The translations under genes were made by a program, and so were the position numbers. The notes beneath the pieces were generated by a model. That model was not told the DNA's origin and did not search any database. It saw only the letters and a list, made by a program, of their open reading frames with translations. This document shows positions 1-64,000 of a DNA stretch of 64,000 nucleotides, piece after piece. Positions within the stretch are counted from its first letter, which is position 1. Each line of letters starts with the position of its first letter. The DNA comes from an uncultured Helicobacteraceae bacterium (GTDB lineage Bacteria; Campylobacterota; Campylobacteria; Campylobacterales; Helicobacteraceae), in contig CAMWQM010000002.1 of NCBI GenBank assembly GCA_947176375.1, positions 62,001 through 126,000 on the forward strand, written 5' to 3'.

Positions 1-2402
1 ATGCTACAAATAGAATGTTGAGCGAAAAAGTTGCTTTTGGCGATAAAAGTTTTAAAATCAAATCAAATAGCATAAGCAAAATGAATAATGATAAGGCAGA
101 TTCTACTTCTATTATCGATGGTTTTATAGAATATAGTGGGAAGGAGATTCCATTTGAGCTAATAGGTGGTAGCGGAATTGGCGAGGATAAGATTATTAGC
201 ATTGATGATAATGTTGATATTATAATGAATTGGGGTGCTAGAGAGATTATGCTAGATTTTTCAATCAAGCTTGATGATTTCATCTTGAAGCGATACCCCG
301 GCTCAATGGCACCATCATCTTATGAATCTAAAATTACTCTTTTTGATAAAGCAAAAGATTTGACTATGCCCTATGAGATATATATGAATCATACGCTTGA
401 TTATAAAGGTTATAGATTCTTTCAATCTTCCTATGATGCAGATGAGGGTGGGACAATCTTAAGTGTGAATAATGACCCAGGTAAGATTCCAACCTATCTT
501 GGCTATATTTTGTTAGTGATTGGTTCAGTTTGGATTCTATTTGCTTCTAATTCTAGGTTTAAGAAATTAAGTAGATTCTTGCAGTCTCAAAATATTTATA
601 GCCTTATTTTTATAGCCTTATTTATTGGCTTTAATTTGCCGCTAAATGCGCAAGAAAAAGCAGAATCTAATACAACCAAAATAGAATCTAAACCTAGCGA
701 GATAGAATCCAAATCTAATCTCTCCACTTCTAGCAATATTAATTCAATAGAATCTAGCGTGGTTAATCATCTTGATTTGTTGAAAAATAACTCCAAAGAG
801 CACGCAAAGCTTTTTGGGGAGTTGCAGATTCAAGATTTTGGCGGGAGGGTTAAGCCGCTTGATACATTAGCTAGTGATTTTGTGCATAAAATCACAAAGA
901 AAAATAATTTTCTAGGATTTAGTAATACACAAATCATATTAGGAATGTTAGTTTATCCAAATGAATGGAAATATGTGAAAATGATAAAGGTCTCTACACC
1001 GCAGTTAAAGGAGATTCTAGGAGTTGATGAAAATAGTAGTCATGTGTCTTTTATGGATTTGTTAGAAGATAGCGGGGCATATAAACTTACAAATTATGCA
1101 GAGGAGGCAAATAGAAAGAAACCGCAAGAGCGAAGTAAATTTGATAATGATGTGTTAGATGTCGATGAGCGAATAAATCTAGCTTATGGAATTTATACTG
1201 CAACGTTTTTAAAAATGCTTCCCGTCCCGCAAAGTGGTGAAATGTGGCTATCACCTATGGATATGTTAGATTTTAGTGGAGAGGAATTAAGAGCAAAAAT
1301 AGAAAATCTACTGCAAAACTATTTTAGTGGTGTTGATGAAGGTGTTTTAGATAATAATTGGGCTAAAGCAAATGAGGCGTTAGAAGCGATTAAAACCTAT
1401 CAAAAAGAAAATAGCATAGAGGCACTTTATCTTAATGAAAGTAAGCTAAATGCTGAAATTTTCTTAAACAATACAAATATTTTTAAGCAATTAATCTTGC
1501 CATACCTCGCAATTGGCTTGCTTTCATTTATATTAGTTTTTGTGTATATTTTTAGACCAAAACCTAGTATTAAAAAAGCATTGAAATTATTATACTATTT
1601 ATCAGTTTTTGTAGTAGCCTTGCATTTACTCGCATTGCTTTTAAGGTGGTATGTGTCAAATCATGCTCCTTGGAGCAATGCTTATGAATCTATGCTCTAT
1701 GTCGCATTTACCGCTGGAGTGGCTGGAGTGATATTCTTTAGAAAATCATATTTGGCTATTTCTGCCTCTGTATTTTTAGCAGGAATCTCGCTTTTTGTAG
1801 CAAATCTCGGATTTATGGATCCGCAAATTGGCAATCTAGTGCCTGTGTTAAAATCATATTGGCTAAATATTCATGTATCAGTGATTATTGCTAGTTATGG
1901 ATTTCTTGGGCTTTGCTTTTTACTTGGGATAATCACATTATTATTATTTTTAATCCGAAAGCCGAATCTTTCAAAAGTAGATTCCATAATCAACTCAATC
2001 ACTGCGATAAATGAAATGTCTATGATTCTTGGGCTTGCATTGCTTTGTGTAGGGAATTTTTTAGGTGCTGTTTGGGCAAATGAATCTTGGGGTAGATATT
2101 GGGGCTGGGACCCAAAGGAAACTTGGGCATTGGCATCAATTGGTATTTATGCTATTATTTTGCATTTACGATTTATATTTAGAAAAAACTTACAATATAT
2201 TTTCGCAGCTTCTAGTGTAGTAGGATTTTTTAGTATTTTAATGACATTTTTTGGAGTGAATTACTATTTATCTGGGCTTCATTCTTATGCAGGTGGAGAC
2301 CCGCTACCTATTCCTATATTTTTATATTTTATGGTTGGAATCGTAATTGCTTTAATCGTATTTGCGTTTTTTAAAAAAAATATGGAATCTATGAAAGTCT
2401 AA
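1..2402 (+). CDS. ccsBA: CcsBA cytochrome c synthase, 5'-truncated by window
   Basis: System II cytochrome c maturation protein that exports haem and attaches it to CXXCH apocytochromes on the periplasmic side. The frame is open to the left edge of the window, so the true start and the N-terminal ResB membrane segments lie outside; the ATG at 15 is internal. What remains is the end of the ResB-like (CcsB) part with its periplasmic region and then a CcsA half with many hydrophobic segments. The haem-binding WWD signature is seen as WGRYWGWDPKETWAL (about 2087-2131), flanked by candidate haem-ligand histidines in HVSVIIASYG and ILHLRFIF. Between the halves (about 650-770) is a Ser/Lys/Glu-rich linker with repeated IESK units. 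The fused architecture is typical of Campylobacterota. It serves the c-type cytochromes encoded at ccoO, ccoP and petC in this window. Confidence 0.93.
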   Translation, partial: ATNRMLSEKVAFGDKSFKIKSNSISKMNNDKADSTSIIDGFIEYSGKEIPFELIGGSGIGEDKIISIDDNVDIIMNWGAREIMLDFSIKLDDFILKRYPGSMAPSSYESKITLFDKAKDLTMPYEIYMNHTLDYKGYRFFQSSYDADEGGTILSVNNDPGKIPTYLGYILLVIGSVWILFASNSRFKKLSRFLQSQNIYSLIFIALFIGFNLPLNAQEKAESNTTKIESKPSEIESKSNLSTSSNINSIESSVVNHLDLLKNNSKEHAKLFGELQIQDFGGRVKPLDTLASDFVHKITKKNNFLGFSNTQIILGMLVYPNEWKYVKMIKVSTPQLKEILGVDENSSHVSFMDLLEDSGAYKLTNYAEEANRKKPQERSKFDNDVLDVDERINLAYGIYTATFLKMLPVPQSGEMWLSPMDMLDFSGEELRAKIENLLQNYFSGVDEGVLDNNWAKANEALEAIKTYQKENSIEALYLNESKLNAEIFLNNTNIFKQLILPYLAIGLLSFILVFVYIFRPKPSIKKALKLLYYLSVFVVALHLLALLLRWYVSNHAPWSNAYESMLYVAFTAGVAGVIFFRKSYLAISASVFLAGISLFVANLGFMDPQIGNLVPVLKSYWLNIHVSVIIASYGFLGLCFLLGIITLLLFLIRKPNLSKVDSIINSITAINEMSMILGLALLCVGNFLGAVWANESWGRYWGWDPKETWALASIGIYAIILHLRFIFRKNLQYIFAASSVVGFFSILMTFFGVNYYLSGLHSYAGGDPLPIPIFLYFMVGIVIALIVFAFFKKNMESMKV

Positions 2403-2427
2403 AATTTATTTAAACAGGGGAATTGTA

Positions 2428-4524
2428 ATGAAAAAATTTTTATTATGGCTACTTATAATAATCGCCATTATCTTGGCTGTGGCATATGTGATACTATTTA
2501 CTTCATTTGGAAATGGAATCTTAAAACCACACATAGAAAAGCAGATCAATAAATACTCACCGCTTGAAGTGAAACTTGATATATTTAAATTGCGTATTAA
2601 TAGCTTTGAATTCTCTTTAAGTTCAATGGATAATATTTTTGTTGATTCTTCTGGCACATTTTCGCTTTTAAGTCAAAATATTGATGGAATCTTGAATATT
2701 TTGATTAAAAAACCATCAAATATTAAAGAGCTTGAGAGTGCTGGAATAAAGCTTGGCGATGATTTTTTAATAGAAAATGTTATTCGTGGGAAGTTTAGTG
2801 ATATTATTATTAATACAAGCAGTAATATCGCAGGTGGGACAATTAGAATAGATACGCAAATAGCGAGCTTCTCACCAAAGAAAATCATTGCAAATATAAA
2901 TAATATTAATATAGCAAATTTATTAAATATGCTAGGACAGAAAGCCTATGCAGATGGTAAATTCAATTTGGTTGCAAATATTGATGGAGATTCAAATCTT
3001 AATTTTGTAGGAAATGCAAATGCCACAATAGCAGATGGTAGTGTTTCAAAAGCCCTAGTTAAGCAGGATTTTAATCTAAATATACCTGACACTAATTTTA
3101 TAGTAAATCTAGTGGGGGATTTTGATGGGAGTAATGTAAAGCATAGGCTAGAGTTTTTATCAAATATAGGAGAGATTAATTCTAGCGGTAGCACGACAAT
3201 TCCATATTTAAAAACAGATTCTACTTATGATATAAATATAGAGAATCTCTCACCATTAACACCATTTGCAGGAATGCCACTTAAAGGAAGCTTTAGAACA
3301 AATGGAAAGATTATTGGAAATTCCACTTGGCTAAATATTGATGGTTTTACAGATTTTGCTCAAGGAGATACTGCATATTCTATCTCATTGGAGCAATACA
3401 CAAAGCCAAAAGACGCATTAGTTACTATAAAAAATGTAAAAATTGAAGAAGTTTTAGCAACATTAATGAAGCCTATTTATGTGGAAGGTATGCTAAATGC
3501 AAATATAGATTTAAAGGGAATCTCAAATAGCGTAGATGGATATTATAATCACAAAGTTATTGGAAATGCTAAAAAAGGCGTGATAAAGAAAGAATTTGAT
3601 TTAGATATTCCTAGTGATATGCCTTTTAATCATAATGCAAAAATTACATTTAATAAAGGTATTGGATTGATAAACGCAGATATTATAAGCGATATTGCAA
3701 ATGCTAATATTAATAATACGATTTTAAATATTGAAAATACCTCGATAGAAGCACCATATACGATAAATATAAAAGATTTAAAAAAAATAGCTTTCCTCAC
3801 AGGCAGAGAACTAAAGGGAAATATAACAGCTAATGGAAAAGTTAAATATAGCTCTCCTAGTGTGATTTATGCGGATTTTAACTCAGAATTATTTGGTGGC
3901 TCTGTGAATGCGACTTTAAATAATAATTTAGCAAATATTATTATTAAGAATATGAATTCTATGGGTGTGCTTGATATGCTTCAATTTAAGCAATTCTTTC
4001 AATCAAGTATAAGTGGAAATATCAAGTATGATGCTATTACGCAGAAAGGGAATCTTGAGTTAATCGTTGATAAGGGCTCATTTACGCCAAATAAGCTAAC
4101 AAATTTATTGCAAAACACTTTAAATTTTGATGCTACAAGAGAAATTTATGACAATATAAAAATAACGGGCTCTATTAATAAAAAGACAATCAATGCAAAC
4201 CTTGATATGTTAAGCAATAACACTAGCCTAACTTCAAAAAATGCAAAAATTGATTTTGAACAAGATAATATTAATGCTTATTTAATGCTAAAAGTGCAAA
4301 AATACGAGTTAGGAGCGACACTCAAAGGAAATGTTGGCTCTCCTAGCATTTCTCTTGATACTGAAAAGTTAGTAAAAGATACTATTAAAAATGTTTTGGA
4401 TAATCCAAAAGTAAGAGAGCAGACTGATAAAATAGAGCAAAAGATTGAAGAGCAGAAAGACAAGGTAAAAGATAAGATAGATAATGCAATCACAGATGGA
4501 CTAAATAAATTATTTAACAAATGA
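2428..4524 (+). CDS. AsmA/TamB-like envelope protein, function unknown
   Basis: A 698-residue protein with one N-terminal membrane anchor (residues 4-28, MKKFLLWLLIIIAIILAVAY at the start) and a long, repetitive, beta-rich, Asn/Ile/Asp-rich region. Short recurring units such as NINIxNL and ADGKFNL resemble AsmA, YhdP and TamB proteins, which form long periplasmic grooves for lipid transfer between membranes. The last 45 residues are a charged helix rich in Lys and Glu (REQTDKIEQKIEEQKDKVKD), a likely coiled coil. It begins 25 nt after ccsBA with a plausible ribosome site (ACAGGGG before the ATG) and may be cotranscribed. The family call rests on architecture only; I recognise no catalytic motif. 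A DUF748-type protein is an alternative. Confidence 0.6.
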   Translation: MKKFLLWLLIIIAIILAVAYVILFTSFGNGILKPHIEKQINKYSPLEVKLDIFKLRINSFEFSLSSMDNIFVDSSGTFSLLSQNIDGILNILIKKPSNIKELESAGIKLGDDFLIENVIRGKFSDIIINTSSNIAGGTIRIDTQIASFSPKKIIANINNINIANLLNMLGQKAYADGKFNLVANIDGDSNLNFVGNANATIADGSVSKALVKQDFNLNIPDTNFIVNLVGDFDGSNVKHRLEFLSNIGEINSSGSTTIPYLKTDSTYDINIENLSPLTPFAGMPLKGSFRTNGKIIGNSTWLNIDGFTDFAQGDTAYSISLEQYTKPKDALVTIKNVKIEEVLATLMKPIYVEGMLNANIDLKGISNSVDGYYNHKVIGNAKKGVIKKEFDLDIPSDMPFNHNAKITFNKGIGLINADIISDIANANINNTILNIENTSIEAPYTINIKDLKKIAFLTGRELKGNITANGKVKYSSPSVIYADFNSELFGGSVNATLNNNLANIIIKNMNSMGVLDMLQFKQFFQSSISGNIKYDAITQKGNLELIVDKGSFTPNKLTNLLQNTLNFDATREIYDNIKITGSINKKTINANLDMLSNNTSLTSKNAKIDFEQDNINAYLMLKVQKYELGATLKGNVGSPSISLDTEKLVKDTIKNVLDNPKVREQTDKIEQKIEEQKDKVKDKIDNAITDGLNKLFNK

Positions 4525-4551
4525 AAATATTGCTAGATTCTATCTTTCTTG

Positions 4552-4578
4552 TTTTAGAATCTATTTTAGATTCTAAAA
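4552..4578 (+). terminator. 12-bp hairpin made of an inverted TAGATTCTA pair
   Basis: A perfect inverted repeat with 12-base arms at 4552-4563 and 4567-4578 and a TTT loop lies 28 nt after the stop of the AsmA-like gene. Each arm contains the word TAGAATCTA / TAGATTCTA that is frequent across this window. The position fits a transcription terminator, but no clear T-tract follows. Confidence 0.55.
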
Positions 4579-4669
4579 ACTTGTGTTTTGCTTATGATAG
4601 ATTCTGTAGCTTTTATTGCAAAGATTTTTCCATTATCACCCTAAAATCACTTTTTTGCAAATTACACAA

Positions 4670-5578
4670 ATGACACATAAATCTGTTTTATTAAATGAAG
4701 TTGTAGATTTTTTCAAAGATTGCAGCGGAATTATTGTAGATTCCACGCTTGGACTTGGCGGACATTCATATGAATTACTAAAAAATAATAAAAATATACA
4801 AATTATAGGAATTGATAGAGATGTTGCCTCTTTAAACTTTGCAAAAGAAAGGTTAAGTGAGTTTAGTACTAGATTTAGTTGTATTAAAAGTAATTTTAGC
4901 TCTGGTATAAAAAAAATCATAGAAGAAAATCAAAATATTAGCGGAATCCTAGCTGATATAGGTGTCTCATCTCCGCAGTTTGATAATTTAGAACGTGGTT
5001 TTAGCTTTGAGAGTGAGAGCTTGGATATGAGAATGGATTTGGATACCACTATTAATGCAGAGATTATTGTAAATTCATATTCAAAAGATGAGCTAAATAG
5101 AATCTTTTTTGAATATGGCGAGATAAAAAATCCAAATATCTATACAAAACTAATTTTAGATTATCGCAAGAATAAAATGATTACAAGTGCTAGAGAAATA
5201 AGCAACCTAATTGCAAATAATTTTAAAGCCAATAGTAGAATCCACCCTGCTACATTAATATTTCAAGCTTTACGTATAGAAGTGAATAATGAGCTAGGAG
5301 AATTGAGAGATTTTCTTAAAAATATAGAGAATTTAAAATCTACAAAAATTGCTATAATTTCATTTCATTCACTAGAAGATAGGATAGTAAAAGAAACTTT
5401 TAAGAAGTGGATTAAAGATTGTTGTTGTGAGGCAAATGTAATGAAATGTGAATGTGGGAATAATAATGCAAGAGGTGTAATTATAAATAAAAAGCCAATT
5501 ATTCCAACAAACTCAGAGATTGCTTACAATAGACGCTCAAGAAGTGCTAAAATGAGGTGTTTTAGATTTAATGAATAA
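4670..5578 (+). CDS. rsmH: 16S rRNA (cytosine-1402-N4)-methyltransferase RsmH
   Basis: S-adenosylmethionine-dependent enzyme that methylates N4 of C1402 in the decoding centre of 16S rRNA. Seen: an N-terminal THKSVLLNEVV, the SAM-binding LGLGGHSYELL, GILADIGVSSPQFD, and a late SFHSLEDRIVK, in the order expected of MraW/RsmH. I chose the ATG at 4670 (302 codons, near the usual family length) rather than 4616, because the family begins at this THKSVLL sequence. No strong ribosome site is visible upstream. The end overlaps the next gene by 8 nt, the arrangement in which many bacteria place ftsL after mraW. Confidence 0.95.
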   Translation: MTHKSVLLNEVVDFFKDCSGIIVDSTLGLGGHSYELLKNNKNIQIIGIDRDVASLNFAKERLSEFSTRFSCIKSNFSSGIKKIIEENQNISGILADIGVSSPQFDNLERGFSFESESLDMRMDLDTTINAEIIVNSYSKDELNRIFFEYGEIKNPNIYTKLILDYRKNKMITSAREISNLIANNFKANSRIHPATLIFQALRIEVNNELGELRDFLKNIENLKSTKIAIISFHSLEDRIVKETFKKWIKDCCCEANVMKCECGNNNARGVIINKKPIIPTNSEIAYNRRSRSAKMRCFRFNE

Positions 5579-6020
5579 CAAGGATAATCAAAATAAAGAT
5601 TATTTAGATGATTTTGGGCTTTATGCAACAAAAGATTCCAAAGATAATCCATACAAATCGCAAGAATATGATTTGTATAGTCAAATATTAAAAGAGCCAA
5701 TAGTAGATGAAAAGCAGGACAAAATAATTATAAACAATACCACGAGCATTAGAAACGAAGAAAAAGAGATGCTTTTGGAAAAAGATGAAAATACAAAAGA
5801 TATAGGAATGCTGTTTTTGGGATTTGGAATATTATTTTTCGTGCTAATTGTTTTTATGCCACAAATTTATCTTGCAAATAATATTTATTATGCAAGCAAG
5901 AATATAAACTATTTGAGAGCACAAAAAGAAGCTTTGATAGATGAAAATATGCAATTACAGCAAAAACTAGAAAATAAAAAATTTAATTTTCTCACTTTAG
6001 AAATTGATGAGATAGAGTGA
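5571..6020 (+). CDS. small bitopic membrane protein, FtsL-like by position
   Basis: A 149-residue protein with an acidic, Asp/Lys-rich N-terminal cytoplasmic part, one membrane helix (about residues 80-105, within GMLFLGFGILFFVLIVFMPQ) and a C-terminal helix with heptad-like spacing (NINYLRAQKEALIDENMQLQ). This shape matches FtsL/FtsB divisome proteins, and it directly follows and overlaps rsmH, the usual ftsL position. FtsL sequences diverge so strongly that no motif decides it; the FtsL idea is inference from shape and synteny. The N-terminal cytoplasmic tail is longer than in E. coli FtsL. No pbp or murE gene follows, so the classic dcw cluster is broken here. Confidence 0.72.
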   Translation: MNNKDNQNKDYLDDFGLYATKDSKDNPYKSQEYDLYSQILKEPIVDEKQDKIIINNTTSIRNEEKEMLLEKDENTKDIGMLFLGFGILFFVLIVFMPQIYLANNIYYASKNINYLRAQKEALIDENMQLQQKLENKKFNFLTLEIDEIE

Positions 6021-6826
6021 GGATTTAGCTTTATTTGTGTGTTTAATTTTTTAGAAACTACATAAAATAGATTTTGCATTGTTTTAGATTTTTTCATAAT
6101 TTTGCATAGAATAAAAATTTTAATATAGATTCTAAAATAAAAAAGATTCCATTTGGTTTTGATGTAGCAAATGTATATGGCAAAAGTTTTAAGAGCTATT
6201 TTTAAATTATAATGCTAGATTATTTTACTTTTTAAAAGTGATTTGATTGATGATAAGATTTAAAAAATCTCACTCTAGGTTTAAATTTTTTAATCTAGTT
6301 TGTTAGTTTTGATATTTAAAATATTGTCAATATTGCTCAAAGCATTAATATTTATTAATTCTATATTGCAAGTTTTGGCTAAATTATATGCTGATTGTAT
6401 AAAAGTATCCATTCGATACTCTATGCTATATTGAGTGCCATAATATTGCTTTGCACTGCTTTATTCCTGCAGGTTGAGAATATAATTTACATTGCACAGC
6501 TATGCAGATATTATCTTTCGTGGTGATTAATCTGTCCTTGGTTATTTGATTTTGAGTAAAATATAATTTTGAAAGTTTTTATTATTAAGTTTGGTATATT
6601 TTATATTTTTAAAAGTTTAGAGTTAAATATTTTTTAGATTCTACCCATCCTTGATTTTGCTTTTTTATTTAAAAATAATTTTAAATAATAACAAAAACAT
6701 TTCGAAAGTAATTTATGTAGATTCTATTTTATTGCCATTCAAACTAGATTCTTTATTTATTGGCAGGATTTTATTTATTTTGGGTTAAAAATTTAAAAGA
6801 TATTTACATTATTTATGTGTAAGAAT
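6021..6826. other. 806-base gap holding gene remains
   Basis: A long AT-rich stretch between the FtsL-like gene and the helicase gene, which converge here. Apart from the Mrr remains I see no intact reading frame, RNA gene or strong promoter. It looks like a decayed accessory locus. Confidence 0.6.
6290..6600 (-). pseudogene. decayed Mrr-type restriction endonuclease fragment
   Basis: On the minus strand three neighbouring frames together read like the catalytic domain of Mrr-type restriction endonucleases (Mrr_cat). One frame ends in SKSNNQG, the next gives LITTKDNICIAVQCKLYSQP, and a third gives YGTQYSIEYRMDTFIQSAYN followed by LAKTCNIELININ and a stop at 6290-6292. IAVQCK is the QxK catalytic motif, NQGxDLI is the acidic motif region, and the tail matches the usual YYG...FTxSAxxLA ending. 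At least two frameshifts separate the pieces, so it cannot make an intact enzyme. The N-terminal DNA-binding part is not recognisable. The upstream boundary is approximate. Confidence 0.68.
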
Positions 6827-8830
6827 CTAAATAAGATTCGCTTCTTTTAGAAAGATTGAAGGCTCATAGGAGGTATTTTTGGAGCTATCATTTAGTGCAA
6901 ATGAAAAGTAGAGATTTGCCTTTGCCCTTGTCGTTGCCACATAGAATAATCGTCTCTCTTCCTCTAGGCTGCCTGTCTTTGCCATTAGTTTAATATTTGG
7001 AAATCGCCCTTGCATCAAATCTATTATATACACATCTTCAAACTCAAGCCCTTTTGAAGCGTGAATTGTAAGGAGATTTACTCCCTCACCACTGCTGCTT
7101 TCTGCTCCATTTAGAGTGATTGAGTTTAGGAATCTGCCTAAATTATCATAGGATTTTGAAAGATTATAAAGCACATTTATTTTTTTATCAATAGATTCTA
7201 TATATTCGCCAATTTTAGAGGAATCTAAGCTTTTGTATTTGCTTTTTATCCTATTTATCGCAATTTCTTCTTTAATACTTTTAAGAAATTCACTCTTTAA
7301 AATATGTAAAAATAGCGAATCTAGTCCATCTTTTTGATATAAAAAAAGATTATAAAATTTATTTAGAAATACTGCACTTTTAGCATTTAGCTTTGGGTGA
7401 GAGAGCAAAATATGGGATTTAAAATTATGGCTTAAATCTTTATTAAATCTTGAGCTATCTTCTTTTATAAAATATTCATCAAAAAGTCCGAGCTGTGCGT
7501 TTTTAAACCCTCTTTTAAAAGGATTATCCATATTTTTTGGCTTTAGTAATCCGTTTTTGATATTCCCATCACCTAGATTTATTAGGCAGTCATATAGCTC
7601 TTTTGCCATTGCCTCACCAATCCCGCTTCCAAATGAAAGGATGTTCAACGTTGCCATCATATCTTTTGGATTAAAGAATAGACTTAAAATATCGATAAAT
7701 GCAGCGACTTCCCTGCTTTCAAAAAAGCTTCTAGCACCTTTTTTCTTGCAATTTATATTAAACTCCCTCAAATTTGCCTCAATATAATCTGAGCTAATGT
7801 TATTTCTAAAAATGATTGCAATGTCGCTAAGTGGTGTTTTAGATACTGAAATATGCCTTGCAATAGCCTTATATTGAGCTTGTAAGTCATCAAATTTTAG
7901 TACTTTGACTTTGGAATCTATATTGCTTTTTACCACTTCTAGTTTTTTATCATAGATTCTAGGATTATTTAGTATTACTTTATTTGCGATGTTTAAAATT
8001 GCCTCGCTTGAGCGATAATTCTTATTTAGGCTAAAGATTTTTGAATCTTTAAATCTATCCTTAAAAGATGCAATTATATTAATATCTGAGCCATTAAAAG
8101 CATAAATGCTCTGGTCATAATCTCCTACGCAAAATAGAGATTTTTTATTATATGCTGTGATTATGCTATTTTGTAAATAATTTGTATCTTGATACTCATC
8201 TACCAAAACTTCACTAAAACTAATTTTATCGCTTGTTATTCTATTTTTGTATAAAAGCAGCAAATCATCATAAGAGACATAATTATGCTCTTTCTTTGCC
8301 TCTAGAAATTCAGCAAATAAATCATCATAAATATTTGCGTATTCCTTGTGCTCATCATTTCTTTTTGTTATAAATTCTCCGAAGCTGCCAGAATGCGAAT
8401 TTATACAAAGCGACATCAAATCATATAAATAATCTGCCTTATATGGCGGATATTTGGAAATATCATTAAAGTTTCTAGCATTGTAAATACTTCTAAAAAG
8501 TGATTTTAGTTCTCGTGGCTGTTTGAGTAGAATCTCACTATGTTCTTTTAGATACCTATAAGCTACTGCATGAAAAGTCCCTGCTTCAATTTTTTTTGTA
8601 ATATCTTTGTTAAAAAAAGTTTCTAATCTCTTAATCATCTCAAATGCAGCTTTGTTTGTGAATGTAAGAAGCAGAATCTCATTAGGAGTGATATTGTTTT
8701 TAAGGAGATTTGCAATCCGTCCTACTATCGTTGATGTTTTGCCTGTGCCAGCAGATGCTATTACAAGATTATTCCCAAAATCCGCTGTGGCTGCGGCATA
8801 TTGCTCTTTATTTAAGTTTTTAAGTGGCAA
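6827..8830 (-). CDS. UvrD/Rep-family ATP-dependent DNA helicase
   Basis: Superfamily 1A 3'-5' DNA helicase for repair or replication restart. Motifs appear in order: Q motif LNKEQYAAA, Walker A ASAGTGKTST (about residues 25-34), DEYQDTN (II), GDYDQSIYAFNG (III), NYRSS (IV), LTIHASKGLEFEDVYI (V) and RRLFYVATTRAK (VI). At 667 residues it is close to Rep and UvrD size. The only start available after an in-frame stop is TTG at 8830, one base after the fliW stop, so translation is probably coupled to fliW. Helicobacter genomes carry both a rep-like and a uvrD-like gene, and I cannot say which this is, so I give no symbol. Confidence 0.92.
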   Translation of the reverse strand: MPLKNLNKEQYAAATADFGNNLVIASAGTGKTSTIVGRIANLLKNNITPNEILLLTFTNKAAFEMIKRLETFFNKDITKKIEAGTFHAVAYRYLKEHSEILLKQPRELKSLFRSIYNARNFNDISKYPPYKADYLYDLMSLCINSHSGSFGEFITKRNDEHKEYANIYDDLFAEFLEAKKEHNYVSYDDLLLLYKNRITSDKISFSEVLVDEYQDTNYLQNSIITAYNKKSLFCVGDYDQSIYAFNGSDINIIASFKDRFKDSKIFSLNKNYRSSEAILNIANKVILNNPRIYDKKLEVVKSNIDSKVKVLKFDDLQAQYKAIARHISVSKTPLSDIAIIFRNNISSDYIEANLREFNINCKKKGARSFFESREVAAFIDILSLFFNPKDMMATLNILSFGSGIGEAMAKELYDCLINLGDGNIKNGLLKPKNMDNPFKRGFKNAQLGLFDEYFIKEDSSRFNKDLSHNFKSHILLSHPKLNAKSAVFLNKFYNLFLYQKDGLDSLFLHILKSEFLKSIKEEIAINRIKSKYKSLDSSKIGEYIESIDKKINVLYNLSKSYDNLGRFLNSITLNGAESSSGEGVNLLTIHASKGLEFEDVYIIDLMQGRFPNIKLMAKTGSLEEERRLFYVATTRAKANLYFSFALNDSSKNTSYEPSIFLKEANLI

Positions 8831-8831
8831 A

Positions 8832-9209
8832 TTATTTAGAGAAATGTTTTAGAGATTCTAATTTTACAAAGTCTGGATAATCATTTGCGTTGAAATAAAC
8901 TTGCAAAGCCCTTTTGTTTGTGAGATTAAAGATTAAAGGAGCTAAAAAATTTACTTTTGAAAGCTCAAGTGGATGCTGAATTATCATCATACAATAAACT
9001 TCAAAACTGGAATCTTTTCTAAAATCAAGTAATATTTGAGAATGAAATGGCAAGGCAATCTTATATTCTCTTAAAACATATGGATTGACCAAACTCCAGC
9101 TAATACCATTTGGTGCGATTAGCGTTGCAAATATTTCATCAATTTTTTTTAATTCCAAAGTTTTTATATCTTCAAATCCCATAATTGGCGATACTATTTC
9201 AAAATTCAC
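8832..9209 (-). CDS. fliW: Flagellar assembly factor FliW
   Basis: FliW binds flagellin and antagonises CsrA, linking flagellin translation to secretion; in Helicobacter it also stabilises flagellin. The 125-residue protein has the typical start NFEIVSPIMGFED, the central FATLIAPNGISWSLVNPYVL and a FLAPLIFNLTNKRALQV-type end. The start is GTG at 9209 with AGGAA about 8 nt upstream on the minus strand. Helicobacter pylori has two FliW paralogues; I cannot say which this matches. It precedes a helicase gene with one base between them, an unusual partner. Confidence 0.86.
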   Translation of the reverse strand: MNFEIVSPIMGFEDIKTLELKKIDEIFATLIAPNGISWSLVNPYVLREYKIALPFHSQILLDFRKDSSFEVYCMMIIQHPLELSKVNFLAPLIFNLTNKRALQVYFNANDYPDFVKLESLKHFSK

Positions 9210-9310
9210 TTCTTGTTCCTAATAATTTAATATGATTTTGGATAGAATTCCAAAAAATCTTGTATTTGCTTGTAAGCAAAATCTATACCACTTTATAAAG
9301 GTTTAAAAAT

Positions 9311-11938
9311 ATGGACTATAATGCAAAGGAAATTGAAGAAAAATATTACAAAATTTGGGAGGAGAGAGGTTATTTCGAATTAGATTCAAATAAACATATT
9401 GCAAATGGAGAGAATTTTAGCATAATGATGCCACCGCCAAATATCACGGGTGCTTTGCATATGGGACACGCACTAACTTATAGTTTGCAAGATATAATAA
9501 TTCGTTTTAAACGAATGCAGGGCTTTAGGACGCTTTGGCAGCCTGGTATCGACCACGCAGGAATCGCCACACAAAATGTAGTAGAAAGACAGCTTTTAGC
9601 ACAGGGTATTAAAAAAGAAGACATAGGAAGAGAAGAATTTATAAAAAAAGTGTGGGAGTGGAAGGATAAAAGTGGTTCTACTATCATCTCACAATTAAAA
9701 CGATTAGGAGTTTCTGCTGCGTGGAGGCGCACTCGTTTTACTATGGATAAAGGTTTGCAAAATGCAGTAAAAAAAGCTTTCGTAAAGTGGTATAATGAAG
9801 GTCTTATAATTCAAGGCAATTATATGATAAATTGGTGCACTCACGATGGGGCTTTGAGTGATATTGAGGTGGAATATGAAGAAAATAAGGGCAAGCTTTA
9901 TTACATAAAATATTTTCTAAAGGATAGCAATGATTTTGTGGTGGTGGCTACTACGCGTCCAGAGACTTATTTTGGCGATACAGCTATAATGGTAAATCCA
10001 AATGATAGCCGTTTTAAACACTTAATTGGAAAAAAAGTGCTTCTACCTTTGATTGATAGAGAGATTGAGATAATTGCTGATAGCTATGTTGATATGGAGT
10101 TTGGAAGTGGATGTGTGAAGGTAACTCCAGCACACGATGTAAATGACTATGAGGTCGGCAAAAGGCATAATTTAGAATTTAGAACTATTTTTGATAAATT
10201 TGGAATCCTAAATGAATCTTGTGGGGAGTTTAGCGGATTAGAACGACTAGAGGCAAGAGAGAGCATAGTTGCAAAACTACAAGAAAAAGGCTATATAGAA
10301 AGAATAGAATCTCATACAAATCAAGTTGGCAAATGCTATCGTTGTGGAAATATCATTGAGCCTTATATTTCAAAGCAGTGGTTTGTGAAAAAAGACATTG
10401 CAAAAGAGACTATCAAAAAAGTAAATGCAAAAGAGTTAAGATTCTACCCTCCGCAGTGGATTAATAACTTTAATGCGTGGATGAATGATTTGAGAGATTG
10501 GTGTATTAGTCGTCAGCTTTGGTGGGGGCATAGGATTCCAGTGTTTTATTGTTATTCTTGTAATAGCCAGAAAGCAAGCATAAATGATAGCGAGATTTGT
10601 GAGACTTGCGGTTGTGAAATGGTGCAAGATAGCGATGTGCTTGATACTTGGTTTAGCTCTGGGTTATGGGCTTTTAGCACGCTTGGTTGGGGGAATATCT
10701 CACCTAATTCTACTCCTAGCGAGATTAAAGAAATAGAATCTTTGTTTAATAAAGATGATTTGAGTGATTTTTATCCAAATAATTTATTAATTACAAGTTT
10801 TGATATTTTATTTTTCTGGGTCGCTAGAATGCTCTTTAGCGGGGAGGAAATGCTAGAGAAATTAGCATTCAAAGATGTATATTTGCACGCTTTAGTTTGC
10901 GATGAATTTGGTGCTAAAATGAGTAAATCAAAGGGAAATGTAATAAATCCGCTTGATATGATAGAAAAGCATAGCAGCGATATTCTGCGCTTTAGTCTTG
11001 CGTATTCTTGTATTCAAGGACGGGATATTAGAATTAGTGATAAAAGCCTAGAGATTGGTAATAGTTTATCTATTAAGATTCTAAATGCACTAAATTTCTT
11101 ACTTCTTTATAGAGAGCAACAGAATCTAGAATTTGTGGCATTAGATGGGATAAAGTCGCCTCTTGCTAAATTTATTCTTGCTAGGTTTAAGATATGTGTA
11201 AATGAGACTATTACAATGCTAGAGGCTTATCGTTTTAATGATGCTGCCTCTGTTATATATAAATTTTTATTAAATGATTTTTGTGATTTTGGAATAGAAT
11301 GTATAAAGGCTCAAAAAGAGGCAGTGAGTGAGCTTGGAACTATATTTAAAGAGGCTATGAAACTACTTCACCCATTTATGCCATTTTTAAGTGAGTTTAT
11401 TTATCAGAGTCTAAATGGAACAAAGCTAGAGGATTCTAGTTCTATTATGATAGAGAGATTTCCAAAGGCAGAAGGATATGTAGAAATAAATAGCGATTTT
11501 TATGTGCTAAAAGATATTATAACAACAATCCGCAGGGCAAAAGTCGCATTAAATCTAGCAAATAAAAATATACCACTTTGTTATATCAAGTTAAATAAAA
11601 ATTTGGATTTAAATTTGCTAGAAATATTTATTTTGCGTTTAGCAAAAGTTACTAAATTTGAAATAATAGATTCTAAAAAGGAGAATTGCGTCTTTGATAT
11701 GGGGGAATTTTGCGAAGTATATATCCCAAAAAGCGAGGCTAATGTAGAGGAATTAAAAGCAAAACTAGAAAATAAAAAAAGAAAGATTGAAAATGAGATT
11801 ACGAAGTTAGAATCTATGCTAAATAATCCAAATTTTTTGAAAAATGCCCCAAAAAGCCTAGTAGATTCAAATTCCTCTTCACTAAAAGAAGCGCAAAGTA
11901 GATTGCAAAAAATTGAGAGTGAGCTAAATATGCTTTAA
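9311..11938 (+). CDS. valS: Valyl-tRNA synthetase
   Basis: Class I aminoacyl-tRNA synthetase that charges tRNA-Val and edits threonine. Seen: HMGH version of the HIGH motif in PPPNITGALHMGHAL, the editing-domain stretch TTRPETYFGDTA, and the KMSKSKGN signature near residue 536. A Cys-rich knuckle (CYSCN ... CETCGCEM) lies before the catalytic end. The last about 60 residues form the Lys/Glu-rich coiled-coil arm typical of ValRS. Length 875 is normal. It stands alone, with AT-rich gaps on both sides. Confidence 0.98.
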   Translation: MDYNAKEIEEKYYKIWEERGYFELDSNKHIANGENFSIMMPPPNITGALHMGHALTYSLQDIIIRFKRMQGFRTLWQPGIDHAGIATQNVVERQLLAQGIKKEDIGREEFIKKVWEWKDKSGSTIISQLKRLGVSAAWRRTRFTMDKGLQNAVKKAFVKWYNEGLIIQGNYMINWCTHDGALSDIEVEYEENKGKLYYIKYFLKDSNDFVVVATTRPETYFGDTAIMVNPNDSRFKHLIGKKVLLPLIDREIEIIADSYVDMEFGSGCVKVTPAHDVNDYEVGKRHNLEFRTIFDKFGILNESCGEFSGLERLEARESIVAKLQEKGYIERIESHTNQVGKCYRCGNIIEPYISKQWFVKKDIAKETIKKVNAKELRFYPPQWINNFNAWMNDLRDWCISRQLWWGHRIPVFYCYSCNSQKASINDSEICETCGCEMVQDSDVLDTWFSSGLWAFSTLGWGNISPNSTPSEIKEIESLFNKDDLSDFYPNNLLITSFDILFFWVARMLFSGEEMLEKLAFKDVYLHALVCDEFGAKMSKSKGNVINPLDMIEKHSSDILRFSLAYSCIQGRDIRISDKSLEIGNSLSIKILNALNFLLLYREQQNLEFVALDGIKSPLAKFILARFKICVNETITMLEAYRFNDAASVIYKFLLNDFCDFGIECIKAQKEAVSELGTIFKEAMKLLHPFMPFLSEFIYQSLNGTKLEDSSSIMIERFPKAEGYVEINSDFYVLKDIITTIRRAKVALNLANKNIPLCYIKLNKNLDLNLLEIFILRLAKVTKFEIIDSKKENCVFDMGEFCEVYIPKSEANVEELKAKLENKKRKIENEITKLESMLNNPNFLKNAPKSLVDSNSSSLKEAQSRLQKIESELNML

Positions 11939-11967
11939 AAAAAGATTTTTTAGAGTCTATCTTTTTT
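11938..11967 (+). terminator. candidate terminator after valS
   Basis: The arms AAAAAAGAT (11938-11946) and ATCTTTTTT (11959-11967) form a 9-bp stem with a 12-base loop, starting at the valS stop codon and ending in a T-rich arm. The stem is weak and AT-rich, so the call is tentative. Confidence 0.45.
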
Positions 11968-12468
11968 ATCCTTCTCTGATTATCTTTCATTATCTTTAAA
12001 TCTTTTTATGGAAGCAAATCATGGAAATATTTGCAGTAGAGTTAATGAATATAGAATATATAGCCTTTTTTGTTAAAAATATTTAAAAAGAGTAGAAAAT
12101 TAAATTGCAAAATATTGGTTACCTTAAATTATTGTTAGTGTGTGGAGGTGAAGAGAGTGAAAGTGATTTGTAAAAATGATTTGAGATGGTACTTCTATAT
12201 AAGTAGAATTTGAAATGACAAATTCAAGTATTTTATTCTAAAGATAAATTTAAAAACATTTAAATTAGATTTTAGCTAAATCATAATATTTATGGCTTGT
12301 GATTTAGCCTAAAACTATTTTTATAGAGAATTTGGTAAGAATGTAGATAAATATTTAGCGGAAAGTTAAAGTTCATAGTATGTTTATATATTCTAATATT
12401 ATTTTTTCTGTCCGCATTAATCCTAAAAAGCAAACTATAAGCGTGATTTGTAAAAATGATTTGTGTGG
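11968..12468. other. AT-rich gap with a 21-base direct repeat
   Basis: Between the convergent valS and glnA genes. No intact gene is visible. The sequence GTGATTTGTAAAAATGATTT (plus a following G) occurs at 12163-12183 and again at 12443-12463. The first copy lies inside a tiny frame (GTG at 12157, about 18 codons) preceded by GGAGG. Both copies would read VICKNDL, so this may be the remains of a duplicated short gene. Confidence 0.5.
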
Positions 12469-12492
12469 TTTTAAGTGAAAATTTACTTAAAA
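12469..12492 (-). terminator. candidate hairpin after glnA
   Basis: Arms TTTTAAGT (12469-12476) and ACTTAAAA (12485-12492) pair over 8 bp with an 8-base loop, a few bases past the glnA stop. There is no long T-tract after it on the minus strand, so this is tentative. Confidence 0.35.
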
Positions 12493-12496
12493 AACT

Positions 12497-13936
12497 TTAA
12501 CAGCTATAAGTTGTGTTAAATTCAAATGGGTGTGGTCTGGCTTCCCAAGGCCAGATTTCTGTTTCAAATTTATATGCTTTGTATGTTTGGATAAAATCTT
12601 CACTAAAGACATTTCCATTTTTGTAAAATTCCTTATCCGCTAGCATTTCTTCAATCGCACTTCTTAATGTATGTGGAAGTTGCTTGATATTTTGCTCTCT
12701 AATTTCATCAAGGTGAAGTTCAAAAAGGTTAATATCCATAGGCTTACCAGGGTGAATCTTATTTTTAATTCCATCAATTCCAGCCATAAGCAGCGCAGAA
12801 AATGCTAGATATGGATTACTTGAGCTATCTGGGAATCTAAATTCCATTCTCTTTGCTTTTTCTCCACTATTGTATGGGATTCTAATGCTTGCACTTCTGT
12901 TTTGCGCCGAATAGCTTAAAATGCTAGGTGCCTCGAATCCTGGAATTAGCCTTTTGTATGAATTTGTAGATGCATTTGTAAAAGCTGCAATGCTTCGTGC
13001 GTGTTTTAAAACTCCACCTAGAAAGAATAGTGCAGTTTCACTTAATCCTTGATATTCATTGCCCGCAAATAGATTCTTATTGTCTTTCCAAATGCTAATA
13101 TGCACATGCATCCCACTTCCATTATCGCCATATAGTGGCTTTGGCATAAATGTAGCAGTTTTGCCATTAAGATGGGCTACCATTTTTACCACATATTTTA
13201 GCTTTTGAATATTATCGGCAGCCTCTAAAATATCGCCAAACTTTACTCCTATTTCACCTTGAGCTTGTCCCACTTCGTGATGAACAACAAAAGTCTCCAA
13301 CCCTACTTGATTTAGCACTTTTACCATTTCAGCCCTAATATCAACCATAGTATCTATAGGTGGAGTAGGGAAATATCCGCCTTTTGTCCCGCTTCTATGC
13401 CCGATATTAGTCCCTCCTTCAAATTCTCTATCTTTATTCCACTCTCCCTCTTCTGTGTCAATTTCATAATATTGACAATTTATTGCATCTTTCATTTTAA
13501 TATTATCAAAGATAAAAAACTCATTTTCAGGTCCAAAATATGCGACATCACCCACTTTGCTATCTTTTATATACCCCATTGCTCTTTTTACAATGCTTCG
13601 TGGACATTTTTCATAAGGTTCATTTTTATAAATATCCCATACATCGCAAAATACCACTATTGTGGAATCCGCAGTAAATGGGTCTAAAAAATATCTAACA
13701 GGGTCTGGGATAAGCAACATATCAGATTTATTAATAGGCTGCCAAGCGGCAATAGATGAGGCATCAAATGGGATTCCATTAAAGCTATCCTCATCAATAG
13801 CACTCATTGAAAAGCTAATGTGATGCCAAGTGCCTTTAATGTCTGTGAATCTAAAATCAACAAATTCTACTTCATTATCTTTACAAAAAGTAAAAAACTC
13901 CCTTATTGCAATTGTTTTGCTAGTTGGTTTATTCAT
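12497..13936 (-). CDS. glnA: Glutamine synthetase, type I
   Basis: Catalyses ATP-dependent formation of glutamine from glutamate and ammonia, the main ammonia assimilation step with gdhA (19813-21165). Seen: beta-grasp N-terminus with [15 protein letters not shown], the substrate/metal region [24 protein letters not shown]-type motif (NGSGMHVH), and [10 protein letters not shown] followed by [16 protein letters not shown]. Length 479 matches the dodecameric GSI class. It starts at an ATG with a TTAGGAGAA ribosome site. I do not see a clear adenylylation-site motif, and regulation cannot be read from the sequence. Confidence 0.97.
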
Positions 13937-13999
13937 TAAGTTCTCCTAAAATTAATAATTGCGTATTCTATTAAACTTTACTTTAAGATTTACTATTAT

Positions 14000-14956
14000 T
14001 TATTTTTTAATAATTTGACTCCATTCTTTTTGTGCATTTTGGAATCTAGATTCAAACATAGAATCCTCATTTTTTAGCTTTGCTTTTAGATTATTTAAGC
14101 AATCATCACTAACATCTTCTAGCACTTGTATCACTAGTCTATCAAATGTTTGGCTATCATTATATAGCGCCTTTTTAAATAGCTCATAATATTTATTAAA
14201 ATCATCTTTATCTTTTTTATCATTCAATTCTTTTTGTTTGATTGAGTTTAAAATATCTATTAAATCCTCTTTTGTCATATCATCAAGCTGCTCTTTGGAA
14301 TAAGCATTGCTAATCTCTCTTAATCGTTTTATTAGCTCTTGCTTGTCTTTCGAGTGATTAAAAAAGTATTTGTAATTCTTCTCTAACTCATCTGGTAAGA
14401 AGCTACTAATAATATATTTTTTAATATTTGAGATTCTGTTTATATTGTCGGCTATTTTGGTATTTTCTAACTGGTTTAAAAAACCTTTTAATAACTCTAT
14501 TTCATCTCGATTTTTTTCTATAAAATTCATAAAAGTAGCTCTCTCTTCCTCTGGCATAAAATTTAGCTTTTTTTCTATTGTTTCTATTATTATTTCTTGG
14601 TATTGTCTGTATTTTATATCAAGTATATTTAAAGACTTATCTAGTAATTTTGGAGCGATACTATTTATCACTATATCTCGTATATTATCAAGTGGATAGT
14701 TGGCTAAAAGCTCATTAAACATAGTGTAAAAATCATTATTTTTTAAGATAATATTTTTTATTTCAATATCCATACTCTCTAAATTTTTGGCACTTATGGC
14801 TTTTGTCTCTGTATTGTAAGCCACCATATTTTTAGTCCACTCTATTGTAGCTTCTTTTAGTTTTTCTAATATGGAAACTTCACTTAAATTATCAACTTTT
14901 TCAATTCCATGATTTTTGAGTTGCGCTAGTAGCCTGTCTTTATTATTTGATTGCAT
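14000..14956 (-). CDS. hypothetical helical protein downstream of folP
   Basis: I do not recognise this 318-residue protein. It is almost wholly alpha-helical by composition (Glu, Lys, Leu, Ile, Asn), has no signal peptide or membrane segment, and contains charged stretches that could coil (for example KEDLIDILNSIKQKELNDKK). Only two bases separate its ATG from the folP stop, so it is the third gene of an AI-2E transporter-folP-unknown operon. Its codon use looks like the neighbours. A cytoplasmic structural or adaptor role is possible but nothing shows it. Confidence 0.75.
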   Translation of the reverse strand: MQSNNKDRLLAQLKNHGIEKVDNLSEVSILEKLKEATIEWTKNMVAYNTETKAISAKNLESMDIEIKNIILKNNDFYTMFNELLANYPLDNIRDIVINSIAPKLLDKSLNILDIKYRQYQEIIIETIEKKLNFMPEEERATFMNFIEKNRDEIELLKGFLNQLENTKIADNINRISNIKKYIISSFLPDELEKNYKYFFNHSKDKQELIKRLREISNAYSKEQLDDMTKEDLIDILNSIKQKELNDKKDKDDFNKYYELFKKALYNDSQTFDRLVIQVLEDVSDDCLNNLKAKLKNEDSMFESRFQNAQKEWSQIIKK

Positions 14957-14958
14957 AA

Positions 14959-16086
14959 TTAATCTTTATTTATTTTCTGCCAAATTTTTAGCATATCAAT
15001 ATGTTCTTTATAATCGTGGCATCGAATTATGTTAGCACCCCTATCAAGTGCAATTTGATGCAAACTCAATGTCCCAAAAAGTCTATCTTTTGTATCTTTT
15101 TGTGTGATTTCGCCAATACTTCTTTTTCTACTCGCTCCAACTAGAATCTCACAACCAAAATGCTTAAAATGTTCTAAATATTTGATTAAATCCACATTCT
15201 CTTTTGTATTTTTCCCAAAGCCAAAGCCAATATCTAAAATAATTTGCTCTTTTTTTAAACCAAGCGAAAAGAGAGAATCTAATCTCTTATTAAAAAATTC
15301 ATCTACATTTTGGATAATATCCCCGTTATGTGGGTTTATAAAGCTATTGTGCATTAGGATTATTTTATTTTTAGAATCTATCGCAAGATTTGCAAGCCTC
15401 ATATCTTTTAGCCCATATACATCGTTTATGATTTTAAATCCAAAATCAACGCAGAATCTTGCTGTATCATAATTGTAACTATCGATAGAAAATATAGCTT
15501 TATCTATTAAACCCTCGCTTTTTAGGATAGAGAGAGGTTTTTTTAGTTTGGCTATCTCAATGCTAGATTCCACATATTCACTGCCTGGGCGCGATGAAGC
15601 AGCACCAATATCAATGATTTCCACCCCGCATTCAATCATATCTCTAACTTTAGTTATAAATGTATCAATTTGATTTATCCTAGAATCTTCATAAAATGAA
15701 TCATTTGTAATATTTATTATACCCATAATTTGATGATTGTTTGAGCTATGAGATTCCATTTTTATATGAGATTGTAATATTTGTGATAGATGTTTTAGAT
15801 TAAAGGGCTGTGTGGCACATTTATTGATAATATGCTTTATTTGGCTATGTGTGGCAATTAGTATCCCGCTATAACTTTCATCTTTACATAAAATCATATC
15901 TTTTGGGACGATGAAATCGCCACCAGCACTAATGGCTTCTTGTTTTAAGATAATAGTTGCGCTAAGTTTTAAATTTGATATTTCAAAATATAGTATCCCT
16001 CCTTTTTTCTTACCGCAAGATGTTGCAAATGAAGTGGCACCTATATTTTTTAAATCTTTTAAATCTTTTAATTTCTTGATAAACAT
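14959..16086 (-). CDS. folP: Dihydropteroate synthase
   Basis: Joins p-aminobenzoate to the pterin pyrophosphate in folate synthesis; target of sulfonamides. The DHPS signature MGIINITNDSFYEDSRI sits near residue 124, followed by DIGAASSRPGSEYV, and a late GASRKRSIGEITQ. An N-terminal extension of about 120 residues precedes the barrel, giving 375 residues against about 280 in E. coli, as in other helicobacters. I place the start at the ATG at 16086 (MFIKKLKDLKD), one base after the upstream stop, rather than at 16131 inside the transporter gene. Confidence 0.93.
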   Translation of the reverse strand: MFIKKLKDLKDLKNIGATSFATSCGKKKGGILYFEISNLKLSATIILKQEAISAGGDFIVPKDMILCKDESYSGILIATHSQIKHIINKCATQPFNLKHLSQILQSHIKMESHSSNNHQIMGIINITNDSFYEDSRINQIDTFITKVRDMIECGVEIIDIGAASSRPGSEYVESSIEIAKLKKPLSILKSEGLIDKAIFSIDSYNYDTARFCVDFGFKIINDVYGLKDMRLANLAIDSKNKIILMHNSFINPHNGDIIQNVDEFFNKRLDSLFSLGLKKEQIILDIGFGFGKNTKENVDLIKYLEHFKHFGCEILVGASRKRSIGEITQKDTKDRLFGTLSLHQIALDRGANIIRCHDYKEHIDMLKIWQKINKD

Positions 16087-16087
16087 T

Positions 16088-17140
16088 TTATAATTTAACT
16101 TCTTTTTGTTTATTTTTAAATTGATTTTCATATACTCTAAGCAATGCTAGGAAAAATGTGCTAATCGTAGGACCTATGATAATCCCCCAGAATCCAAAGC
16201 TAGCAAGCCCAGCTAATATTGCTATAAAAATTATCATTTCATTCATTTTTACAGGTTTTGAGAGTAAAGTTTTATTTACAATGCCGATAATTAGCGGTTT
16301 TATTACATTATCTATCACAAAACCAATGAAAATTAACGAATATAATGCAATAAATATTGCTACTCCAAGATTCCCATTCCAATAAATATAAAGCCCTAGT
16401 GGAACCCAAACTAATGCCCCACCAACTACAGGGATGACAGAAGCAAGTGCATATAAAACTCCAAATAAGATTCCGCTAAAGCCAAAGATTGTAGCCACAA
16501 TTCCAAAGCTAAACCCTTGCAAAATCATAGAAATAATTGTCGTAAAAAATACAACTTTTAACACACCACTGCTTTCATCTAAAATTTCATTGCTAGTTTG
16601 TTTGTCAAATGGGATAATATCTATGATATAGGCTTTTAGATATGTTCCATAGTAATAAAATAAATACAAAAATATAAGAATAAAAACTAAATCTGTAACA
16701 AAATTTACCCCAATCTTACCAACACTTCCGCTTATACTCATAATGTGACTAATTATGGTATTTACATTTATACTTTTTATTGCATCTATTGCTTGCGTCT
16801 CTAGTGAATCTGGCAAGGAATGTAATAATGATATTATTCTTTCTTTGCTTTCTTTAACAAAGAGTGAGAGTTTTGAAATATCAATATGTAGGACTTCATT
16901 TGTGATTTGATAGATACAAAAAACTATTGGTATCACAAAAAATGCTAGAAAAATAAATAGTGTCAAAAATGAAGAAAGAAAATTATATTTTATAAATTTA
17001 TCTATATATTTTTTTAGGCTAAAAGTGGCAATACAAAGCAATGCTGCTACAATCAAATTCATCAAAAATGGCTTATAGAGCTGAAAAATCCAATAAAATG
17101 TAATTACAAAAATAATCCAAAAAAAATATTTTGGCTTCAA
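16088..17140 (-). CDS. AI-2E family membrane transporter (PerM/TqsA-like)
   Basis: A 350-residue inner-membrane protein with about eight hydrophobic segments in the AI-2E/PerM pattern: paired helices at the N-terminus, a middle amphipathic region with KESKERIISLLHSLPDSLET, then the conserved GVLYALASVIPVVGGALVWVP and ILAGLASFGFWGIIIGPT. Family members export small molecules or cations; the substrate here cannot be read. It is followed at once by folP. Confidence 0.9.
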   Translation of the reverse strand: MKPKYFFWIIFVITFYWIFQLYKPFLMNLIVAALLCIATFSLKKYIDKFIKYNFLSSFLTLFIFLAFFVIPIVFCIYQITNEVLHIDISKLSLFVKESKERIISLLHSLPDSLETQAIDAIKSINVNTIISHIMSISGSVGKIGVNFVTDLVFILIFLYLFYYYGTYLKAYIIDIIPFDKQTSNEILDESSGVLKVVFFTTIISMILQGFSFGIVATIFGFSGILFGVLYALASVIPVVGGALVWVPLGLYIYWNGNLGVAIFIALYSLIFIGFVIDNVIKPLIIGIVNKTLLSKPVKMNEMIIFIAILAGLASFGFWGIIIGPTISTFFLALLRVYENQFKNKQKEVKL

Positions 17141-17193
17141 AGTCTCACTCCTTTGTATTCACTTTGTGGCAGTATCGATTTTATAATAAAGCA

Positions 17194-18192
17194 TTAAAAT
17201 AGTTCACTAAATGGAAGATTTAGCAAATCATAGCTTCGTTTTGTGGCAATTCTGCCTCTTGCAGTTCGCTCTATATATCCATTTGCAAGTAAATATGGTT
17301 CTATTACATCTTCAATAGTTCTCTCGTCTTCGCTTAATGCTGCTGCTATCGTGCTAAGCCCTAGTGGTCTGCCTTTAGATTCTGTAAGTATCTTTAAAAA
17401 AGCTACATCTAGCTCATCGAATCCCCTCTCATCAACTCCTAACTCATTTAAAGCCTCTAGAGTCCTATTTAGTAAAATATTATCTTCATTATTAAATTCT
17501 GCAAAATCTCTAATTCTCCTAAGCAATCTCAATGCTACTCTAGGAGTGCCACGCGAACGTCTTGCAATTTCAACTGCAGCGCTAGACTCACAAGTTTTAT
17601 TTAGTTTTTTGCTTGCAAGGGAAATGATTTTTGCTAATTCATCAGTTTTATAAAACTGCATTCTAAAGGTAATTCCAAATCTATCTCTAAGTGGATTGCT
17701 AAGCATTCCAGCTCTAGTAGTTGCACCAATTAGCGTAAAATCCTCAATATCTATTTTTATAGTTTGTGCCGCAGGACCAGAGCCAATTATAATATCAAGC
17801 CTAAAATCCTCCATTGCAGAATACAAAATCTCCTCAATATTGCTTGAGAGGCGATGAATCTCATCAATAAATAAAATATCACCTTTGGATAGATTTGTTA
17901 AAATTGCAGCCAAATCGCCGCTTTTTTCAATCATCGGAGCGGAAGTTACCTTAATATTTGAGCCCATTTCATTTGCGATAATGTAGGCTAGAGTAGTTTT
18001 TCCAAGCCCAGGTGGTCCAAAGAGCAGAATGTGGTCTAGTGCCTCATCTCGTTTTTTACTAGCTTTAATTGAGATGTTGAGATTCTTTTTTATGCTCTCT
18101 TGTCCGATGTATTCACTAAATTTAGAAGGGCGAAGTGAGGGATCTTCTAGTCTTTCAAAATCTAATTTTTCAATCTCTACTAATCGCTCCAA
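17194..18192 (-). CDS. ruvB: Holliday junction branch migration helicase RuvB
   Basis: AAA+ motor that drives branch migration with RuvA. Seen: [19 protein letters not shown], Walker [12 protein letters not shown], Walker [11 protein letters not shown], sensor/arginine-finger region [17 protein letters not shown], and the C-terminal winged helix ending [13 protein letters not shown]. Length 332 is typical. It lies two bases after panB, a pairing also found in Helicobacter pylori. ruvA and ruvC are not in this window. Confidence 0.98.
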
Positions 18193-18194
18193 GA

Positions 18195-18980
18195 TTAATA
18201 ACTCTCATCTTTATTCGGGAAATTAGAGCTTTTTACATCATTTGCATATTTGTTGATAGCTTCTTTTAGCAAATCTTTACCATTTAGGTATTTTCTAACG
18301 AATTTAGGGCTAAATTCATCGTAAAATCCAAAAGCATCACTCCAAACTAGAATCTGCCCATCAGTGCCATTTCCACTGCCAATGCCAATGGTTGGAATTT
18401 CTAACTTTTTTGTAATTTCTGTGGCAATATCACTTTTAGTTGCTTCAATAAGTAGTGAAAAAACTCCACAATCTTGCAGTTTTAGAGCTAAATCTAGTAG
18501 TTTTTGTTTTTCATCATTGTTCTTGCCTTTTATCTTATACCCGCCATCAAAGCGAAAGAATTGTGGCATAAGTCCTATATGAGACATGATTGCAAAGCCA
18601 TTGTTGACCAGCTCTTTTATTATGGGAATCTTGCTTTCATTTACCTCTAATTTCAAGGCATCAACTCCACTTTTTTTATACAGAAATGTCGCATTATGTA
18701 AAGCTTCATCAATCGTATTATAAGTGCCAAATGGCATATCAGCGATTAGAAAAGAGGATTTTACAGCTCTCCTAACTGCTTTTGCGTGATATAACATATC
18801 TTGTAAACTAAGTGGAAGTGTGTCACTATTCCCCCCAAAGCTCATAGAAAGGCTATCTCCTACTAAAATAATATCAACTTCTCCATCAAAGATTCCACCA
18901 AAGAGTGCGTCATAGGCAGTTATCGCAGTGATTTTCTCTTTTCCTTTTAGTTTTTTTAGAGTGTTTAGTGTTACTTTCAT
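18195..18980 (-). CDS. panB: 3-methyl-2-oxobutanoate hydroxymethyltransferase
   Basis: First committed enzyme of pantothenate (coenzyme A) synthesis: adds a hydroxymethyl group from methylene-THF to ketoisovalerate. Seen: the metal and substrate motifs [24 protein letters not shown] and the late [19 protein letters not shown]. Length 261 is normal. It is the first gene of a two-gene unit with ruvB; panC and panD are elsewhere. Confidence 0.97.
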
Positions 18981-18996
18981 AGCTTAATCCTTGAAT

Positions 18997-19788
18997 CTAA
19001 AAAGTTTTATCTATATTTAGTGGTATTGTATACGGAATATCGCCTATTCTAGTATTTGCTTTTAATGTAAGTGCAATTTTTTTATCATTATTTATTTTTA
19101 TGGATTGTGATTGGCTTTTTAATATAATATCTATGCTATTATCGGATTGTGCGTTGGTTTTAGCTATTCCATTAAGTTCTATTCCATTGATATTTAATAT
19201 ATAGCTAATATCTTCAAGGCTAAATTTAGCTTTGGTTTCATTTTTGATATTAAATACAGCTTTGAATCCTGATTTTAGCGTGAAATCAATATTTTTTAGG
19301 GAAATTTTAGGATTTATAGTTGGGATATTTATATCAAATTTTTCCCTCAAATTATATTCCTTTGTTATGTTTGGAATCAGCGCAAATAATGAAGTTGTAA
19401 CCTCAAACTTAAATGGAATGGAATCTCTTGCAGGATAATCTTTGATTATTTTTACTAAATCGTTGATTCTAATATCAGAATCTAAAATGATATTACTTGT
19501 TGAGCGTGCTTGAAGTGTATTTTCTCCATTTATTCTATATGAATTGATAATTTTATCTTCATAATAGAGATTTATCATCGCATCTTTTATATTAATATTT
19601 AGTGGTAATGGATTTGTGATAGAGATATTAGATTCTAATGAAATGGAATCTAGTTTGATTGATTTTATTGCTACAGTATTAATCTCAATTTTAGGGATAA
19701 AATCAACTTCATTTAGTATGGATTGCATAGGCTTATCCGCACAAGCACTAAAAATAATAGCAAATAATATAATAAAAAAATATCTCAA
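18997..19788 (-). CDS. lipoprotein with LEA/WHy-like domains
   Basis: A 263-residue predicted lipoprotein: the N-terminus MRYFFIILFAIIFSACADKP has a hydrophobic stretch and a lipobox-like FSAC with Cys16. The rest is beta-rich with two similar halves, each carrying phrases such as IKLDSISLESNISITNPLPL and ISLKNIDFTLKSGFKAVFNI that resemble LEA-14/WHy domains (water-stress and hypersensitive-response fold). It sits 16 nt before panB on the same strand. Envelope stress or lipid-related roles are only guesses. Confidence 0.72.
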   Translation of the reverse strand: MRYFFIILFAIIFSACADKPMQSILNEVDFIPKIEINTVAIKSIKLDSISLESNISITNPLPLNINIKDAMINLYYEDKIINSYRINGENTLQARSTSNIILDSDIRINDLVKIIKDYPARDSIPFKFEVTTSLFALIPNITKEYNLREKFDINIPTINPKISLKNIDFTLKSGFKAVFNIKNETKAKFSLEDISYILNINGIELNGIAKTNAQSDNSIDIILKSQSQSIKINNDKKIALTLKANTRIGDIPYTIPLNIDKTF

Positions 19789-19812
19789 ACTATTTCCTAG
19801 TGCTTTAGAAAC

Positions 19813-21183
<1,371 letters not shown>

Positions 21184-21351
21184 TTAAATGAGCTAGATTG
21201 TAGTATTTCCTAGCTTTAATTCTTTTTAAATATACTATGTAAATTAAGATTTATGTAAGCTTTGGGTAATATTGAAAATCCATAACCTCTGCCTAGATTA
21301 AGATAATGGCAAAATAGCTTGATGTATTATCAAAAATCCAAAATATAGATT

Positions 21352-23484
21352 TTAGTCCTCCATATATTTTTTTAGATTTTTCCCAACTCTAGGGTGTTTT
21401 AGCTTTTTTATCGCACTAGATTCAATCTGCCTTACTCGTTCACGCGTTACATTCAACTCTTTTCCTATTTCCTCTAATGTTCTATCACTCTCATCATCAA
21501 GTAACCCAAATCGCATTTTTATAACAGCTCTTTCTCTCTCATTTAATTGTGATAAAACTTCATCAATTTGGTTTCTTAAATCCTCTTTTAGCACCTGCTC
21601 CATTGGTCCTATTATATTTTTGTCCTCAACAAAATCTCCATATTTACCATCATCATCATTTCCTATTGGTGCATCAAGGCTAATTGGCTCTTTTGTCATT
21701 TTTATTACATTTTTAATCTTATCAGATGGGATTCCAACTTCTTTGGCAATATATTCAATATCTGGTTCCTTGCCATACTTTTGGATATAATCTCTTTGTG
21801 TTTTATTTATTTTATTTACAGTATCAATCATATGTATTGGAATCCTAATTGTCCTTGCTTGGTCAGCTATTGCACGGCTAATTGCTTGTTTAATCCACCA
21901 AGTAGCATAGGTTGAAAACTTTAAATCTCTTTTATATTCAAATTTATCTACAGCTTTCATAAGCCCTATATTTCCCTCTTGAATAAGATCTAGAAATGGT
22001 AATCCTCTATTTGTATATTTTTTAGCATTTGATACCACAAGTCTTAAATTGCACCTAGCCATCTTATTTTTTGCTTTATCTACAATTAATTTGCCTCTTT
22101 TAATCTGCTCTAAAATTTCTTTTAGTTTCTCTGGCTTTAAATTAAAGCTATCTTTTGAAGCTTCTTTTGTCTGTATTAGTTTTTTAATCTCTACATAAGT
22201 GCTTACCATAGTGGTTTCTGGCACTGCTTGAATAATATCAGCTTTGGACATATTTAGAATATTACTTAAAATATTTTTATGATTGTTAATTAGATTCTCA
22301 TTAAATAATGGTAGTTTGTATTCTAATCGTTTCATTTCTTTCTCAAAGCTTTCATCCCCTCTTAGGACATTTTCCATAATCTTTACTATCTCTGTTATTA
22401 GCTTACTTGTTGGACCTAGAGCTAATAGTTTTTCTTTTAAAACTTCTTTTTTATGAGCCAAAAGTAATATATAACCTAAATCATTTGGGTCTTCTTGTAT
22501 AGTTTCTTTTGTTTTTTGCATATCTTTTCTAGCTTTATCTAGCTCTTTAAAAGCAGCCATAACAGCTTTAACTCTTTCTGCATCTTTTGGATTCTTCTTT
22601 TGTGGTTGAGATTCTTCTAAATCATTATCGTTTTCATCAAAATCATTAAGCACATTTTTCTTTTTTGATTTTCTTTCGTTTATAGGGGTGGTTTCTTCAT
22701 CCTGTTCTTCATCATCTTCGTTGTCAAATTCATCTTTTCCATCTTTGTCTTCAAAATTTTTAAAAAGTTCTTTTACGCGTCTTTCACGGTTTATTAGAGC
22801 ATCTCGATAATTATGTATAAACTCTGTTAAATAAGGCACAGAGCATATTGCATCTATTATGATATTTTCTCCTGTTTCCATATTTTTACCAAGTTCAGTT
22901 TCTTCTTCTTTAGTTAATAGCTCGATTTGCCCCATTTCTCTTAAATACATTCTAACAGGGCTATCACTTCTGCTCCATTCTAGCGACTCTCGCTCTTTCA
23001 TTAAGTCAAATTCATCTTCTAGATTCTCATCAAGCTGTTTTTGCTTCTCTTCCTTAGCTAAAAGTTTTTCTTCATAATTTAGCTTTTTGGCTAACTCTGA
23101 TGAGCTAATGAAAGTCTTTTTATATTTTTTTGCAAATTCTTCAATCTTCTTTACCTGTGCTGGACTGGCTACTTTTTTTAAAATAGAGGCAATTTCTTCA
23201 TAAGCTATAAATTCATATTTTCTGTTTTTGAATAGAGATTCTAATTTTTCTGTTGTGGTTTTTGGTTCTTTTGTTTCTTTTTGTTTGTCTGTTTTTTTAT
23301 TTTCTTTAATGATAGTTTCCTCTTTTGCTATTTTTGTGAGAGTTGTAGCTTTATTATTTGTAGATTCCTTTATTTTCTTTTGTTTTGCTTTGATTGTGGG
23401 TTTCACTTTTTTTGCTGTTTTCTTTGCTTTTTTAGTTTCTTTTGTATTATTTTTTGAAGATTTAATATTTGATTTTTTTTCCAT
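21352..23484 (-). CDS. rpoD: RNA polymerase primary sigma factor RpoD
   Basis: Housekeeping sigma-70 factor. The N-terminus (about 90 residues) is an unusual Lys/Thr/Glu-rich tail ([17 protein letters not shown]), then region 1.1-like sequence, region 1.2 [20 protein letters not shown], a long acidic non-conserved region ([16 protein letters not shown]), regions 2.1-2.4 with [20 protein letters not shown], region 3, and region 4.2 [20 protein letters not shown]. Length 710 is larger than E. coli RpoD (613) because of the tail and spacer. It recognises TATAAT-type boxes such as those noted here. Confidence 0.98.
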
Positions 23485-23548
23485 TGCTTTGCCCTCATAT
23501 GAAAAAATTTATAAAAAGGATTGCATTTTATTAAAAACTTTATTAAAA

Positions 23549-24322
23549 CTATCTAAATTTCCAAATATTTTTTGCCTCATTTAAAATGCTTTTTTTAATA
23601 TCACACACTAAGATCCCATCTTTTTGTCCTAGCATATCTCCTAGATTCCCATCAGGTAATGCAACGAATGAATTTCCATAAAACTGCCAGCTAACATTAT
23701 TTTCTATATACTCTCCAGTTCGATTTACCCTAATCACAAAGCAATTATTTAGAAAACTTCTAGTTTGAAGCAGCCTAGCCCATCTTAAATTTGAGTTAAA
23801 AGTACTTGCAGTTGGCACTATAACAATATCAACATTCTTTTTATTTAGCTTTATCCAAATTTCATCAAAGTGGCTTTCCCAGCCAAATATTGCACTCACT
23901 TTAAAGCCACATACTTCAAAGATAAAAGGCTCTTTTGCTTTTTTTGCATTATCAAAAAAAGCTTCTTCGTTCCAATGTTCCATTGACATTAATTTTTGAG
24001 CTTGATAGAAGCTAGTTTTTGTAGAGTTGTTTGCAATCATTATACTTTTAAAAACCTTATTATCTTTATACTCAATAATAGGTGCAACTATCGTAGTGGA
24101 GTATTTTTTTGCAAGCTGAGTAAAATAATTTGTTTGTTCAATGAATAGCTTCTGAATTTTTGATTTATCTTTTTGCTTATATTCTTTAAAAAATGAGCTA
24201 CTTGTGTATTCACCAAGCACGATTAAATCAATCTTTTGTTTTTTGCATTCATTATTTATATATTTGTTGAAACTCCTGCTATTTGGCTCTATTTTGGCAA
24301 ATTGCGATATGATAACTTTCAT
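23549..24322 (-). CDS. Carbon-nitrogen hydrolase (nitrilase) family protein, catalytic Cys apparently missing
   Basis: A 257-residue nitrilase-fold protein. The Glu of the usual Glu-Lys-Cys triad fits LIVLGEYTSSSFF and the Lys fits FYQAQKLMSMEHWNEE. The nucleophile region should read ICWE or ICYD, but here it reads SAIFGWESHFDEIW (codons ATA TTT GGC TGG), so Gly stands where Cys is expected; TGC to GGC is one change. The rest (VPTASTFNSNLRWARLLQTR, NCFVIRVNRTGE) follows the family. It may be a pseudo-enzyme, or the nucleophile may be placed elsewhere. It lies between xseB and rpoD. Confidence 0.82.
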   Translation of the reverse strand: MKVIISQFAKIEPNSRSFNKYINNECKKQKIDLIVLGEYTSSSFFKEYKQKDKSKIQKLFIEQTNYFTQLAKKYSTTIVAPIIEYKDNKVFKSIMIANNSTKTSFYQAQKLMSMEHWNEEAFFDNAKKAKEPFIFEVCGFKVSAIFGWESHFDEIWIKLNKKNVDIVIVPTASTFNSNLRWARLLQTRSFLNNCFVIRVNRTGEYIENNVSWQFYGNSFVALPDGNLGDMLGQKDGILVCDIKKSILNEAKNIWKFR

Positions 24323-24399
24323 TTTTTTCCTAAATTTTTTAAATTAAATTCTTTTATAATATCAAATGAAATTAACTTTAAATACTATAAAAGATATTT

Positions 24400-24594
24400 T
24401 TAAGGTTTTGTTTCTAAATCTTTATTTTTAATATTTTCATATTGATTTTTGGCTTCTTCTAACATTTTTTGGGCTGAATTTATTTCCTTAATGCCCTCAT
24501 TGTATAATTTCATACTATCTTTTAGGCTAATATCCGCGCTATTAAGTTTATTTATTACATCTTTTATTTTTTCTATTCTGTCTTCAAATTCCAT
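24400..24594 (-). CDS. xseB: Exodeoxyribonuclease VII small subunit
   Basis: A 64-residue, two-helix protein with the XseB pattern FEDRIEKIKDVINKLNSADI SLKDSMKLYNEG split around a conserved loop. It binds XseA to form exonuclease VII, which degrades single-stranded DNA. It begins 8 nt after the guaB stop with a short AGGGAA ribosome site, and xseA is not adjacent. Confidence 0.88.
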   Translation of the reverse strand: MEFEDRIEKIKDVINKLNSADISLKDSMKLYNEGIKEINSAQKMLEEAKNQYENIKNKDLETKP

Positions 24595-24602
24595 AAATTT
24601 CC

Positions 24603-26066
<1,464 letters not shown>

Positions 26067-27425
26067 TTAAACTCCTTTTAGGTTGTTTTCTAAATTTAGA
26101 GCAAAGTCAAATAGAATCTGCTCGTTAAAATGATTGCCAATAAGCTGCATACCAATAGGGAGATTTTCTTTATTTGTAGCAACAGGAATTGATATGCTAG
26201 GGATTCCTGCAAGATTCACCCCAATGGTATAAATATCACTTAAATACATCTCAAGTGGGCTGATTTTATCACCAAGTTTTGGAGCTACATTTGGTGCAAT
26301 GGGGCTTAAGATAATATCAATATCTTTAAATATCTCACTATATTGAAAACATATATAGTCTCTAACCTTCTGTGCTTTTAGATAATAAGCATCGCAATAT
26401 CCGCTTGAAAGCACGAAATTACCAATTAGAATCCTGCGCTTTACTTCATCGCCAAATCCATCGCTTCTAGTTTTGATATATAAATCTTTTAGATTCCTAA
26501 TGTCTTTAGAGCGATTGCCATATCTAACCCCGTCAAATCGTGCTAGATTGCTACTTGCCTCTGCCATAGAAGTTATATAATAGCTTGAGATGTGATAGTT
26601 TGTATCCATCATATCTACTTCTTTTACACTATGTCCTAGCTTTTTAATTAATTCTATTAGGTTAAAATATGCTTCTTGTATTTCAATATTTGCATTTTTA
26701 ATAGCTTCTTTTAAGATTCCGATTCTAAACTTTCTTTTTTCATTTAGATTATTAAAAATACTTTCTTTTGGAGTATTTGGATTGCTTGTTGAATCTCTTT
26801 TATCATAGCCTTTTATACAGTCAAATAAAATAGCACAATCACTCACATCTTGAGTTATAGGTCCTATTACATCAAGACTCGAGCTATAAGCTATAAGCCC
26901 ATATCTGCTAACGCTTCCATAGGTAGGTTTTAACCCCACGCAACCACAATATCCAGCAGGCTGTCTTATAGAACCTCCAGTATCACTTCCTAAAGCGGCT
27001 ATTGCTATTCCACCAGCTACAGCTGCTGCACTTCCTCCACTGCTTCCACCAGGGACTCTTGAAATATCTTTTGGATTTTTTGTAGCACCATAAATACTAG
27101 ATTCGCTTGTGCTGCCCATAGCAAATTCATCCATATTTGCCCTACCAAATGGTGCTAGATTGTTGTTTAATAAATTATCTATTACTCCAGCGTTATATGG
27201 TGATTTATAGCCTTTTAGAATCTTACTCCCACAAGTGATTTCCCATCCTTTAACATTAATATTATCTTTTATTAATATGGGGATTCTATTGTCCTTTATT
27301 TGTAATGAATCTTCATCTATTATGTAAGCATTTAGCTTGGAATCTTTTGCTTTTTGTATTATTTGTTTTTTGATTTCTTGTATTTCATCATTACCTAAAT
27401 TTAGCGCATCTCTTAACTTTATCAT
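26067..27425 (-). CDS. gatA: Asp-tRNA(Asn)/Glu-tRNA(Gln) amidotransferase subunit A
   Basis: Amidase subunit of GatCAB, which converts misacylated Glu-tRNA(Gln) and Asp-tRNA(Asn) to Gln- and Asn-tRNA. Seen: the catalytic Lys in [13 protein letters not shown] and the amidase signature [16 protein letters not shown] with its Ser nucleophile region [16 protein letters not shown]. Length 452 is slightly short of E. faecalis-type GatA. First gene of a gatA-guaB-xseB unit with GGAGAAAAA before the ATG. Confidence 0.97.
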
Positions 27426-27447
27426 TTTTTCTCCAAAAAATAAGGGA

Positions 27448-27453
27448 ATTATA
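27448..27453 (-). promoter_or_regulatory. -10 box for gatA-guaB
   Basis: TATAAT read on the minus strand, 22 nt before the gatA start codon. The resulting leader would be short and contains the GGAG ribosome site. No clear -35 hexamer is visible, as is usual for Helicobacter promoters. Confidence 0.5.
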
Positions 27454-27563
27454 TTCTTAAGATTCTATTAAGCTGCTTAAATTACTTAAAATAATATTAA
27501 AAATCTTTCAATATTTGAAATAAAATATTTTTGTTTATTTAAAGAATATTGATAAAATTTTGT

Positions 27564-27664
27564 TATAATTGCCAAGTTTTTAAACAATTGGGAAAGATTT
27601 TATATAGTTAAAGTGTAGCTTATTGACTGATTTTATTAAATTACGATATGTATTTGTGTATAAT
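27564..27664 (+). promoter_or_regulatory. two candidate -10 boxes upstream of the HP1021-type regulator
   Basis: TATAAT occurs at 27564-27569 (TTTTGT before it) and at 27659-27664 (TTTGTG before it, an extended TG-type box). The second lies 55 nt before the regulator start and is the better candidate. Two start sites are possible. Confidence 0.45.
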
Positions 27665-27719
27665 CTATTATAAACTATATTAAAATTATAGATTTTTGTA
27701 AAATATATTTGGAGGGTAT

Positions 27720-28628
27720 ATGAAAACATTAATTATAGAAAATGATACATATCTAGCCCAAAGCATTAGCAATAAGCTTATTGACAAGGGGTATGAATGT
27801 GTCGTTTATAAAGATATAGATTTTGAGTTAGATAATGGTGTGTTTTTTGATGTTGTGCTAATTTCTTATGATGTTTGCACAAATAATTGTATTAATTTCA
27901 TTAAATTATTTCCAAATAGTATAACTATAATGATGATAAAATATATTACAGATGATACAGTTACACAAATGCTTAAAGCAGGCGCTTATGATTATATACT
28001 AAAACCATTTGTGATAGATGAATTAATACGCAAAATTGAACATTATAAGGATTATAAAAGATTGCAGCAAGAGGTAGTTTTTTATAAAGATTATTTTGAG
28101 TTTATAGAAGGAATCTTAAATACCCCTATTCCTTTTACATATAGTTTGCCTTTACTTATACGAAGTAATTCACAGAGGAGTGCGGATATTTATGCTATGC
28201 GTTATGCTAGACTTAAAAATATTAGATTCAACTTTGTGAATATTAAAAATATTAATTTATCTGATATTTTAAATATTAATAATAAAGCTGATGAGATTGT
28301 TTATCTAACTGGATTAGAACAGCTTAAAAAAGCTTATAGAAATGAGTTATTATCAAAACTCTCAAAGCAAAATATTTTATTATCATTTATATCAAAAGAA
28401 GATATTGAATTTAATAATGTTGCTAATATTTCTACACCATCAAATGATATAGATTTAAATGAAGAAATATTGTCTATCAAGGATTATGAGAAAGCAATGA
28501 TATTAAAATATGAAAATATTTATTCTGATATTGAGTTGGCAAAAAAATTAGGAATTAGTCGTAAAAGCCTTTGGGAAAAGCGAAAGAGATATGGGATTAC
28601 TAAGAAAAAATCTATGAATCAAAAATAA
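27720..28628 (+). CDS. Atypical response regulator of the HP1021 family
   Basis: A 302-residue orphan regulator. The N-terminal receiver-like domain (residues 1-115) starts KTLIIENDTYLAQS and ends DYILKPFVIDELIRKI, but the phospho-acceptor Asp after beta-3 is Ser49 (VVLISYD), so ordinary phosphorylation is not expected. A middle domain of unknown fold follows, and the C-terminus (about 270-297) is a Fis-type helix-turn-helix, DIELAKKLGISRKSLWEKRK. Size, missing Asp and C-terminal HTH match Helicobacter HP1021 and its Campylobacter/Arcobacter relatives, which control replication origin use and redox and metabolic genes. The start has TTGGAGGGT upstream. The family name is from recall, not from an alignment. 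Confidence 0.85.
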   Translation: MKTLIIENDTYLAQSISNKLIDKGYECVVYKDIDFELDNGVFFDVVLISYDVCTNNCINFIKLFPNSITIMMIKYITDDTVTQMLKAGAYDYILKPFVIDELIRKIEHYKDYKRLQQEVVFYKDYFEFIEGILNTPIPFTYSLPLLIRSNSQRSADIYAMRYARLKNIRFNFVNIKNINLSDILNINNKADEIVYLTGLEQLKKAYRNELLSKLSKQNILLSFISKEDIEFNNVANISTPSNDIDLNEEILSIKDYEKAMILKYENIYSDIELAKKLGISRKSLWEKRKRYGITKKKSMNQK

Positions 28629-28671
28629 ACAACAATAGCAGAGGTAATATAATTAATAAGGCTGTATTATA

Positions 28672-29154
28672 GTGAATATAAAAAATAGAGAGAATTTTTT
28701 AACATTATTTAAGATCGGATATTTTAAGAAAGCGCCAGGGACTTGGGGAAGCTTTTTTGGATTAATAATGGGGATTCCAATTTTATATTTCTCATCTTTT
28801 AGTCTGTTTATTTTGGCTGTTTTTGTTGGTCTTATAGCTATAAGAGAGATAGAAATTTATGAAAAAGAAGTCAATGAACACGATTCAAGTCATATTGTAA
28901 TAGATGAGGTTGTAGGGATTTGGACTGCCCTTAGCATAGCACAATTTAATCTGTCTAGCATTATCTTTTCGTTTATATTTTTTAGAATCTATGATATTTA
29001 CAAACCCTCTATAATAGGAAAAATTGATAAGGAAGTAGAAGGTGGATTGGGAGTAGTTGGAGATGATTTTATAGCTGGAATCTTTGCTGGAATATCAAGT
29101 TTATTATTAATAGTTTTGTTTGATTTTTTAGGATTTGATATTAGATTTAAATAA
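28672..29154 (+). CDS. pgpA: Phosphatidylglycerophosphatase A
   Basis: Removes the phosphate of phosphatidylglycerophosphate to give phosphatidylglycerol. The 160-residue membrane protein has the N-terminal GYFKKAPGTWGSFFG, the Asp/Glu catalytic motif IVIDEVVGIW and the late GGLGVVGDDFIAGIFAG, the family order. The start is GTG at 28672. It follows the HP1021-type regulator by 43 nt and probably shares its transcript. Confidence 0.93.
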   Translation: MNIKNRENFLTLFKIGYFKKAPGTWGSFFGLIMGIPILYFSSFSLFILAVFVGLIAIREIEIYEKEVNEHDSSHIVIDEVVGIWTALSIAQFNLSSIIFSFIFFRIYDIYKPSIIGKIDKEVEGGLGVVGDDFIAGIFAGISSLLLIVLFDFLGFDIRFK

Positions 29155-29200
29155 TGGCAAATTTTATCGTTTTTATTTATTAATTTTATTAAAAATGTAA

Positions 29201-29206
29201 TATAAT
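29201..29206 (+). promoter_or_regulatory. -10 box for the cco operon
   Basis: TATAAT preceded by ATGTAA lies 40 nt before the ccoN start, the only strong box in the 91-base gap after pgpA. The leader contains the AGGAGGGTAT ribosome site. Confidence 0.55.
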
Positions 29207-29245
29207 AGGAACTCAATTCAATTTTATTTTAAGGTAGGAGGGTAT

Positions 29246-30712
29246 ATGAATACAAATAATGTGTTAGAATATGACTATTCCATAGCTAAGTTATTCGTTT
29301 GGACAACTTTGATTTTTGGCATAGTTGGTATGCTAGTCGGAGTAATTATTGCTTTTCAAATGGCATATCCAGCACTAAATCACATAGCAGGTGAATATAG
29401 TATTTTTGGGAGATTAAGACCTATTCATACAAATGGTGTTATTTATGGTTTCACACTTAGTGGAATCTGGGCAGCATGGTATTATTTAGGACAAAGAGTT
29501 TTAAAAATCACTTACAATCAACACCCATTCTTAAAAATTGTGGGATTGCTTCATTTTTGGTTATATGTTGTATTAATAGCTTTAGCAGTGATTACATTAT
29601 TTGCTGGGCTTACACAATCAAAAGAATATGCTGAGTTAGTATGGCCACTTGACTTAGTAGTAGTTGTTGTATGGGTATTGTGGGGTGTTAGCCTCTTTGG
29701 AAGTATGGCTGTGAGACGAGAAAAAACACTATATATAAGTCTTTGGTATTTTATAGCTAGTTTTGTTGCTATTTCTGCTCTCTATATATTTAACAATCTT
29801 GCGATTCCTACGGCACTTGTTTCTGGTGTAGGAAGTATTTGGCATTCTGTATCACTATATGCAGGGACAAATGATGCTATGGTTCAATGGTGGTGGGGGC
29901 ATAATGCTGTTGCATTTGTATTTACCTCAGCAATTATTGGTGTTATGTATTACTTCTTGCCAAAGGAATCTGGACAACCTATATTTTCATATAAGCTTAC
30001 ATTATTTTCATTTTGGAGCTTAATGTTTGTGTATATTTGGGCTGGCGGACATCACCTTATTTATTCTACCACTCCAGATTGGGTTCAAACACTTGGCTCT
30101 GTATTTTCTGTAATTTTAATCTTGCCATCCTGGGGAACAGCTATTAATATGCTCCTTACAATGCGAGGACAATGGCATCAATTAAGAGAATCTCCTATGA
30201 TTAAATTTATGATTCTAGCTTCTACATTCTATATGCTTTCCACTTTAGAGGGACCAATTCAATCAATCAGGTCTGTAAATGCACTAGCACACTTTACTGA
30301 CTGGATTGTAGGGCATGTTCATGATGGAGTTTTGGGTTGGGTTGGATTTACAATCATCGCAGCTTGCTATCATATGACACCACGAATGTTTAAGAGAGAA
30401 ATTTATTCTAAAAAGATTATGGATATGCAATTCTGGATTATGACACTTGGTATTATCTTATACTTTTCAAGTATGTGGATAGCTGGTATTACTCAAGGTA
30501 TGATGTGGAGAGCTACTGATGAGTTTGGAAATTTATTATTCCCATTCATTGATACTGTGTCTTCATTACATTTATACTATGTAATTAGGTCTATTGCAGG
30601 AGTGTTATACTTAGTTGGATTCTTTATGTTTGTTTATAATATTATAATGACTATGATTGCGTCAAAAGAGCTTGATAAAGAGCCTCAATACGCAACTCCT
30701 ATGTCTGCTTAA
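29246..30712 (+). CDS. ccoN: cbb3-type cytochrome c oxidase subunit I
   Basis: Catalytic haem-copper subunit of the high-affinity oxygen reductase. About 12 membrane helices; histidine ligands are visible in FGRLRPIHTNGVIYGF, WWWGHNAVAF (low-spin haem/CuB region), the CuB pair AGGHHLIYS and HFTDWIVGHVHDGVLGW. Length 488 is typical. It opens the ccoNOQP operon, with an AGGAGG ribosome site. Oxygen reduction at low oxygen tension suits a microaerophile. Confidence 0.99.
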   Translation: MNTNNVLEYDYSIAKLFVWTTLIFGIVGMLVGVIIAFQMAYPALNHIAGEYSIFGRLRPIHTNGVIYGFTLSGIWAAWYYLGQRVLKITYNQHPFLKIVGLLHFWLYVVLIALAVITLFAGLTQSKEYAELVWPLDLVVVVVWVLWGVSLFGSMAVRREKTLYISLWYFIASFVAISALYIFNNLAIPTALVSGVGSIWHSVSLYAGTNDAMVQWWWGHNAVAFVFTSAIIGVMYYFLPKESGQPIFSYKLTLFSFWSLMFVYIWAGGHHLIYSTTPDWVQTLGSVFSVILILPSWGTAINMLLTMRGQWHQLRESPMIKFMILASTFYMLSTLEGPIQSIRSVNALAHFTDWIVGHVHDGVLGWVGFTIIAACYHMTPRMFKREIYSKKIMDMQFWIMTLGIILYFSSMWIAGITQGMMWRATDEFGNLLFPFIDTVSSLHLYYVIRSIAGVLYLVGFFMFVYNIIMTMIASKELDKEPQYATPMSA

Positions 30713-30722
30713 GGAGGAATAG

Positions 30723-31436
30723 ATGTTTAATTGGTTAGAAAAAAATCCATTCTTTTTCACGGTAGCTTTTTTGTTGGTATTTTCAGTGGCTGGGCTCGTA
30801 GAGATACTTCCAGGCTTTGCAAAAACTGCTAGACCTATAGAGGGATTAAAGCCTTATAGTGTGCTTGAAACTGCAGGTAGGCAAGTTTATATGAAAGAAG
30901 GTTGTTATAATTGCCATTCACAGCTCATTCGTCCATTTAAAGCAGAAACTGATAGATATGGTGAGTATAGTAAGAGTGGTGAATACGCTTATGACAGACC
31001 ATTCCTTTGGGGTTCAAAAAGAATAGGTCCAGATTTACATAGAGTTGGTGATAATAAGACTTCTGATTGGCATTCAAATCATATGTGGGAGCCAACAAGT
31101 GTAGTTCCAAATTCTATAATGCCTAGCTATAAACATAATTTTAGTAAAAATACAGATTTTGAAACTGCTTATGCAGAAGCCTATACAAATAAGGTTGTAT
31201 TTGGAGTTCCATACGATGCAGAGGGTGAAAACTCTATAAAACTTGGCACATTAGAAGAAGCTAAAGCGGAGTTTATGAAAGAAGCTGAAATAATTGTTTT
31301 AGAAATGAAAAATAAAGATATAGAAGAAGCTTTCAAAAATGGTGAAGTTAAAGAAATAGTAGCACTTATTGCATATATGAATAGTCTAGGACAAAAGAGA
31401 CGCGCTCCTGCACAAAATATACAGGCAAATAAGTAG
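30723..31436 (+). CDS. ccoO: cbb3-type cytochrome c oxidase subunit II
   Basis: Membrane-anchored monohaem cytochrome c that passes electrons to CcoN. One N-terminal membrane helix (about residues 8-30), then the haem site CYNCHSQLIRPFKAE and the conserved WGSKRIGPDLHRVG. Length 237 is near normal. It starts 11 nt after ccoN with AAGGAGG. Confidence 0.98.
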   Translation: MFNWLEKNPFFFTVAFLLVFSVAGLVEILPGFAKTARPIEGLKPYSVLETAGRQVYMKEGCYNCHSQLIRPFKAETDRYGEYSKSGEYAYDRPFLWGSKRIGPDLHRVGDNKTSDWHSNHMWEPTSVVPNSIMPSYKHNFSKNTDFETAYAEAYTNKVVFGVPYDAEGENSIKLGTLEEAKAEFMKEAEIIVLEMKNKDIEEAFKNGEVKEIVALIAYMNSLGQKRRAPAQNIQANK

Positions 31437-31445
31437 GACAAAGAT

Positions 31446-31661
31446 ATGTTAGAATTTATAATTGAAGCTAGAGGGTACATATATTTTATAGCTACTATTT
31501 TACTTGTTTTGTTTTTGTATTCATATATTTATTATATGTATAAGGTGCAAAGAAGTGGTAAAAAGAATTATGAGAAATATGCACGATTAGCTTTAGATGA
31601 TGGTATTTTAGATACACCTATTGAATCTAGAGAAATTAAACAAAAAGGGGAGGATAAATAA
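31446..31661 (+). CDS. ccoQ: cbb3 oxidase subunit CcoQ
   Basis: A 71-residue protein with a single membrane helix near the N-terminus (IYFIATILLVLFLYSYIYYM) and a charged cytoplasmic tail, placed between ccoO and ccoP. CcoQ stabilises the oxidase complex. Its stop codon overlaps the first base of ccoP. Sequence alone is weakly conserved; position decides. Confidence 0.88.
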   Translation: MLEFIIEARGYIYFIATILLVLFLYSYIYYMYKVQRSGKKNYEKYARLALDDGILDTPIESREIKQKGEDK

Positions 31662-32518
31662 TGCAATCTTTATTAAGCGATAATATGACTATAATTGCTT
31701 TGCTTGGCGCACTTGTTATTTTAATATTGACAGCTTTTGTAGTTAGCACTTATTTTAGTAAAATTAAGCATAGCAAGGCAGATGGTATTTTAACAGAAGA
31801 GGATTGGGATGGAATTAAAGAATTTAAAAATGACTTACCAATAGGCTGGGCAGCATCATTTTTATGTGTGATTATTTGGGGACTATGGTATATTTTTATA
31901 GGCTATCCATTGAATGCTTATTCACAGATTGGTGAGTATAATAAAGAAGTAATTAATCACAATAATAACTTTAAAGCTAAATGGGCTAGCCTAAGTGAAG
32001 ATGAATTAAATACTATGGGTGATAATATATTTCAAGTGCAGTGTTCTCAATGTCATGGAATCGATAAAAGTGGTATTAATGGCAAGGCAGCAGATTTGAC
32101 CAAATGGGGAAGAAGTGAGCATATAGTAGAAGTTATTTTAAAAGGTAGTAAAGGAATGGGTTATCTTGCTGAAATGCTTCCTGTTGAAGTTAGTCAAGAT
32201 GATGCTAAAAATATAGCTAATTATGTGATGGCAGAAATTTCTCTTGCGAAAGTTCCTTCAAATGCAGATTCTATTGCTAAAGGAAAAGATTTATTTGCTA
32301 TTCATTGTGTAGCTTGTCATGGTAGTGATGGCAAAGGATTAGAGGGGGTAGAAAATTATGCCCCAGATTTGACTACTTATGGAACTTATGAATTCCTCAC
32401 AGAAGTTTTAAAGCGTGGCAAAAATGGTAGTATAGGTAAAATGCCGTCTTTCACTTATGCTAATTTTGATGAATATCAAGATAAAGCTTTAAATAACTTT
32501 ATCTTATCTAATGATTAA
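31661..32518 (+). CDS. ccoP: cbb3-type oxidase diheme subunit III
   Basis: Diheme cytochrome c that takes electrons from soluble cytochrome c or the bc1 complex. Two N-terminal membrane helices (residues 9-33 and 61-82), then two class I c-type domains with haem motifs CSQCH (128-132) and CVACH (216-220) and Met regions MGYLAEMLP and KMPSF. Length 285 fits. Last core gene of ccoNOQP. Confidence 0.98.
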   Translation: MQSLLSDNMTIIALLGALVILILTAFVVSTYFSKIKHSKADGILTEEDWDGIKEFKNDLPIGWAASFLCVIIWGLWYIFIGYPLNAYSQIGEYNKEVINHNNNFKAKWASLSEDELNTMGDNIFQVQCSQCHGIDKSGINGKAADLTKWGRSEHIVEVILKGSKGMGYLAEMLPVEVSQDDAKNIANYVMAEISLAKVPSNADSIAKGKDLFAIHCVACHGSDGKGLEGVENYAPDLTTYGTYEFLTEVLKRGKNGSIGKMPSFTYANFDEYQDKALNNFILSND

Positions 32519-32528
32519 GGAGTGGTAA

Positions 32529-32732
32529 ATGAATGGTGGATATTTTAGCTTAAATGGATTGGTAGGATTCTTTATTGCAGTAGTTTTATTATTATCTATT
32601 GTTGTTATATTTGCTTTTTGTGCTGTTGGTGTGCAGAAGCAAGAAGCTACAAATTACTACACAATAGATGGTTCAAAAGCTATGATGATAGATGCAGATA
32701 ATAAAAATTACTATAAAGTAGGGAAGGAGTAG
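32529..32732 (+). CDS. DUF4006 family small membrane protein
   Basis: A 67-residue protein with one hydrophobic helix (LNGLVGFFIAVVLLLSIVVI) and a short tail ending in YTIDGSKAMMIDADNKNYYK. Small proteins of this type follow ccoP in Campylobacterota cbb3 operons; the function is not known and assembly or stability of the oxidase is a fair guess. Start has AAGGAGTGG upstream, 10 nt after ccoP. Confidence 0.82.
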   Translation: MNGGYFSLNGLVGFFIAVVLLLSIVVIFAFCAVGVQKQEATNYYTIDGSKAMMIDADNKNYYKVGKE

Positions 32733-32738
32733 TGTATT

Positions 32739-32846
32739 ATGGATTATAATGTTGTTGAAAAAGTCCTTTTTGGATTTATAGTAGTGTTGGCAATAGCCTC
32801 AATCGTAATAGCATTCATACCTAATATGCTATTGCATTTAGTTTAA
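32739..32846 (+). CDS. 35-residue membrane peptide in the cco operon
   Basis: A short frame starting MDYNVVEKVLFGFIVVLAIA and continuing as a single hydrophobic helix to FIPNMLLHLV. The ATG is preceded by AAGGAGTAG at good spacing, it begins 6 nt after the DUF4006 stop, and its own stop is 2 nt before the next gene. It is easily missed because of its length. The composition (short charged start, one membrane helix) is like other small oxidase subunits (CcoM/CcoS-like), but I cannot assign it to a family. Confidence 0.72.
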   Translation: MDYNVVEKVLFGFIVVLAIASIVIAFIPNMLLHLV

Positions 32847-32848
32847 GT

Positions 32849-33451
32849 TTGATAATATATTTTAAGAAGATTCTGCTATTTTGCGGAATCTTATTCCACT
32901 TTTGCTATGCAAATACACTTGAAAATAATTTTGTTTTTAATGATGACTTAGTTTTTGTTGAAAAGAGTGTAGATTTTGTAGAGAAAACTTCAAAAGAGCT
33001 TTTTACCAAAACAGGTGTGAGTCTGTATGTATATATGACAGATTCTATGTCTGGTGCTCATTATAATGAATTTAAAAATAAAATTATTTCTAATTTTAAG
33101 GCTCCATATGTTGCAATAATATTAGTAAAAAATGATAAAAAAATTGATATTGCTACTTCAAGTGATGATTTAATAGATAAGAAAAAGGTCTATTGGGAGT
33201 ATATGGTGCCTTTGCTACCTAGCAAAGATAGTGAGATTACAAATCAAGTCCTCTCTGCTGTTGTTTTGAATGGTTATATTGAGAGCGTGGATTTAATAGC
33301 AGATAAATTTAAAGTTAAGATAGAACATAATATCCCAAAAGATGAAAAAGGTGCAAAAGCCGTAGCACAGCTAATCCTTTATATAATGTTATTTTCTATG
33401 TTAGGTTTATTTTTCGTATTTTATTTTTATAAAAGAAAGGGAAGCAAGTGA
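32849..33451 (+). CDS. exported, C-terminally anchored TPM-like protein
   Basis: A 200-residue protein with an N-terminal signal sequence (IIYFKKILLFCGILFHFCYA), a domain resembling the TPM fold with TGVSLYVYMTDSMSG, APYVAIILVKNDKKIDIATS, and a C-terminal membrane helix (about 173-194) followed by KRKGSK. The start is TTG at 32849, two bases after the preceding stop, with no visible ribosome site, suggesting coupled translation. Its place between ccoP and fixH suggests a role in cbb3 assembly; that is inference. Confidence 0.75.
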   Translation: MIIYFKKILLFCGILFHFCYANTLENNFVFNDDLVFVEKSVDFVEKTSKELFTKTGVSLYVYMTDSMSGAHYNEFKNKIISNFKAPYVAIILVKNDKKIDIATSSDDLIDKKKVYWEYMVPLLPSKDSEITNQVLSAVVLNGYIESVDLIADKFKVKIEHNIPKDEKGAKAVAQLILYIMLFSMLGLFFVFYFYKRKGSK

Positions 33452-33996
33452 AGGATACTAAAAACTTTTGGCCATTTTGTATAGCCTTGTTTATGACGAT
33501 TATGGTATGTATGATAATTTTGACAATCTACATCTCAATAAAATATAAGCCAGATAATGATAACGCCTATTTTTCTAGCAGAGAGATTGTCGATAAGGAG
33601 ATTAATACTATTTTGCAGCAGCAGCAAGAATTAGAAGAGAAATATGATTTTTATATTGTTAGTAATGATGTGCAGATTCCACTACAAAGGAAAGTAACTA
33701 GAAAGTCAAATCCATTAGAATTAAAACTTGGAGATAGTCTAAATTTAAATCTTAAAGTTATCACAAAAGATAATTCTATTGACAATACATCGTTTAAAGA
33801 TTTCACTGCTAGAGCCTATATTACAAGATTTGCAGATTCTAAAGATGATATAGATATTGGATTGCTAGAATCTAAAAATAATGAATTTTTTATTTCAAAT
33901 ATAAAGCTAAAGCAAGGCGATTGGAAGCTTTTAGTGGAATTTATCATAGATGATAAAAAAGCATATTTTGAGTATAGAATCTATGTAAAAGGATAG
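33448..33996 (+). CDS. FixH-like cbb3 oxidase assembly protein
   Basis: A 182-residue protein with one N-terminal membrane helix (about 7-30) and a periplasmic beta-rich domain ending GLLESKNNEFFISNIKLKQG and DWKLLVEFIIDDKKAYF, which fits FixH/CcoH proteins needed for oxidase maturation and CcoN interaction. It starts at GTG, overlapping the previous gene by 4 nt. Here fixH closes the cco operon; fixG and fixI are not adjacent. Confidence 0.78.
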   Translation: MKDTKNFWPFCIALFMTIMVCMIILTIYISIKYKPDNDNAYFSSREIVDKEINTILQQQQELEEKYDFYIVSNDVQIPLQRKVTRKSNPLELKLGDSLNLNLKVITKDNSIDNTSFKDFTARAYITRFADSKDDIDIGLLESKNNEFFISNIKLKQGDWKLLVEFIIDDKKAYFEYRIYVKG

Positions 33997-34004
33997 AAGC
34001 AAAA

Positions 34005-34940
34005 ATGCATTATAGGGGGGGGGTAGCAGTCATTATTCCTATGTTTAATGAGGAGCAAAGCATAGGAGCAGTATTAGATGATTTAAAGATTCTAAAAGAA
34101 GCTAAAATTTTTGTATTTGATAATAACTCAAATGATAATTCAGCCAGTATAGTAAAAACCAAACAAAATGAATTTAGTAATATTTCTCTACTTACCACCA
34201 CAAAGCAAGGTAAGGGTGCTGTGATTAGAGAGGCTTTTAGCATAATTGATGCAGAAATTTATGTGATAATTGATGCCGATGGTGAACACGATGTCTCAAT
34301 CTTGCCTAATGCACTAGATTTTTTCAAAATAAATCATCTTGATATGCTAAATATTGCAAGAAATGGCGATAAAAGTCTTTATCGTAAATATCATAGTTTT
34401 GGCAACTGGTTTCTTACAAAATTTATTCAAATATTTTTTGGAAGGAAAATTAATGATGCTTTAAGTGGATATAGGATTTTTAACAAAGCTTTTGTGAAGA
34501 GTTTTCCTGCAGAATCTAGTGGTTTTGAAGTGGAAAGTGAGCTTACTATTTTTGCCTTGCAACAAAATTTAAGAATCGATGAAATTAAAGCAAATTATAA
34601 GTCTCGCCACAAAAACAGCCATTCCAAGCTCCACACATTTAAAGATGGTTTTAAAATCGCTCTAATGATTATGAATCTAATTTTTAGCGAAAAACCGCTT
34701 GTAGCATTTGGAATACTTAGTTTAATTAGCTTATTTTGTGGGATTATTCTTGGAGTTCCGATAGTTTTGGAGTTTTTAGAGACTTCGAAAGTGCCTAGAT
34801 TCCCTACATTATTTTTATGTATAGGGCTTGGAGTGATTGCTGTGATTTTATTTATAAGCGGGTTTTTAGCACATCTAATTACACGAAATATTAAGCAAAT
34901 AAGGCGAATTACTTACAATAGTTATAATAAAAGTTTTTAA
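34005..34940 (+). CDS. GtrB-like polyprenyl-phosphate glycosyltransferase with G9 tract
   Basis: Family 2 glycosyltransferase of 311 residues. The start VAVIIPMFNEEQSIG, the acidic DADGEHD motif (a DXD-like metal site) and two C-terminal membrane helices (about 236-258 and 267-292, ending HLITRNIKQIRR) match GtrB/DPM1-type enzymes that load a sugar on undecaprenyl phosphate on the inner face of the membrane. Nine G's at 34015-34023 fill codons 4-7 (MHYRGGVAV), so a one-base slip would close the frame; the sequence as given is open. The next genes are GtrA-like and a large membrane protein. The donor sugar is unknown. Confidence 0.9.
   Translation: MHYRGGVAVIIPMFNEEQSIGAVLDDLKILKEAKIFVFDNNSNDNSASIVKTKQNEFSNISLLTTTKQGKGAVIREAFSIIDAEIYVIIDADGEHDVSILPNALDFFKINHLDMLNIARNGDKSLYRKYHSFGNWFLTKFIQIFFGRKINDALSGYRIFNKAFVKSFPAESSGFEVESELTIFALQQNLRIDEIKANYKSRHKNSHSKLHTFKDGFKIALMIMNLIFSEKPLVAFGILSLISLFCGIILGVPIVLEFLETSKVPRFPTLFLCIGLGVIAVILFISGFLAHLITRNIKQIRRITYNSYNKSF
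34015..34023 (+). repeat. G9 homopolymer in the coding start of the gtrB-like gene
   Basis: Nine consecutive G's lie ten bases after the ATG. Tracts of this kind in helicobacters and campylobacters change length by slipped-strand copying and switch genes on and off. Seen directly; switching is inferred. Confidence 0.85.
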
Positions 34941-34951
34941 AAAGGCTCTTT

Positions 34952-35320
34952 TTGGCTAATTTAGCAAAATATTTTATTATTGGTGGAATTTTAACTCTCC
35001 TTGAGTGGGTAATATTTTATGTTTTGGTTTATATTATTGGTTTGCATTATATTGCTTCATCTTTTATTGCTTTTATTTTGATTTCAGCACTTGGAATCTT
35101 TGTATATAAAAAAATGATTTTTGGAGATTCTAAATTTAGCTTCAAGGCTGAGGTTTTAGCAATCTATTTGATTAATAGTATTGGTATTGTGTTAAATACT
35201 TTAATTTTGTGGATTTTGGTTGATAAATTTAGCGCTGAAGTAATGATTTCAAAGATTATTGCATCATTTATTGTTGCATTTTATGGCTTTTTTGCTAGAA
35301 AGATTTGTGTTTATAAATAA
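34952..35320 (+). CDS. GtrA-family membrane protein
   Basis: A 122-residue protein with four membrane helices and the GtrA pattern: KYFIIGGILTLLEWVIFYVL, then GIFVYKKMIFGDSK and a last helix ending FYGFFARKICVYK. GtrA proteins are thought to flip sugar-linked undecaprenyl phosphate across the membrane. The start is TTG at 34952, 11 nt after the GtrB-like gene. It links the loading enzyme and the large membrane transferase in a Gtr-type set. Confidence 0.88.
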   Translation: MANLAKYFIIGGILTLLEWVIFYVLVYIIGLHYIASSFIAFILISALGIFVYKKMIFGDSKFSFKAEVLAIYLINSIGIVLNTLILWILVDKFSAEVMISKIIASFIVAFYGFFARKICVYK

Positions 35321-35331
35321 AGGGAGAGCAA

Positions 35332-37023
35332 ATGCAGACTTTGATAATTTACTCCATTATGGCATTGTTATTTTACCTTTCTTATAAATTATTTTTTAAG
35401 ATTTTAGAGTGTTTGCCAAAATTAAATTCCAAAATAATAGATTCTAATTCCAAAGATATTTTAGATTCTAAAGTAGATTTCAAATCAAATTTAGATTCTA
35501 AAACTAAAGCAGACTTTGCACTAGATTCCAAATCCAAAATAGATTCTACTTTAAAATTAGATTCTAAAGTAGTCTCTAAAACCAGCCTAACACAAAGAAC
35601 ATTAGAGCTAAAAGATATAATCTTTCTTATTTCTAGTGCATTGTTAATTTTAGGAATTTGTGCTTTTACATTTTATCTTGGGTTTCCAGGTTTTTTGATT
35701 GATGGAGATATTTTTAAAGCATTAGATTTAAATAAGCAAAATTTTGCTCCTGTAATTACTGCTTATGTGCTTGAAATTCTTTATTTTATATTTGGAAAGC
35801 ATACATATTATTTATTTTTAATCAACTTGATTACATTTTATGTTGGAATTTATTTTTTGATAGCTGGATTTTACTTGCGATTTCGCTCGTATTTTGCTTT
35901 GTTTTTAATGTTTCCACTTTTTATTGGCAATATTTATTTTAGTCATTTTGTCTCTATGAATTATGTTGCAATGGCTAATATGATATTTTGTGCAGGTAGT
36001 TTGGTGCTTTTTTGCATTCTTGTGCATCCAAAAACTAGGCTTTTAAAATTACTTTATATTTTTGTTGCGATATTACTATTTTTGGCTATTCTTTGGAGAC
36101 ATAATGCGATTTTTAGCGTTTTCCCACTTTGTTTTATCCTTATTTATTTACTTTTAGAAGATAGAGGCTTAAGTAAGAAAGCTTTTATAAAGCTATATGC
36201 TAAGGGCATTGTGATTTGTGTGTTTGTGTGTTTATTTGTTGTTATTGTGATTCCAAAGATTTTAACTACAAATTCTCTTTCCTCGCCATCTCATCATATA
36301 TTTTTGCATCAAATTGTAGGAACTTGTATAAAGAATGATGATAGCTCTTGTATTAAGAATGAATGGTATAATATAGAGCATAATTGGGAGAATGCAAAGA
36401 GAATTTATTTAGAAAATCCATTTTTTGCAGATCCTATGAATGGAATCTTTAGTTCAGGTGAGATTAATGGGCTTTTTTTATCGTGGTTGAAAGTAATAAC
36501 TAAATATCCTCTTAATTATTTAGAATATCAAAGTGGTTTTTTTAGATATATGTGGTTTGAAAGCCCATTTAAAGATTATAGAGATAAACATAAACATTCT
36601 TATACATACTCTTTAATATTATCTCCAAAAGAGATTCAAGCTAAAGTAGAAGAATCAAATATTAATACTTTAAATAAATTTCCAATAAATGAATATAGTA
36701 TAAGTTTTAGCAAAGCAAGAGAGAAAATATATACTTTTTTATATGAAAATAGAATTATTTTTGGGAATATTGTTGGAGTTAGTATGAGTTTTATTTTAAT
36801 GATTGTTAGTTTAATTTTAATATGTTTTAGAAAGTATCGCAATAATTTATTGTTATTTAGTTTTAGTTTTAGTTTTGCCGCATTTTTTAGTGCTATTTTT
36901 ATAGCTGGTTTTAGTCCTGTGATTTACCCTAGATATATGTCACCTATTTTGCCTCTAGCTCTTATGTCTTTGATTGGATTTATTGCTTTTGTTTGCGATA
37001 GATTGAGTAGAAAAGAAGTATAA
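35332..37023 (+). CDS. large multi-pass membrane protein, GT-C/GtrC-like candidate
   Basis: A 563-residue protein with about ten hydrophobic segments after one N-terminal helix. Between the first and second helix (about 35430-35590) lies a low-complexity linker of repeated LDSK and IDS units, encoded by copies of TAGATTCTAAA. A large extracytoplasmic loop (SSPSHHIFLHQIVGTCIKND) precedes more helices. Size, topology and place after gtrB- and gtrA-like genes suggest the strain-specific transferase (GtrC role) that moves a lipid-linked sugar to a surface polymer. I do not recognise its family by sequence, so the role is inference. Confidence 0.75.
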   Translation: MQTLIIYSIMALLFYLSYKLFFKILECLPKLNSKIIDSNSKDILDSKVDFKSNLDSKTKADFALDSKSKIDSTLKLDSKVVSKTSLTQRTLELKDIIFLISSALLILGICAFTFYLGFPGFLIDGDIFKALDLNKQNFAPVITAYVLEILYFIFGKHTYYLFLINLITFYVGIYFLIAGFYLRFRSYFALFLMFPLFIGNIYFSHFVSMNYVAMANMIFCAGSLVLFCILVHPKTRLLKLLYIFVAILLFLAILWRHNAIFSVFPLCFILIYLLLEDRGLSKKAFIKLYAKGIVICVFVCLFVVIVIPKILTTNSLSSPSHHIFLHQIVGTCIKNDDSSCIKNEWYNIEHNWENAKRIYLENPFFADPMNGIFSSGEINGLFLSWLKVITKYPLNYLEYQSGFFRYMWFESPFKDYRDKHKHSYTYSLILSPKEIQAKVEESNINTLNKFPINEYSISFSKAREKIYTFLYENRIIFGNIVGVSMSFILMIVSLILICFRKYRNNLLLFSFSFSFAAFFSAIFIAGFSPVIYPRYMSPILPLALMSLIGFIAFVCDRLSRKEV

Positions 37024-37320
37024 ATTTAGAATCTAGTTTAATTTTTTAAATAACTTTAGGATGGAATTTAGCTGTATTTATAAAAAACTACTTAAAGTAT
37101 AAATATACTTTCTTAAATATTTTTATAAAAGATAACAAGGAAGTATTTGTGTGGCGAAATTAAAAATAAGTTACTAGCAAATAAGATCTCTTTTTTTGTC
37201 TTGTTAAAAAGATTTAAGAAATTAACTAAATATTATATTATAGATTCCGCTCTAAAGCTAATAGCTTAAATAAATCAACTTAAATTGTAGCAGTTTAAAA
37301 GTTTATTATTTAATAAATTA
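37024..37320. other. gap after the Gtr-like cassette
   Basis: About 300 AT-rich bases with no reading frame, RNA gene or repeat that I can support, before the hairpin at 37321. Confidence 0.4.
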
Positions 37321-37356
37321 ATTTTATGTGTTTGAGCCTAATTACTCACATAAAAT
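37321..37356. terminator. 10-bp hairpin between convergent genes
   Basis: Perfect arms ATTTTATGTG (37321-37330) and CACATAAAAT (37347-37356) with a 16-base loop lie just after the stop of the minus-strand lipoprotein gene and downstream of the plus-strand cassette. It could end transcription from either side; A/T runs flank it. Confidence 0.5.
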
Positions 37357-37363
37357 CTTTTCC

Positions 37364-37735
37364 TTATTTGCATTTATAAACTAGGGCAGTGATATTTATC
37401 TCTTGTGTGCTTTTTAGGCTATCATCTAGAACAATATTGCTTCCATTTGAGCGTATTGTGAGTTTATTTTGATTAGTTAGGAAAAATATTGTATCTCCGC
37501 CTATAGCTTTTGCCTTATTTTTAGTATCGTTGATCGCACCTTCATTTAGTTGTGCTTCGCTAAACATTCCACTATTTTTTTGGCTTCCATAAACTTCACC
37601 TAGATATTCGCAGTTAGGAGCTGGTTCTGTTGTAACTATCTGCACGAATCTAGCTTCAGAATTTAATATATTTATAGTGCCACTGCAAGCTATAAAGAGT
37701 ATAGCAATTAGAGTTAAAATTAGTCTTGTAATCAT
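37364..37735 (-). CDS. DUF4156-like lipoprotein
   Basis: A 123-residue predicted lipoprotein: MITRLILTLIAILFIACSGT has a lipobox IAC with Cys17. The mature part begins like DUF4156 proteins, with VQIVTTEPAPNCEYLGEVYG and GAINDTKNKAKAIGGDTIFF. Family members are small envelope proteins of unknown role. It lies 34 nt after the ferredoxin gene on the same strand and may be cotranscribed. Confidence 0.82.
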   Translation of the reverse strand: MITRLILTLIAILFIACSGTINILNSEARFVQIVTTEPAPNCEYLGEVYGSQKNSGMFSEAQLNEGAINDTKNKAKAIGGDTIFFLTNQNKLTIRSNGSNIVLDDSLKSTQEINITALVYKCK

Positions 37736-37769
37736 CCCCTATTCCTTAAGTTATATTAGATTCCTAATT

Positions 37770-38021
37770 TTATTCACTTTTGCTTAATTTTTGGAATTTA
37801 TATTTTAGCTCATCAATACTTTCTACATTATCTGGGTCTGGGATTATCGCATCTACTGGGCATACGCTAATGCAGCTTGGTTCATCATAATATCCTATAC
37901 ATTCTGTGCATTTATCTGGGTCTATTATGTATATTGGTTCGCCATCATCTATTGCTTCATTTGGGCATTCTTCTCTGCACGCATCGCAAGCTATACATTC
38001 ATTATTAATCATTAATGACAT
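37770..38021 (-). CDS. 2[4Fe-4S] ferredoxin, YfhL-like
   Basis: Electron carrier with two four-iron clusters: CIACDACREECP in the first half and CTECIGYYDEPSCISVCPVD in the second, the wider spacing of YfhL/Alvin-type ferredoxins. I place the start at the ATG at 38021 (MSLMINNECIAC, 83 residues), because GGAGG lies 5 bases before it; the longer frame from 38033 starts inside that ribosome site. The C-terminus is acidic (DPDNVESIDELKYK). The partner enzyme cannot be read. Confidence 0.93.
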   Translation of the reverse strand: MSLMINNECIACDACREECPNEAIDDGEPIYIIDPDKCTECIGYYDEPSCISVCPVDAIIPDPDNVESIDELKYKFQKLSKSE

Positions 38022-38108
38022 AATTTCCTCCAAAATTTGAAATAATTTGAAAATAAATTTTTGGATTTATAGCATAAAAAAATAAAAATTATTTTAATTT
38101 TTTAATAA

Positions 38109-38726
38109 TTATTTTAAAATTATTAAAGCCTTATTATGTGGGATTGAATCTATTATAGTGGAATCTTGTGTGATAAATATATTAATATTAGATTCTAATG
38201 ATATACCTAGACTTTCTTTATTGTCTATTAGACTTGCGACTTCTAGTCCTAAATGCTTTGCATATTCTGCTAATATAAAAAAAGAATCTTTATGCAGAAT
38301 GCAGTTTGCCAAGATAATCATATCAGCGCCATAAACTAGAGATTCTAATACTTGATATTTTGAGATGATTATGTCTTTGTGAATTATTAAATATGGGCTG
38401 TATCGCCTTAAATTGCTGATTAGTGAAATTTCATTTTGCAAAGTTGTATTTGCAAGGACTGCACTATATTTGTTATTAATGGAAGCAAAATCAGCATTTA
38501 AAGATTCAAAGTTTGAAACCTCAAAGCTAGATAAATAATATAAATTTTCTTTTAAAATTAAATGATTTAGTGTAGTTCGTGGCATATATGGGTTGCACGA
38601 TAGGCTTTTACCAAGTGTATTAAAATCTATTTGGCTAACTCTTTTTTCTACATTTATTTTTGTTTTTTCTAAACTCTTTTTAAGTGAATATGTGCCAAAG
38701 AATTTAGATTCTACTCTACTAAACAT
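38109..38726 (-). CDS. truncated, divergent indole-3-glycerol-phosphate-synthase-like protein
   Basis: A 205-residue protein whose middle (about 88-172) follows TrpC: LIIHKDIIISKYQVLESLVY matches the family's VLxKDFIIDxYQIxEAR with the catalytic Lys at 117, then GADMIILANCIL and LGLEVASLIDNKESL. The N-terminal catalytic EIKRASPSKG motif is not seen, and the protein stops where the last barrel strands (VNNRDL, SESGI) should be. At about 205 against 255-260 residues it is probably not a working synthase; it may be a repurposed paralogue or a decaying gene. Its start overlaps the TPR gene end by 16 nt. Confidence 0.65.
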   Translation of the reverse strand: MFSRVESKFFGTYSLKKSLEKTKINVEKRVSQIDFNTLGKSLSCNPYMPRTTLNHLILKENLYYLSSFEVSNFESLNADFASINNKYSAVLANTTLQNEISLISNLRRYSPYLIIHKDIIISKYQVLESLVYGADMIILANCILHKDSFFILAEYAKHLGLEVASLIDNKESLGISLESNINIFITQDSTIIDSIPHNKALIILK

Positions 38727-39928
38727 TTATTTATTTTATCTATGTGTGTTTTGATTTCTGGCTCTTTTTCTGCTTCTTCTTTTGGAATCTTATCCATTAT
38801 CTCTTGTGCTTTTCTGCAATCTTTATTTTTATAATATCCCCACGCAAGGGAATCTAAATAAGCTGGATTATCATTATTAAGCTTTAGGGCAATTTTTACA
38901 TATTCTATCCCCTTGTCTACATCTATATCATAGTCAATTAGCAAATATCCAAGATAATTATAAAAAACATCATTTAGATTATTTTCTATCGCAAGTTTTA
39001 ACTTTGAAGTTACATCATCAATAGCTGCCTTTTTATCCTCTGCCATTTCAAAGTCAATTATTGCTAGGATTCCTAAATAATTATTATTTTTTTTGGTTTC
39101 GTAGGCTTTTTGTGCTTCAATTTTTGCATTTTTATAATCTTTTTGCGCAAGATAGAAGTCAATCAAAAAATCACTATCAAATTGCCATTGCCCTACTAAA
39201 TCTTTTGCTTTATCAAATTTTTCTGCAAGTAGGTAGATTCTTGCTAGATTATGTGCATTTTGGAGATTTTTATTATTTTTATAATAATCTAAATATAGAG
39301 ATTCTAGTTTATCTAGTTGCTTATAATTCACTCCAAGCCCGATTAGAATCTGCAAATATTCTGTATTTGTGCCATTTGGAAAATGCTCTTTTAAAAGTGG
39401 AATTGATTTATCAAAATTATTTGAGGCAAGATCAATAGAAGTGATAATTATCAAAATATCTTCATCTTTATTGAAATTATAGGCATTAAATAGGTATTTT
39501 CTTGCGTTCTGATAATCTTTTTTATAAATATAGAGATTACTTAAAAATTTATTATTTTCTTGATTATTTTGTAGTTTGATTATATCTTCATAGATTTCTA
39601 TAACTTTGTTTATATCTTTTTTGATTATGTAAATATAGGCTATCGTTTTTTTAATATCCACATTATTTGGATTATTTTTTTGATATATTTGTGCATAGGA
39701 GAGCGCTTCAGTTAGGTTTTCTAATTTAATTGAAATATTTATCATTTCTCTTAAATATTCCTCTTTTTTTGTCATATCATATAGTTTATTATATATTTCT
39801 TTTGCATTGTTTAAATCGCCACTATCTATCGCATCGAGGGCTTGAAAAATATATAAATCCTCCTCATTGCTAAAAAGTGGATTGTTAAATATTAATATTA
39901 TGCTAAAGGCAAGTAAATATAATCTCAT
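38711..39928 (-). CDS. exported TPR-repeat protein
   Basis: A 405-residue protein with a signal sequence (MRLYLLAFSIILIFNNPLFS) and a solenoid of tetratricopeptide-like repeats, for example GDLNNAKEIYNKLYDMTKKE, LTEALSYAQIYQKNNPNNVD and KDYQNARKYLFNAYNF; the last repeat NPAYLDSLAWGYYKNKDCRK is canonical. Such proteins act as periplasmic scaffolds. It overlaps the TrpC-like gene, so they are probably translated together. No partner is evident. Confidence 0.88.
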   Translation of the reverse strand: MRLYLLAFSIILIFNNPLFSNEEDLYIFQALDAIDSGDLNNAKEIYNKLYDMTKKEEYLREMINISIKLENLTEALSYAQIYQKNNPNNVDIKKTIAYIYIIKKDINKVIEIYEDIIKLQNNQENNKFLSNLYIYKKDYQNARKYLFNAYNFNKDEDILIIITSIDLASNNFDKSIPLLKEHFPNGTNTEYLQILIGLGVNYKQLDKLESLYLDYYKNNKNLQNAHNLARIYLLAEKFDKAKDLVGQWQFDSDFLIDFYLAQKDYKNAKIEAQKAYETKKNNNYLGILAIIDFEMAEDKKAAIDDVTSKLKLAIENNLNDVFYNYLGYLLIDYDIDVDKGIEYVKIALKLNNDNPAYLDSLAWGYYKNKDCRKAQEIMDKIPKEEAEKEPEIKTHIDKINKCLVE

Positions 39929-40177
39929 AACACTATCCTTAAAATTTTAAAATTGTTATTATCTAAAAAAAATTATTTATTTGTAATAAATTCTTTTATT
40001 AATTTGGATTTTTATTTAGCTTTATGGAAATTCAGAATCTATACTCTATAACCTGTGGAATCTTCTTAAAATTTATTCTATAAAGTCAAATATCTATTAA
40101 AGATTCCATTTAGCTAGAAAAATGACAAATAGCGTTAATATATCCCTCCCACATATCACATCATTTTGGAGGGTAAA

Positions 40178-40246
40178 ATGAAGACAAAAATAATTAAATT
40201 TATAAGCTTAAATTTTGTGGAATCTAAAATATTAAAAAGAAGTTAA
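40178..40246 (+). other. 22-residue frame with a strong ribosome site
   Basis: GGAGGG stands 4 bases before the ATG, unusually good for such a short frame. The peptide MKTKIIKFISLNFVESKILK has a positive start like a truncated signal peptide. CCCTCC at 40144-40149 can pair with the GGAGGG, which would hide the site. It could be a leader peptide, a small protein or a gene remnant; I cannot decide. Confidence 0.3.
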
Positions 40247-40278
40247 AATTTAATCATAAAGTCTAAACTTCGGAATCT

Positions 40279-40317
40279 AAAGCTAAAGATTTTTAATATA
40301 TAACATACTTTAGCTTT
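40279..40317. terminator. 10-bp inverted repeat downstream of tal
   Basis: Arms AAAGCTAAAG (40279-40288) and CTTTAGCTTT (40308-40317) pair perfectly with a 19-base loop, about 49 nt past the tal stop on the minus strand. The position suits a terminator but the T-tract is poor. Confidence 0.4.
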
Positions 40318-40365
40318 TGAGTAAAATAAAAAAATCTAAATTATCTTGATAAAACATAAAATTTT

Positions 40366-41388
40366 CTAAATAGCCTTTAACATAGTTTCAAAGCTCTCAA
40401 TAAACGCATTTAGCCCGCTTTCAAGGAGGCTATCATACATTTCATTCATATTAAAATGCGAGAGATATTTTTCTACTAAATCTAGTGAAATTTCACTTTG
40501 CATAGTTTTATTACCATTTTTTATAAAGCTCTCTATCGTCCCGAGTGGTGCTGTATTTATTGTATTTTTAGAAAGCAAAGATTCTACATAATAATTATCA
40601 TTAATAAAACTATCTTTCACACCTGTTGAGGCGAATAAAGCTCTAGTATTTGCGTTGTTAAAAGATTCTACTATTGCTCTGCATTTTATTGCATTGTAGA
40701 TTCCTAGTTTTGGGGTGGAATCTTGTTTTAAGAACTCCTCTAAACATTTTGAATTTGCATTTGATTTTGTTTGCAAAGCGGAATCTTGTGCATTATTTTT
40801 GGCTAAATCCTGCATAAATCTATCAAATCGTGATACAAATACGCTAATCACGCATTTTGATGTGCTATTTTTATTGATAGATTCCATACAGCTTTTGGCT
40901 TGAAGCGGGGAAAAAATCAGCGTGGCATTTACATTAATATTACTTTTTGTAAGCTCATTTATCACTTCAAATCCTGCATTTGTCGCAGGAACTTTTATCA
41001 TCACATTTGGCTTATTAATGCTCTTAAATATCCTCTTACCTTCATCAATACTTTTTGTCGCATCATTGCAAAGAAATGGGTCTATTTCTATGCTAATAAA
41101 GCCATCATCATTATTTACCTTATAAAGTTTTAGCATTGAATCTGCTGCATTTGCTATATCACTAAAAGCGAGATTTTCATAGATTTCCTTTGGGCGTTTG
41201 CCCTTTAGTTTTTCTTTATCATTTTTGTATGAATTGCTTTTTAAAATTGCATTAGCAAAAATCGCTGGATTGCTCGTAGCACCATAAATTATGCCATTAT
41301 TGACTAGTTCTTTAAATCTTGTGTTTAAAAACTCTTTCTCAATAAAATCACACCAAAGGCTAAAACCCATTTTCCTTAAATTTTCCAT
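40366..41388 (-). CDS. tal: Transaldolase
   Basis: Pentose-phosphate enzyme that moves a dihydroxyacetone unit between sugar phosphates. The N-terminal FSLWCDFIEKEFLN, the GATSNPAIFANAI motif, and the Schiff-base Lys132 in NVMIKVPAT, then SVFVSRFDR, identify it. A Ser/Lys/Asn-rich stretch (about 196-228, with QDSALQTKSNANSK) lies after the SRFDR motif and before LGIYNAI; the overall 340 residues exceed the roughly 315 I recall for helicobacters. A GGAGAATGG ribosome site precedes the ATG. Confidence 0.95.
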   Translation of the reverse strand: MENLRKMGFSLWCDFIEKEFLNTRFKELVNNGIIYGATSNPAIFANAILKSNSYKNDKEKLKGKRPKEIYENLAFSDIANAADSMLKLYKVNNDDGFISIEIDPFLCNDATKSIDEGKRIFKSINKPNVMIKVPATNAGFEVINELTKSNINVNATLIFSPLQAKSCMESINKNSTSKCVISVFVSRFDRFMQDLAKNNAQDSALQTKSNANSKCLEEFLKQDSTPKLGIYNAIKCRAIVESFNNANTRALFASTGVKDSFINDNYYVESLLSKNTINTAPLGTIESFIKNGNKTMQSEISLDLVEKYLSHFNMNEMYDSLLESGLNAFIESFETMLKAI

Positions 41389-41499
41389 TCCATTCTCCTT
41401 AAATTATTTTAAATGCTTAAATAAGAGAGTTTCCCCCGCTAGATACTTTGATTCATATTTTATTCTTTTTGCAACATTTATCTTTAAAATCACAAAAAT

Positions 41500-42126
41500 T
41501 TAATCTATATGTTTTAGAATCTCTCTTAAATCTTTCTTTTTAATGATTATATTTGCCTCTTTTTTTAAAGCTTCTTTTGCGCAAAATGCGACTTTTTTAT
41601 CCGCATAAGCAAACATTGATATATCATTTGCTCCATCGCCAACTGCAAGAGTATTTTTTTTATCTATTTTTAGTAGATTCTGCAAAGTAGATAGCATTTT
41701 TCCTTTGGAATTGCCAAACATCATTTCCCCGCCGACCTCACCGCTTAAGATACCATTTTTTGAATGCAAAGTATTGCTAAAATCTGCATCAAGCCCTAGA
41801 ATCTCCTTAAAATAAGAGGTAGCAAATTTAAATCCACCACTAAAGCAAACGACTTTATAATCCCTCTTTTTTAGCTCTAAAACTATCTCTTTTGCACCAT
41901 TTATAAGAGGCAGATTTCTGCATACACTAATGGCGCTTTCCTCCTTCATTCCTTTTAGAAAGCTAACTCTTTTTTTTAAACTCTCATAAAAGTCTAATTT
42001 CCCCTCCATTGCCATTTTTGTTATTTCTTTTACACTTTCGCTCACACCATAGGCACAAGCTAGCTCATCGATTGTCTCTCCTTCCATTAATGTGGAATCA
42101 AAGTCAAATACCGCTAATTTCATCAC
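41500..42126 (-). CDS. serB: Phosphoserine phosphatase
   Basis: HAD-family enzyme, last step of serine synthesis. Catalytic Asp motif AVFDFDSTLMEGETIDELA at the N-terminus, CFSGGFKFATSYF (motif II Ser), and DGANDISMFAYADKKVAFCA (motif III/IV Asp). Length 208 is normal for the single-domain form. It diverges from the plus-strand gene at 42182, with 55 nt between. Confidence 0.95.
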   Translation of the reverse strand: MMKLAVFDFDSTLMEGETIDELACAYGVSESVKEITKMAMEGKLDFYESLKKRVSFLKGMKEESAISVCRNLPLINGAKEIVLELKKRDYKVVCFSGGFKFATSYFKEILGLDADFSNTLHSKNGILSGEVGGEMMFGNSKGKMLSTLQNLLKIDKKNTLAVGDGANDISMFAYADKKVAFCAKEALKKEANIIIKKKDLREILKHID

Positions 42127-42152
42127 ACAATCCTTTAAAATAAATGTAGTAT

Positions 42153-42158
42153 TATAAT
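42153..42158 (+). promoter_or_regulatory. -10 box for the 42182 gene
   Basis: TATAAT preceded by GTAGTAT in the short divergent gap, 24 nt before the ATG; AAGGAG follows at 42171. Divergent to serB. Confidence 0.45.
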
Positions 42159-42181
42159 GTTTTTAATTTTAAGGAGTAAAA

Positions 42182-42835
42182 ATGATTAGCCTAGAATTTA
42201 TCCCAAAAGAGCAGAGCGATATTGCTAAATTGAGGCAATTTTGGGAGGAAAATACATTTTTTAGTCATATTGTTTTAATTGATAATAAGCAAATTAGCAA
42301 TTTTAGCTCTAGTTTTTTAATAGAGCATTTAAGCGAATTTTGTGATATTTTGCTCTCAGTTAATTTAGATTCTAGGAATTTGGTGGATATTGAGCGATTA
42401 AGTAGCAAAAAAATTAGTGGAATCATTTTCTTAAGAGGTAGTGAAGCGAAATTTAGCGAAGTTCTAAAAATCATTAAAAATACAAATTTAAAAAGATTTT
42501 ATGCCACAAATAATGTTGAGAAAATTAAAAAATATCTTGATTTTGGGCTTGATGGCGTTATAACGCAAAGTTTTTATAGTTTTAGCGATTTTAATAATTT
42601 TTCAAAAAATTTTAAAGATGTAGAAAAAATTATCCCATCATTTCTTCCATTTTTTAGTCAAAAAACGCTAATTAAATGGCAAGGTGGTTATGCTAAAACT
42701 TTAGGTATAGAGATTCCTCTAAATTACCACATAGGGCAAAATAAGGAGATTTTAACTTCTTTGTTAGAGAGTGGAAATTTGCATATATCGATGATAAATA
42801 CAAATTTTAGTAATATAAAGAATCTAATTTCTTAG
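42182..42835 (+). CDS. hypothetical protein, possibly MetF-like barrel
   Basis: I do not recognise this 217-residue protein with confidence. It opens MISLEFIPKEQSDIAKLRQF, contains alternating beta-alpha phrases (HIVLIDNKQ, GIIFLRGSEAKFSEVLKIIK, DFGLDGVITQSFYS) and a late IIPSFLPFFSQKTLIKWQ then LGIEIPLNYH, a layout reminiscent of methylenetetrahydrofolate reductase (FEFFPP..., PGxxPxxN, IP). It lacks the length (about 290) and clear FAD motifs of MetF. It starts with AAGGAG upstream and precedes thrB by 56 nt. Confidence 0.65.
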   Translation: MISLEFIPKEQSDIAKLRQFWEENTFFSHIVLIDNKQISNFSSSFLIEHLSEFCDILLSVNLDSRNLVDIERLSSKKISGIIFLRGSEAKFSEVLKIIKNTNLKRFYATNNVEKIKKYLDFGLDGVITQSFYSFSDFNNFSKNFKDVEKIIPSFLPFFSQKTLIKWQGGYAKTLGIEIPLNYHIGQNKEILTSLLESGNLHISMINTNFSNIKNLIS

Positions 42836-42891
42836 AGTAAAATTAGTTTTTTGCTAAAATTATAAAATCTTTTATTTTTAGGAAATCTTAA

Positions 42892-43770
42892 ATGATAGTT
42901 AGAATCCCAGCTACAAGTGCAAATCTTGGTGCAGGTTTTGATGCTTTGGGCTTGGCTCTTAGTTTGTATAATGATTTTATTGTTACACCTTCAATACTTC
43001 AAAGCATTAAGATTGAGGGAGAGGGTGAAAATATACCAAAATTAAGAAAAGACAATAATTTTATGAAGATTTTTAACGAGGTTTATACCTCGCTTGGTGG
43101 GCAGGAGCAGAACTTTAGCTTTTATCTAAAAAATAATATTCCTATTTCTCGTGGGCTTGGAAGTAGCTCAGCTGTGATTGTTGGGGCAATTGTTTGTGCT
43201 TTTGAGATGTTAAAGATCCCATATAAAAAAGATTTAATCATCTCAAAAGCCCTAAAATATGAAAAACATCCAGATAATATCACTCCAGCGTGCAATGGTG
43301 GATTTAATATTGCAGTTGTTAAAAATAATAGAGTTTTTTATGTTAGAAATAAGATTCCACAAGATATTAAGGCAGTGATTGTGATACCAAATAAGCCTAT
43401 TTCAACAAAATATTCAAGGAAAACTTTGCCAAAACAAGTTAGCTTAAGTGATGCGGCATTTAATATCGCTCGCTCTTCTATGATTAGTGGAATCTTTATG
43501 CAAAAAAAGTGGAATCTGCTAAAAATGGTGGGTGATGATAAACTTCATCAAGATAAAAGAATGTCTCTTCTTCCTATCCTTTTTTCTGTAAAAAAAGAGG
43601 CACTAAAAAATGGAGCATTATTAAGTGTGCTATCTGGTAGTGGCTCGACCTTCTTAAATATTTGTTATAGAGATGATGCGCCAAAACTAGCTAGAATTTT
43701 AAGCAATAAATTTAGTGATTGTAGAGTGTTAGAGCTTGAATTTGATAATAGCGGAATAAGCATTTTATAG
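42892..43770 (+). CDS. thrB: Homoserine kinase
   Basis: GHMP-family kinase that phosphorylates homoserine for threonine synthesis. VRIPATSANLGAGFDALGLA at the N-terminus, the phosphate loop PISRGLGSSSAVIVGA and the late LSGSGSTFLNI are the three GHMP motifs. Length 292 fits. It heads a run of translation genes (ylxR, infB, rbfA, rimP), an order I recall also from Helicobacter pylori. Confidence 0.95.
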   Translation: MIVRIPATSANLGAGFDALGLALSLYNDFIVTPSILQSIKIEGEGENIPKLRKDNNFMKIFNEVYTSLGGQEQNFSFYLKNNIPISRGLGSSSAVIVGAIVCAFEMLKIPYKKDLIISKALKYEKHPDNITPACNGGFNIAVVKNNRVFYVRNKIPQDIKAVIVIPNKPISTKYSRKTLPKQVSLSDAAFNIARSSMISGIFMQKKWNLLKMVGDDKLHQDKRMSLLPILFSVKKEALKNGALLSVLSGSGSTFLNICYRDDAPKLARILSNKFSDCRVLELEFDNSGISIL

Positions 43771-43793
43771 AGATTTTAGCGGTTTTTGGTATA

Positions 43794-44033
43794 ATGACAA
43801 AGATTAGAATGTGCATTAATTGCAGAAAAAGATTTAATCAAAATGAACTTTTAAGGCTTCAAATTAAAGATGAAACTTTGATAATGTTTACAAATTATGG
43901 TAGGAGCTTTTATTTATGTAATGAATGTATAAAAAATAAGGATTGCTTAAAGACAATAAGCAAAATAAATAAAATCAATAAAGATAAAATAAATCTAACT
44001 TTCAAGGAGATAGTCCATAAATGGCTAAAATAA
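43794..44033 (+). CDS. ylxR: YlxR (DUF448) family protein
   Basis: A 79-residue basic protein with RMCINCRKRFNQNELLRLQI and GRSFYLCNECIKN, the DUF448/YlxR pattern with paired cysteines and the GR(S/G)xY motif, always near nusA/infB. Family members bind RNA or RNase P and are RNA-linked. It overlaps infB by 13 nt. Confidence 0.88.
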   Translation: MTKIRMCINCRKRFNQNELLRLQIKDETLIMFTNYGRSFYLCNECIKNKDCLKTISKINKINKDKINLTFKEIVHKWLK

Positions 44034-46681
44034 AAATTACAGAGATTGCGGTAAATTTAGGAATGCAGCATGCAAAAGAAGTTATGGCAAAGGCAGCCGA
44101 AATAGGCATCACAATAAAGAGTGCAAATAGTAGTGTAACAGAGAGTGAAGCGGCAGATATTTATGATTATATTGCCACAGGTAAGATTCCAGAATCTAGA
44201 GAAGTAAAAGAAGAGAAAAAAATAAAAAGCACATCTAAAGCTAAACAAGCCAAAGAGGAAACAAAAAAAAGCAAAACTACTGAGAAAAAATCAAGCAAAG
44301 CAGATAAAGCAGAAGCCAAAGCACAAAAAGAGACACCAAATACAAAAGAAACGAAAGATAAAAGAACCATACAGAAGCAAGAAAAAATAGAAGAAAAAAG
44401 CGAAATAAAAGCAGAAGCTAAAGTAGCAAAAAAAGAAGAAAGCAAAGCAGAGACGCCAATTAAGCAAGCTGAAAGCAGGAAAATTATAATCATTTCAAAA
44501 AATACTACTAATAAAGAAGAAAGTAAGAAAAAAGTGCAAGATTTAGAGCTAATAAATCAGGCACGAGAGAGGGCATTTTATTCACAAAATGAGGAAATAG
44601 AGGACAAGCCTAAAAAAGAAAAGAAAAAGAAAGAATATAAAAAACCTCAATCGCACAAAGGAAACGAGCAGAAAATTGATTTAAACAGGAATCTAGGTGA
44701 TACGAATCTTGATGATGAAAATGAAGTTATGCTTTTTGATATAAATGAGATTGATAAGAGAGATGAGCAGGAGGAAAAAATAGAGGATAGAATAACCGAT
44801 AGGGTTAGGATCCAGCGTGCAAATCCGTGGTTTTTTGATAGCATTGGTAGGGATAGAAAAAAACGAGGAAATAGAAATTATAAAAAAGATTTAGCTCAAT
44901 CTCAAAGCCAAAGCTCAGTGCAAAATAATGGAAAAATAGTTATACCAGATGAGATTCGTGTGTATGAATTTGCTGATAAAGTTGGTTTAAGGGTCGCAGA
45001 TATTATCTCAAAATTATTTAAAATGGGTGAAATGGTTACTAAAAACGACTTTTTGGATGCTACGATAATTGAGATTTTAGCTCAAGAATTTAGTCTAAAT
45101 ATTGAAATCTCAAAAGCCACACAGGAGCTAGAATATTTAGAATCTAGCACAGAGCAAAAAGAAGAGCTGCTCTCTCGCCCTCCTGTCGTAACGATAATGG
45201 GGCATGTTGATCATGGTAAGACTTCATTGCTGGATTATATTAGAGATACAAGGGTTTCAAAAAGTGAGCACGGCGGAATCACACAGCATATAGGTGCTTA
45301 TATGGTGGAAAAGAATAATAAATCCATAACTTTTATTGATACTCCTGGACACGAGGCATTTGCAGCTATGCGGTCGCGTGGAGCACAAGTAACAGATATT
45401 GCAATAATCGTAATAGCAGCCGACGATGGCGTAAAACAGCAGACAAAAGAAGCACTCTCTCACGCAAAAGATTCTAATGTGCAAATTATCGTTGCAATGA
45501 ATAAAATGGATAAAGAAAATGCAAATCCAGATAAGTTGAAAGCTGAGATGGCAGAGATTGGTTATAGTCCTAGTGATTGGGGTGGAGAGTATGATTTTGT
45601 TCCAGTTAGTGCAAAAAGTGGAGCTGGGATTGATGAGCTGCTAGATACGATTTTGCTTCAAGCAGAGATTATGGAGCTGAAGGCAAATATCCTTAGTCAG
45701 CCAAAAGCTGTGGTATTAGAGGGAAGCCTAGATAAAGGAAAAGGTCCTGTTGTAACTGTTATCGTGCAAGAGGGGGTGCTAAAGGTTGGTGATAGCGTTG
45801 TGGCAGATACTGCTTATGGTAAAGTTAGGGCGTTAATTAAAGATGATGGAAGTAAGATTAATGAATTGAAACCTTCAGAAATAGCTATTCTAACAGGATT
45901 GAATGAAGTTCCTAGTGCAGGGGCAATTTTAGTTGGTGTGAGTGATGAATCTAAGGCAAAAGAATACGCAACAAAAAGAAAGTCTTATTTAAGAACAAAA
46001 GAATTAAGCAAAAGCACGAAAGTCTCGCTTGATGAGTTAAGCTCTGTCGTTGCGGATTCCAAACTAAAACCTTTATTTCTTATTATCAAAGCAGATACAC
46101 AAGGAAGCCTTGAGGCGCTCAAAGTTTCGTTAGAGGATTTAAGCAATGATGAGGTAAAGATAAATATTATTTCATCGGCTGTTGGAAGTATTACAGAAAA
46201 CGATATTAGTTTGGCGCAGTCAAGTTCTAACTGCTATATTTTAGGCTTTAATGTTAAGCCACTAGGAATCTTAAAATCGAAGGCAAAAGAGCTGGGCGTG
46301 GATATTAAAAGCTACTCTGTGATTTATAATCTAATTGATGATGTAAAAAGCCTCATTGTAAATATGATGAATCCTATCATTGAGGAGGAAAATATTGGCT
46401 CTATTGAGGTTAGAGATATTTTTAGCGTTGGTAAAGGCGGTGTTATAGCTGGTTGCTTTGTGAATGACGGGGCGGTGCATAGGGTAGATAAGGTTCGGCT
46501 AATGCGTAAAAATAAAGAAATTTATTTTGGAAATATTGCTTCACTAAAACGATTTAAAGATGATGTAAAAGAGGTTGCAAAAGGCTATGAGTGTGGGATT
46601 ATGCTAGATTCCTTTAATGATATACAAGTCGGTGATATATTTGAAGTTATCAAAGAAGTTCAAAAGCAACAAAAACTATGA
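44021..46681 (+). CDS. infB: Translation initiation factor IF-2
   Basis: GTPase that places initiator tRNA on the ribosome. An N-terminal IF2-N domain ([20 protein letters not shown]) is followed by about 250 residues of Lys/Glu-rich spacer ([20 protein letters not shown]), a second IF2-N ([20 protein letters not shown]) and the G domain: GHVDHGKT (about 392), [20 protein letters not shown]. Length 886. The spacer is biased in base and codon use as in other IF-2 proteins. Confidence 0.98.
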
Positions 46682-47031
46682 ATGATATAAAGATTCTAAA
46701 AACTCAATCTTTGCTAAAAGAAGTCTTGCAGGAAGTATTGTATATGCTTGATGATACGAGGCTAAATGCGCTAAGTATAATAAAGGTTGAATGTTCTAAA
46801 GGAAAGAACTTTGCTAGAGTTTTTTTAGATTCTTCAAGTGTTAGCACAGAGGAGCAAAAAGATATTTTAAAACTTTTAAAAAAGGCAAATTCTACCATAA
46901 GGCAGTATTTGCAAACTTCGCTATCTTGGTATAAGATCCCAAATTTTGCTTATGAATTTGACACTACATTGGAAAAAATCAATAAATTAGAATCTATTTT
47001 TAAACAAATAAGGCAGGAAAATGATAGATAG
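46678..47031 (+). CDS. rbfA: Ribosome-binding factor A
   Basis: A 117-residue KH-like 30S maturation factor with ILKTQSLLKEVLQEVLYMLD, ALSIIKVECSKGKNFARVFL and the WYKIPNFAYEFDTTLEKINK end that resembles RbfA's PxLxFxxDxS. It overlaps infB by 4 nt and rimP by 11 nt. Assigned by sequence pattern plus the infB-rbfA-rimP order. Confidence 0.88.
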   Translation: MNDIKILKTQSLLKEVLQEVLYMLDDTRLNALSIIKVECSKGKNFARVFLDSSSVSTEEQKDILKLLKKANSTIRQYLQTSLSWYKIPNFAYEFDTTLEKINKLESIFKQIRQENDR

Positions 47032-47446
47032 TAAATTAGAATCTAGCATAAAGCAGATAGTTGAAAATAGCGGATACAGCCTATATGATATTGAGCTATT
47101 AAATGAAAATGACAGCAGAATTTTTAGAATCTCAATCACATCGCTAAGCGGGATAAACCACGAGGATTGTCAAAAAGTTAGCGAAATCATCTCTCCAATG
47201 CTTGATGTTTATGATCCAATTAGTGAAGAATATTTTTTAGAGGTTAGTTCTCCAGGGCTGGAGAGAACTTTAAAAAAGCCAAATCATTTTATCCTCTCGC
47301 TTAATCAAAAAATTGAAATTAAACTAAATGATAAAACTAAAATTAGTGGAATCCTAACAAAAGCTGATGAGAGTGGATTTTATTTAGATGATAAATATTT
47401 TAAATACGATGAGATAAAGAAGGCTAAAAGTATTTTTGAATGGTAG
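47021..47446 (+). CDS. rimP: Ribosome maturation factor RimP
   Basis: A 141-residue 30S maturation protein with SGYSLYDIELLNENDSRIFR, the conserved EDCQKVSEIISPMLDVYDPI and YFLEVSSPGLERTLKKPNHF, then a small SH3-like end. Overlaps rbfA by 11 nt and ribD by 7 nt. Confidence 0.93.
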   Translation: MIDSKLESSIKQIVENSGYSLYDIELLNENDSRIFRISITSLSGINHEDCQKVSEIISPMLDVYDPISEEYFLEVSSPGLERTLKKPNHFILSLNQKIEIKLNDKTKISGILTKADESGFYLDDKYFKYDEIKKAKSIFEW

Positions 47447-48444
47447 AATATGAATTCTATATGAATCTAGCGCTAGATTATGCGTGGGAAAGTCAAGCTT
47501 TAGCCTTGCCAAATCCAAGCGTAGGGGCGCTTATATTAGATAGATTTAATTCTATTGTTGCACTAAAAAGCCACACTCAATTTGGAGACTGCCACGCCGA
47601 ACTTTTAGCGTGCAAAGAAGCTTATAAAACTTTAAGCAAAGATAATAGAATTGATAAACTTAAACAACCACAAGAAATTTATGAATTTTTAGTAAAAAAT
47701 CACAATGGAATCTTTAGAGATACTAGCATTTTTGTAACACTCGAGCCTTGTAGCCACTATGGCAAAACACCTTCTTGTGCATCTTTACTTAGCATTTTAA
47801 AGCCAAAAAGAGTAATAATTTCATCTTTAGAGTCTAATAAAATTGCAAGTGGTGGTATAGAAGTCTTGCAAAAAAGTGGTATTAGGGTGGTTAGCAAAAT
47901 TTTAGAAAATAGAGGTAGAGACTTATTGTTTCCATTTTTGTGTATGCAAAAAAAGGGCAGTTTTTGTATCTATAAAATTGCACAAAATCTAAATGGAAGC
48001 TTTGAGGGAGGCATAATCTCCTCGCTAGATTCTAGAATCTACTCTCATAAATTAAGAAATATTGCAAATAGAATTATAATCTCACAAAAAACTTTACTAA
48101 ATGATAATTCTTTGTTAGATTCTAGGCTAATTAATGGCAAAGCTCCTGATGTTTGCGTGCTTGGGAGGGAAAATAGAATTACAAAAGATTTGAAAGTATT
48201 TTCCATTCCAAATCGAAAAGTTAGCTTTTTTGAGAGTGTAGAGCAGATTCCAAAAAATGGCTTTAGTATTGTTGAGGGTGGTGCAGAGATGTTTGAGAGT
48301 TTTGAAAATATAGTTGATTGTAATTTATTTTTCATTGCACCTAGAATCAGCAGTGGCAAGAGTTTAAAGACAGATTTTAGTGGCAGAATTTTGCATAATA
48401 CAAAAAGTGGAGAGGATATTTTGCTTTGGATACAAAAAGACTAG
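47440..48444 (+). CDS. ribD: Riboflavin biosynthesis deaminase-reductase RibD
   Basis: Bifunctional enzyme that deaminates and reduces the pyrimidine product of RibA. The zinc deaminase half has LPNPSVGALILD, FGDCHAELLACKEA and VTLEPCSHYGKTPSCASL; the reductase half (about 170-334) begins KGSFCIYKIAQNLNGSFEGG and ends with a short NADP-type domain. Length 334 is close to other Helicobacter RibD. The palindrome TAGATTCTAGAATCTA lies inside at 48026-48041. The 3' end overlaps the methylase by 19 nt. Confidence 0.93.
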   Translation: MVEYEFYMNLALDYAWESQALALPNPSVGALILDRFNSIVALKSHTQFGDCHAELLACKEAYKTLSKDNRIDKLKQPQEIYEFLVKNHNGIFRDTSIFVTLEPCSHYGKTPSCASLLSILKPKRVIISSLESNKIASGGIEVLQKSGIRVVSKILENRGRDLLFPFLCMQKKGSFCIYKIAQNLNGSFEGGIISSLDSRIYSHKLRNIANRIIISQKTLLNDNSLLDSRLINGKAPDVCVLGRENRITKDLKVFSIPNRKVSFFESVEQIPKNGFSIVEGGAEMFESFENIVDCNLFFIAPRISSGKSLKTDFSGRILHNTKSGEDILLWIQKD

Positions 48445-49139
48445 ATATTTATCAGCTAGAGGGGGGCTACTGCTACAATAGCGATAGCTTATTTTTATAT
48501 GCTTTTATTAAAAAATATTTAAAAAATAATATTTCTTTGCTTGATATTGGTGCTGGAAGCGGTATCTTAGGCTTACTATGTGCTAGGGATTTTGAGATTA
48601 ATCTTACATTAAGCGAGATTGATGAATTTAATCTTAAGCTTTGTGTCAAAAATGCTAGCGTGAATAATATTGTTTGCGATATTATAGGTGGGAATATTTT
48701 AGATTCTAAATTAAGCGGTTTTGATTTTATTATAAGTAATCCGCCTTTTTATAGGAGAGATTCTATTTCGCCAAAAAATAGGCATTTATTTTTAGCCAAA
48801 AAGAGTGAGAATTTGCCTTTTAATGCTTTGTGTAGATTTGTAAAAACTGCGCTAAAACCAAATGGAAAATTCATCTTTTGTTATGATGCAAAGGAGATTG
48901 AGAGCGTATTTGAGGCTTTGAGGGAAAATAAATTTAATATTGAGGCAATTCAATTTGTGTATCCAAAAGAAAATAAAAATGCGAATCTTGCGACTTTTCT
49001 AACTTCTTTTAGCAAGAAACAGCTAGAAGTTTTTCCACCATTGTTTAACTTTAAAAATAACGCTCACAGTGAGGAAGCCAAAGATGTTTTCAAGCTTTGT
49101 AATACTTTTAGTATAAAAATTAAAGGAAGTGAATTGTGA
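48426..49139 (+). CDS. TrmN6/YfiC-like tRNA (adenine-N6) methyltransferase
   Basis: SAM-dependent methylase, likely for adenosine 37 of tRNA1(Val). The N-terminus QLEGGYCYNSDSLFLYAFIK matches the YfiC start (tDtxLL/A), then LLDIGAGSGILGLLCA (SAM loop) and the amino-methylase motif DFIISNPPFYR. Length 237 is normal. The start is TTG at 48426 within the end of ribD. The exact target nucleotide is inferred from family resemblance. Confidence 0.83.
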   Translation: MDTKRLDIYQLEGGYCYNSDSLFLYAFIKKYLKNNISLLDIGAGSGILGLLCARDFEINLTLSEIDEFNLKLCVKNASVNNIVCDIIGGNILDSKLSGFDFIISNPPFYRRDSISPKNRHLFLAKKSENLPFNALCRFVKTALKPNGKFIFCYDAKEIESVFEALRENKFNIEAIQFVYPKENKNANLATFLTSFSKKQLEVFPPLFNFKNNAHSEEAKDVFKLCNTFSIKIKGSEL

Positions 49140-49510
49140 TAAAAAAAGATGGATTTAGCTTTAGCTTTGATGAGAGTAAATGTCAGCATTGTGGTGGAAA
49201 GTGCTGTATTGGCGATAGTGGATATGTGTTTTTAAATGAAAATGAGATGAGGGAGATTGCTAATTTTTTGCAATTAGAATTTGAAAATTTTACAAAAAAG
49301 TTTGTAAGACAGATAGGAAATCGTTTTTCTTTGATAGAAAAAGAGCATATAAGTGGCAGGGCGTGCGTATTTTTTGATGATGAATCTCAATGCACGATTT
49401 ATCAAGTCCGCCCAAAGCATTGCAGAGATTTTCCATTTTGGGATATTTTTAAGAATAATCCAAAGGGAGCTTTTAGAGAGTGTATAGGGGTTATTAAAGA
49501 TGAGAGCTAG
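49136..49510 (+). CDS. YkgJ-type cysteine-cluster protein
   Basis: A 124-residue protein with eight cysteines in the CxxCC cluster style: KCQHCGGKCCIGDSGYVFLN, then RACVFFDDESQCTIYQVRP and KHCRDFPFW. Such proteins bind zinc or an iron-sulphur cluster; the role is not known. It starts at GTG, overlapping the methylase by 4 nt, and ends the block that began at thrB. Confidence 0.85.
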   Translation: MIKKDGFSFSFDESKCQHCGGKCCIGDSGYVFLNENEMREIANFLQLEFENFTKKFVRQIGNRFSLIEKEHISGRACVFFDDESQCTIYQVRPKHCRDFPFWDIFKNNPKGAFRECIGVIKDES

Positions 49511-49570
49511 GCTGTTTTTGGTTATTAGATTCTATTGAAACTACGAGGTCTAAAAATTAAAGCTTATAAA

Positions 49571-49612
49571 AAGCTCATTTAATTATTAAAATAAGAATTA
49601 ATACTATTTTAA
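49571..49612 (+). promoter_or_regulatory. possible Fur-type operator upstream of feoB
   Basis: An AT-rich partly palindromic stretch with TAATTATTAAAATAAG then AATTAATACTATTTTAAT lies 53-94 nt before feoB. It resembles the TAATAATnATTATTA style of Helicobacter Fur boxes only loosely, and such AT-rich matches are common here. Confidence 0.25.
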
Positions 49613-49664
49613 TTTACTTTTATTAAAATTTCACAAATTTTTTTAAAAAGCATTTGGAGAAAAA

Positions 49665-51812
49665 ATGAATAAAGAAATAGTTGTTATTTTGGTAGGGCAG
49701 CCAAATGTCGGCAAAACAATGCTTATAAATAAAATTAGTGGCTCAAATTTACATGTGGGGAATTTTACAGGCGTAACGATAGAAAAGGCAGAATCTAAAA
49801 TCACCTATAAAAATTATGATATTAAAATAATTGATTTGCCTGGTGTGTATTCGTTAAATGAATATTCACAAGAGGAAAAAATCACTACAAAATATTTGCT
49901 AAATGAAAGTTATGATGTGATTTTAAATGTCGTAGATTCTACGAATTTAGAGCGGAATCTATTTTTAAGCACGCAAATTATGGCACTAAATAAAAAGATG
50001 ATAATTGCACTTAATATGGCTGATGAAGCAAAAAAAGAGGGCATAAGTATTGATGATAGACAGCTTTCAAATATCTTTGGTGTGGAATCTATGCTTGTAT
50101 CAGCTAGAAATGGTGAAAATATCAATATGCTATTAGATAAAATTATTGATATTTACACAAAGCCATTTTGTCCATCAAAGCGGGTTTATGCAGAATTTAT
50201 AGAAGATGAGATTGAAATTTTAAGTCAATTTATTTTGGACAAAGATATAAAGACGGATAATCCTCGTCATTTGGCTATCAAACTACTCTCACAAGATAAT
50301 GCGGTCTATTTGCAAATGCACTCAAGCCCCATTTGGGTAGAGCTAAATCCTCTATTACAAGATTGTATCAAGCGACTTTATACTGCAAGCGAGGAAAAAA
50401 ATATAAGAGCAGTTTTTCTAAATGATGATTATGCTTATGCAAGGGGTGCGTGCAAGGAAGTCTGCAAACGCAAGGAAAATAAAAGTGATAGCAAAACTAG
50501 CAAAATAGATTCACTATTGCTTAATAAATATTTTGGGATTCCAATATTCTTATTTTTTATGTGGATATTGTTTAATCTAACTTTTATAATAGGGGCTTAT
50601 CCGCAAGGCTGGATTGAAGAAATGTTTGTGTTAATAGGAGATGGGGTTAGAGAATACATCCCAAATGAATCCATCTCATCGCTAATTTCAGATGGAATTA
50701 TAGGTGGTGTTGGCACCGTGTTATCTTTTTTACCACTTATTTTAATATTATTTTTAGGGATTATTTTGCTTGAGACAACTGGCTATATGGCTAGAGTTTC
50801 ATTTTTGCTAGATGGATTTTTTCATAGATTTGGGCTTCACGGAAAGAGTTTTATTCCACTAGTTAGTGGATTTGGCTGCTCGATTCCTGCGTATATGAGC
50901 ACTAGAATGCTAAAAAATCAAACAGATAAAATGATAACAATGTTTATCATAGGCTTTATGAGTTGCAGTGCTAGACTTCCTGTATATGTGCTTTTTGTAG
51001 GAGCGTTTTTTAGCGAGGAGAGAGCGGGGAATATGCTTTTTGGAATTTATATTTTAGGAGCAATTGTCGGGCTAATTTTGGCAAAAATTCTAAAAATATT
51101 TATTTTTAAGGGGCAAGATGAGCCATTTGTAATGGAAATGCCAAAATATAGAATCCCTTCATTTAGTCTTGTGTGTCGCTCTGTATGGAATAAAGCTTAT
51201 TTCTATGTGAAAAAAGCTGGGACATTTATTTTTATGGCTTCTGTGTTGATATGGTTTTCTACACAGTATCCAAAAGGCGAAGACATAATGCAAAATTACG
51301 AATCTCAAATATCAGCCTTGCAGAAGCAAATAAGTATAGAAGCTAGATTGCAAAATGAAGCACAAGAAGAGGTTTTACAAAATAAAATCGTAGATTTAGA
51401 AAATCAAATGCAAAGTGATTTGCTTGAGAATAGCTATCTTGGGCGATTTGGTAATTTTGTAAATCCTATTTTTTCATCTCTTGGCTTTGATTGGCGGCTA
51501 TCAACTTCACTTGTTACAGGAATTGCTGCAAAAGAGGTTATAGTATCTACTATGGGCGTTTTATACTCGTTAGGCGATATTGATGAGGAATCTAGCAGTT
51601 TGAGGGATATTATAAGTAAGCAGGTTAGCTTCCCTACCGCAGTAGCATTCATAATATTTATAATGTTTTATTTGCCTTGTTTTGCTGCTACAATCGTCTT
51701 TACAAAAGAAGCTGGCAGATGGATTTATGGGCTATATCTATTCGTGTTTACAAATTTAGTTGCCTATATTTTGGCTTTTATTGGCTACAACATCGCTAGA
51801 TTTTTAATTTAG
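49665..51812 (+). CDS. feoB: Ferrous iron transporter FeoB
   Basis: Inner-membrane Fe(II) uptake protein with an N-terminal GTPase: GQPNVGKT (11-18), G2/G3 region NFTGVTIEKAE and IIDLPGVYSLNEYSQEE, and ALNMADEAKK (G4). The membrane part has two Gate motifs, with GFGCSIPAYMSTRMLKN and CFAATIVFTKEAG. A coiled-coil insertion (about 545-590, SQISALQKQISIEARLQNEA) stands between membrane segments. Length 715. Ribosome site TTGGAGAAAAA. feoA is not adjacent. Confidence 0.97.
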   Translation: MNKEIVVILVGQPNVGKTMLINKISGSNLHVGNFTGVTIEKAESKITYKNYDIKIIDLPGVYSLNEYSQEEKITTKYLLNESYDVILNVVDSTNLERNLFLSTQIMALNKKMIIALNMADEAKKEGISIDDRQLSNIFGVESMLVSARNGENINMLLDKIIDIYTKPFCPSKRVYAEFIEDEIEILSQFILDKDIKTDNPRHLAIKLLSQDNAVYLQMHSSPIWVELNPLLQDCIKRLYTASEEKNIRAVFLNDDYAYARGACKEVCKRKENKSDSKTSKIDSLLLNKYFGIPIFLFFMWILFNLTFIIGAYPQGWIEEMFVLIGDGVREYIPNESISSLISDGIIGGVGTVLSFLPLILILFLGIILLETTGYMARVSFLLDGFFHRFGLHGKSFIPLVSGFGCSIPAYMSTRMLKNQTDKMITMFIIGFMSCSARLPVYVLFVGAFFSEERAGNMLFGIYILGAIVGLILAKILKIFIFKGQDEPFVMEMPKYRIPSFSLVCRSVWNKAYFYVKKAGTFIFMASVLIWFSTQYPKGEDIMQNYESQISALQKQISIEARLQNEAQEEVLQNKIVDLENQMQSDLLENSYLGRFGNFVNPIFSSLGFDWRLSTSLVTGIAAKEVIVSTMGVLYSLGDIDEESSSLRDIISKQVSFPTAVAFIIFIMFYLPCFAATIVFTKEAGRWIYGLYLFVFTNLVAYILAFIGYNIARFLI

Positions 51813-52235
51813 GTTTTAAAAAAACTTATTATTGTTGGCAATTTTTTGGAGTTTGAAGAGTTTAAGAATGGAATCTATGATTAGGATAAATACTAAATTC
51901 TTTATAATTTGGATGCTAAAAATTGCTACTTTTAAGTATTGTAGGCTTTTAATCTATTTCAATAGAGTGTATTAACAAATTTACTTTAATTGTTTAGTGT
52001 TATTAAATGGATTCTAAAATTTGAAATTTGCTAATAGTGGATTTGATTAAAATAAATTACTAGATTGTTTTGTGAGCTCTTTAAACTATATTCAACAATT
52101 AACTACCTATTTTGTTATAAATCTTGTGGCATTTGTGTATAATTTAGCCATAAAATCAAAATACTTTAAAAGCTAAATATTGTGCTTAATCACAGCTCAA
52201 TGTGTATGCTAAGAGTTTATTTTGCCTCTTAAATA
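51813..52235. other. AT-rich gap before the tRNA promoter
   Basis: No reading frame or RNA gene is visible. A further TATAAT follows TTTGTG at 52138-52143 and could be a second, upstream start site for the tRNA operon. Confidence 0.4.
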
Positions 52236-52264
52236 TTGACTTATAATAATCTTTGTAATATAAT
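52236..52264 (+). promoter_or_regulatory. consensus sigma-70 promoter of the tRNA operon
   Basis: TTGACT (52236-52241) and TATAAT (52259-52264) are 17 bases apart, the textbook arrangement, and lie about 80 nt before the first tRNA. Such complete promoters are rare in this AT-rich genome and fit a stable-RNA operon. Confidence 0.72.
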
Positions 52265-52346
52265 CCCAAACTTCATTCACAATAATTTTGGCACTATGAT
52301 TTCGCAACTCATTTTATGATTTTGGCGTGATTTTAATGTAAATTTT

Positions 52347-52424
52347 CGGGGCGTAGCGCAGTCTGGTTAGCGCACTTGGTTTGGGACCAAGGGGTCGAAG
52401 GTTCGAATCCTTTCGCCCCGACCA
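52347..52424 (+). tRNA. tRNA-Pro (anticodon TGG)
   Basis: Cloverleaf with acceptor CGGGGCG/CGCCCCG, D arm GCGC...GCGC, anticodon stem CTTGG/CCAAG around loop TTTGGGA, T arm GAAGG-TTCGAAT-CCTTT, and encoded CCA. First of four tRNAs in one operon. Confidence 0.97.
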
Positions 52425-52430
52425 TTTTAT

Positions 52431-52508
52431 GGTGAGTGTAGTTCAGCTGGTTAGAGCACCAGATTGTGGCTCTGGGGGTCGTGGGTTCGAATCCCATCAC
52501 TCACCCCA
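52431..52508 (+). tRNA. tRNA-His (anticodon GTG)
   Basis: Eight-pair acceptor GGTGAGTG/CACTCACC with the extra 5' G expected in tRNA-His, anticodon stem CCAGA/TCTGG around TTGTGGC, T loop TTCGAAT, encoded CCA. Six bases after tRNA-Pro. Confidence 0.97.
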
Positions 52509-52515
52509 CATTTTA

Positions 52516-52592
52516 GCGCTCATAGCTCAACTGGATAGAGCATTAGACTTCGGATCTAAGGGTTAGGGGTTCGAATCCCTTTGAGCGTGCCA
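52516..52592 (+). tRNA. tRNA-Arg (anticodon TCG)
   Basis: Acceptor GCGCTCA/TGAGCGT with a G-T first pair, D arm GCTC...GAGC, anticodon stem TTAGA/TCTAA around CTTCGGA, T loop TTCGAAT, encoded CCA. Reads CGN arginine codons. Confidence 0.96.
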
Positions 52593-52614
52593 CTAGTCCA
52601 TTATATTTGTTTTT

Positions 52615-52691
52615 GCGTTCGTAGCTCAGCTGGATAGAGCAACAGCCTTCTAAGCCGTAGGTCGCAGGTTCGAGTCCTGCCGAGCGTACCA
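52615..52691 (+). tRNA. tRNA-Arg (anticodon TCT)
   Basis: Acceptor GCGTTCG/CGAGCGT (two G-T pairs), D arm GCTC...GAGC, anticodon stem ACAGC/GCCGT around CTTCTAA with an A-C mismatch in the third pair, T arm GCAGG-TTCGAGT-CCTGC, encoded CCA. Reads AGA/AGG, the main arginine codons of this AT-rich genome. Confidence 0.95.
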
Positions 52692-53192
52692 CTTTTTTAA
52701 AAATTTTAAAATTTATTCTATTTTGTTATTTAATAGTATGGATTTTATAAGCAATTAAAGTAATTAATAAAGTTAATTTTTTAAAGTTTTTCTAATTTAT
52801 TTTTATATTTTATTAAGCTATTTTCTAAAATCTCTTTTATTTTATTCATTTTCTCTTTGTTAAGAGCATTTCTAAAATATTGTTATTATTGTGTAAATCT
52901 TTTAACCTTTTTATCCTAATTTTTTTACCTCTAAAACTTTTCTCAAACTTCCTACTTTTAAGCTAACTTTAATGGGGGGGGGTAGAATGCTATTTTGATT
53001 TTAAGTTTATGTTTGGAATCTAAAAGTGATTTTAAAATTTAAGAGTGCAGGGAGGCTTTAAGTTAAATCTATAATTTAGGGAGACTTATTTTAATAATTT
53101 GGAATCTAAATATTATGAGATAAAAATCACTTTACTAGTTTAATTGATTGCTAATTCTAGAATCTAAAATAATTATTTAATGGAGCGATATA
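52692..53192. other. gap with a G9 tract and a possible gene remnant
   Basis: Between the tRNAs and the first outer-membrane protein gene. It carries nine G's at 52974-52982. On the minus strand an open run (52846-53038) crosses the tract and reads KIKIAFYPPPIKVSLKVGSL and RIKRLKDLHNNNNILEMLLT; after a stop and frame change MNKIKEILENSLIKYKNKLE follows. No start codon opens it, so it is at best a broken gene. Confidence 0.45.
52974..52982 (+). repeat. G9 homopolymer in a gap
   Basis: Nine consecutive G's about 210 nt before the outer-membrane protein start. In helicobacters such tracts vary in length and can alter expression of neighbouring surface genes, or mark a broken phase-variable gene. 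Confidence 0.85.
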
Positions 53193-54161
53193 ATGTTTAA
53201 GCAGAATCTTATTTTATTATTAATTTCTAGTTTTATTTATGCAAATGATATAGAAAGTGAAATAAAAAGGCTTGAGAGGGAAAATTATCTTTTAGAATTA
53301 AAACAAAAGAATAATGCTTTAAAAAGGAATACAGAATCTAGTAGTGGAAATGCGAAGAATAGAGATTCTTCTAATAGAAATAAAGGGTCTTACTATGAAA
53401 ATTCCATTAATTCAAGGCAAAATAAAGATATGGAATCTAATTTAAAAACTAATAATTTAGAGCAAATAGATTCTGACAACTATAATGATTTAACAATGCA
53501 AGATACTAAGTCAAATACAAAACAAAATACTAACTCAAAGCAAGAGCTGGTGAGGGCAGAGAACTTAGCTAATAATGTGAATTTGGCAAAGAGTGGATTC
53601 TTGCTTGGAGTGAATTTTGGCTTTTTCCCTAAATATACTTGTGAGGGGATTTGTGGAACTTATAGTGGCTATAGTTATAGGTATATTGAAATCACAGATA
53701 TTTCACTTGGATTAAAGCTTGGCTATCAAAAGTTTTTTAATCCATATTTTGGATTAAGGACTTATATAGAGTTTGATTATGGACTTGGAATGGGTATTGG
53801 AGGAACTGGAAATATATTAGAACGTAAATATTTTCATTTAAGTCCAAATCTTGATTTATTACTAGAATATGATTTCTATAAGTTTTTAAATGGTTATTCT
53901 CTTGCAATAGGTTCAATATTAGGTGGTGGTTATGGATATTTAAACTATAATGATAATATAGTATTTCAAAAAATGGCAAATCATAATTTTATTCTTAGAT
54001 ATGGAATCTCATTGGCTTATGGGAATGGACATAGGATTGAGCTTGTAGGGCAGACCTTACCATTTCCTTCCAAGTTTCCTCATTCTCGTCCGCTTTTGCA
54101 TAATGCAAAAGAGACTATGGGTAAGACTACATTTAAAATCTCATATACCAGGACTTTTTAA
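53193..54161 (+). CDS. outer-membrane beta-barrel protein with coiled-coil head
   Basis: A 322-residue exported protein: signal sequence MFKQNLILLLISSFIYA, a charged helical stretch (IESEIKRLERENYLLELKQK), a long Asn/Ser-rich linker, then a barrel from about residue 130 with alternating aromatic strands (GFLLGVNFGFFPKY, LGLKLGYQKFFNPYFGLRTY) ending FKISYTRTF with a terminal Phe, the outer-membrane export signal. It resembles Helicobacter-type outer-membrane proteins in style. Start has ATGGAGCGATATA upstream. Confidence 0.82.
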   Translation: MFKQNLILLLISSFIYANDIESEIKRLERENYLLELKQKNNALKRNTESSSGNAKNRDSSNRNKGSYYENSINSRQNKDMESNLKTNNLEQIDSDNYNDLTMQDTKSNTKQNTNSKQELVRAENLANNVNLAKSGFLLGVNFGFFPKYTCEGICGTYSGYSYRYIEITDISLGLKLGYQKFFNPYFGLRTYIEFDYGLGMGIGGTGNILERKYFHLSPNLDLLLEYDFYKFLNGYSLAIGSILGGGYGYLNYNDNIVFQKMANHNFILRYGISLAYGNGHRIELVGQTLPFPSKFPHSRPLLHNAKETMGKTTFKISYTRTF

Positions 54162-54407
54162 GATTCTATAATTTTTTGGGCTAATTAATTTGGATAAATT
54201 GATTTAGAAATATTTTAAAGTATTTGTGCTATCTCAGTATTTACCTTTATTGTATGGTAAAATGTGGAATCTAAATCTAACTAATTTAAAAGTTTTATAT
54301 ATTTTATGCTAGTATGGCAAAGCTATTTTATTGGCTTATTTTTAATAAATTATCATAAATAGCATGTTTGTTAGATAAATAAAATAATTTTTATCAATTA
54401 GTTTTTA
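54162..54407. other. AT-rich gap between the two barrel genes
   Basis: No frame or RNA gene is visible; the gap leads into the 5' hairpin of the next gene at 54426. Its promoter is probably here, but no clear -10 box stands out. Confidence 0.4.
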
Positions 54408-54425
54408 ATGTCGATATACAAAAAC

Positions 54426-54445
54426 TTTAAGAGGAAACTCTTAAA
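54426..54445 (+). promoter_or_regulatory. GAAA-loop hairpin in the leader of the barrel gene
   Basis: Arms TTTAAGAG (54426-54433) and CTCTTAAA (54438-54445) enclose a GAAA tetraloop, 22 nt before the start codon. It would fold just upstream of the AAGGAG ribosome site and may stabilise or control the message; a terminator is less likely because the gene follows directly. Confidence 0.5.
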
Positions 54446-54467
54446 AAATATTTTTAAGGAGTTGAAT

Positions 54468-55046
54468 ATGAAAAAATTTTTAGCTTTAGCAGTAATTTGT
54501 TGTGCAATGGCACAAGCAAAGATGTTTGTTGGTGTAGATGGTGGCTTTACATTTGATGGTAGTGCTTCAAATGGCAAGACAAACGCATCAATTTATAACT
54601 CAAACTATGATGGTAGATTTGATTCACATGGTTGGGATGTAGATATTGTATTTGGTGCAGAGAGCTTTGCAGGGGACTATTTTGGTGCTCGTGCATTCTT
54701 GGATTTAGGTTATTTTAATGGCTTAAATCATAATAGAAATTCAATTGATATAACAGGTAATGCTGATGTTATGATTAATTTCTTAAAATCTGGCTCATTT
54801 ACTTGGGGTGTATTTGGCGGTCTTGGTATAGGATATAAATATTCATTTGCTTATGGAAACTTTGATAATGGTCAAGGTTACGCACCATTCTTTGGTAGAA
54901 CAGGTATGAGCTTTGGAATAGGTGGTAATAGTAGAATCGACTTAACAGTTAGACTTCCTATTATGGGCTGGAAAGTGCATGGAAACAATGGTAGTGGTGT
55001 TTCTGCTCCACTAGATTTCCAAGTTGGATATAAATTCTTATTCTAA
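54468..55046 (+). CDS. small outer-membrane beta-barrel protein
   Basis: I place the start at the ATG at 54468 because AAGGAG stands 8 nt upstream and a clear signal sequence follows (KKFLALAVICCAMAQA); the frame from 54408 adds an implausible basic tail. The 192-residue protein has Gly/aromatic strands (KMFVGVDGGFTFDGS, WGVFGGLGIGYKYSFAYG) and ends FQVGYKFLF with a terminal Phe. Abundant-protein features (good ribosome site, terminator) suggest strong expression. Function (porin or adhesin) is not shown. Confidence 0.86.
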   Translation: MKKFLALAVICCAMAQAKMFVGVDGGFTFDGSASNGKTNASIYNSNYDGRFDSHGWDVDIVFGAESFAGDYFGARAFLDLGYFNGLNHNRNSIDITGNADVMINFLKSGSFTWGVFGGLGIGYKYSFAYGNFDNGQGYAPFFGRTGMSFGIGGNSRIDLTVRLPIMGWKVHGNNGSGVSAPLDFQVGYKFLF

Positions 55047-55056
55047 ATATTAGCAA

Positions 55057-55081
55057 TTAAAAGGGGATTTTCCCCTTTTAA
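55057..55081 (+). terminator. terminator after the small barrel protein
   Basis: An 11-bp perfect stem (arms 55057-55067 and 55071-55081, core AAAAGGGGA/TCCCCTTTT) with a TTT loop, 10 nt after the stop, followed by TGTTTTTGG. The best intrinsic-type terminator in the window. Confidence 0.82.
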
Positions 55082-55536
55082 TGTTTTTGGTTTATTCCCT
55101 CTAATCTTTTAATAACAAACAAAATTCATAAATATTTTTTATACATTTTTTCTAAAAAATTATTTAAATACAGCATTAAAGATTTAGAAACTAAATGAAA
55201 TATTAAAATAGTAAGCAAATTGATAAACTTAATTTTAAAGCTAGATTCTAAAATAATGTGAAATCTAAGCTATCCACTAGAATCAAATCATATTTATATA
55301 ATCCATAATACCAAAACTTATTTGATTTTAGGCTATAAATAAGTTTTTAAAAATAAACATTAATTTGTATGGAATCTAATGTCTAAATCATAATAAATCA
55401 CCACTTTTGATTCTGTAAAATCCATTAACTTAACCATAAGGCTATACAAGTTTATTGTAGAATCTAACAAGGCTTTATTTTTAATTTTTAAGACAAACTA
55501 AAATAGCCAAATATAATAAATTAAGCATAGAGCACT
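55082..55536. other. AT-rich gap, nothing recognised
   Basis: 455 bases between convergent genes with several TAGATTC-type words and no frame, RNA gene or repeat I can support. Confidence 0.4.
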
Positions 55537-56325
55537 TTATTCATAGTTGCTTAATTGCTTAATCCCTTTTTGAGAGCAAATTCGGCATGTTTTATTCATT
55601 TTTATTTCAATGGTTTTAAAATTCATAGTTTTTAGATTAATACTAAGAAGTTTGTTTGTAAGCAAATCCCCGATATTTAGCAAATATTTTATAGCTTCAC
55701 TTGCTTGTAAAGCTCCTAGCACTCCAGGAACTACGCCAAAAAGCCCAGCCTTAAATCTAGGATTTAGTTCATTTGGTGGTGGTGCTTCAAACGCACACGC
55801 AAAACAAGCACTTTTCTTTGGTAAAATTGTCATAATCTGCCCGCTAAATTCATAGATTCCAGCATGAGAAAATGCCTTATTTCCTAAAATGCAAGCATCG
55901 TTTATTAAAAATTTTGCAGCAAAATTATCTGTCGCATCGATTATAAAATCATAAGGTGCGATAAAATCTAGGATATTATCTTTAGAAATTTTTTCTTTAT
56001 AAATATTAAATTTTGTCCTATCATTTACCTTTGAGAGCTTTGTAAGGGCTGAATCTACCTTATGTTCATCAAGGTTTTCCATGTTATGTAAAATCTGCCT
56101 TTGAAGATTGCTTAAATCGACTTTATCAAAATCAATAATTCCAATTTTCCCAATTCCAGCAGCAGTGAGATAGAACGCATTTGGAGAGCCAAGCCCTCCA
56201 GCCCCTATGATTAATACTGATGAATTAAACAGCTTCACTTGCCCTGCTTCGCCTACTTCATTTAACATTAAATGCCTAATATAGCGGAATTTATCATTTT
56301 CATTTAGCATATCGTTTTTATCCAA
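55537..56325 (-). CDS. HesA/MoeB/ThiF family adenylyltransferase
   Basis: E1-like enzyme that adenylates the C-terminal Gly of a sulphur-carrier protein (MoaD or ThiS type). ATP-binding loop VLIIGAGGLGSPNAFYL, then GIIDFDKVDLSNLQRQILH and the zinc knuckle CFAC ... CRIC near the C-terminus. Length 262 fits MoeB/ThiF without a rhodanese domain. The 5' end overlaps the MBL-fold gene by 22 nt, suggesting one transcript. Which carrier it serves cannot be told. Confidence 0.9.
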   Translation of the reverse strand: MDKNDMLNENDKFRYIRHLMLNEVGEAGQVKLFNSSVLIIGAGGLGSPNAFYLTAAGIGKIGIIDFDKVDLSNLQRQILHNMENLDEHKVDSALTKLSKVNDRTKFNIYKEKISKDNILDFIAPYDFIIDATDNFAAKFLINDACILGNKAFSHAGIYEFSGQIMTILPKKSACFACAFEAPPPNELNPRFKAGLFGVVPGVLGALQASEAIKYLLNIGDLLTNKLLSINLKTMNFKTIEIKMNKTCRICSQKGIKQLSNYE

Positions 56326-57008
56326 GTATCAATAATTTTTTGTTCTTCTTTTATCGTTGTGCTTTCGCCGTGTCCTGGATATAAAGCCATATTATATGGG
56401 ATATTTTTAAATTTTTTTAAAGAGGCTATCATATCTTCCTTGTTAGAGTAGGGGAAGTCGCTTCGTCCAATACTTCGCTTGAAAATAAAATCTCCACTAA
56501 AAATAAAATCTCCTATTTTTATCATACTGCAACCCGGCGTATGTCCAGGAAAAAACATAAACTCAACCTCTATAATTTCACTAGATTCTATCATATTTGA
56601 TTTGGTTGATGCAGTTTTGCTATTAGATTCTACTTTACTTTTAGATTCTAAATCTTTTTCACCATCTTTAATTAATCCATTTTTATTAAAATAAAATATC
56701 TGATTATTTTCCACTTTTATATCCGCAGGATAAGGATTGAGATTTAGATTAAAGCAATCACTCTCAAGCATAAAGCAATCCTCTTTTGGGCAAAGAAGTG
56801 GAATGTCAAATTTAGCCTTCAATTCATAGTTACACCAAATATGGTCGAAATGCCCATGAGTGTTTAAAATAGCAATTGGATGTTTGGTAGATTCTACAAC
56901 CCAGCCTGTGCTATCCATTCCGGGGTCGATGATGAAATCCCCGATATTTGTTTGTAAAATATAGCAATTTGTTTGGTAGATTCCAAATGCCTTTTGAAGT
57001 AAGTTCAT
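56304..57008 (-). CDS. MBL-fold metallohydrolase (glyoxalase II-like)
   Basis: A 234-residue metallo-beta-lactamase-fold hydrolase: IIDPGMDSTGWVVES, the metal motif LNTHGHFDHIWCNYEL (HxHxDH), a later His in FFPGHTPGCSMIKI, GDFIFSGDFIFKRSIGRSDF and a last His in ALYPGHGESTTI. Between residues 113 and 145 a Ser/Lys-rich insertion (DLESKSKVESNSKTASTKSN) is coded by TAGATTCTA-type words. Substrate unknown; thioester hydrolysis is the family usual. Confidence 0.9.
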   Translation of the reverse strand: MNLLQKAFGIYQTNCYILQTNIGDFIIDPGMDSTGWVVESTKHPIAILNTHGHFDHIWCNYELKAKFDIPLLCPKEDCFMLESDCFNLNLNPYPADIKVENNQIFYFNKNGLIKDGEKDLESKSKVESNSKTASTKSNMIESSEIIEVEFMFFPGHTPGCSMIKIGDFIFSGDFIFKRSIGRSDFPYSNKEDMIASLKKFKNIPYNMALYPGHGESTTIKEEQKIIDTWIKTIC

Positions 57009-57094
57009 ACAATACCTTTAAAATATTTTAAAAAATGTAATTCTATGTTAATTTTGATAAAATCACAAATCTAAATTAAGCAAAAAGATGAAAA

Positions 57095-58150
57095 ATGAAA
57101 AAATATGGCGATACACACAGATTCTACACAATCAATGAGGATTTCAGGAAGCCTTTTGCAAGAGATAGGGACAGAGTTATACATTGTGCTTCATTTAGGC
57201 GACTAGAATATAAAACGCAAGTTTTTTTAAATATTGAGGGAGATTATTTTAGGACGAGACTAACGCATACTATTGAAGTTAGCCAGATTGCAAGGGCAAT
57301 TGCTAGTAATTGTGCTTTAGATGAAAATTTAAGCGAAGTTATTGCTTTAAGCCACGATTTGGGACATACACCTTTTGGACATTCTGGTGGAGATGAGCTA
57401 GATAGAATCTTAAAAGATAGTGGTTTTAAAAATGGTTTTGAGCATAATTTTCAGTCTTTTCGCGTTGTTACAAATTTAGAAAAAAGATATAAGAAATTTA
57501 ATGGGCTTAATCTTACTTTTGCAACGCTAGAGGGAATCTTAAAGCATTCAAAGCCATATTTTAAGCCTTTTTTTAGCCCTAAAATTATTGAGGATTTTTC
57601 GCTTGATTTAGAGCCACGAGATGAAGCAAAAATTGTTGATTTAAGCGATGAGATAGCCTATATTAGCCATGATATTGATGATGGGATAAAGCAGGGCTTG
57701 ATTAGCTTTGATATATTAGAGGGTAATAAAATTGTAAAAGAAATTATTAAAAACATCATAAAAGAGGGAATTAAAAAAGATGATAAAATTTTTAGATACC
57801 GCTTTAGTTCGGCATTAATTAGCTTTCTAATTACAAATATTATTAAAAATTATAAAGAAAACAACAAAATAAAATATGATGAAGAAGTTGCCTTAAATCT
57901 CTCTAAATTAAAGCAGATTTTATTTAAAAACCTCTATCGCCACGAGGAAATCAAGCGAAAAATGTTTTTTGGAAAGCTTTGTATTAGAAATTTATTTAAT
58001 GATTTTATGAACGACAAAGAGATTCTGCCAAAGGAATTGAGGGAAAAAATCGCATTAGGCTATAAACATCATCGTATTGTAAGTGATTATATTGCCTCAA
58101 TGACTGATAGATATGCAATAAAATTATATAAGGAGCTTCATATTGGATAA
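57095..58150 (+). CDS. dGTP triphosphohydrolase-like HD protein
   Basis: A 351-residue HD-domain protein of the Dgt family, cleaving triphosphate from deoxynucleotides. HCASFRRLEYKTQVFLN (start of the HD fold), RTRLTHTIEVSQIARAI, the HD pair SHDLGHTPFGHSGGDELD and DLSDEIAYISHDIDD. It is shorter than E. coli Dgt, like the second class of bacterial members. It overlaps argD by 8 nt. Confidence 0.92.
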   Translation: MKKYGDTHRFYTINEDFRKPFARDRDRVIHCASFRRLEYKTQVFLNIEGDYFRTRLTHTIEVSQIARAIASNCALDENLSEVIALSHDLGHTPFGHSGGDELDRILKDSGFKNGFEHNFQSFRVVTNLEKRYKKFNGLNLTFATLEGILKHSKPYFKPFFSPKIIEDFSLDLEPRDEAKIVDLSDEIAYISHDIDDGIKQGLISFDILEGNKIVKEIIKNIIKEGIKKDDKIFRYRFSSALISFLITNIIKNYKENNKIKYDEEVALNLSKLKQILFKNLYRHEEIKRKMFFGKLCIRNLFNDFMNDKEILPKELREKIALGYKHHRIVSDYIASMTDRYAIKLYKELHIG

Positions 58151-59321
58151 TTTAGAAAAAATGGATAAAGAATATGTTTTTGGCACTTATGCTAGGGATT
58201 ATACGCATTTTACGCGTGGCAGAGGGGCTAGAATCTATACAAATGATAATATTGAATTTATAGATTTTAGTTCAGGCATTGGGGTGAATTCCCTAGGGTA
58301 CGCAAATAAAGGGCTAGTTGAAGTAATTAGCACTCAAGCAGGGAAGATTCTGCATTCTTCAAATTTATTTTTAATAGAGCCTCAAGCAAGATTAGCCAAA
58401 AAAATAGTTGAGCTTAGCGGTTATAAAATGAAAGTTTTTTTTAGTAATTCTGGACTAGAGGCGAATGAATGTGCTATCAAGCTTGCTAGAAAATATGGTG
58501 AGAATAAAAATAGATTCAAGATTATTACTTTAAAAAATAGTTTTCACGGGCGAAGTATTGCCACACTAAAGGCTTGTGCGCAGGATAAAATGCACAAGCA
58601 TTTCTCTCCATTCCCAGATGGATTTATTTATGCAAATGATATTAAAGAAGCAATGACTTTAGCAAAGGAGGATGGTAAAGTAGTTGGGATTATGCTTGAG
58701 CTTATTCAAGGTGAGGGGGGAGTTAGGGCATTTGATAAAAATGAGGTTTTAGAGTTAAGTCAATTTTGCAAAAATAATGATATTTTATTAATGATTGATG
58801 AGGTGCAGAGTGGAATCTATCGCAGTGGGGAGTTTTTAGCTTCTCAAGTTTATAATATTAGCCCTGATATTATATCGCTTGCAAAAGGTTTGGCTGGTGG
58901 GATTCCAATAGGAGCTACAATTAGTTCAAAAGATGTGTTTGAGATAGGTGACCATGGAAGCACTTTTGGGGGGAATTTCCTCTCAACTTCCGCTAGTTTA
59001 TATGTGCTAGATGCTCTAGATTCTTATAAAAAAAGCGGTGATTTGGCTCTAAACATAGAGCTTTTTGAAAACTATTTATTTGAGTTAAAAAATAATTTTA
59101 GCAATATTATTTTAGATGTCAGCGGACTTGGCTTTATGCGAGGATTGAGATTAATAAATGATGAAGTTTTGGCAAATATATTAAATTTAGCCAAAAAACA
59201 CAGAATCTTAGTGCTAAAATCTGGCAATGCCACACTAAGATTCCTCCCACCTATAAACATTAGCAAAGATGAGATAATAGAGGGATTTAGTCGTTTAAAA
59301 GGAGTATTGCTAGAGTTATGA
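58143..59321 (+). CDS. argD: Acetylornithine aminotransferase
   Basis: PLP enzyme of arginine (and lysine) synthesis. YGTYARDYTHFTRGRGAR-like start, SSGIGVNSLGYANKGLVEVI, FFSNSGLEANECAIKLARKY, the PLP region LMIDEVQSGIYRSGEFLA and the Schiff-base Lys in ISLAKGLAGGIPIGA. Length 392. I keep the TTG at 58143, because AAGGAG lies about 9 nt upstream inside the dgt-like gene; the ATG at 58161 lacks a site. Overlaps midA by 4 nt. Confidence 0.94.
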   Translation: MDNLEKMDKEYVFGTYARDYTHFTRGRGARIYTNDNIEFIDFSSGIGVNSLGYANKGLVEVISTQAGKILHSSNLFLIEPQARLAKKIVELSGYKMKVFFSNSGLEANECAIKLARKYGENKNRFKIITLKNSFHGRSIATLKACAQDKMHKHFSPFPDGFIYANDIKEAMTLAKEDGKVVGIMLELIQGEGGVRAFDKNEVLELSQFCKNNDILLMIDEVQSGIYRSGEFLASQVYNISPDIISLAKGLAGGIPIGATISSKDVFEIGDHGSTFGGNFLSTSASLYVLDALDSYKKSGDLALNIELFENYLFELKNNFSNIILDVSGLGFMRGLRLINDEVLANILNLAKKHRILVLKSGNATLRFLPPINISKDEIIEGFSRLKGVLLEL

Positions 59322-60274
59322 TGCGTCCTTTTTCGGTAGTTTTTTATGAGTGGGTTAGTGAGTATTATAAAAGTGCGAGTATAGGCAAAAATGGGGATTT
59401 TTATACTGCGGTTAGTGCTTCTAAATTCTTTGGTGGGAGTTTAGCTAAACTTATCATTGAAAAATTAGAATCTAGCACACTAACACTACCTCTGCATATT
59501 GTTGATATTGGCGGGAATAATGCTAATTTGTTAAGTGATATTATCGATTTTTTAGAGAGCATTAGTGAGGGTGTGGTGGAGCATTGTAAATTCATTTTAA
59601 TTGAGACAAACGCCACACATTGCACAGATAATAGAATCTTACAGATTAAACATCTTTCATCTTTCACTTTGGAAAATAATGCTATTTTTATTGCAAATGA
59701 GCTTTTTGATGCTCTGCCTTGTGAAATATATAGCAATGGTAAGATTTTATATTTAGATTCAAACTTTAAATATGATTTTCTCCCATCTTCACAGCGAATA
59801 AATTTAGTAGCAAAATTTGCAAATATCACTAGAGGAGAGATTCCGCTTAGTTATTTTGACCTTTGTGTTGAATTAATAAAATCGAATCCAAAAAATTATA
59901 AATGGTTGTTTTTGGCTTTTGATTATGGCGATAAAATTCCGCAAAATAGTATTACAATGAGAATCTTTCACAATCATAAAGTAGAATCTTTAAGTAAAAT
60001 AATTTCTAATTTAAATTTATATTTTAAAAAAAGTGATATTACTTACAATGTCCCATTTAGCATTTTGCAGAAAGCTTTTAGCGAGATTGGTGCAAAAGAA
60101 ATTCTATTTAAACGGCAAGATTTAGCATTGATAGAGGATTTTAAAATTTTTGATTTAGTGCAAGATTTTTATAATAGCGTTCCAAAAGCATTATATGTTA
60201 GAGAAAGCAATAAAATAAAAACTCTACTTTCGATAAGTTCTAAATTTAAATTAGCAATTTATAGCAATTTTTAA
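59318..60274 (+). CDS. MidA/NDUFAF7-like SAM methyltransferase
   Basis: A 318-residue protein of the DUF185/MidA family, related to the protein-arginine methylase that helps assemble complex I. Early GKNGDFYTAVSASKFFGGSL matches the family GDFxTAxxISxxFG, then LHIVDIGGNNANLLSDI (SAM loop) and FIANELFDALPCEIY. Somewhat short for the family. Placed after argD and before petABC. The target protein here is unknown. Confidence 0.85.
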   Translation: MMRPFSVVFYEWVSEYYKSASIGKNGDFYTAVSASKFFGGSLAKLIIEKLESSTLTLPLHIVDIGGNNANLLSDIIDFLESISEGVVEHCKFILIETNATHCTDNRILQIKHLSSFTLENNAIFIANELFDALPCEIYSNGKILYLDSNFKYDFLPSSQRINLVAKFANITRGEIPLSYFDLCVELIKSNPKNYKWLFLAFDYGDKIPQNSITMRIFHNHKVESLSKIISNLNLYFKKSDITYNVPFSILQKAFSEIGAKEILFKRQDLALIEDFKIFDLVQDFYNSVPKALYVRESNKIKTLLSISSKFKLAIYSNF

Positions 60275-60282
60275 AAGAAATT

Positions 60283-60293
60283 TATAATATAAT
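60283..60293 (+). promoter_or_regulatory. -10 box(es) for petABC
   Basis: Two overlapping TATAAT hexamers (60283-60288 and 60288-60293) lie 40-50 nt before petA, in the 58-base gap after midA. Confidence 0.5.
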
Positions 60294-60332
60294 ATTAACC
60301 TCATTTTTACTAAATCAATATTAGGGGGTTAA

Positions 60333-60836
60333 ATGGAAGAAAATGTTAATAGACGTGACTTTCTAGGAATGAGCTTAGCTGCAATAGCTGCTGTTGGTGC
60401 AGCTGCCTCATTGGTTGCTATGAAAAAAAGCTGGGATCCACTTCCTAGCGTTGTGGCTGGTGGCTTTACTAGCGTTGATATATCCCAATTAGCTGCAGGA
60501 GAATTAAAAACCTTTGAGTGGCGAGGACAGCCTGTTTATGTTATTAAAAAGGCTAGTGATGACCCAAAAGTTGAAGGAAGAGATTTTGAGATAAATGGTG
60601 AAGTTTATAGCGTAGGTTTACAGGTTTGCACACATCTAGGCTGTATCCCTCAATATTTTGCAGATAAAAAAGAATTTGTTTGTGCTTGTCATGGCGGTGT
60701 ATTTAGCTCATCTGGTAAGAATATGTCTGGTCCACCACCACGACCCATGGATATTCCACCATTTAATATTGATGGGACAAAATTAGTTTTTGGCGAAGAA
60801 GGCGAAGTTTATAAGCAGTTAATTGCTAAAGCATAA
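60333..60836 (+). CDS. petA: Ubiquinol-cytochrome c reductase Rieske iron-sulphur subunit
   Basis: Carries the 2Fe-2S cluster that takes the first electron from quinol. A Tat-type signal NRRDFLGMSLAAIAAVGAAA anchors it; cluster ligands are Cys99/His101 in CTHLGCIP and Cys117/His120 in CACHGGVF, with Cys104 and Cys119 as the disulphide pair. Length 167. AGGGGGT before the ATG. First gene of petABC. Confidence 0.98.
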   Translation: MEENVNRRDFLGMSLAAIAAVGAAASLVAMKKSWDPLPSVVAGGFTSVDISQLAAGELKTFEWRGQPVYVIKKASDDPKVEGRDFEINGEVYSVGLQVCTHLGCIPQYFADKKEFVCACHGGVFSSSGKNMSGPPPRPMDIPPFNIDGTKLVFGEEGEVYKQLIAKA

Positions 60837-60846
60837 AGGAGAGGTT

Positions 60847-62088
60847 ATGGCAGAATTTAAAAAAGCAGATGGTTTTATTGATTGGTTAGACCAACGACTA
60901 GCTGTTAGAACACTTACAAAAGTGTTGATGACGGAATATTGGATTCCAAAAAATATAAATTGGCTATGGGCGATGGGTGTTGTTTTAGTAATACTTTTTA
61001 CTTTACTTGTGGTATCTGGAATTTTCTTGTTAATGTATTATAAACCAGATATAAAGCTCGCATTTGATAGTGTGAATCTAACTATTATGAACGAAGTTGA
61101 GTTTGGTTGGTTATGGAGGCATATACACGCAGTTAGTGCTTCTTTGGTATTTTTGATTATTTATATCCATATGCTTGTGGCAATCTATTATGGCTCTTAT
61201 AAGCGAGGGCGAGAGATGATTTGGATAACAGGAATGCTACTTTTTGTGTTATTTTCTGCAGAAGCATTTAGTGGATATATGCTACCTTGGGGGCAAATGA
61301 GCTTTTGGGCTGCAAAGGTTATAACAGATTTATTTAGCAAGATCCCATTTATTGGACCGGATTTGGTTGTTTGGATTCGAGGTAATTTTATCCCAGCTGA
61401 CGCAACTTTAACAAGATTCTTTATGCTTCATGTATTTTTACTTCCACTAATTATTATGATTATGATTGTAGTGCATTTCTATTCACTTAGAATCCCTCAT
61501 GTTAATAATCAAGATGGTGAGGATTTGGATTTTGATAGAGAAGTAGAAAAATATAAAAATGGTAAAAAAGCAGAATCTAAAATTGTAGCATTTTGGCCTG
61601 ATTTCCTATCAAAAGATATTTTTGTAATATGTGTATTTATGATACTTGTATTTTATCTAGTATGTTTTAATTATAATTTTGCAATGGACCCTATTAACTT
61701 TGACCCAGCAGATACGCTAAAAACCCCTGCACATATTTACCCAGAATGGTATTTCTTATGGAGTTATGAGATTTTAAGAGGATTTTATATGAGCGAATCT
61801 TTAGGTTTGATATTTTTTGGAATTGCTCAAGTAATATTCTTCTTAATGCCACTTTTAGATAGAAGTCCTGTTGTTGCTCCAGCACATAAACGCCCTATGT
61901 TTTTAGTATGGTTTTTTATCTTAATAGCTGATTTAATAGTGCTAACAATATTTGGTAAGTTACCACCAGAAGGAATAAATAACTATGTTGGTTTTGTCGC
62001 TGCTATTGTTTTTATAATTTTAATTGTAGTTTTGCCTATTATTACAAAAATAGAGAAAAATTATTATTGTAATGGAGGTATAAAATGA
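60847..62088 (+). CDS. petB: Cytochrome b of the bc1 complex
   Basis: Membrane core of the bc1 complex with two b haems. About eight or nine helices; haem histidines in WLWRHIHAVSASLVF with IYIHMLVAIYYGS, and FMLHVFLLPLIIMI with IVVHFYSLR; Qo-site motif PEWYFLWSYE. I use the ATG at 60847 (MAEFKKADG), preceded by AAGGAGAGG, not 60823 inside petA. 413 residues, unsplit. Confidence 0.97.
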   Translation: MAEFKKADGFIDWLDQRLAVRTLTKVLMTEYWIPKNINWLWAMGVVLVILFTLLVVSGIFLLMYYKPDIKLAFDSVNLTIMNEVEFGWLWRHIHAVSASLVFLIIYIHMLVAIYYGSYKRGREMIWITGMLLFVLFSAEAFSGYMLPWGQMSFWAAKVITDLFSKIPFIGPDLVVWIRGNFIPADATLTRFFMLHVFLLPLIIMIMIVVHFYSLRIPHVNNQDGEDLDFDREVEKYKNGKKAESKIVAFWPDFLSKDIFVICVFMILVFYLVCFNYNFAMDPINFDPADTLKTPAHIYPEWYFLWSYEILRGFYMSESLGLIFFGIAQVIFFLMPLLDRSPVVAPAHKRPMFLVWFFILIADLIVLTIFGKLPPEGINNYVGFVAAIVFIILIVVLPIITKIEKNYYCNGGIK

Positions 62089-63071
62089 GTGCATTAAGAG
62101 AATTAAAGATTTTAGCATTTGTAGTTGTAGTAGTTGGGATTTTATATTGGGGTGTTGAGCCTCTAGCACACTCAGTATTTCACCCAAAGACAGCTCCAGC
62201 TGATTTTGCATTTAGTGATTTAGAAAAACTTCCTACAACAGGGAATATGGAAAATGGTAAAGTTCTAGTAAATACTTATTGTATAGCTTGTCACAATATA
62301 GAGAAAGAAGGTGTTGTAAATAATGATGTTGCACCTAGTGATTTGATAGCTGCTTATGGTGTTCTTCCGCCTGATTTATCAAATATTGGTGCGATTTATG
62401 AATCTAACTTCTTGGCAAATTTGATTAAAAAACCTACAAAAACTTTAAAAATGACTCATAAATTTGAAAATGAAAAGAATCCTATGCCATTTCCTATGAC
62501 CCCAACTCCTGTTAGTGATGCAGAAATCGGCGATATGGTAGCTTATTTTGTAAGTATTGGTGATAAAAATTTAGCTTCTAGTGTTGAAAATAATAAGGAA
62601 TACACTACTAAATTAGACGCTATAAATAAAAGTGATATTAGTGAAGAAAACAAGAAAAAGCAAGCACTTGCTCTAAAATATCATATAGAAAATAAAGAGA
62701 TTTTTATTTCTGCTTGCACAAGATGCCATAGTATGAAATATGATAATATTACTTCATCTACACCGAGTAAGGATATACAAAACTATCTTGGTGCAAAAGC
62801 CCCAGATTTATCTATGATGATAAGAAGTAAGGGTGAGGAAACTTTAAGTAAATTTATAAATGACCCACAAAAAACATTGGAAAATGCAGCTATGCCTAGA
62901 GTGGGGTTAAATGAATATAGTCAAGAAAAAGTTATAAAATACCTTGAAAGTATAGGTGATAGCAAGAAAGAACAGAGAATTTTTGTTGGTAAGATTCTAA
63001 TTGGCTTTATGATTATAATGTCAATTTTTGCATACCTATGGAAAAGAAAAATTTGGAGAGATTTGCATTAA
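62085..63071 (+). CDS. petC: Diheme cytochrome c1-type subunit of the bc1 complex
   Basis: Periplasmic diheme cytochrome that receives electrons from the Rieske protein, the Campylobacterota alternative to monohaem cytochrome c1. N-terminal membrane helix (8-24), haem motifs CIACH (66-70) and CTRCH (211-215), Met regions KNPMPFPMTPTP and AAMPRVGL, and a C-terminal membrane helix (KILIGFMIIMSIFAYLWKRK). Overlaps petB by 4 nt. Confidence 0.96.
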   Translation: MSALRELKILAFVVVVVGILYWGVEPLAHSVFHPKTAPADFAFSDLEKLPTTGNMENGKVLVNTYCIACHNIEKEGVVNNDVAPSDLIAAYGVLPPDLSNIGAIYESNFLANLIKKPTKTLKMTHKFENEKNPMPFPMTPTPVSDAEIGDMVAYFVSIGDKNLASSVENNKEYTTKLDAINKSDISEENKKKQALALKYHIENKEIFISACTRCHSMKYDNITSSTPSKDIQNYLGAKAPDLSMMIRSKGEETLSKFINDPQKTLENAAMPRVGLNEYSQEKVIKYLESIGDSKKEQRIFVGKILIGFMIIMSIFAYLWKRKIWRDLH

Positions 63072-63095
63072 TTTGTCCTTCTACTTTTTTAACAA

Positions 63096-63119
63096 TCTCT
63101 TGCTTTTATAAGTAAGAGA
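63096..63119 (+). terminator. 10-bp hairpin after petC
   Basis: Arms 63096-63105 (TCTCTTGCTT) and 63110-63119 (AAGTAAGAGA) pair over ten positions, one a G-T wobble, with a TTAT loop, 24 nt after the petC stop. No T-run follows, so it is a weak candidate. Confidence 0.5.
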
Positions 63120-64000
63120 GTGTCTTCATTTAAGAAAATCAAAATATATTAAGTTTAGCTTGTTTGAATATGAATTAAAAAGATTCTATTTTTTTAGTTT
63201 TGATATTTTATTATTTGGCAAGAAAGTTTTTATAAGAAATTAAGGAATAATTATGGATATAAAGATAGGGTGAAATACAACTCACTAAGGAAAAAAATAA
63301 TAATATAATCTATCATCTAAATCCTTTGAGTTAGATTTTTAGAGATTCTAAAATTTTTTAAAGGAAAAAATAGCATCTTTTTTCTATCACACAAAGTTTA
63401 ATCTCATATTAATATTATATTGAGGCGAATAATTAGCTTTTATTTATTAGCATTCCACGCAAAATACAGCAAATATTACTATGCAAAGTTATTGGTAATG
63501 CAAATTTTTAATCCAACAGGTAGACGAAACTTCCTGCTATCTGAAGAAAAATATTATCATATGAAATAATCATCTGTTTTATACAATATAGTCTTTAGAG
63601 TGGCTGACCAACATTTGATTTTATAATATAGATTCAAATAAAAGGCTAAATTATTCTAAAAGCATTTATACCAAGGATTTGTATGGTGCAGATAAGATGT
63701 GCTATTTTAAAAGGTGTTTTTATAGCCTCTGAAGCATTATATTCGCTAAAGCTTTAGTAAATAAGTAGTATAAATGCTATCAATGGTATGTCTTGCAAGG
63801 AGTTAAGAAAAATATTTTTTGGTCTGGCAAATGCGTGTATGGCTGGATTTAAAAGCAAGCCAAAGAATATGAAGTGACGAAAATAAAGATATGGCTAAAT
63901 TTTATTTCAACGAGAGTTAATTTTTAAACTGAACAAAGCTAAATTTAGAGCTAGAATCTCTAAAGGTTGCGGATAAAAGTTAGAATTTATCTATAATTTT
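63120..64000. other. long gap without a recognisable gene
   Basis: About 880 AT-rich bases to the window end. Short frames such as ILKGVFIASEALYSLKL and GVKKNIFWSGKCVYGWI are broken by stops; I cannot match them to any family. It may be a decayed gene region or a regulatory spacer for a gene beyond the window. Confidence 0.4.

Follow-up and report, generated by a model that had tools for sequence, protein, structure and literature searches.

A putative mobile, phase-variable Gtr-type glycosylation cassette behind fixH in an uncultured Helicobacteraceae bacterium

In the 64,000-nucleotide stretch of DNA analyzed here (hereafter "the window"), which comes from an uncultured Helicobacteraceae bacterium, three forward-strand genes stand in a row at positions 34005-37023, directly behind fixH, where an original prediction made from the sequence had placed them. 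The first (34005..34940, ATG start) encodes a 311-aa GT2 polyprenyl-phosphate glycosyltransferase (GtrB-like/AglJ-like, PF00535), the second (34952..35320, TTG start) a 122-aa GtrA flippase-like protein (PF04138), and the third (35332..37023, ATG start) a 563-aa protein in the GtrC position that is assigned as a GT-C-fold membrane glycosyltransferase from its structure model and motifs. Read from the sequence, AAAAAGG precedes the TTG of the GtrA gene (34952) and GGGAG precedes the ATG of the GT-C gene (35332). The left border is formed by fixH (33448..33996, forward strand, PF05751 (FixH)), with ccoNOQP (29246-32518) upstream of both fixH and the cassette, and the GT2 gene starts 8 nt past the fixH stop. 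Comparison within the genus revealed that fixH is conserved and that everything 3' of it changes. No GATC occurs within 200 bases upstream of the GT2 start, and no LPS genes were found near the cassette. The neighbours in the window are core metabolic genes and viral contigs yielded no relative of the third gene, which agrees with the expectation of a cassette without phage genes.

The GT2 protein matched PF00535 in Pfam (2.7e-17), a GtrB-like family in PHROGs (2.3e-18) and, in NCBIfam, TIGR04182 AglJ (4.2e-50), to which it aligns nearly full-length, yet it is not a member of that equivalog, since its score of 170.8 bits falls below the 325-bit cut-off. AglJ is an enzyme of archaeal S-layer N-glycosylation. 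Relatives in the PDB include ArnC and DPMS, which act with polyprenyl phosphate, and two C-terminal transmembrane helices span residues 225-243 and 269-287. By family, by these relatives and by its C-terminal helices, the GT2 protein is thus predicted to be of the GtrB-like polyprenyl-phosphate type. The GtrA-like protein, with four transmembrane helices, matched PF04138 above the gathering score (4.3e-12) and a GtrA-like family in PHROGs (1.9e-5); the PHROG matches of both proteins are GtrB-like and GtrA-like phage morons.

The 563-aa protein had no match in Pfam, NCBIfam or PHROGs, and a PDB search by sequence profile gave no relative, so that its assignment draws on a structure model and on conserved residues. 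The AlphaFold2 model was built from a 14-sequence alignment and reached a mean pLDDT of only 70 and a pTM of 0.73. Its top Foldseek match was ArnT (E 4.8e-3), and in VIA-align 2 the leading 33 of the rows listed all belonged to the GT-C superfamily (Z of 13.0 for Pmt1-Pmt2, 12.8 for AftB, 12.6 for ArnT, 11.0 for ALG3, 10.3 for EmbA-EmbB and 9.4 for PglB), with unrelated proteins appearing from Z 6.7 down. Helical models often reach high structural scores by chance, but so uniform a list is hard to explain otherwise, and we therefore take the protein as a polytopic GT-C glycosyltransferase, its activity being predicted from the model. Among 16 Helicobacter GT-C sequences, L116-G117-x-P119-G120, D126, P140, R256-H257-N258 and R534-Y535-M536-S537 are invariant, giving an invariant Asp126 after LGxPG as well as invariant LWRHNAI and RYMS motifs. 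The likeness to ArnT, Pmt and AftB lies in the predicted fold (Z 12.6-13.0) and in the invariant Asp early in the core, whereas identity in the structural alignments is ~6-14% and there is no common Pfam family. Structure prediction had been proposed as the check on this third protein, and the GT-C fold argues against an unrelated family; the Gtr-type anatomy originally predicted is thus upheld by family matches for GT2 and GtrA and by the structure model for the third protein.

On this anatomy, the GT2 enzyme would load a hexose onto undecaprenyl phosphate on the cytoplasmic side of the inner membrane, GtrA would assist flipping of the lipid-linked sugar, and the GT-C enzyme would pass the sugar to a periplasmic glycan, most likely of LPS type. 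The same enzymes and switch could instead serve a protein or a non-LPS envelope polymer rather than LPS O-antigen, an acceptor that we regard as possible but rather unlikely: the GT2 protein scores best with AglJ, and the best structural matches of the GT-C model include protein O-mannosyltransferases and oligosaccharyltransferases, but the GT-C fold is uninformative on the acceptor, and ArnT, a lipid A enzyme, matches equally well. Moreover, GtrA-GT2 pairs are best known in O-antigen modification (PMC3688519).

Most GT-C relatives carry an extra N-terminal region of ~150-190 residues, which is missing from the window protein and whose place is occupied by a low-complexity Asp-Ser-Lys repeat stretch (35419..35595, forward strand, AGATTCTAAA-like repeats). 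Together with the pLDDT of about 30 at residues 21-88 of the model, this could suggest a decaying or partly redundant cassette, in which the N-terminal domain has been lost to the repeats and function is reduced or gone. We consider decay improbable, however, because both copies in genome G129 and a Verrucomicrobia homologue are also without the region, yet keep the core, and because in the window the core motifs are intact and all three frames are open.

The first gene of the cassette carries a candidate switch. As originally predicted, a tract of exactly nine G (34015..34023, forward strand) lies inside codons 4-7 of the GT2 gene, where the deposited sequence, from the start codon on, reads ATG CAT TAT AGG GGG GGG GTA. 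The frame is open at G9 and closed at modelled G8 and G10, so that only one of the three tract phases yields a full-length GT2 ORF. The window has two places with a run of 8 or more G, whereas shuffling it gives an expectation of 0.14 matches. Genome-wide, the window's G9 is not unique: across 1.8 Mb, 59 G-runs reach a length of 9 or more, which points to an organism with many contingency-like tracts; one genome represents this organism for tract length. The original prediction further held that the tract would switch the whole set. Direct control of the GT2 frame stands, but control of the whole set is unproven, and "switches donor supply" is the better wording, because the GtrA and GT-C genes keep their own start codons. 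Without the donor-making GT2, the pathway would fall silent, unless another GT2 substitutes.

Tracts of 9-14 G were found at or in the 5' end of the GT2 gene in 12 of 14 loci outside the window, located either upstream of the residue that aligns with residue 1, at distances of ~143, 79, 60 or 50 bases, or inside GT2 between residues ~57 and 60; at the other two loci, the G-run is broken up (L071) or there is no G tract (L072). As deposited, the GT2 frame is closed in eight loci, where it opens in one neighbouring phase, and open in the window, L073 and L076; the GT2 of L070 is interrupted by an in-frame stop, and L087 lies at a contig edge and is unreadable. At every readable locus, a single tract phase joins an upstream ATG to the GT2 core. 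The relatives' loci hold 26 tracts of at least 9 in 271 kb, or about one per 10 kb; finding them in the 5' region of a single gene at 12 of 14 loci greatly exceeds this background, with the qualification that related loci are not independent. Tract lengths in the H. bilis group are 13, 13, 14 and 13. L073 and L086 have GT2 cores of identical protein sequence, and in their alignment one G is the sole indel over the first 470 columns. Four stand-alone GT-C genes (L079, L080, L081 and L082) have a poly-G/poly-C tract of their own between the N-terminal region and the GT-C core, with two frames open and two closed.

That the window tract is an ordinary homopolymer in an AT-rich genome, with no regulatory role and a cassette constitutively on, would fit the open deposited GT2 frame, the many other G9 tracts genome-wide and the two loci without an intact tract, but is very improbable given that G-runs of such length are far above chance, that tracts recur at several positions in the 5' end of a homologous gene with frames both closed and open, and that close relatives differ by one G. 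The tract positions in relatives and the 13/14 difference in the H. bilis group instead support a G9 tract placed for translational phase variation of GT2. Slippage in G9 would shift the GT2 frame, and cells would then alternate between lipid-linked sugar on and off. The GT2 tree is poorly resolved and thus gives no count of independent tract origins; judged by tract position and flanks, gut Helicobacter appear to have gained switches on the cassette at several places.

Other repeats and tracts occur in and around these genes. In-frame inserts lie between GT2 residues 57 and 60 in L071, L073, L076, L077, L086 and L087 (genera g5 and g10), several of them with repeated peptides (e.g., CHIERSEISNxESKxDFS), and are probably translated interspersed repeats. 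In the window, the Asp-Ser-Lys repeats of the GT-C gene are translated from the AGATTCTAAA motif, and TGGAATCT and TAGAATCT are 16-21 times over-represented. TAGAATCTA has 1110 copies in the window's genome versus 20 for the reversed control and 8587 versus 118 in genome G030, and is not above control in genus g6; it may be an uptake-like or self-spreading motif, and a literature search found no paper on it. A second, non-coding G9 tract (52974-52982, in the context TTTTAAGCTAACTTTAAT-G9-TAGAAT) lies ~210 bp ahead of a gene that probably encodes an outer-membrane protein. L127 and L142 have the same arrangement ahead of genes, a pattern suggestive of transcriptional phase variation via a promoter spacer.

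Of 121 Helicobacteraceae genomes, counting that of the window, 17 have the GT-C family and 13 have the GT2. Relatives of the third gene in genome contigs were recovered by an alignment-based scan, a single-sequence search having returned none. The cassette was found in 12 other Helicobacteraceae genomes from three other genera, with H. bilis, H. cinaedi, H. canis, H. marmotae and H. labetoulli among the named relatives; its GT-C and GT2 were in none of the four other genomes of the window's own genus. An all-against-all ORF comparison across genera revealed only GT2, GtrA and GT-C in common, with flanks that differ save for one unrelated ORF pair, which indicates that the cassette moves as a unit; GT2 identity reaches 92-95% between some members of genera g5 and g10. 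The order GT2-GtrA-GT-C is that of the window and its relatives. The set is not obligatory, as four genomes have a GT-C gene with no detectable GT2 or GtrA alongside. In a Verrucomicrobia MAG, a GT2 gene directly precedes the GT-C relative and no GtrA was detected, an arrangement that supports a putative functional pair of GT2 and GT-C. Genome G129 holds two cassette copies (L074 and L075) with the same GT2, GtrA and tract, but their GT-C proteins diverge after a common N-terminus, a pattern that resembles an exchange of the specificity part.

The place behind fixH is also of interest in sister species. Three of the four other genomes of the genus have a G9 tract as well, 19 to 29 nt past the fixH stop (L110 6794-6802, L111 6594-6602 and L109 8539-8547), at the start of a different gene, which encodes a polytopic membrane protein of ~530 aa with its frame closed at G9. 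This protein has no Pfam match and its profile did not match the window GT-C profile; its family has several copies in many Helicobacteraceae genomes, with up to 9 matches per genome. In 20 genomes of other genera, no tract was found close to the 3' end of fixH. For the 5 bases before and 6 after the tract, window and L110 agree at 8 of 11 positions (controls at most 7), and L109 and L111 at 7 of 11, which the best control also reaches. Over longer flanks, the window tract ranks 18th to 25th of 30 and does not stand out among the other tracts of the genome, and descent of window and sister tracts from one inherited tract was not supported. Separately, a G13 run lies upstream of an autotransporter gene near fixH in genome G001 (L108 6488-6500). 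The fixH-adjacent place might be a contingency slot of the genus, in which a G9 tract 18-29 nt past the stop is kept and the gene is exchanged; more broadly, a mobile cassette might repeatedly gain or capture a switch on whichever gene is upstream. We put this forward tentatively, as a doubtful proposal.

Taken together, we read the locus as a mobile, phase-variable Gtr-type glycosylation cassette, with a probability of about 0.8, in which enzymatic roles, sugar, acceptor and switching are all predicted. In the gtrABC operons of Salmonella, Shigella and phages, GtrA is a flippase, GtrB a bactoprenol glycosyltransferase and GtrC a specific membrane transferase (PMC3688519, PMC2909390), and a Dam/OxyR phase-variable promoter lies upstream in 43 of 59 Salmonella gtr operons (PMC3688519). 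The cassette has in common with them the three-gene logic, a GtrC that is diverse between loci, horizontal spread and phase variation, the latter predicted here. It differs in gene order (B-A-C rather than A-B-C), in showing no phage or prophage context where gtrABC is phage-linked, in a predicted switch by a homopolymer in the GT2 coding sequence rather than by Dam/OxyR promoter methylation, and in a GtrC-position protein that has no family match. Hence, the cassette would work in a Gtr-like manner but fails several defining features of phage-borne gtrABC, and we file it as a variant.

Homopolymer switches on surface-modifying genes have precedents in this group, such as the poly-G/poly-C phase-variable glycosyltransferase HCAN_0101 of H. 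canadensis (PMC2823697) and the poly-G switched surface-modifying genes of Campylobacter in the PhasomeIt catalogue (PMC6321876). The likeness is a slipped-strand homopolymer switch within the coding sequence of a gene for a glycosyltransferase or another surface-modifying function, whereas the tract described here belongs to the gene for the first enzyme of a predicted, self-contained lipid-linked sugar pathway that appears to move between genera. Among the papers covered by the literature search, none joins GtrA, Helicobacter and phase variation in the way of this cassette.

If this reading is right, enterohepatic Helicobacter would hold a chromosomal, non-phage counterpart of serotype conversion, with the switch at several positions of one pathway, and the cassette would be a testable case of convergent contingency-locus evolution. 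In species such as H. bilis and H. cinaedi, it would also be a candidate source of variable envelope glycans, and its GT-C proteins, for which Pfam has no entry, would form a family open to assay.
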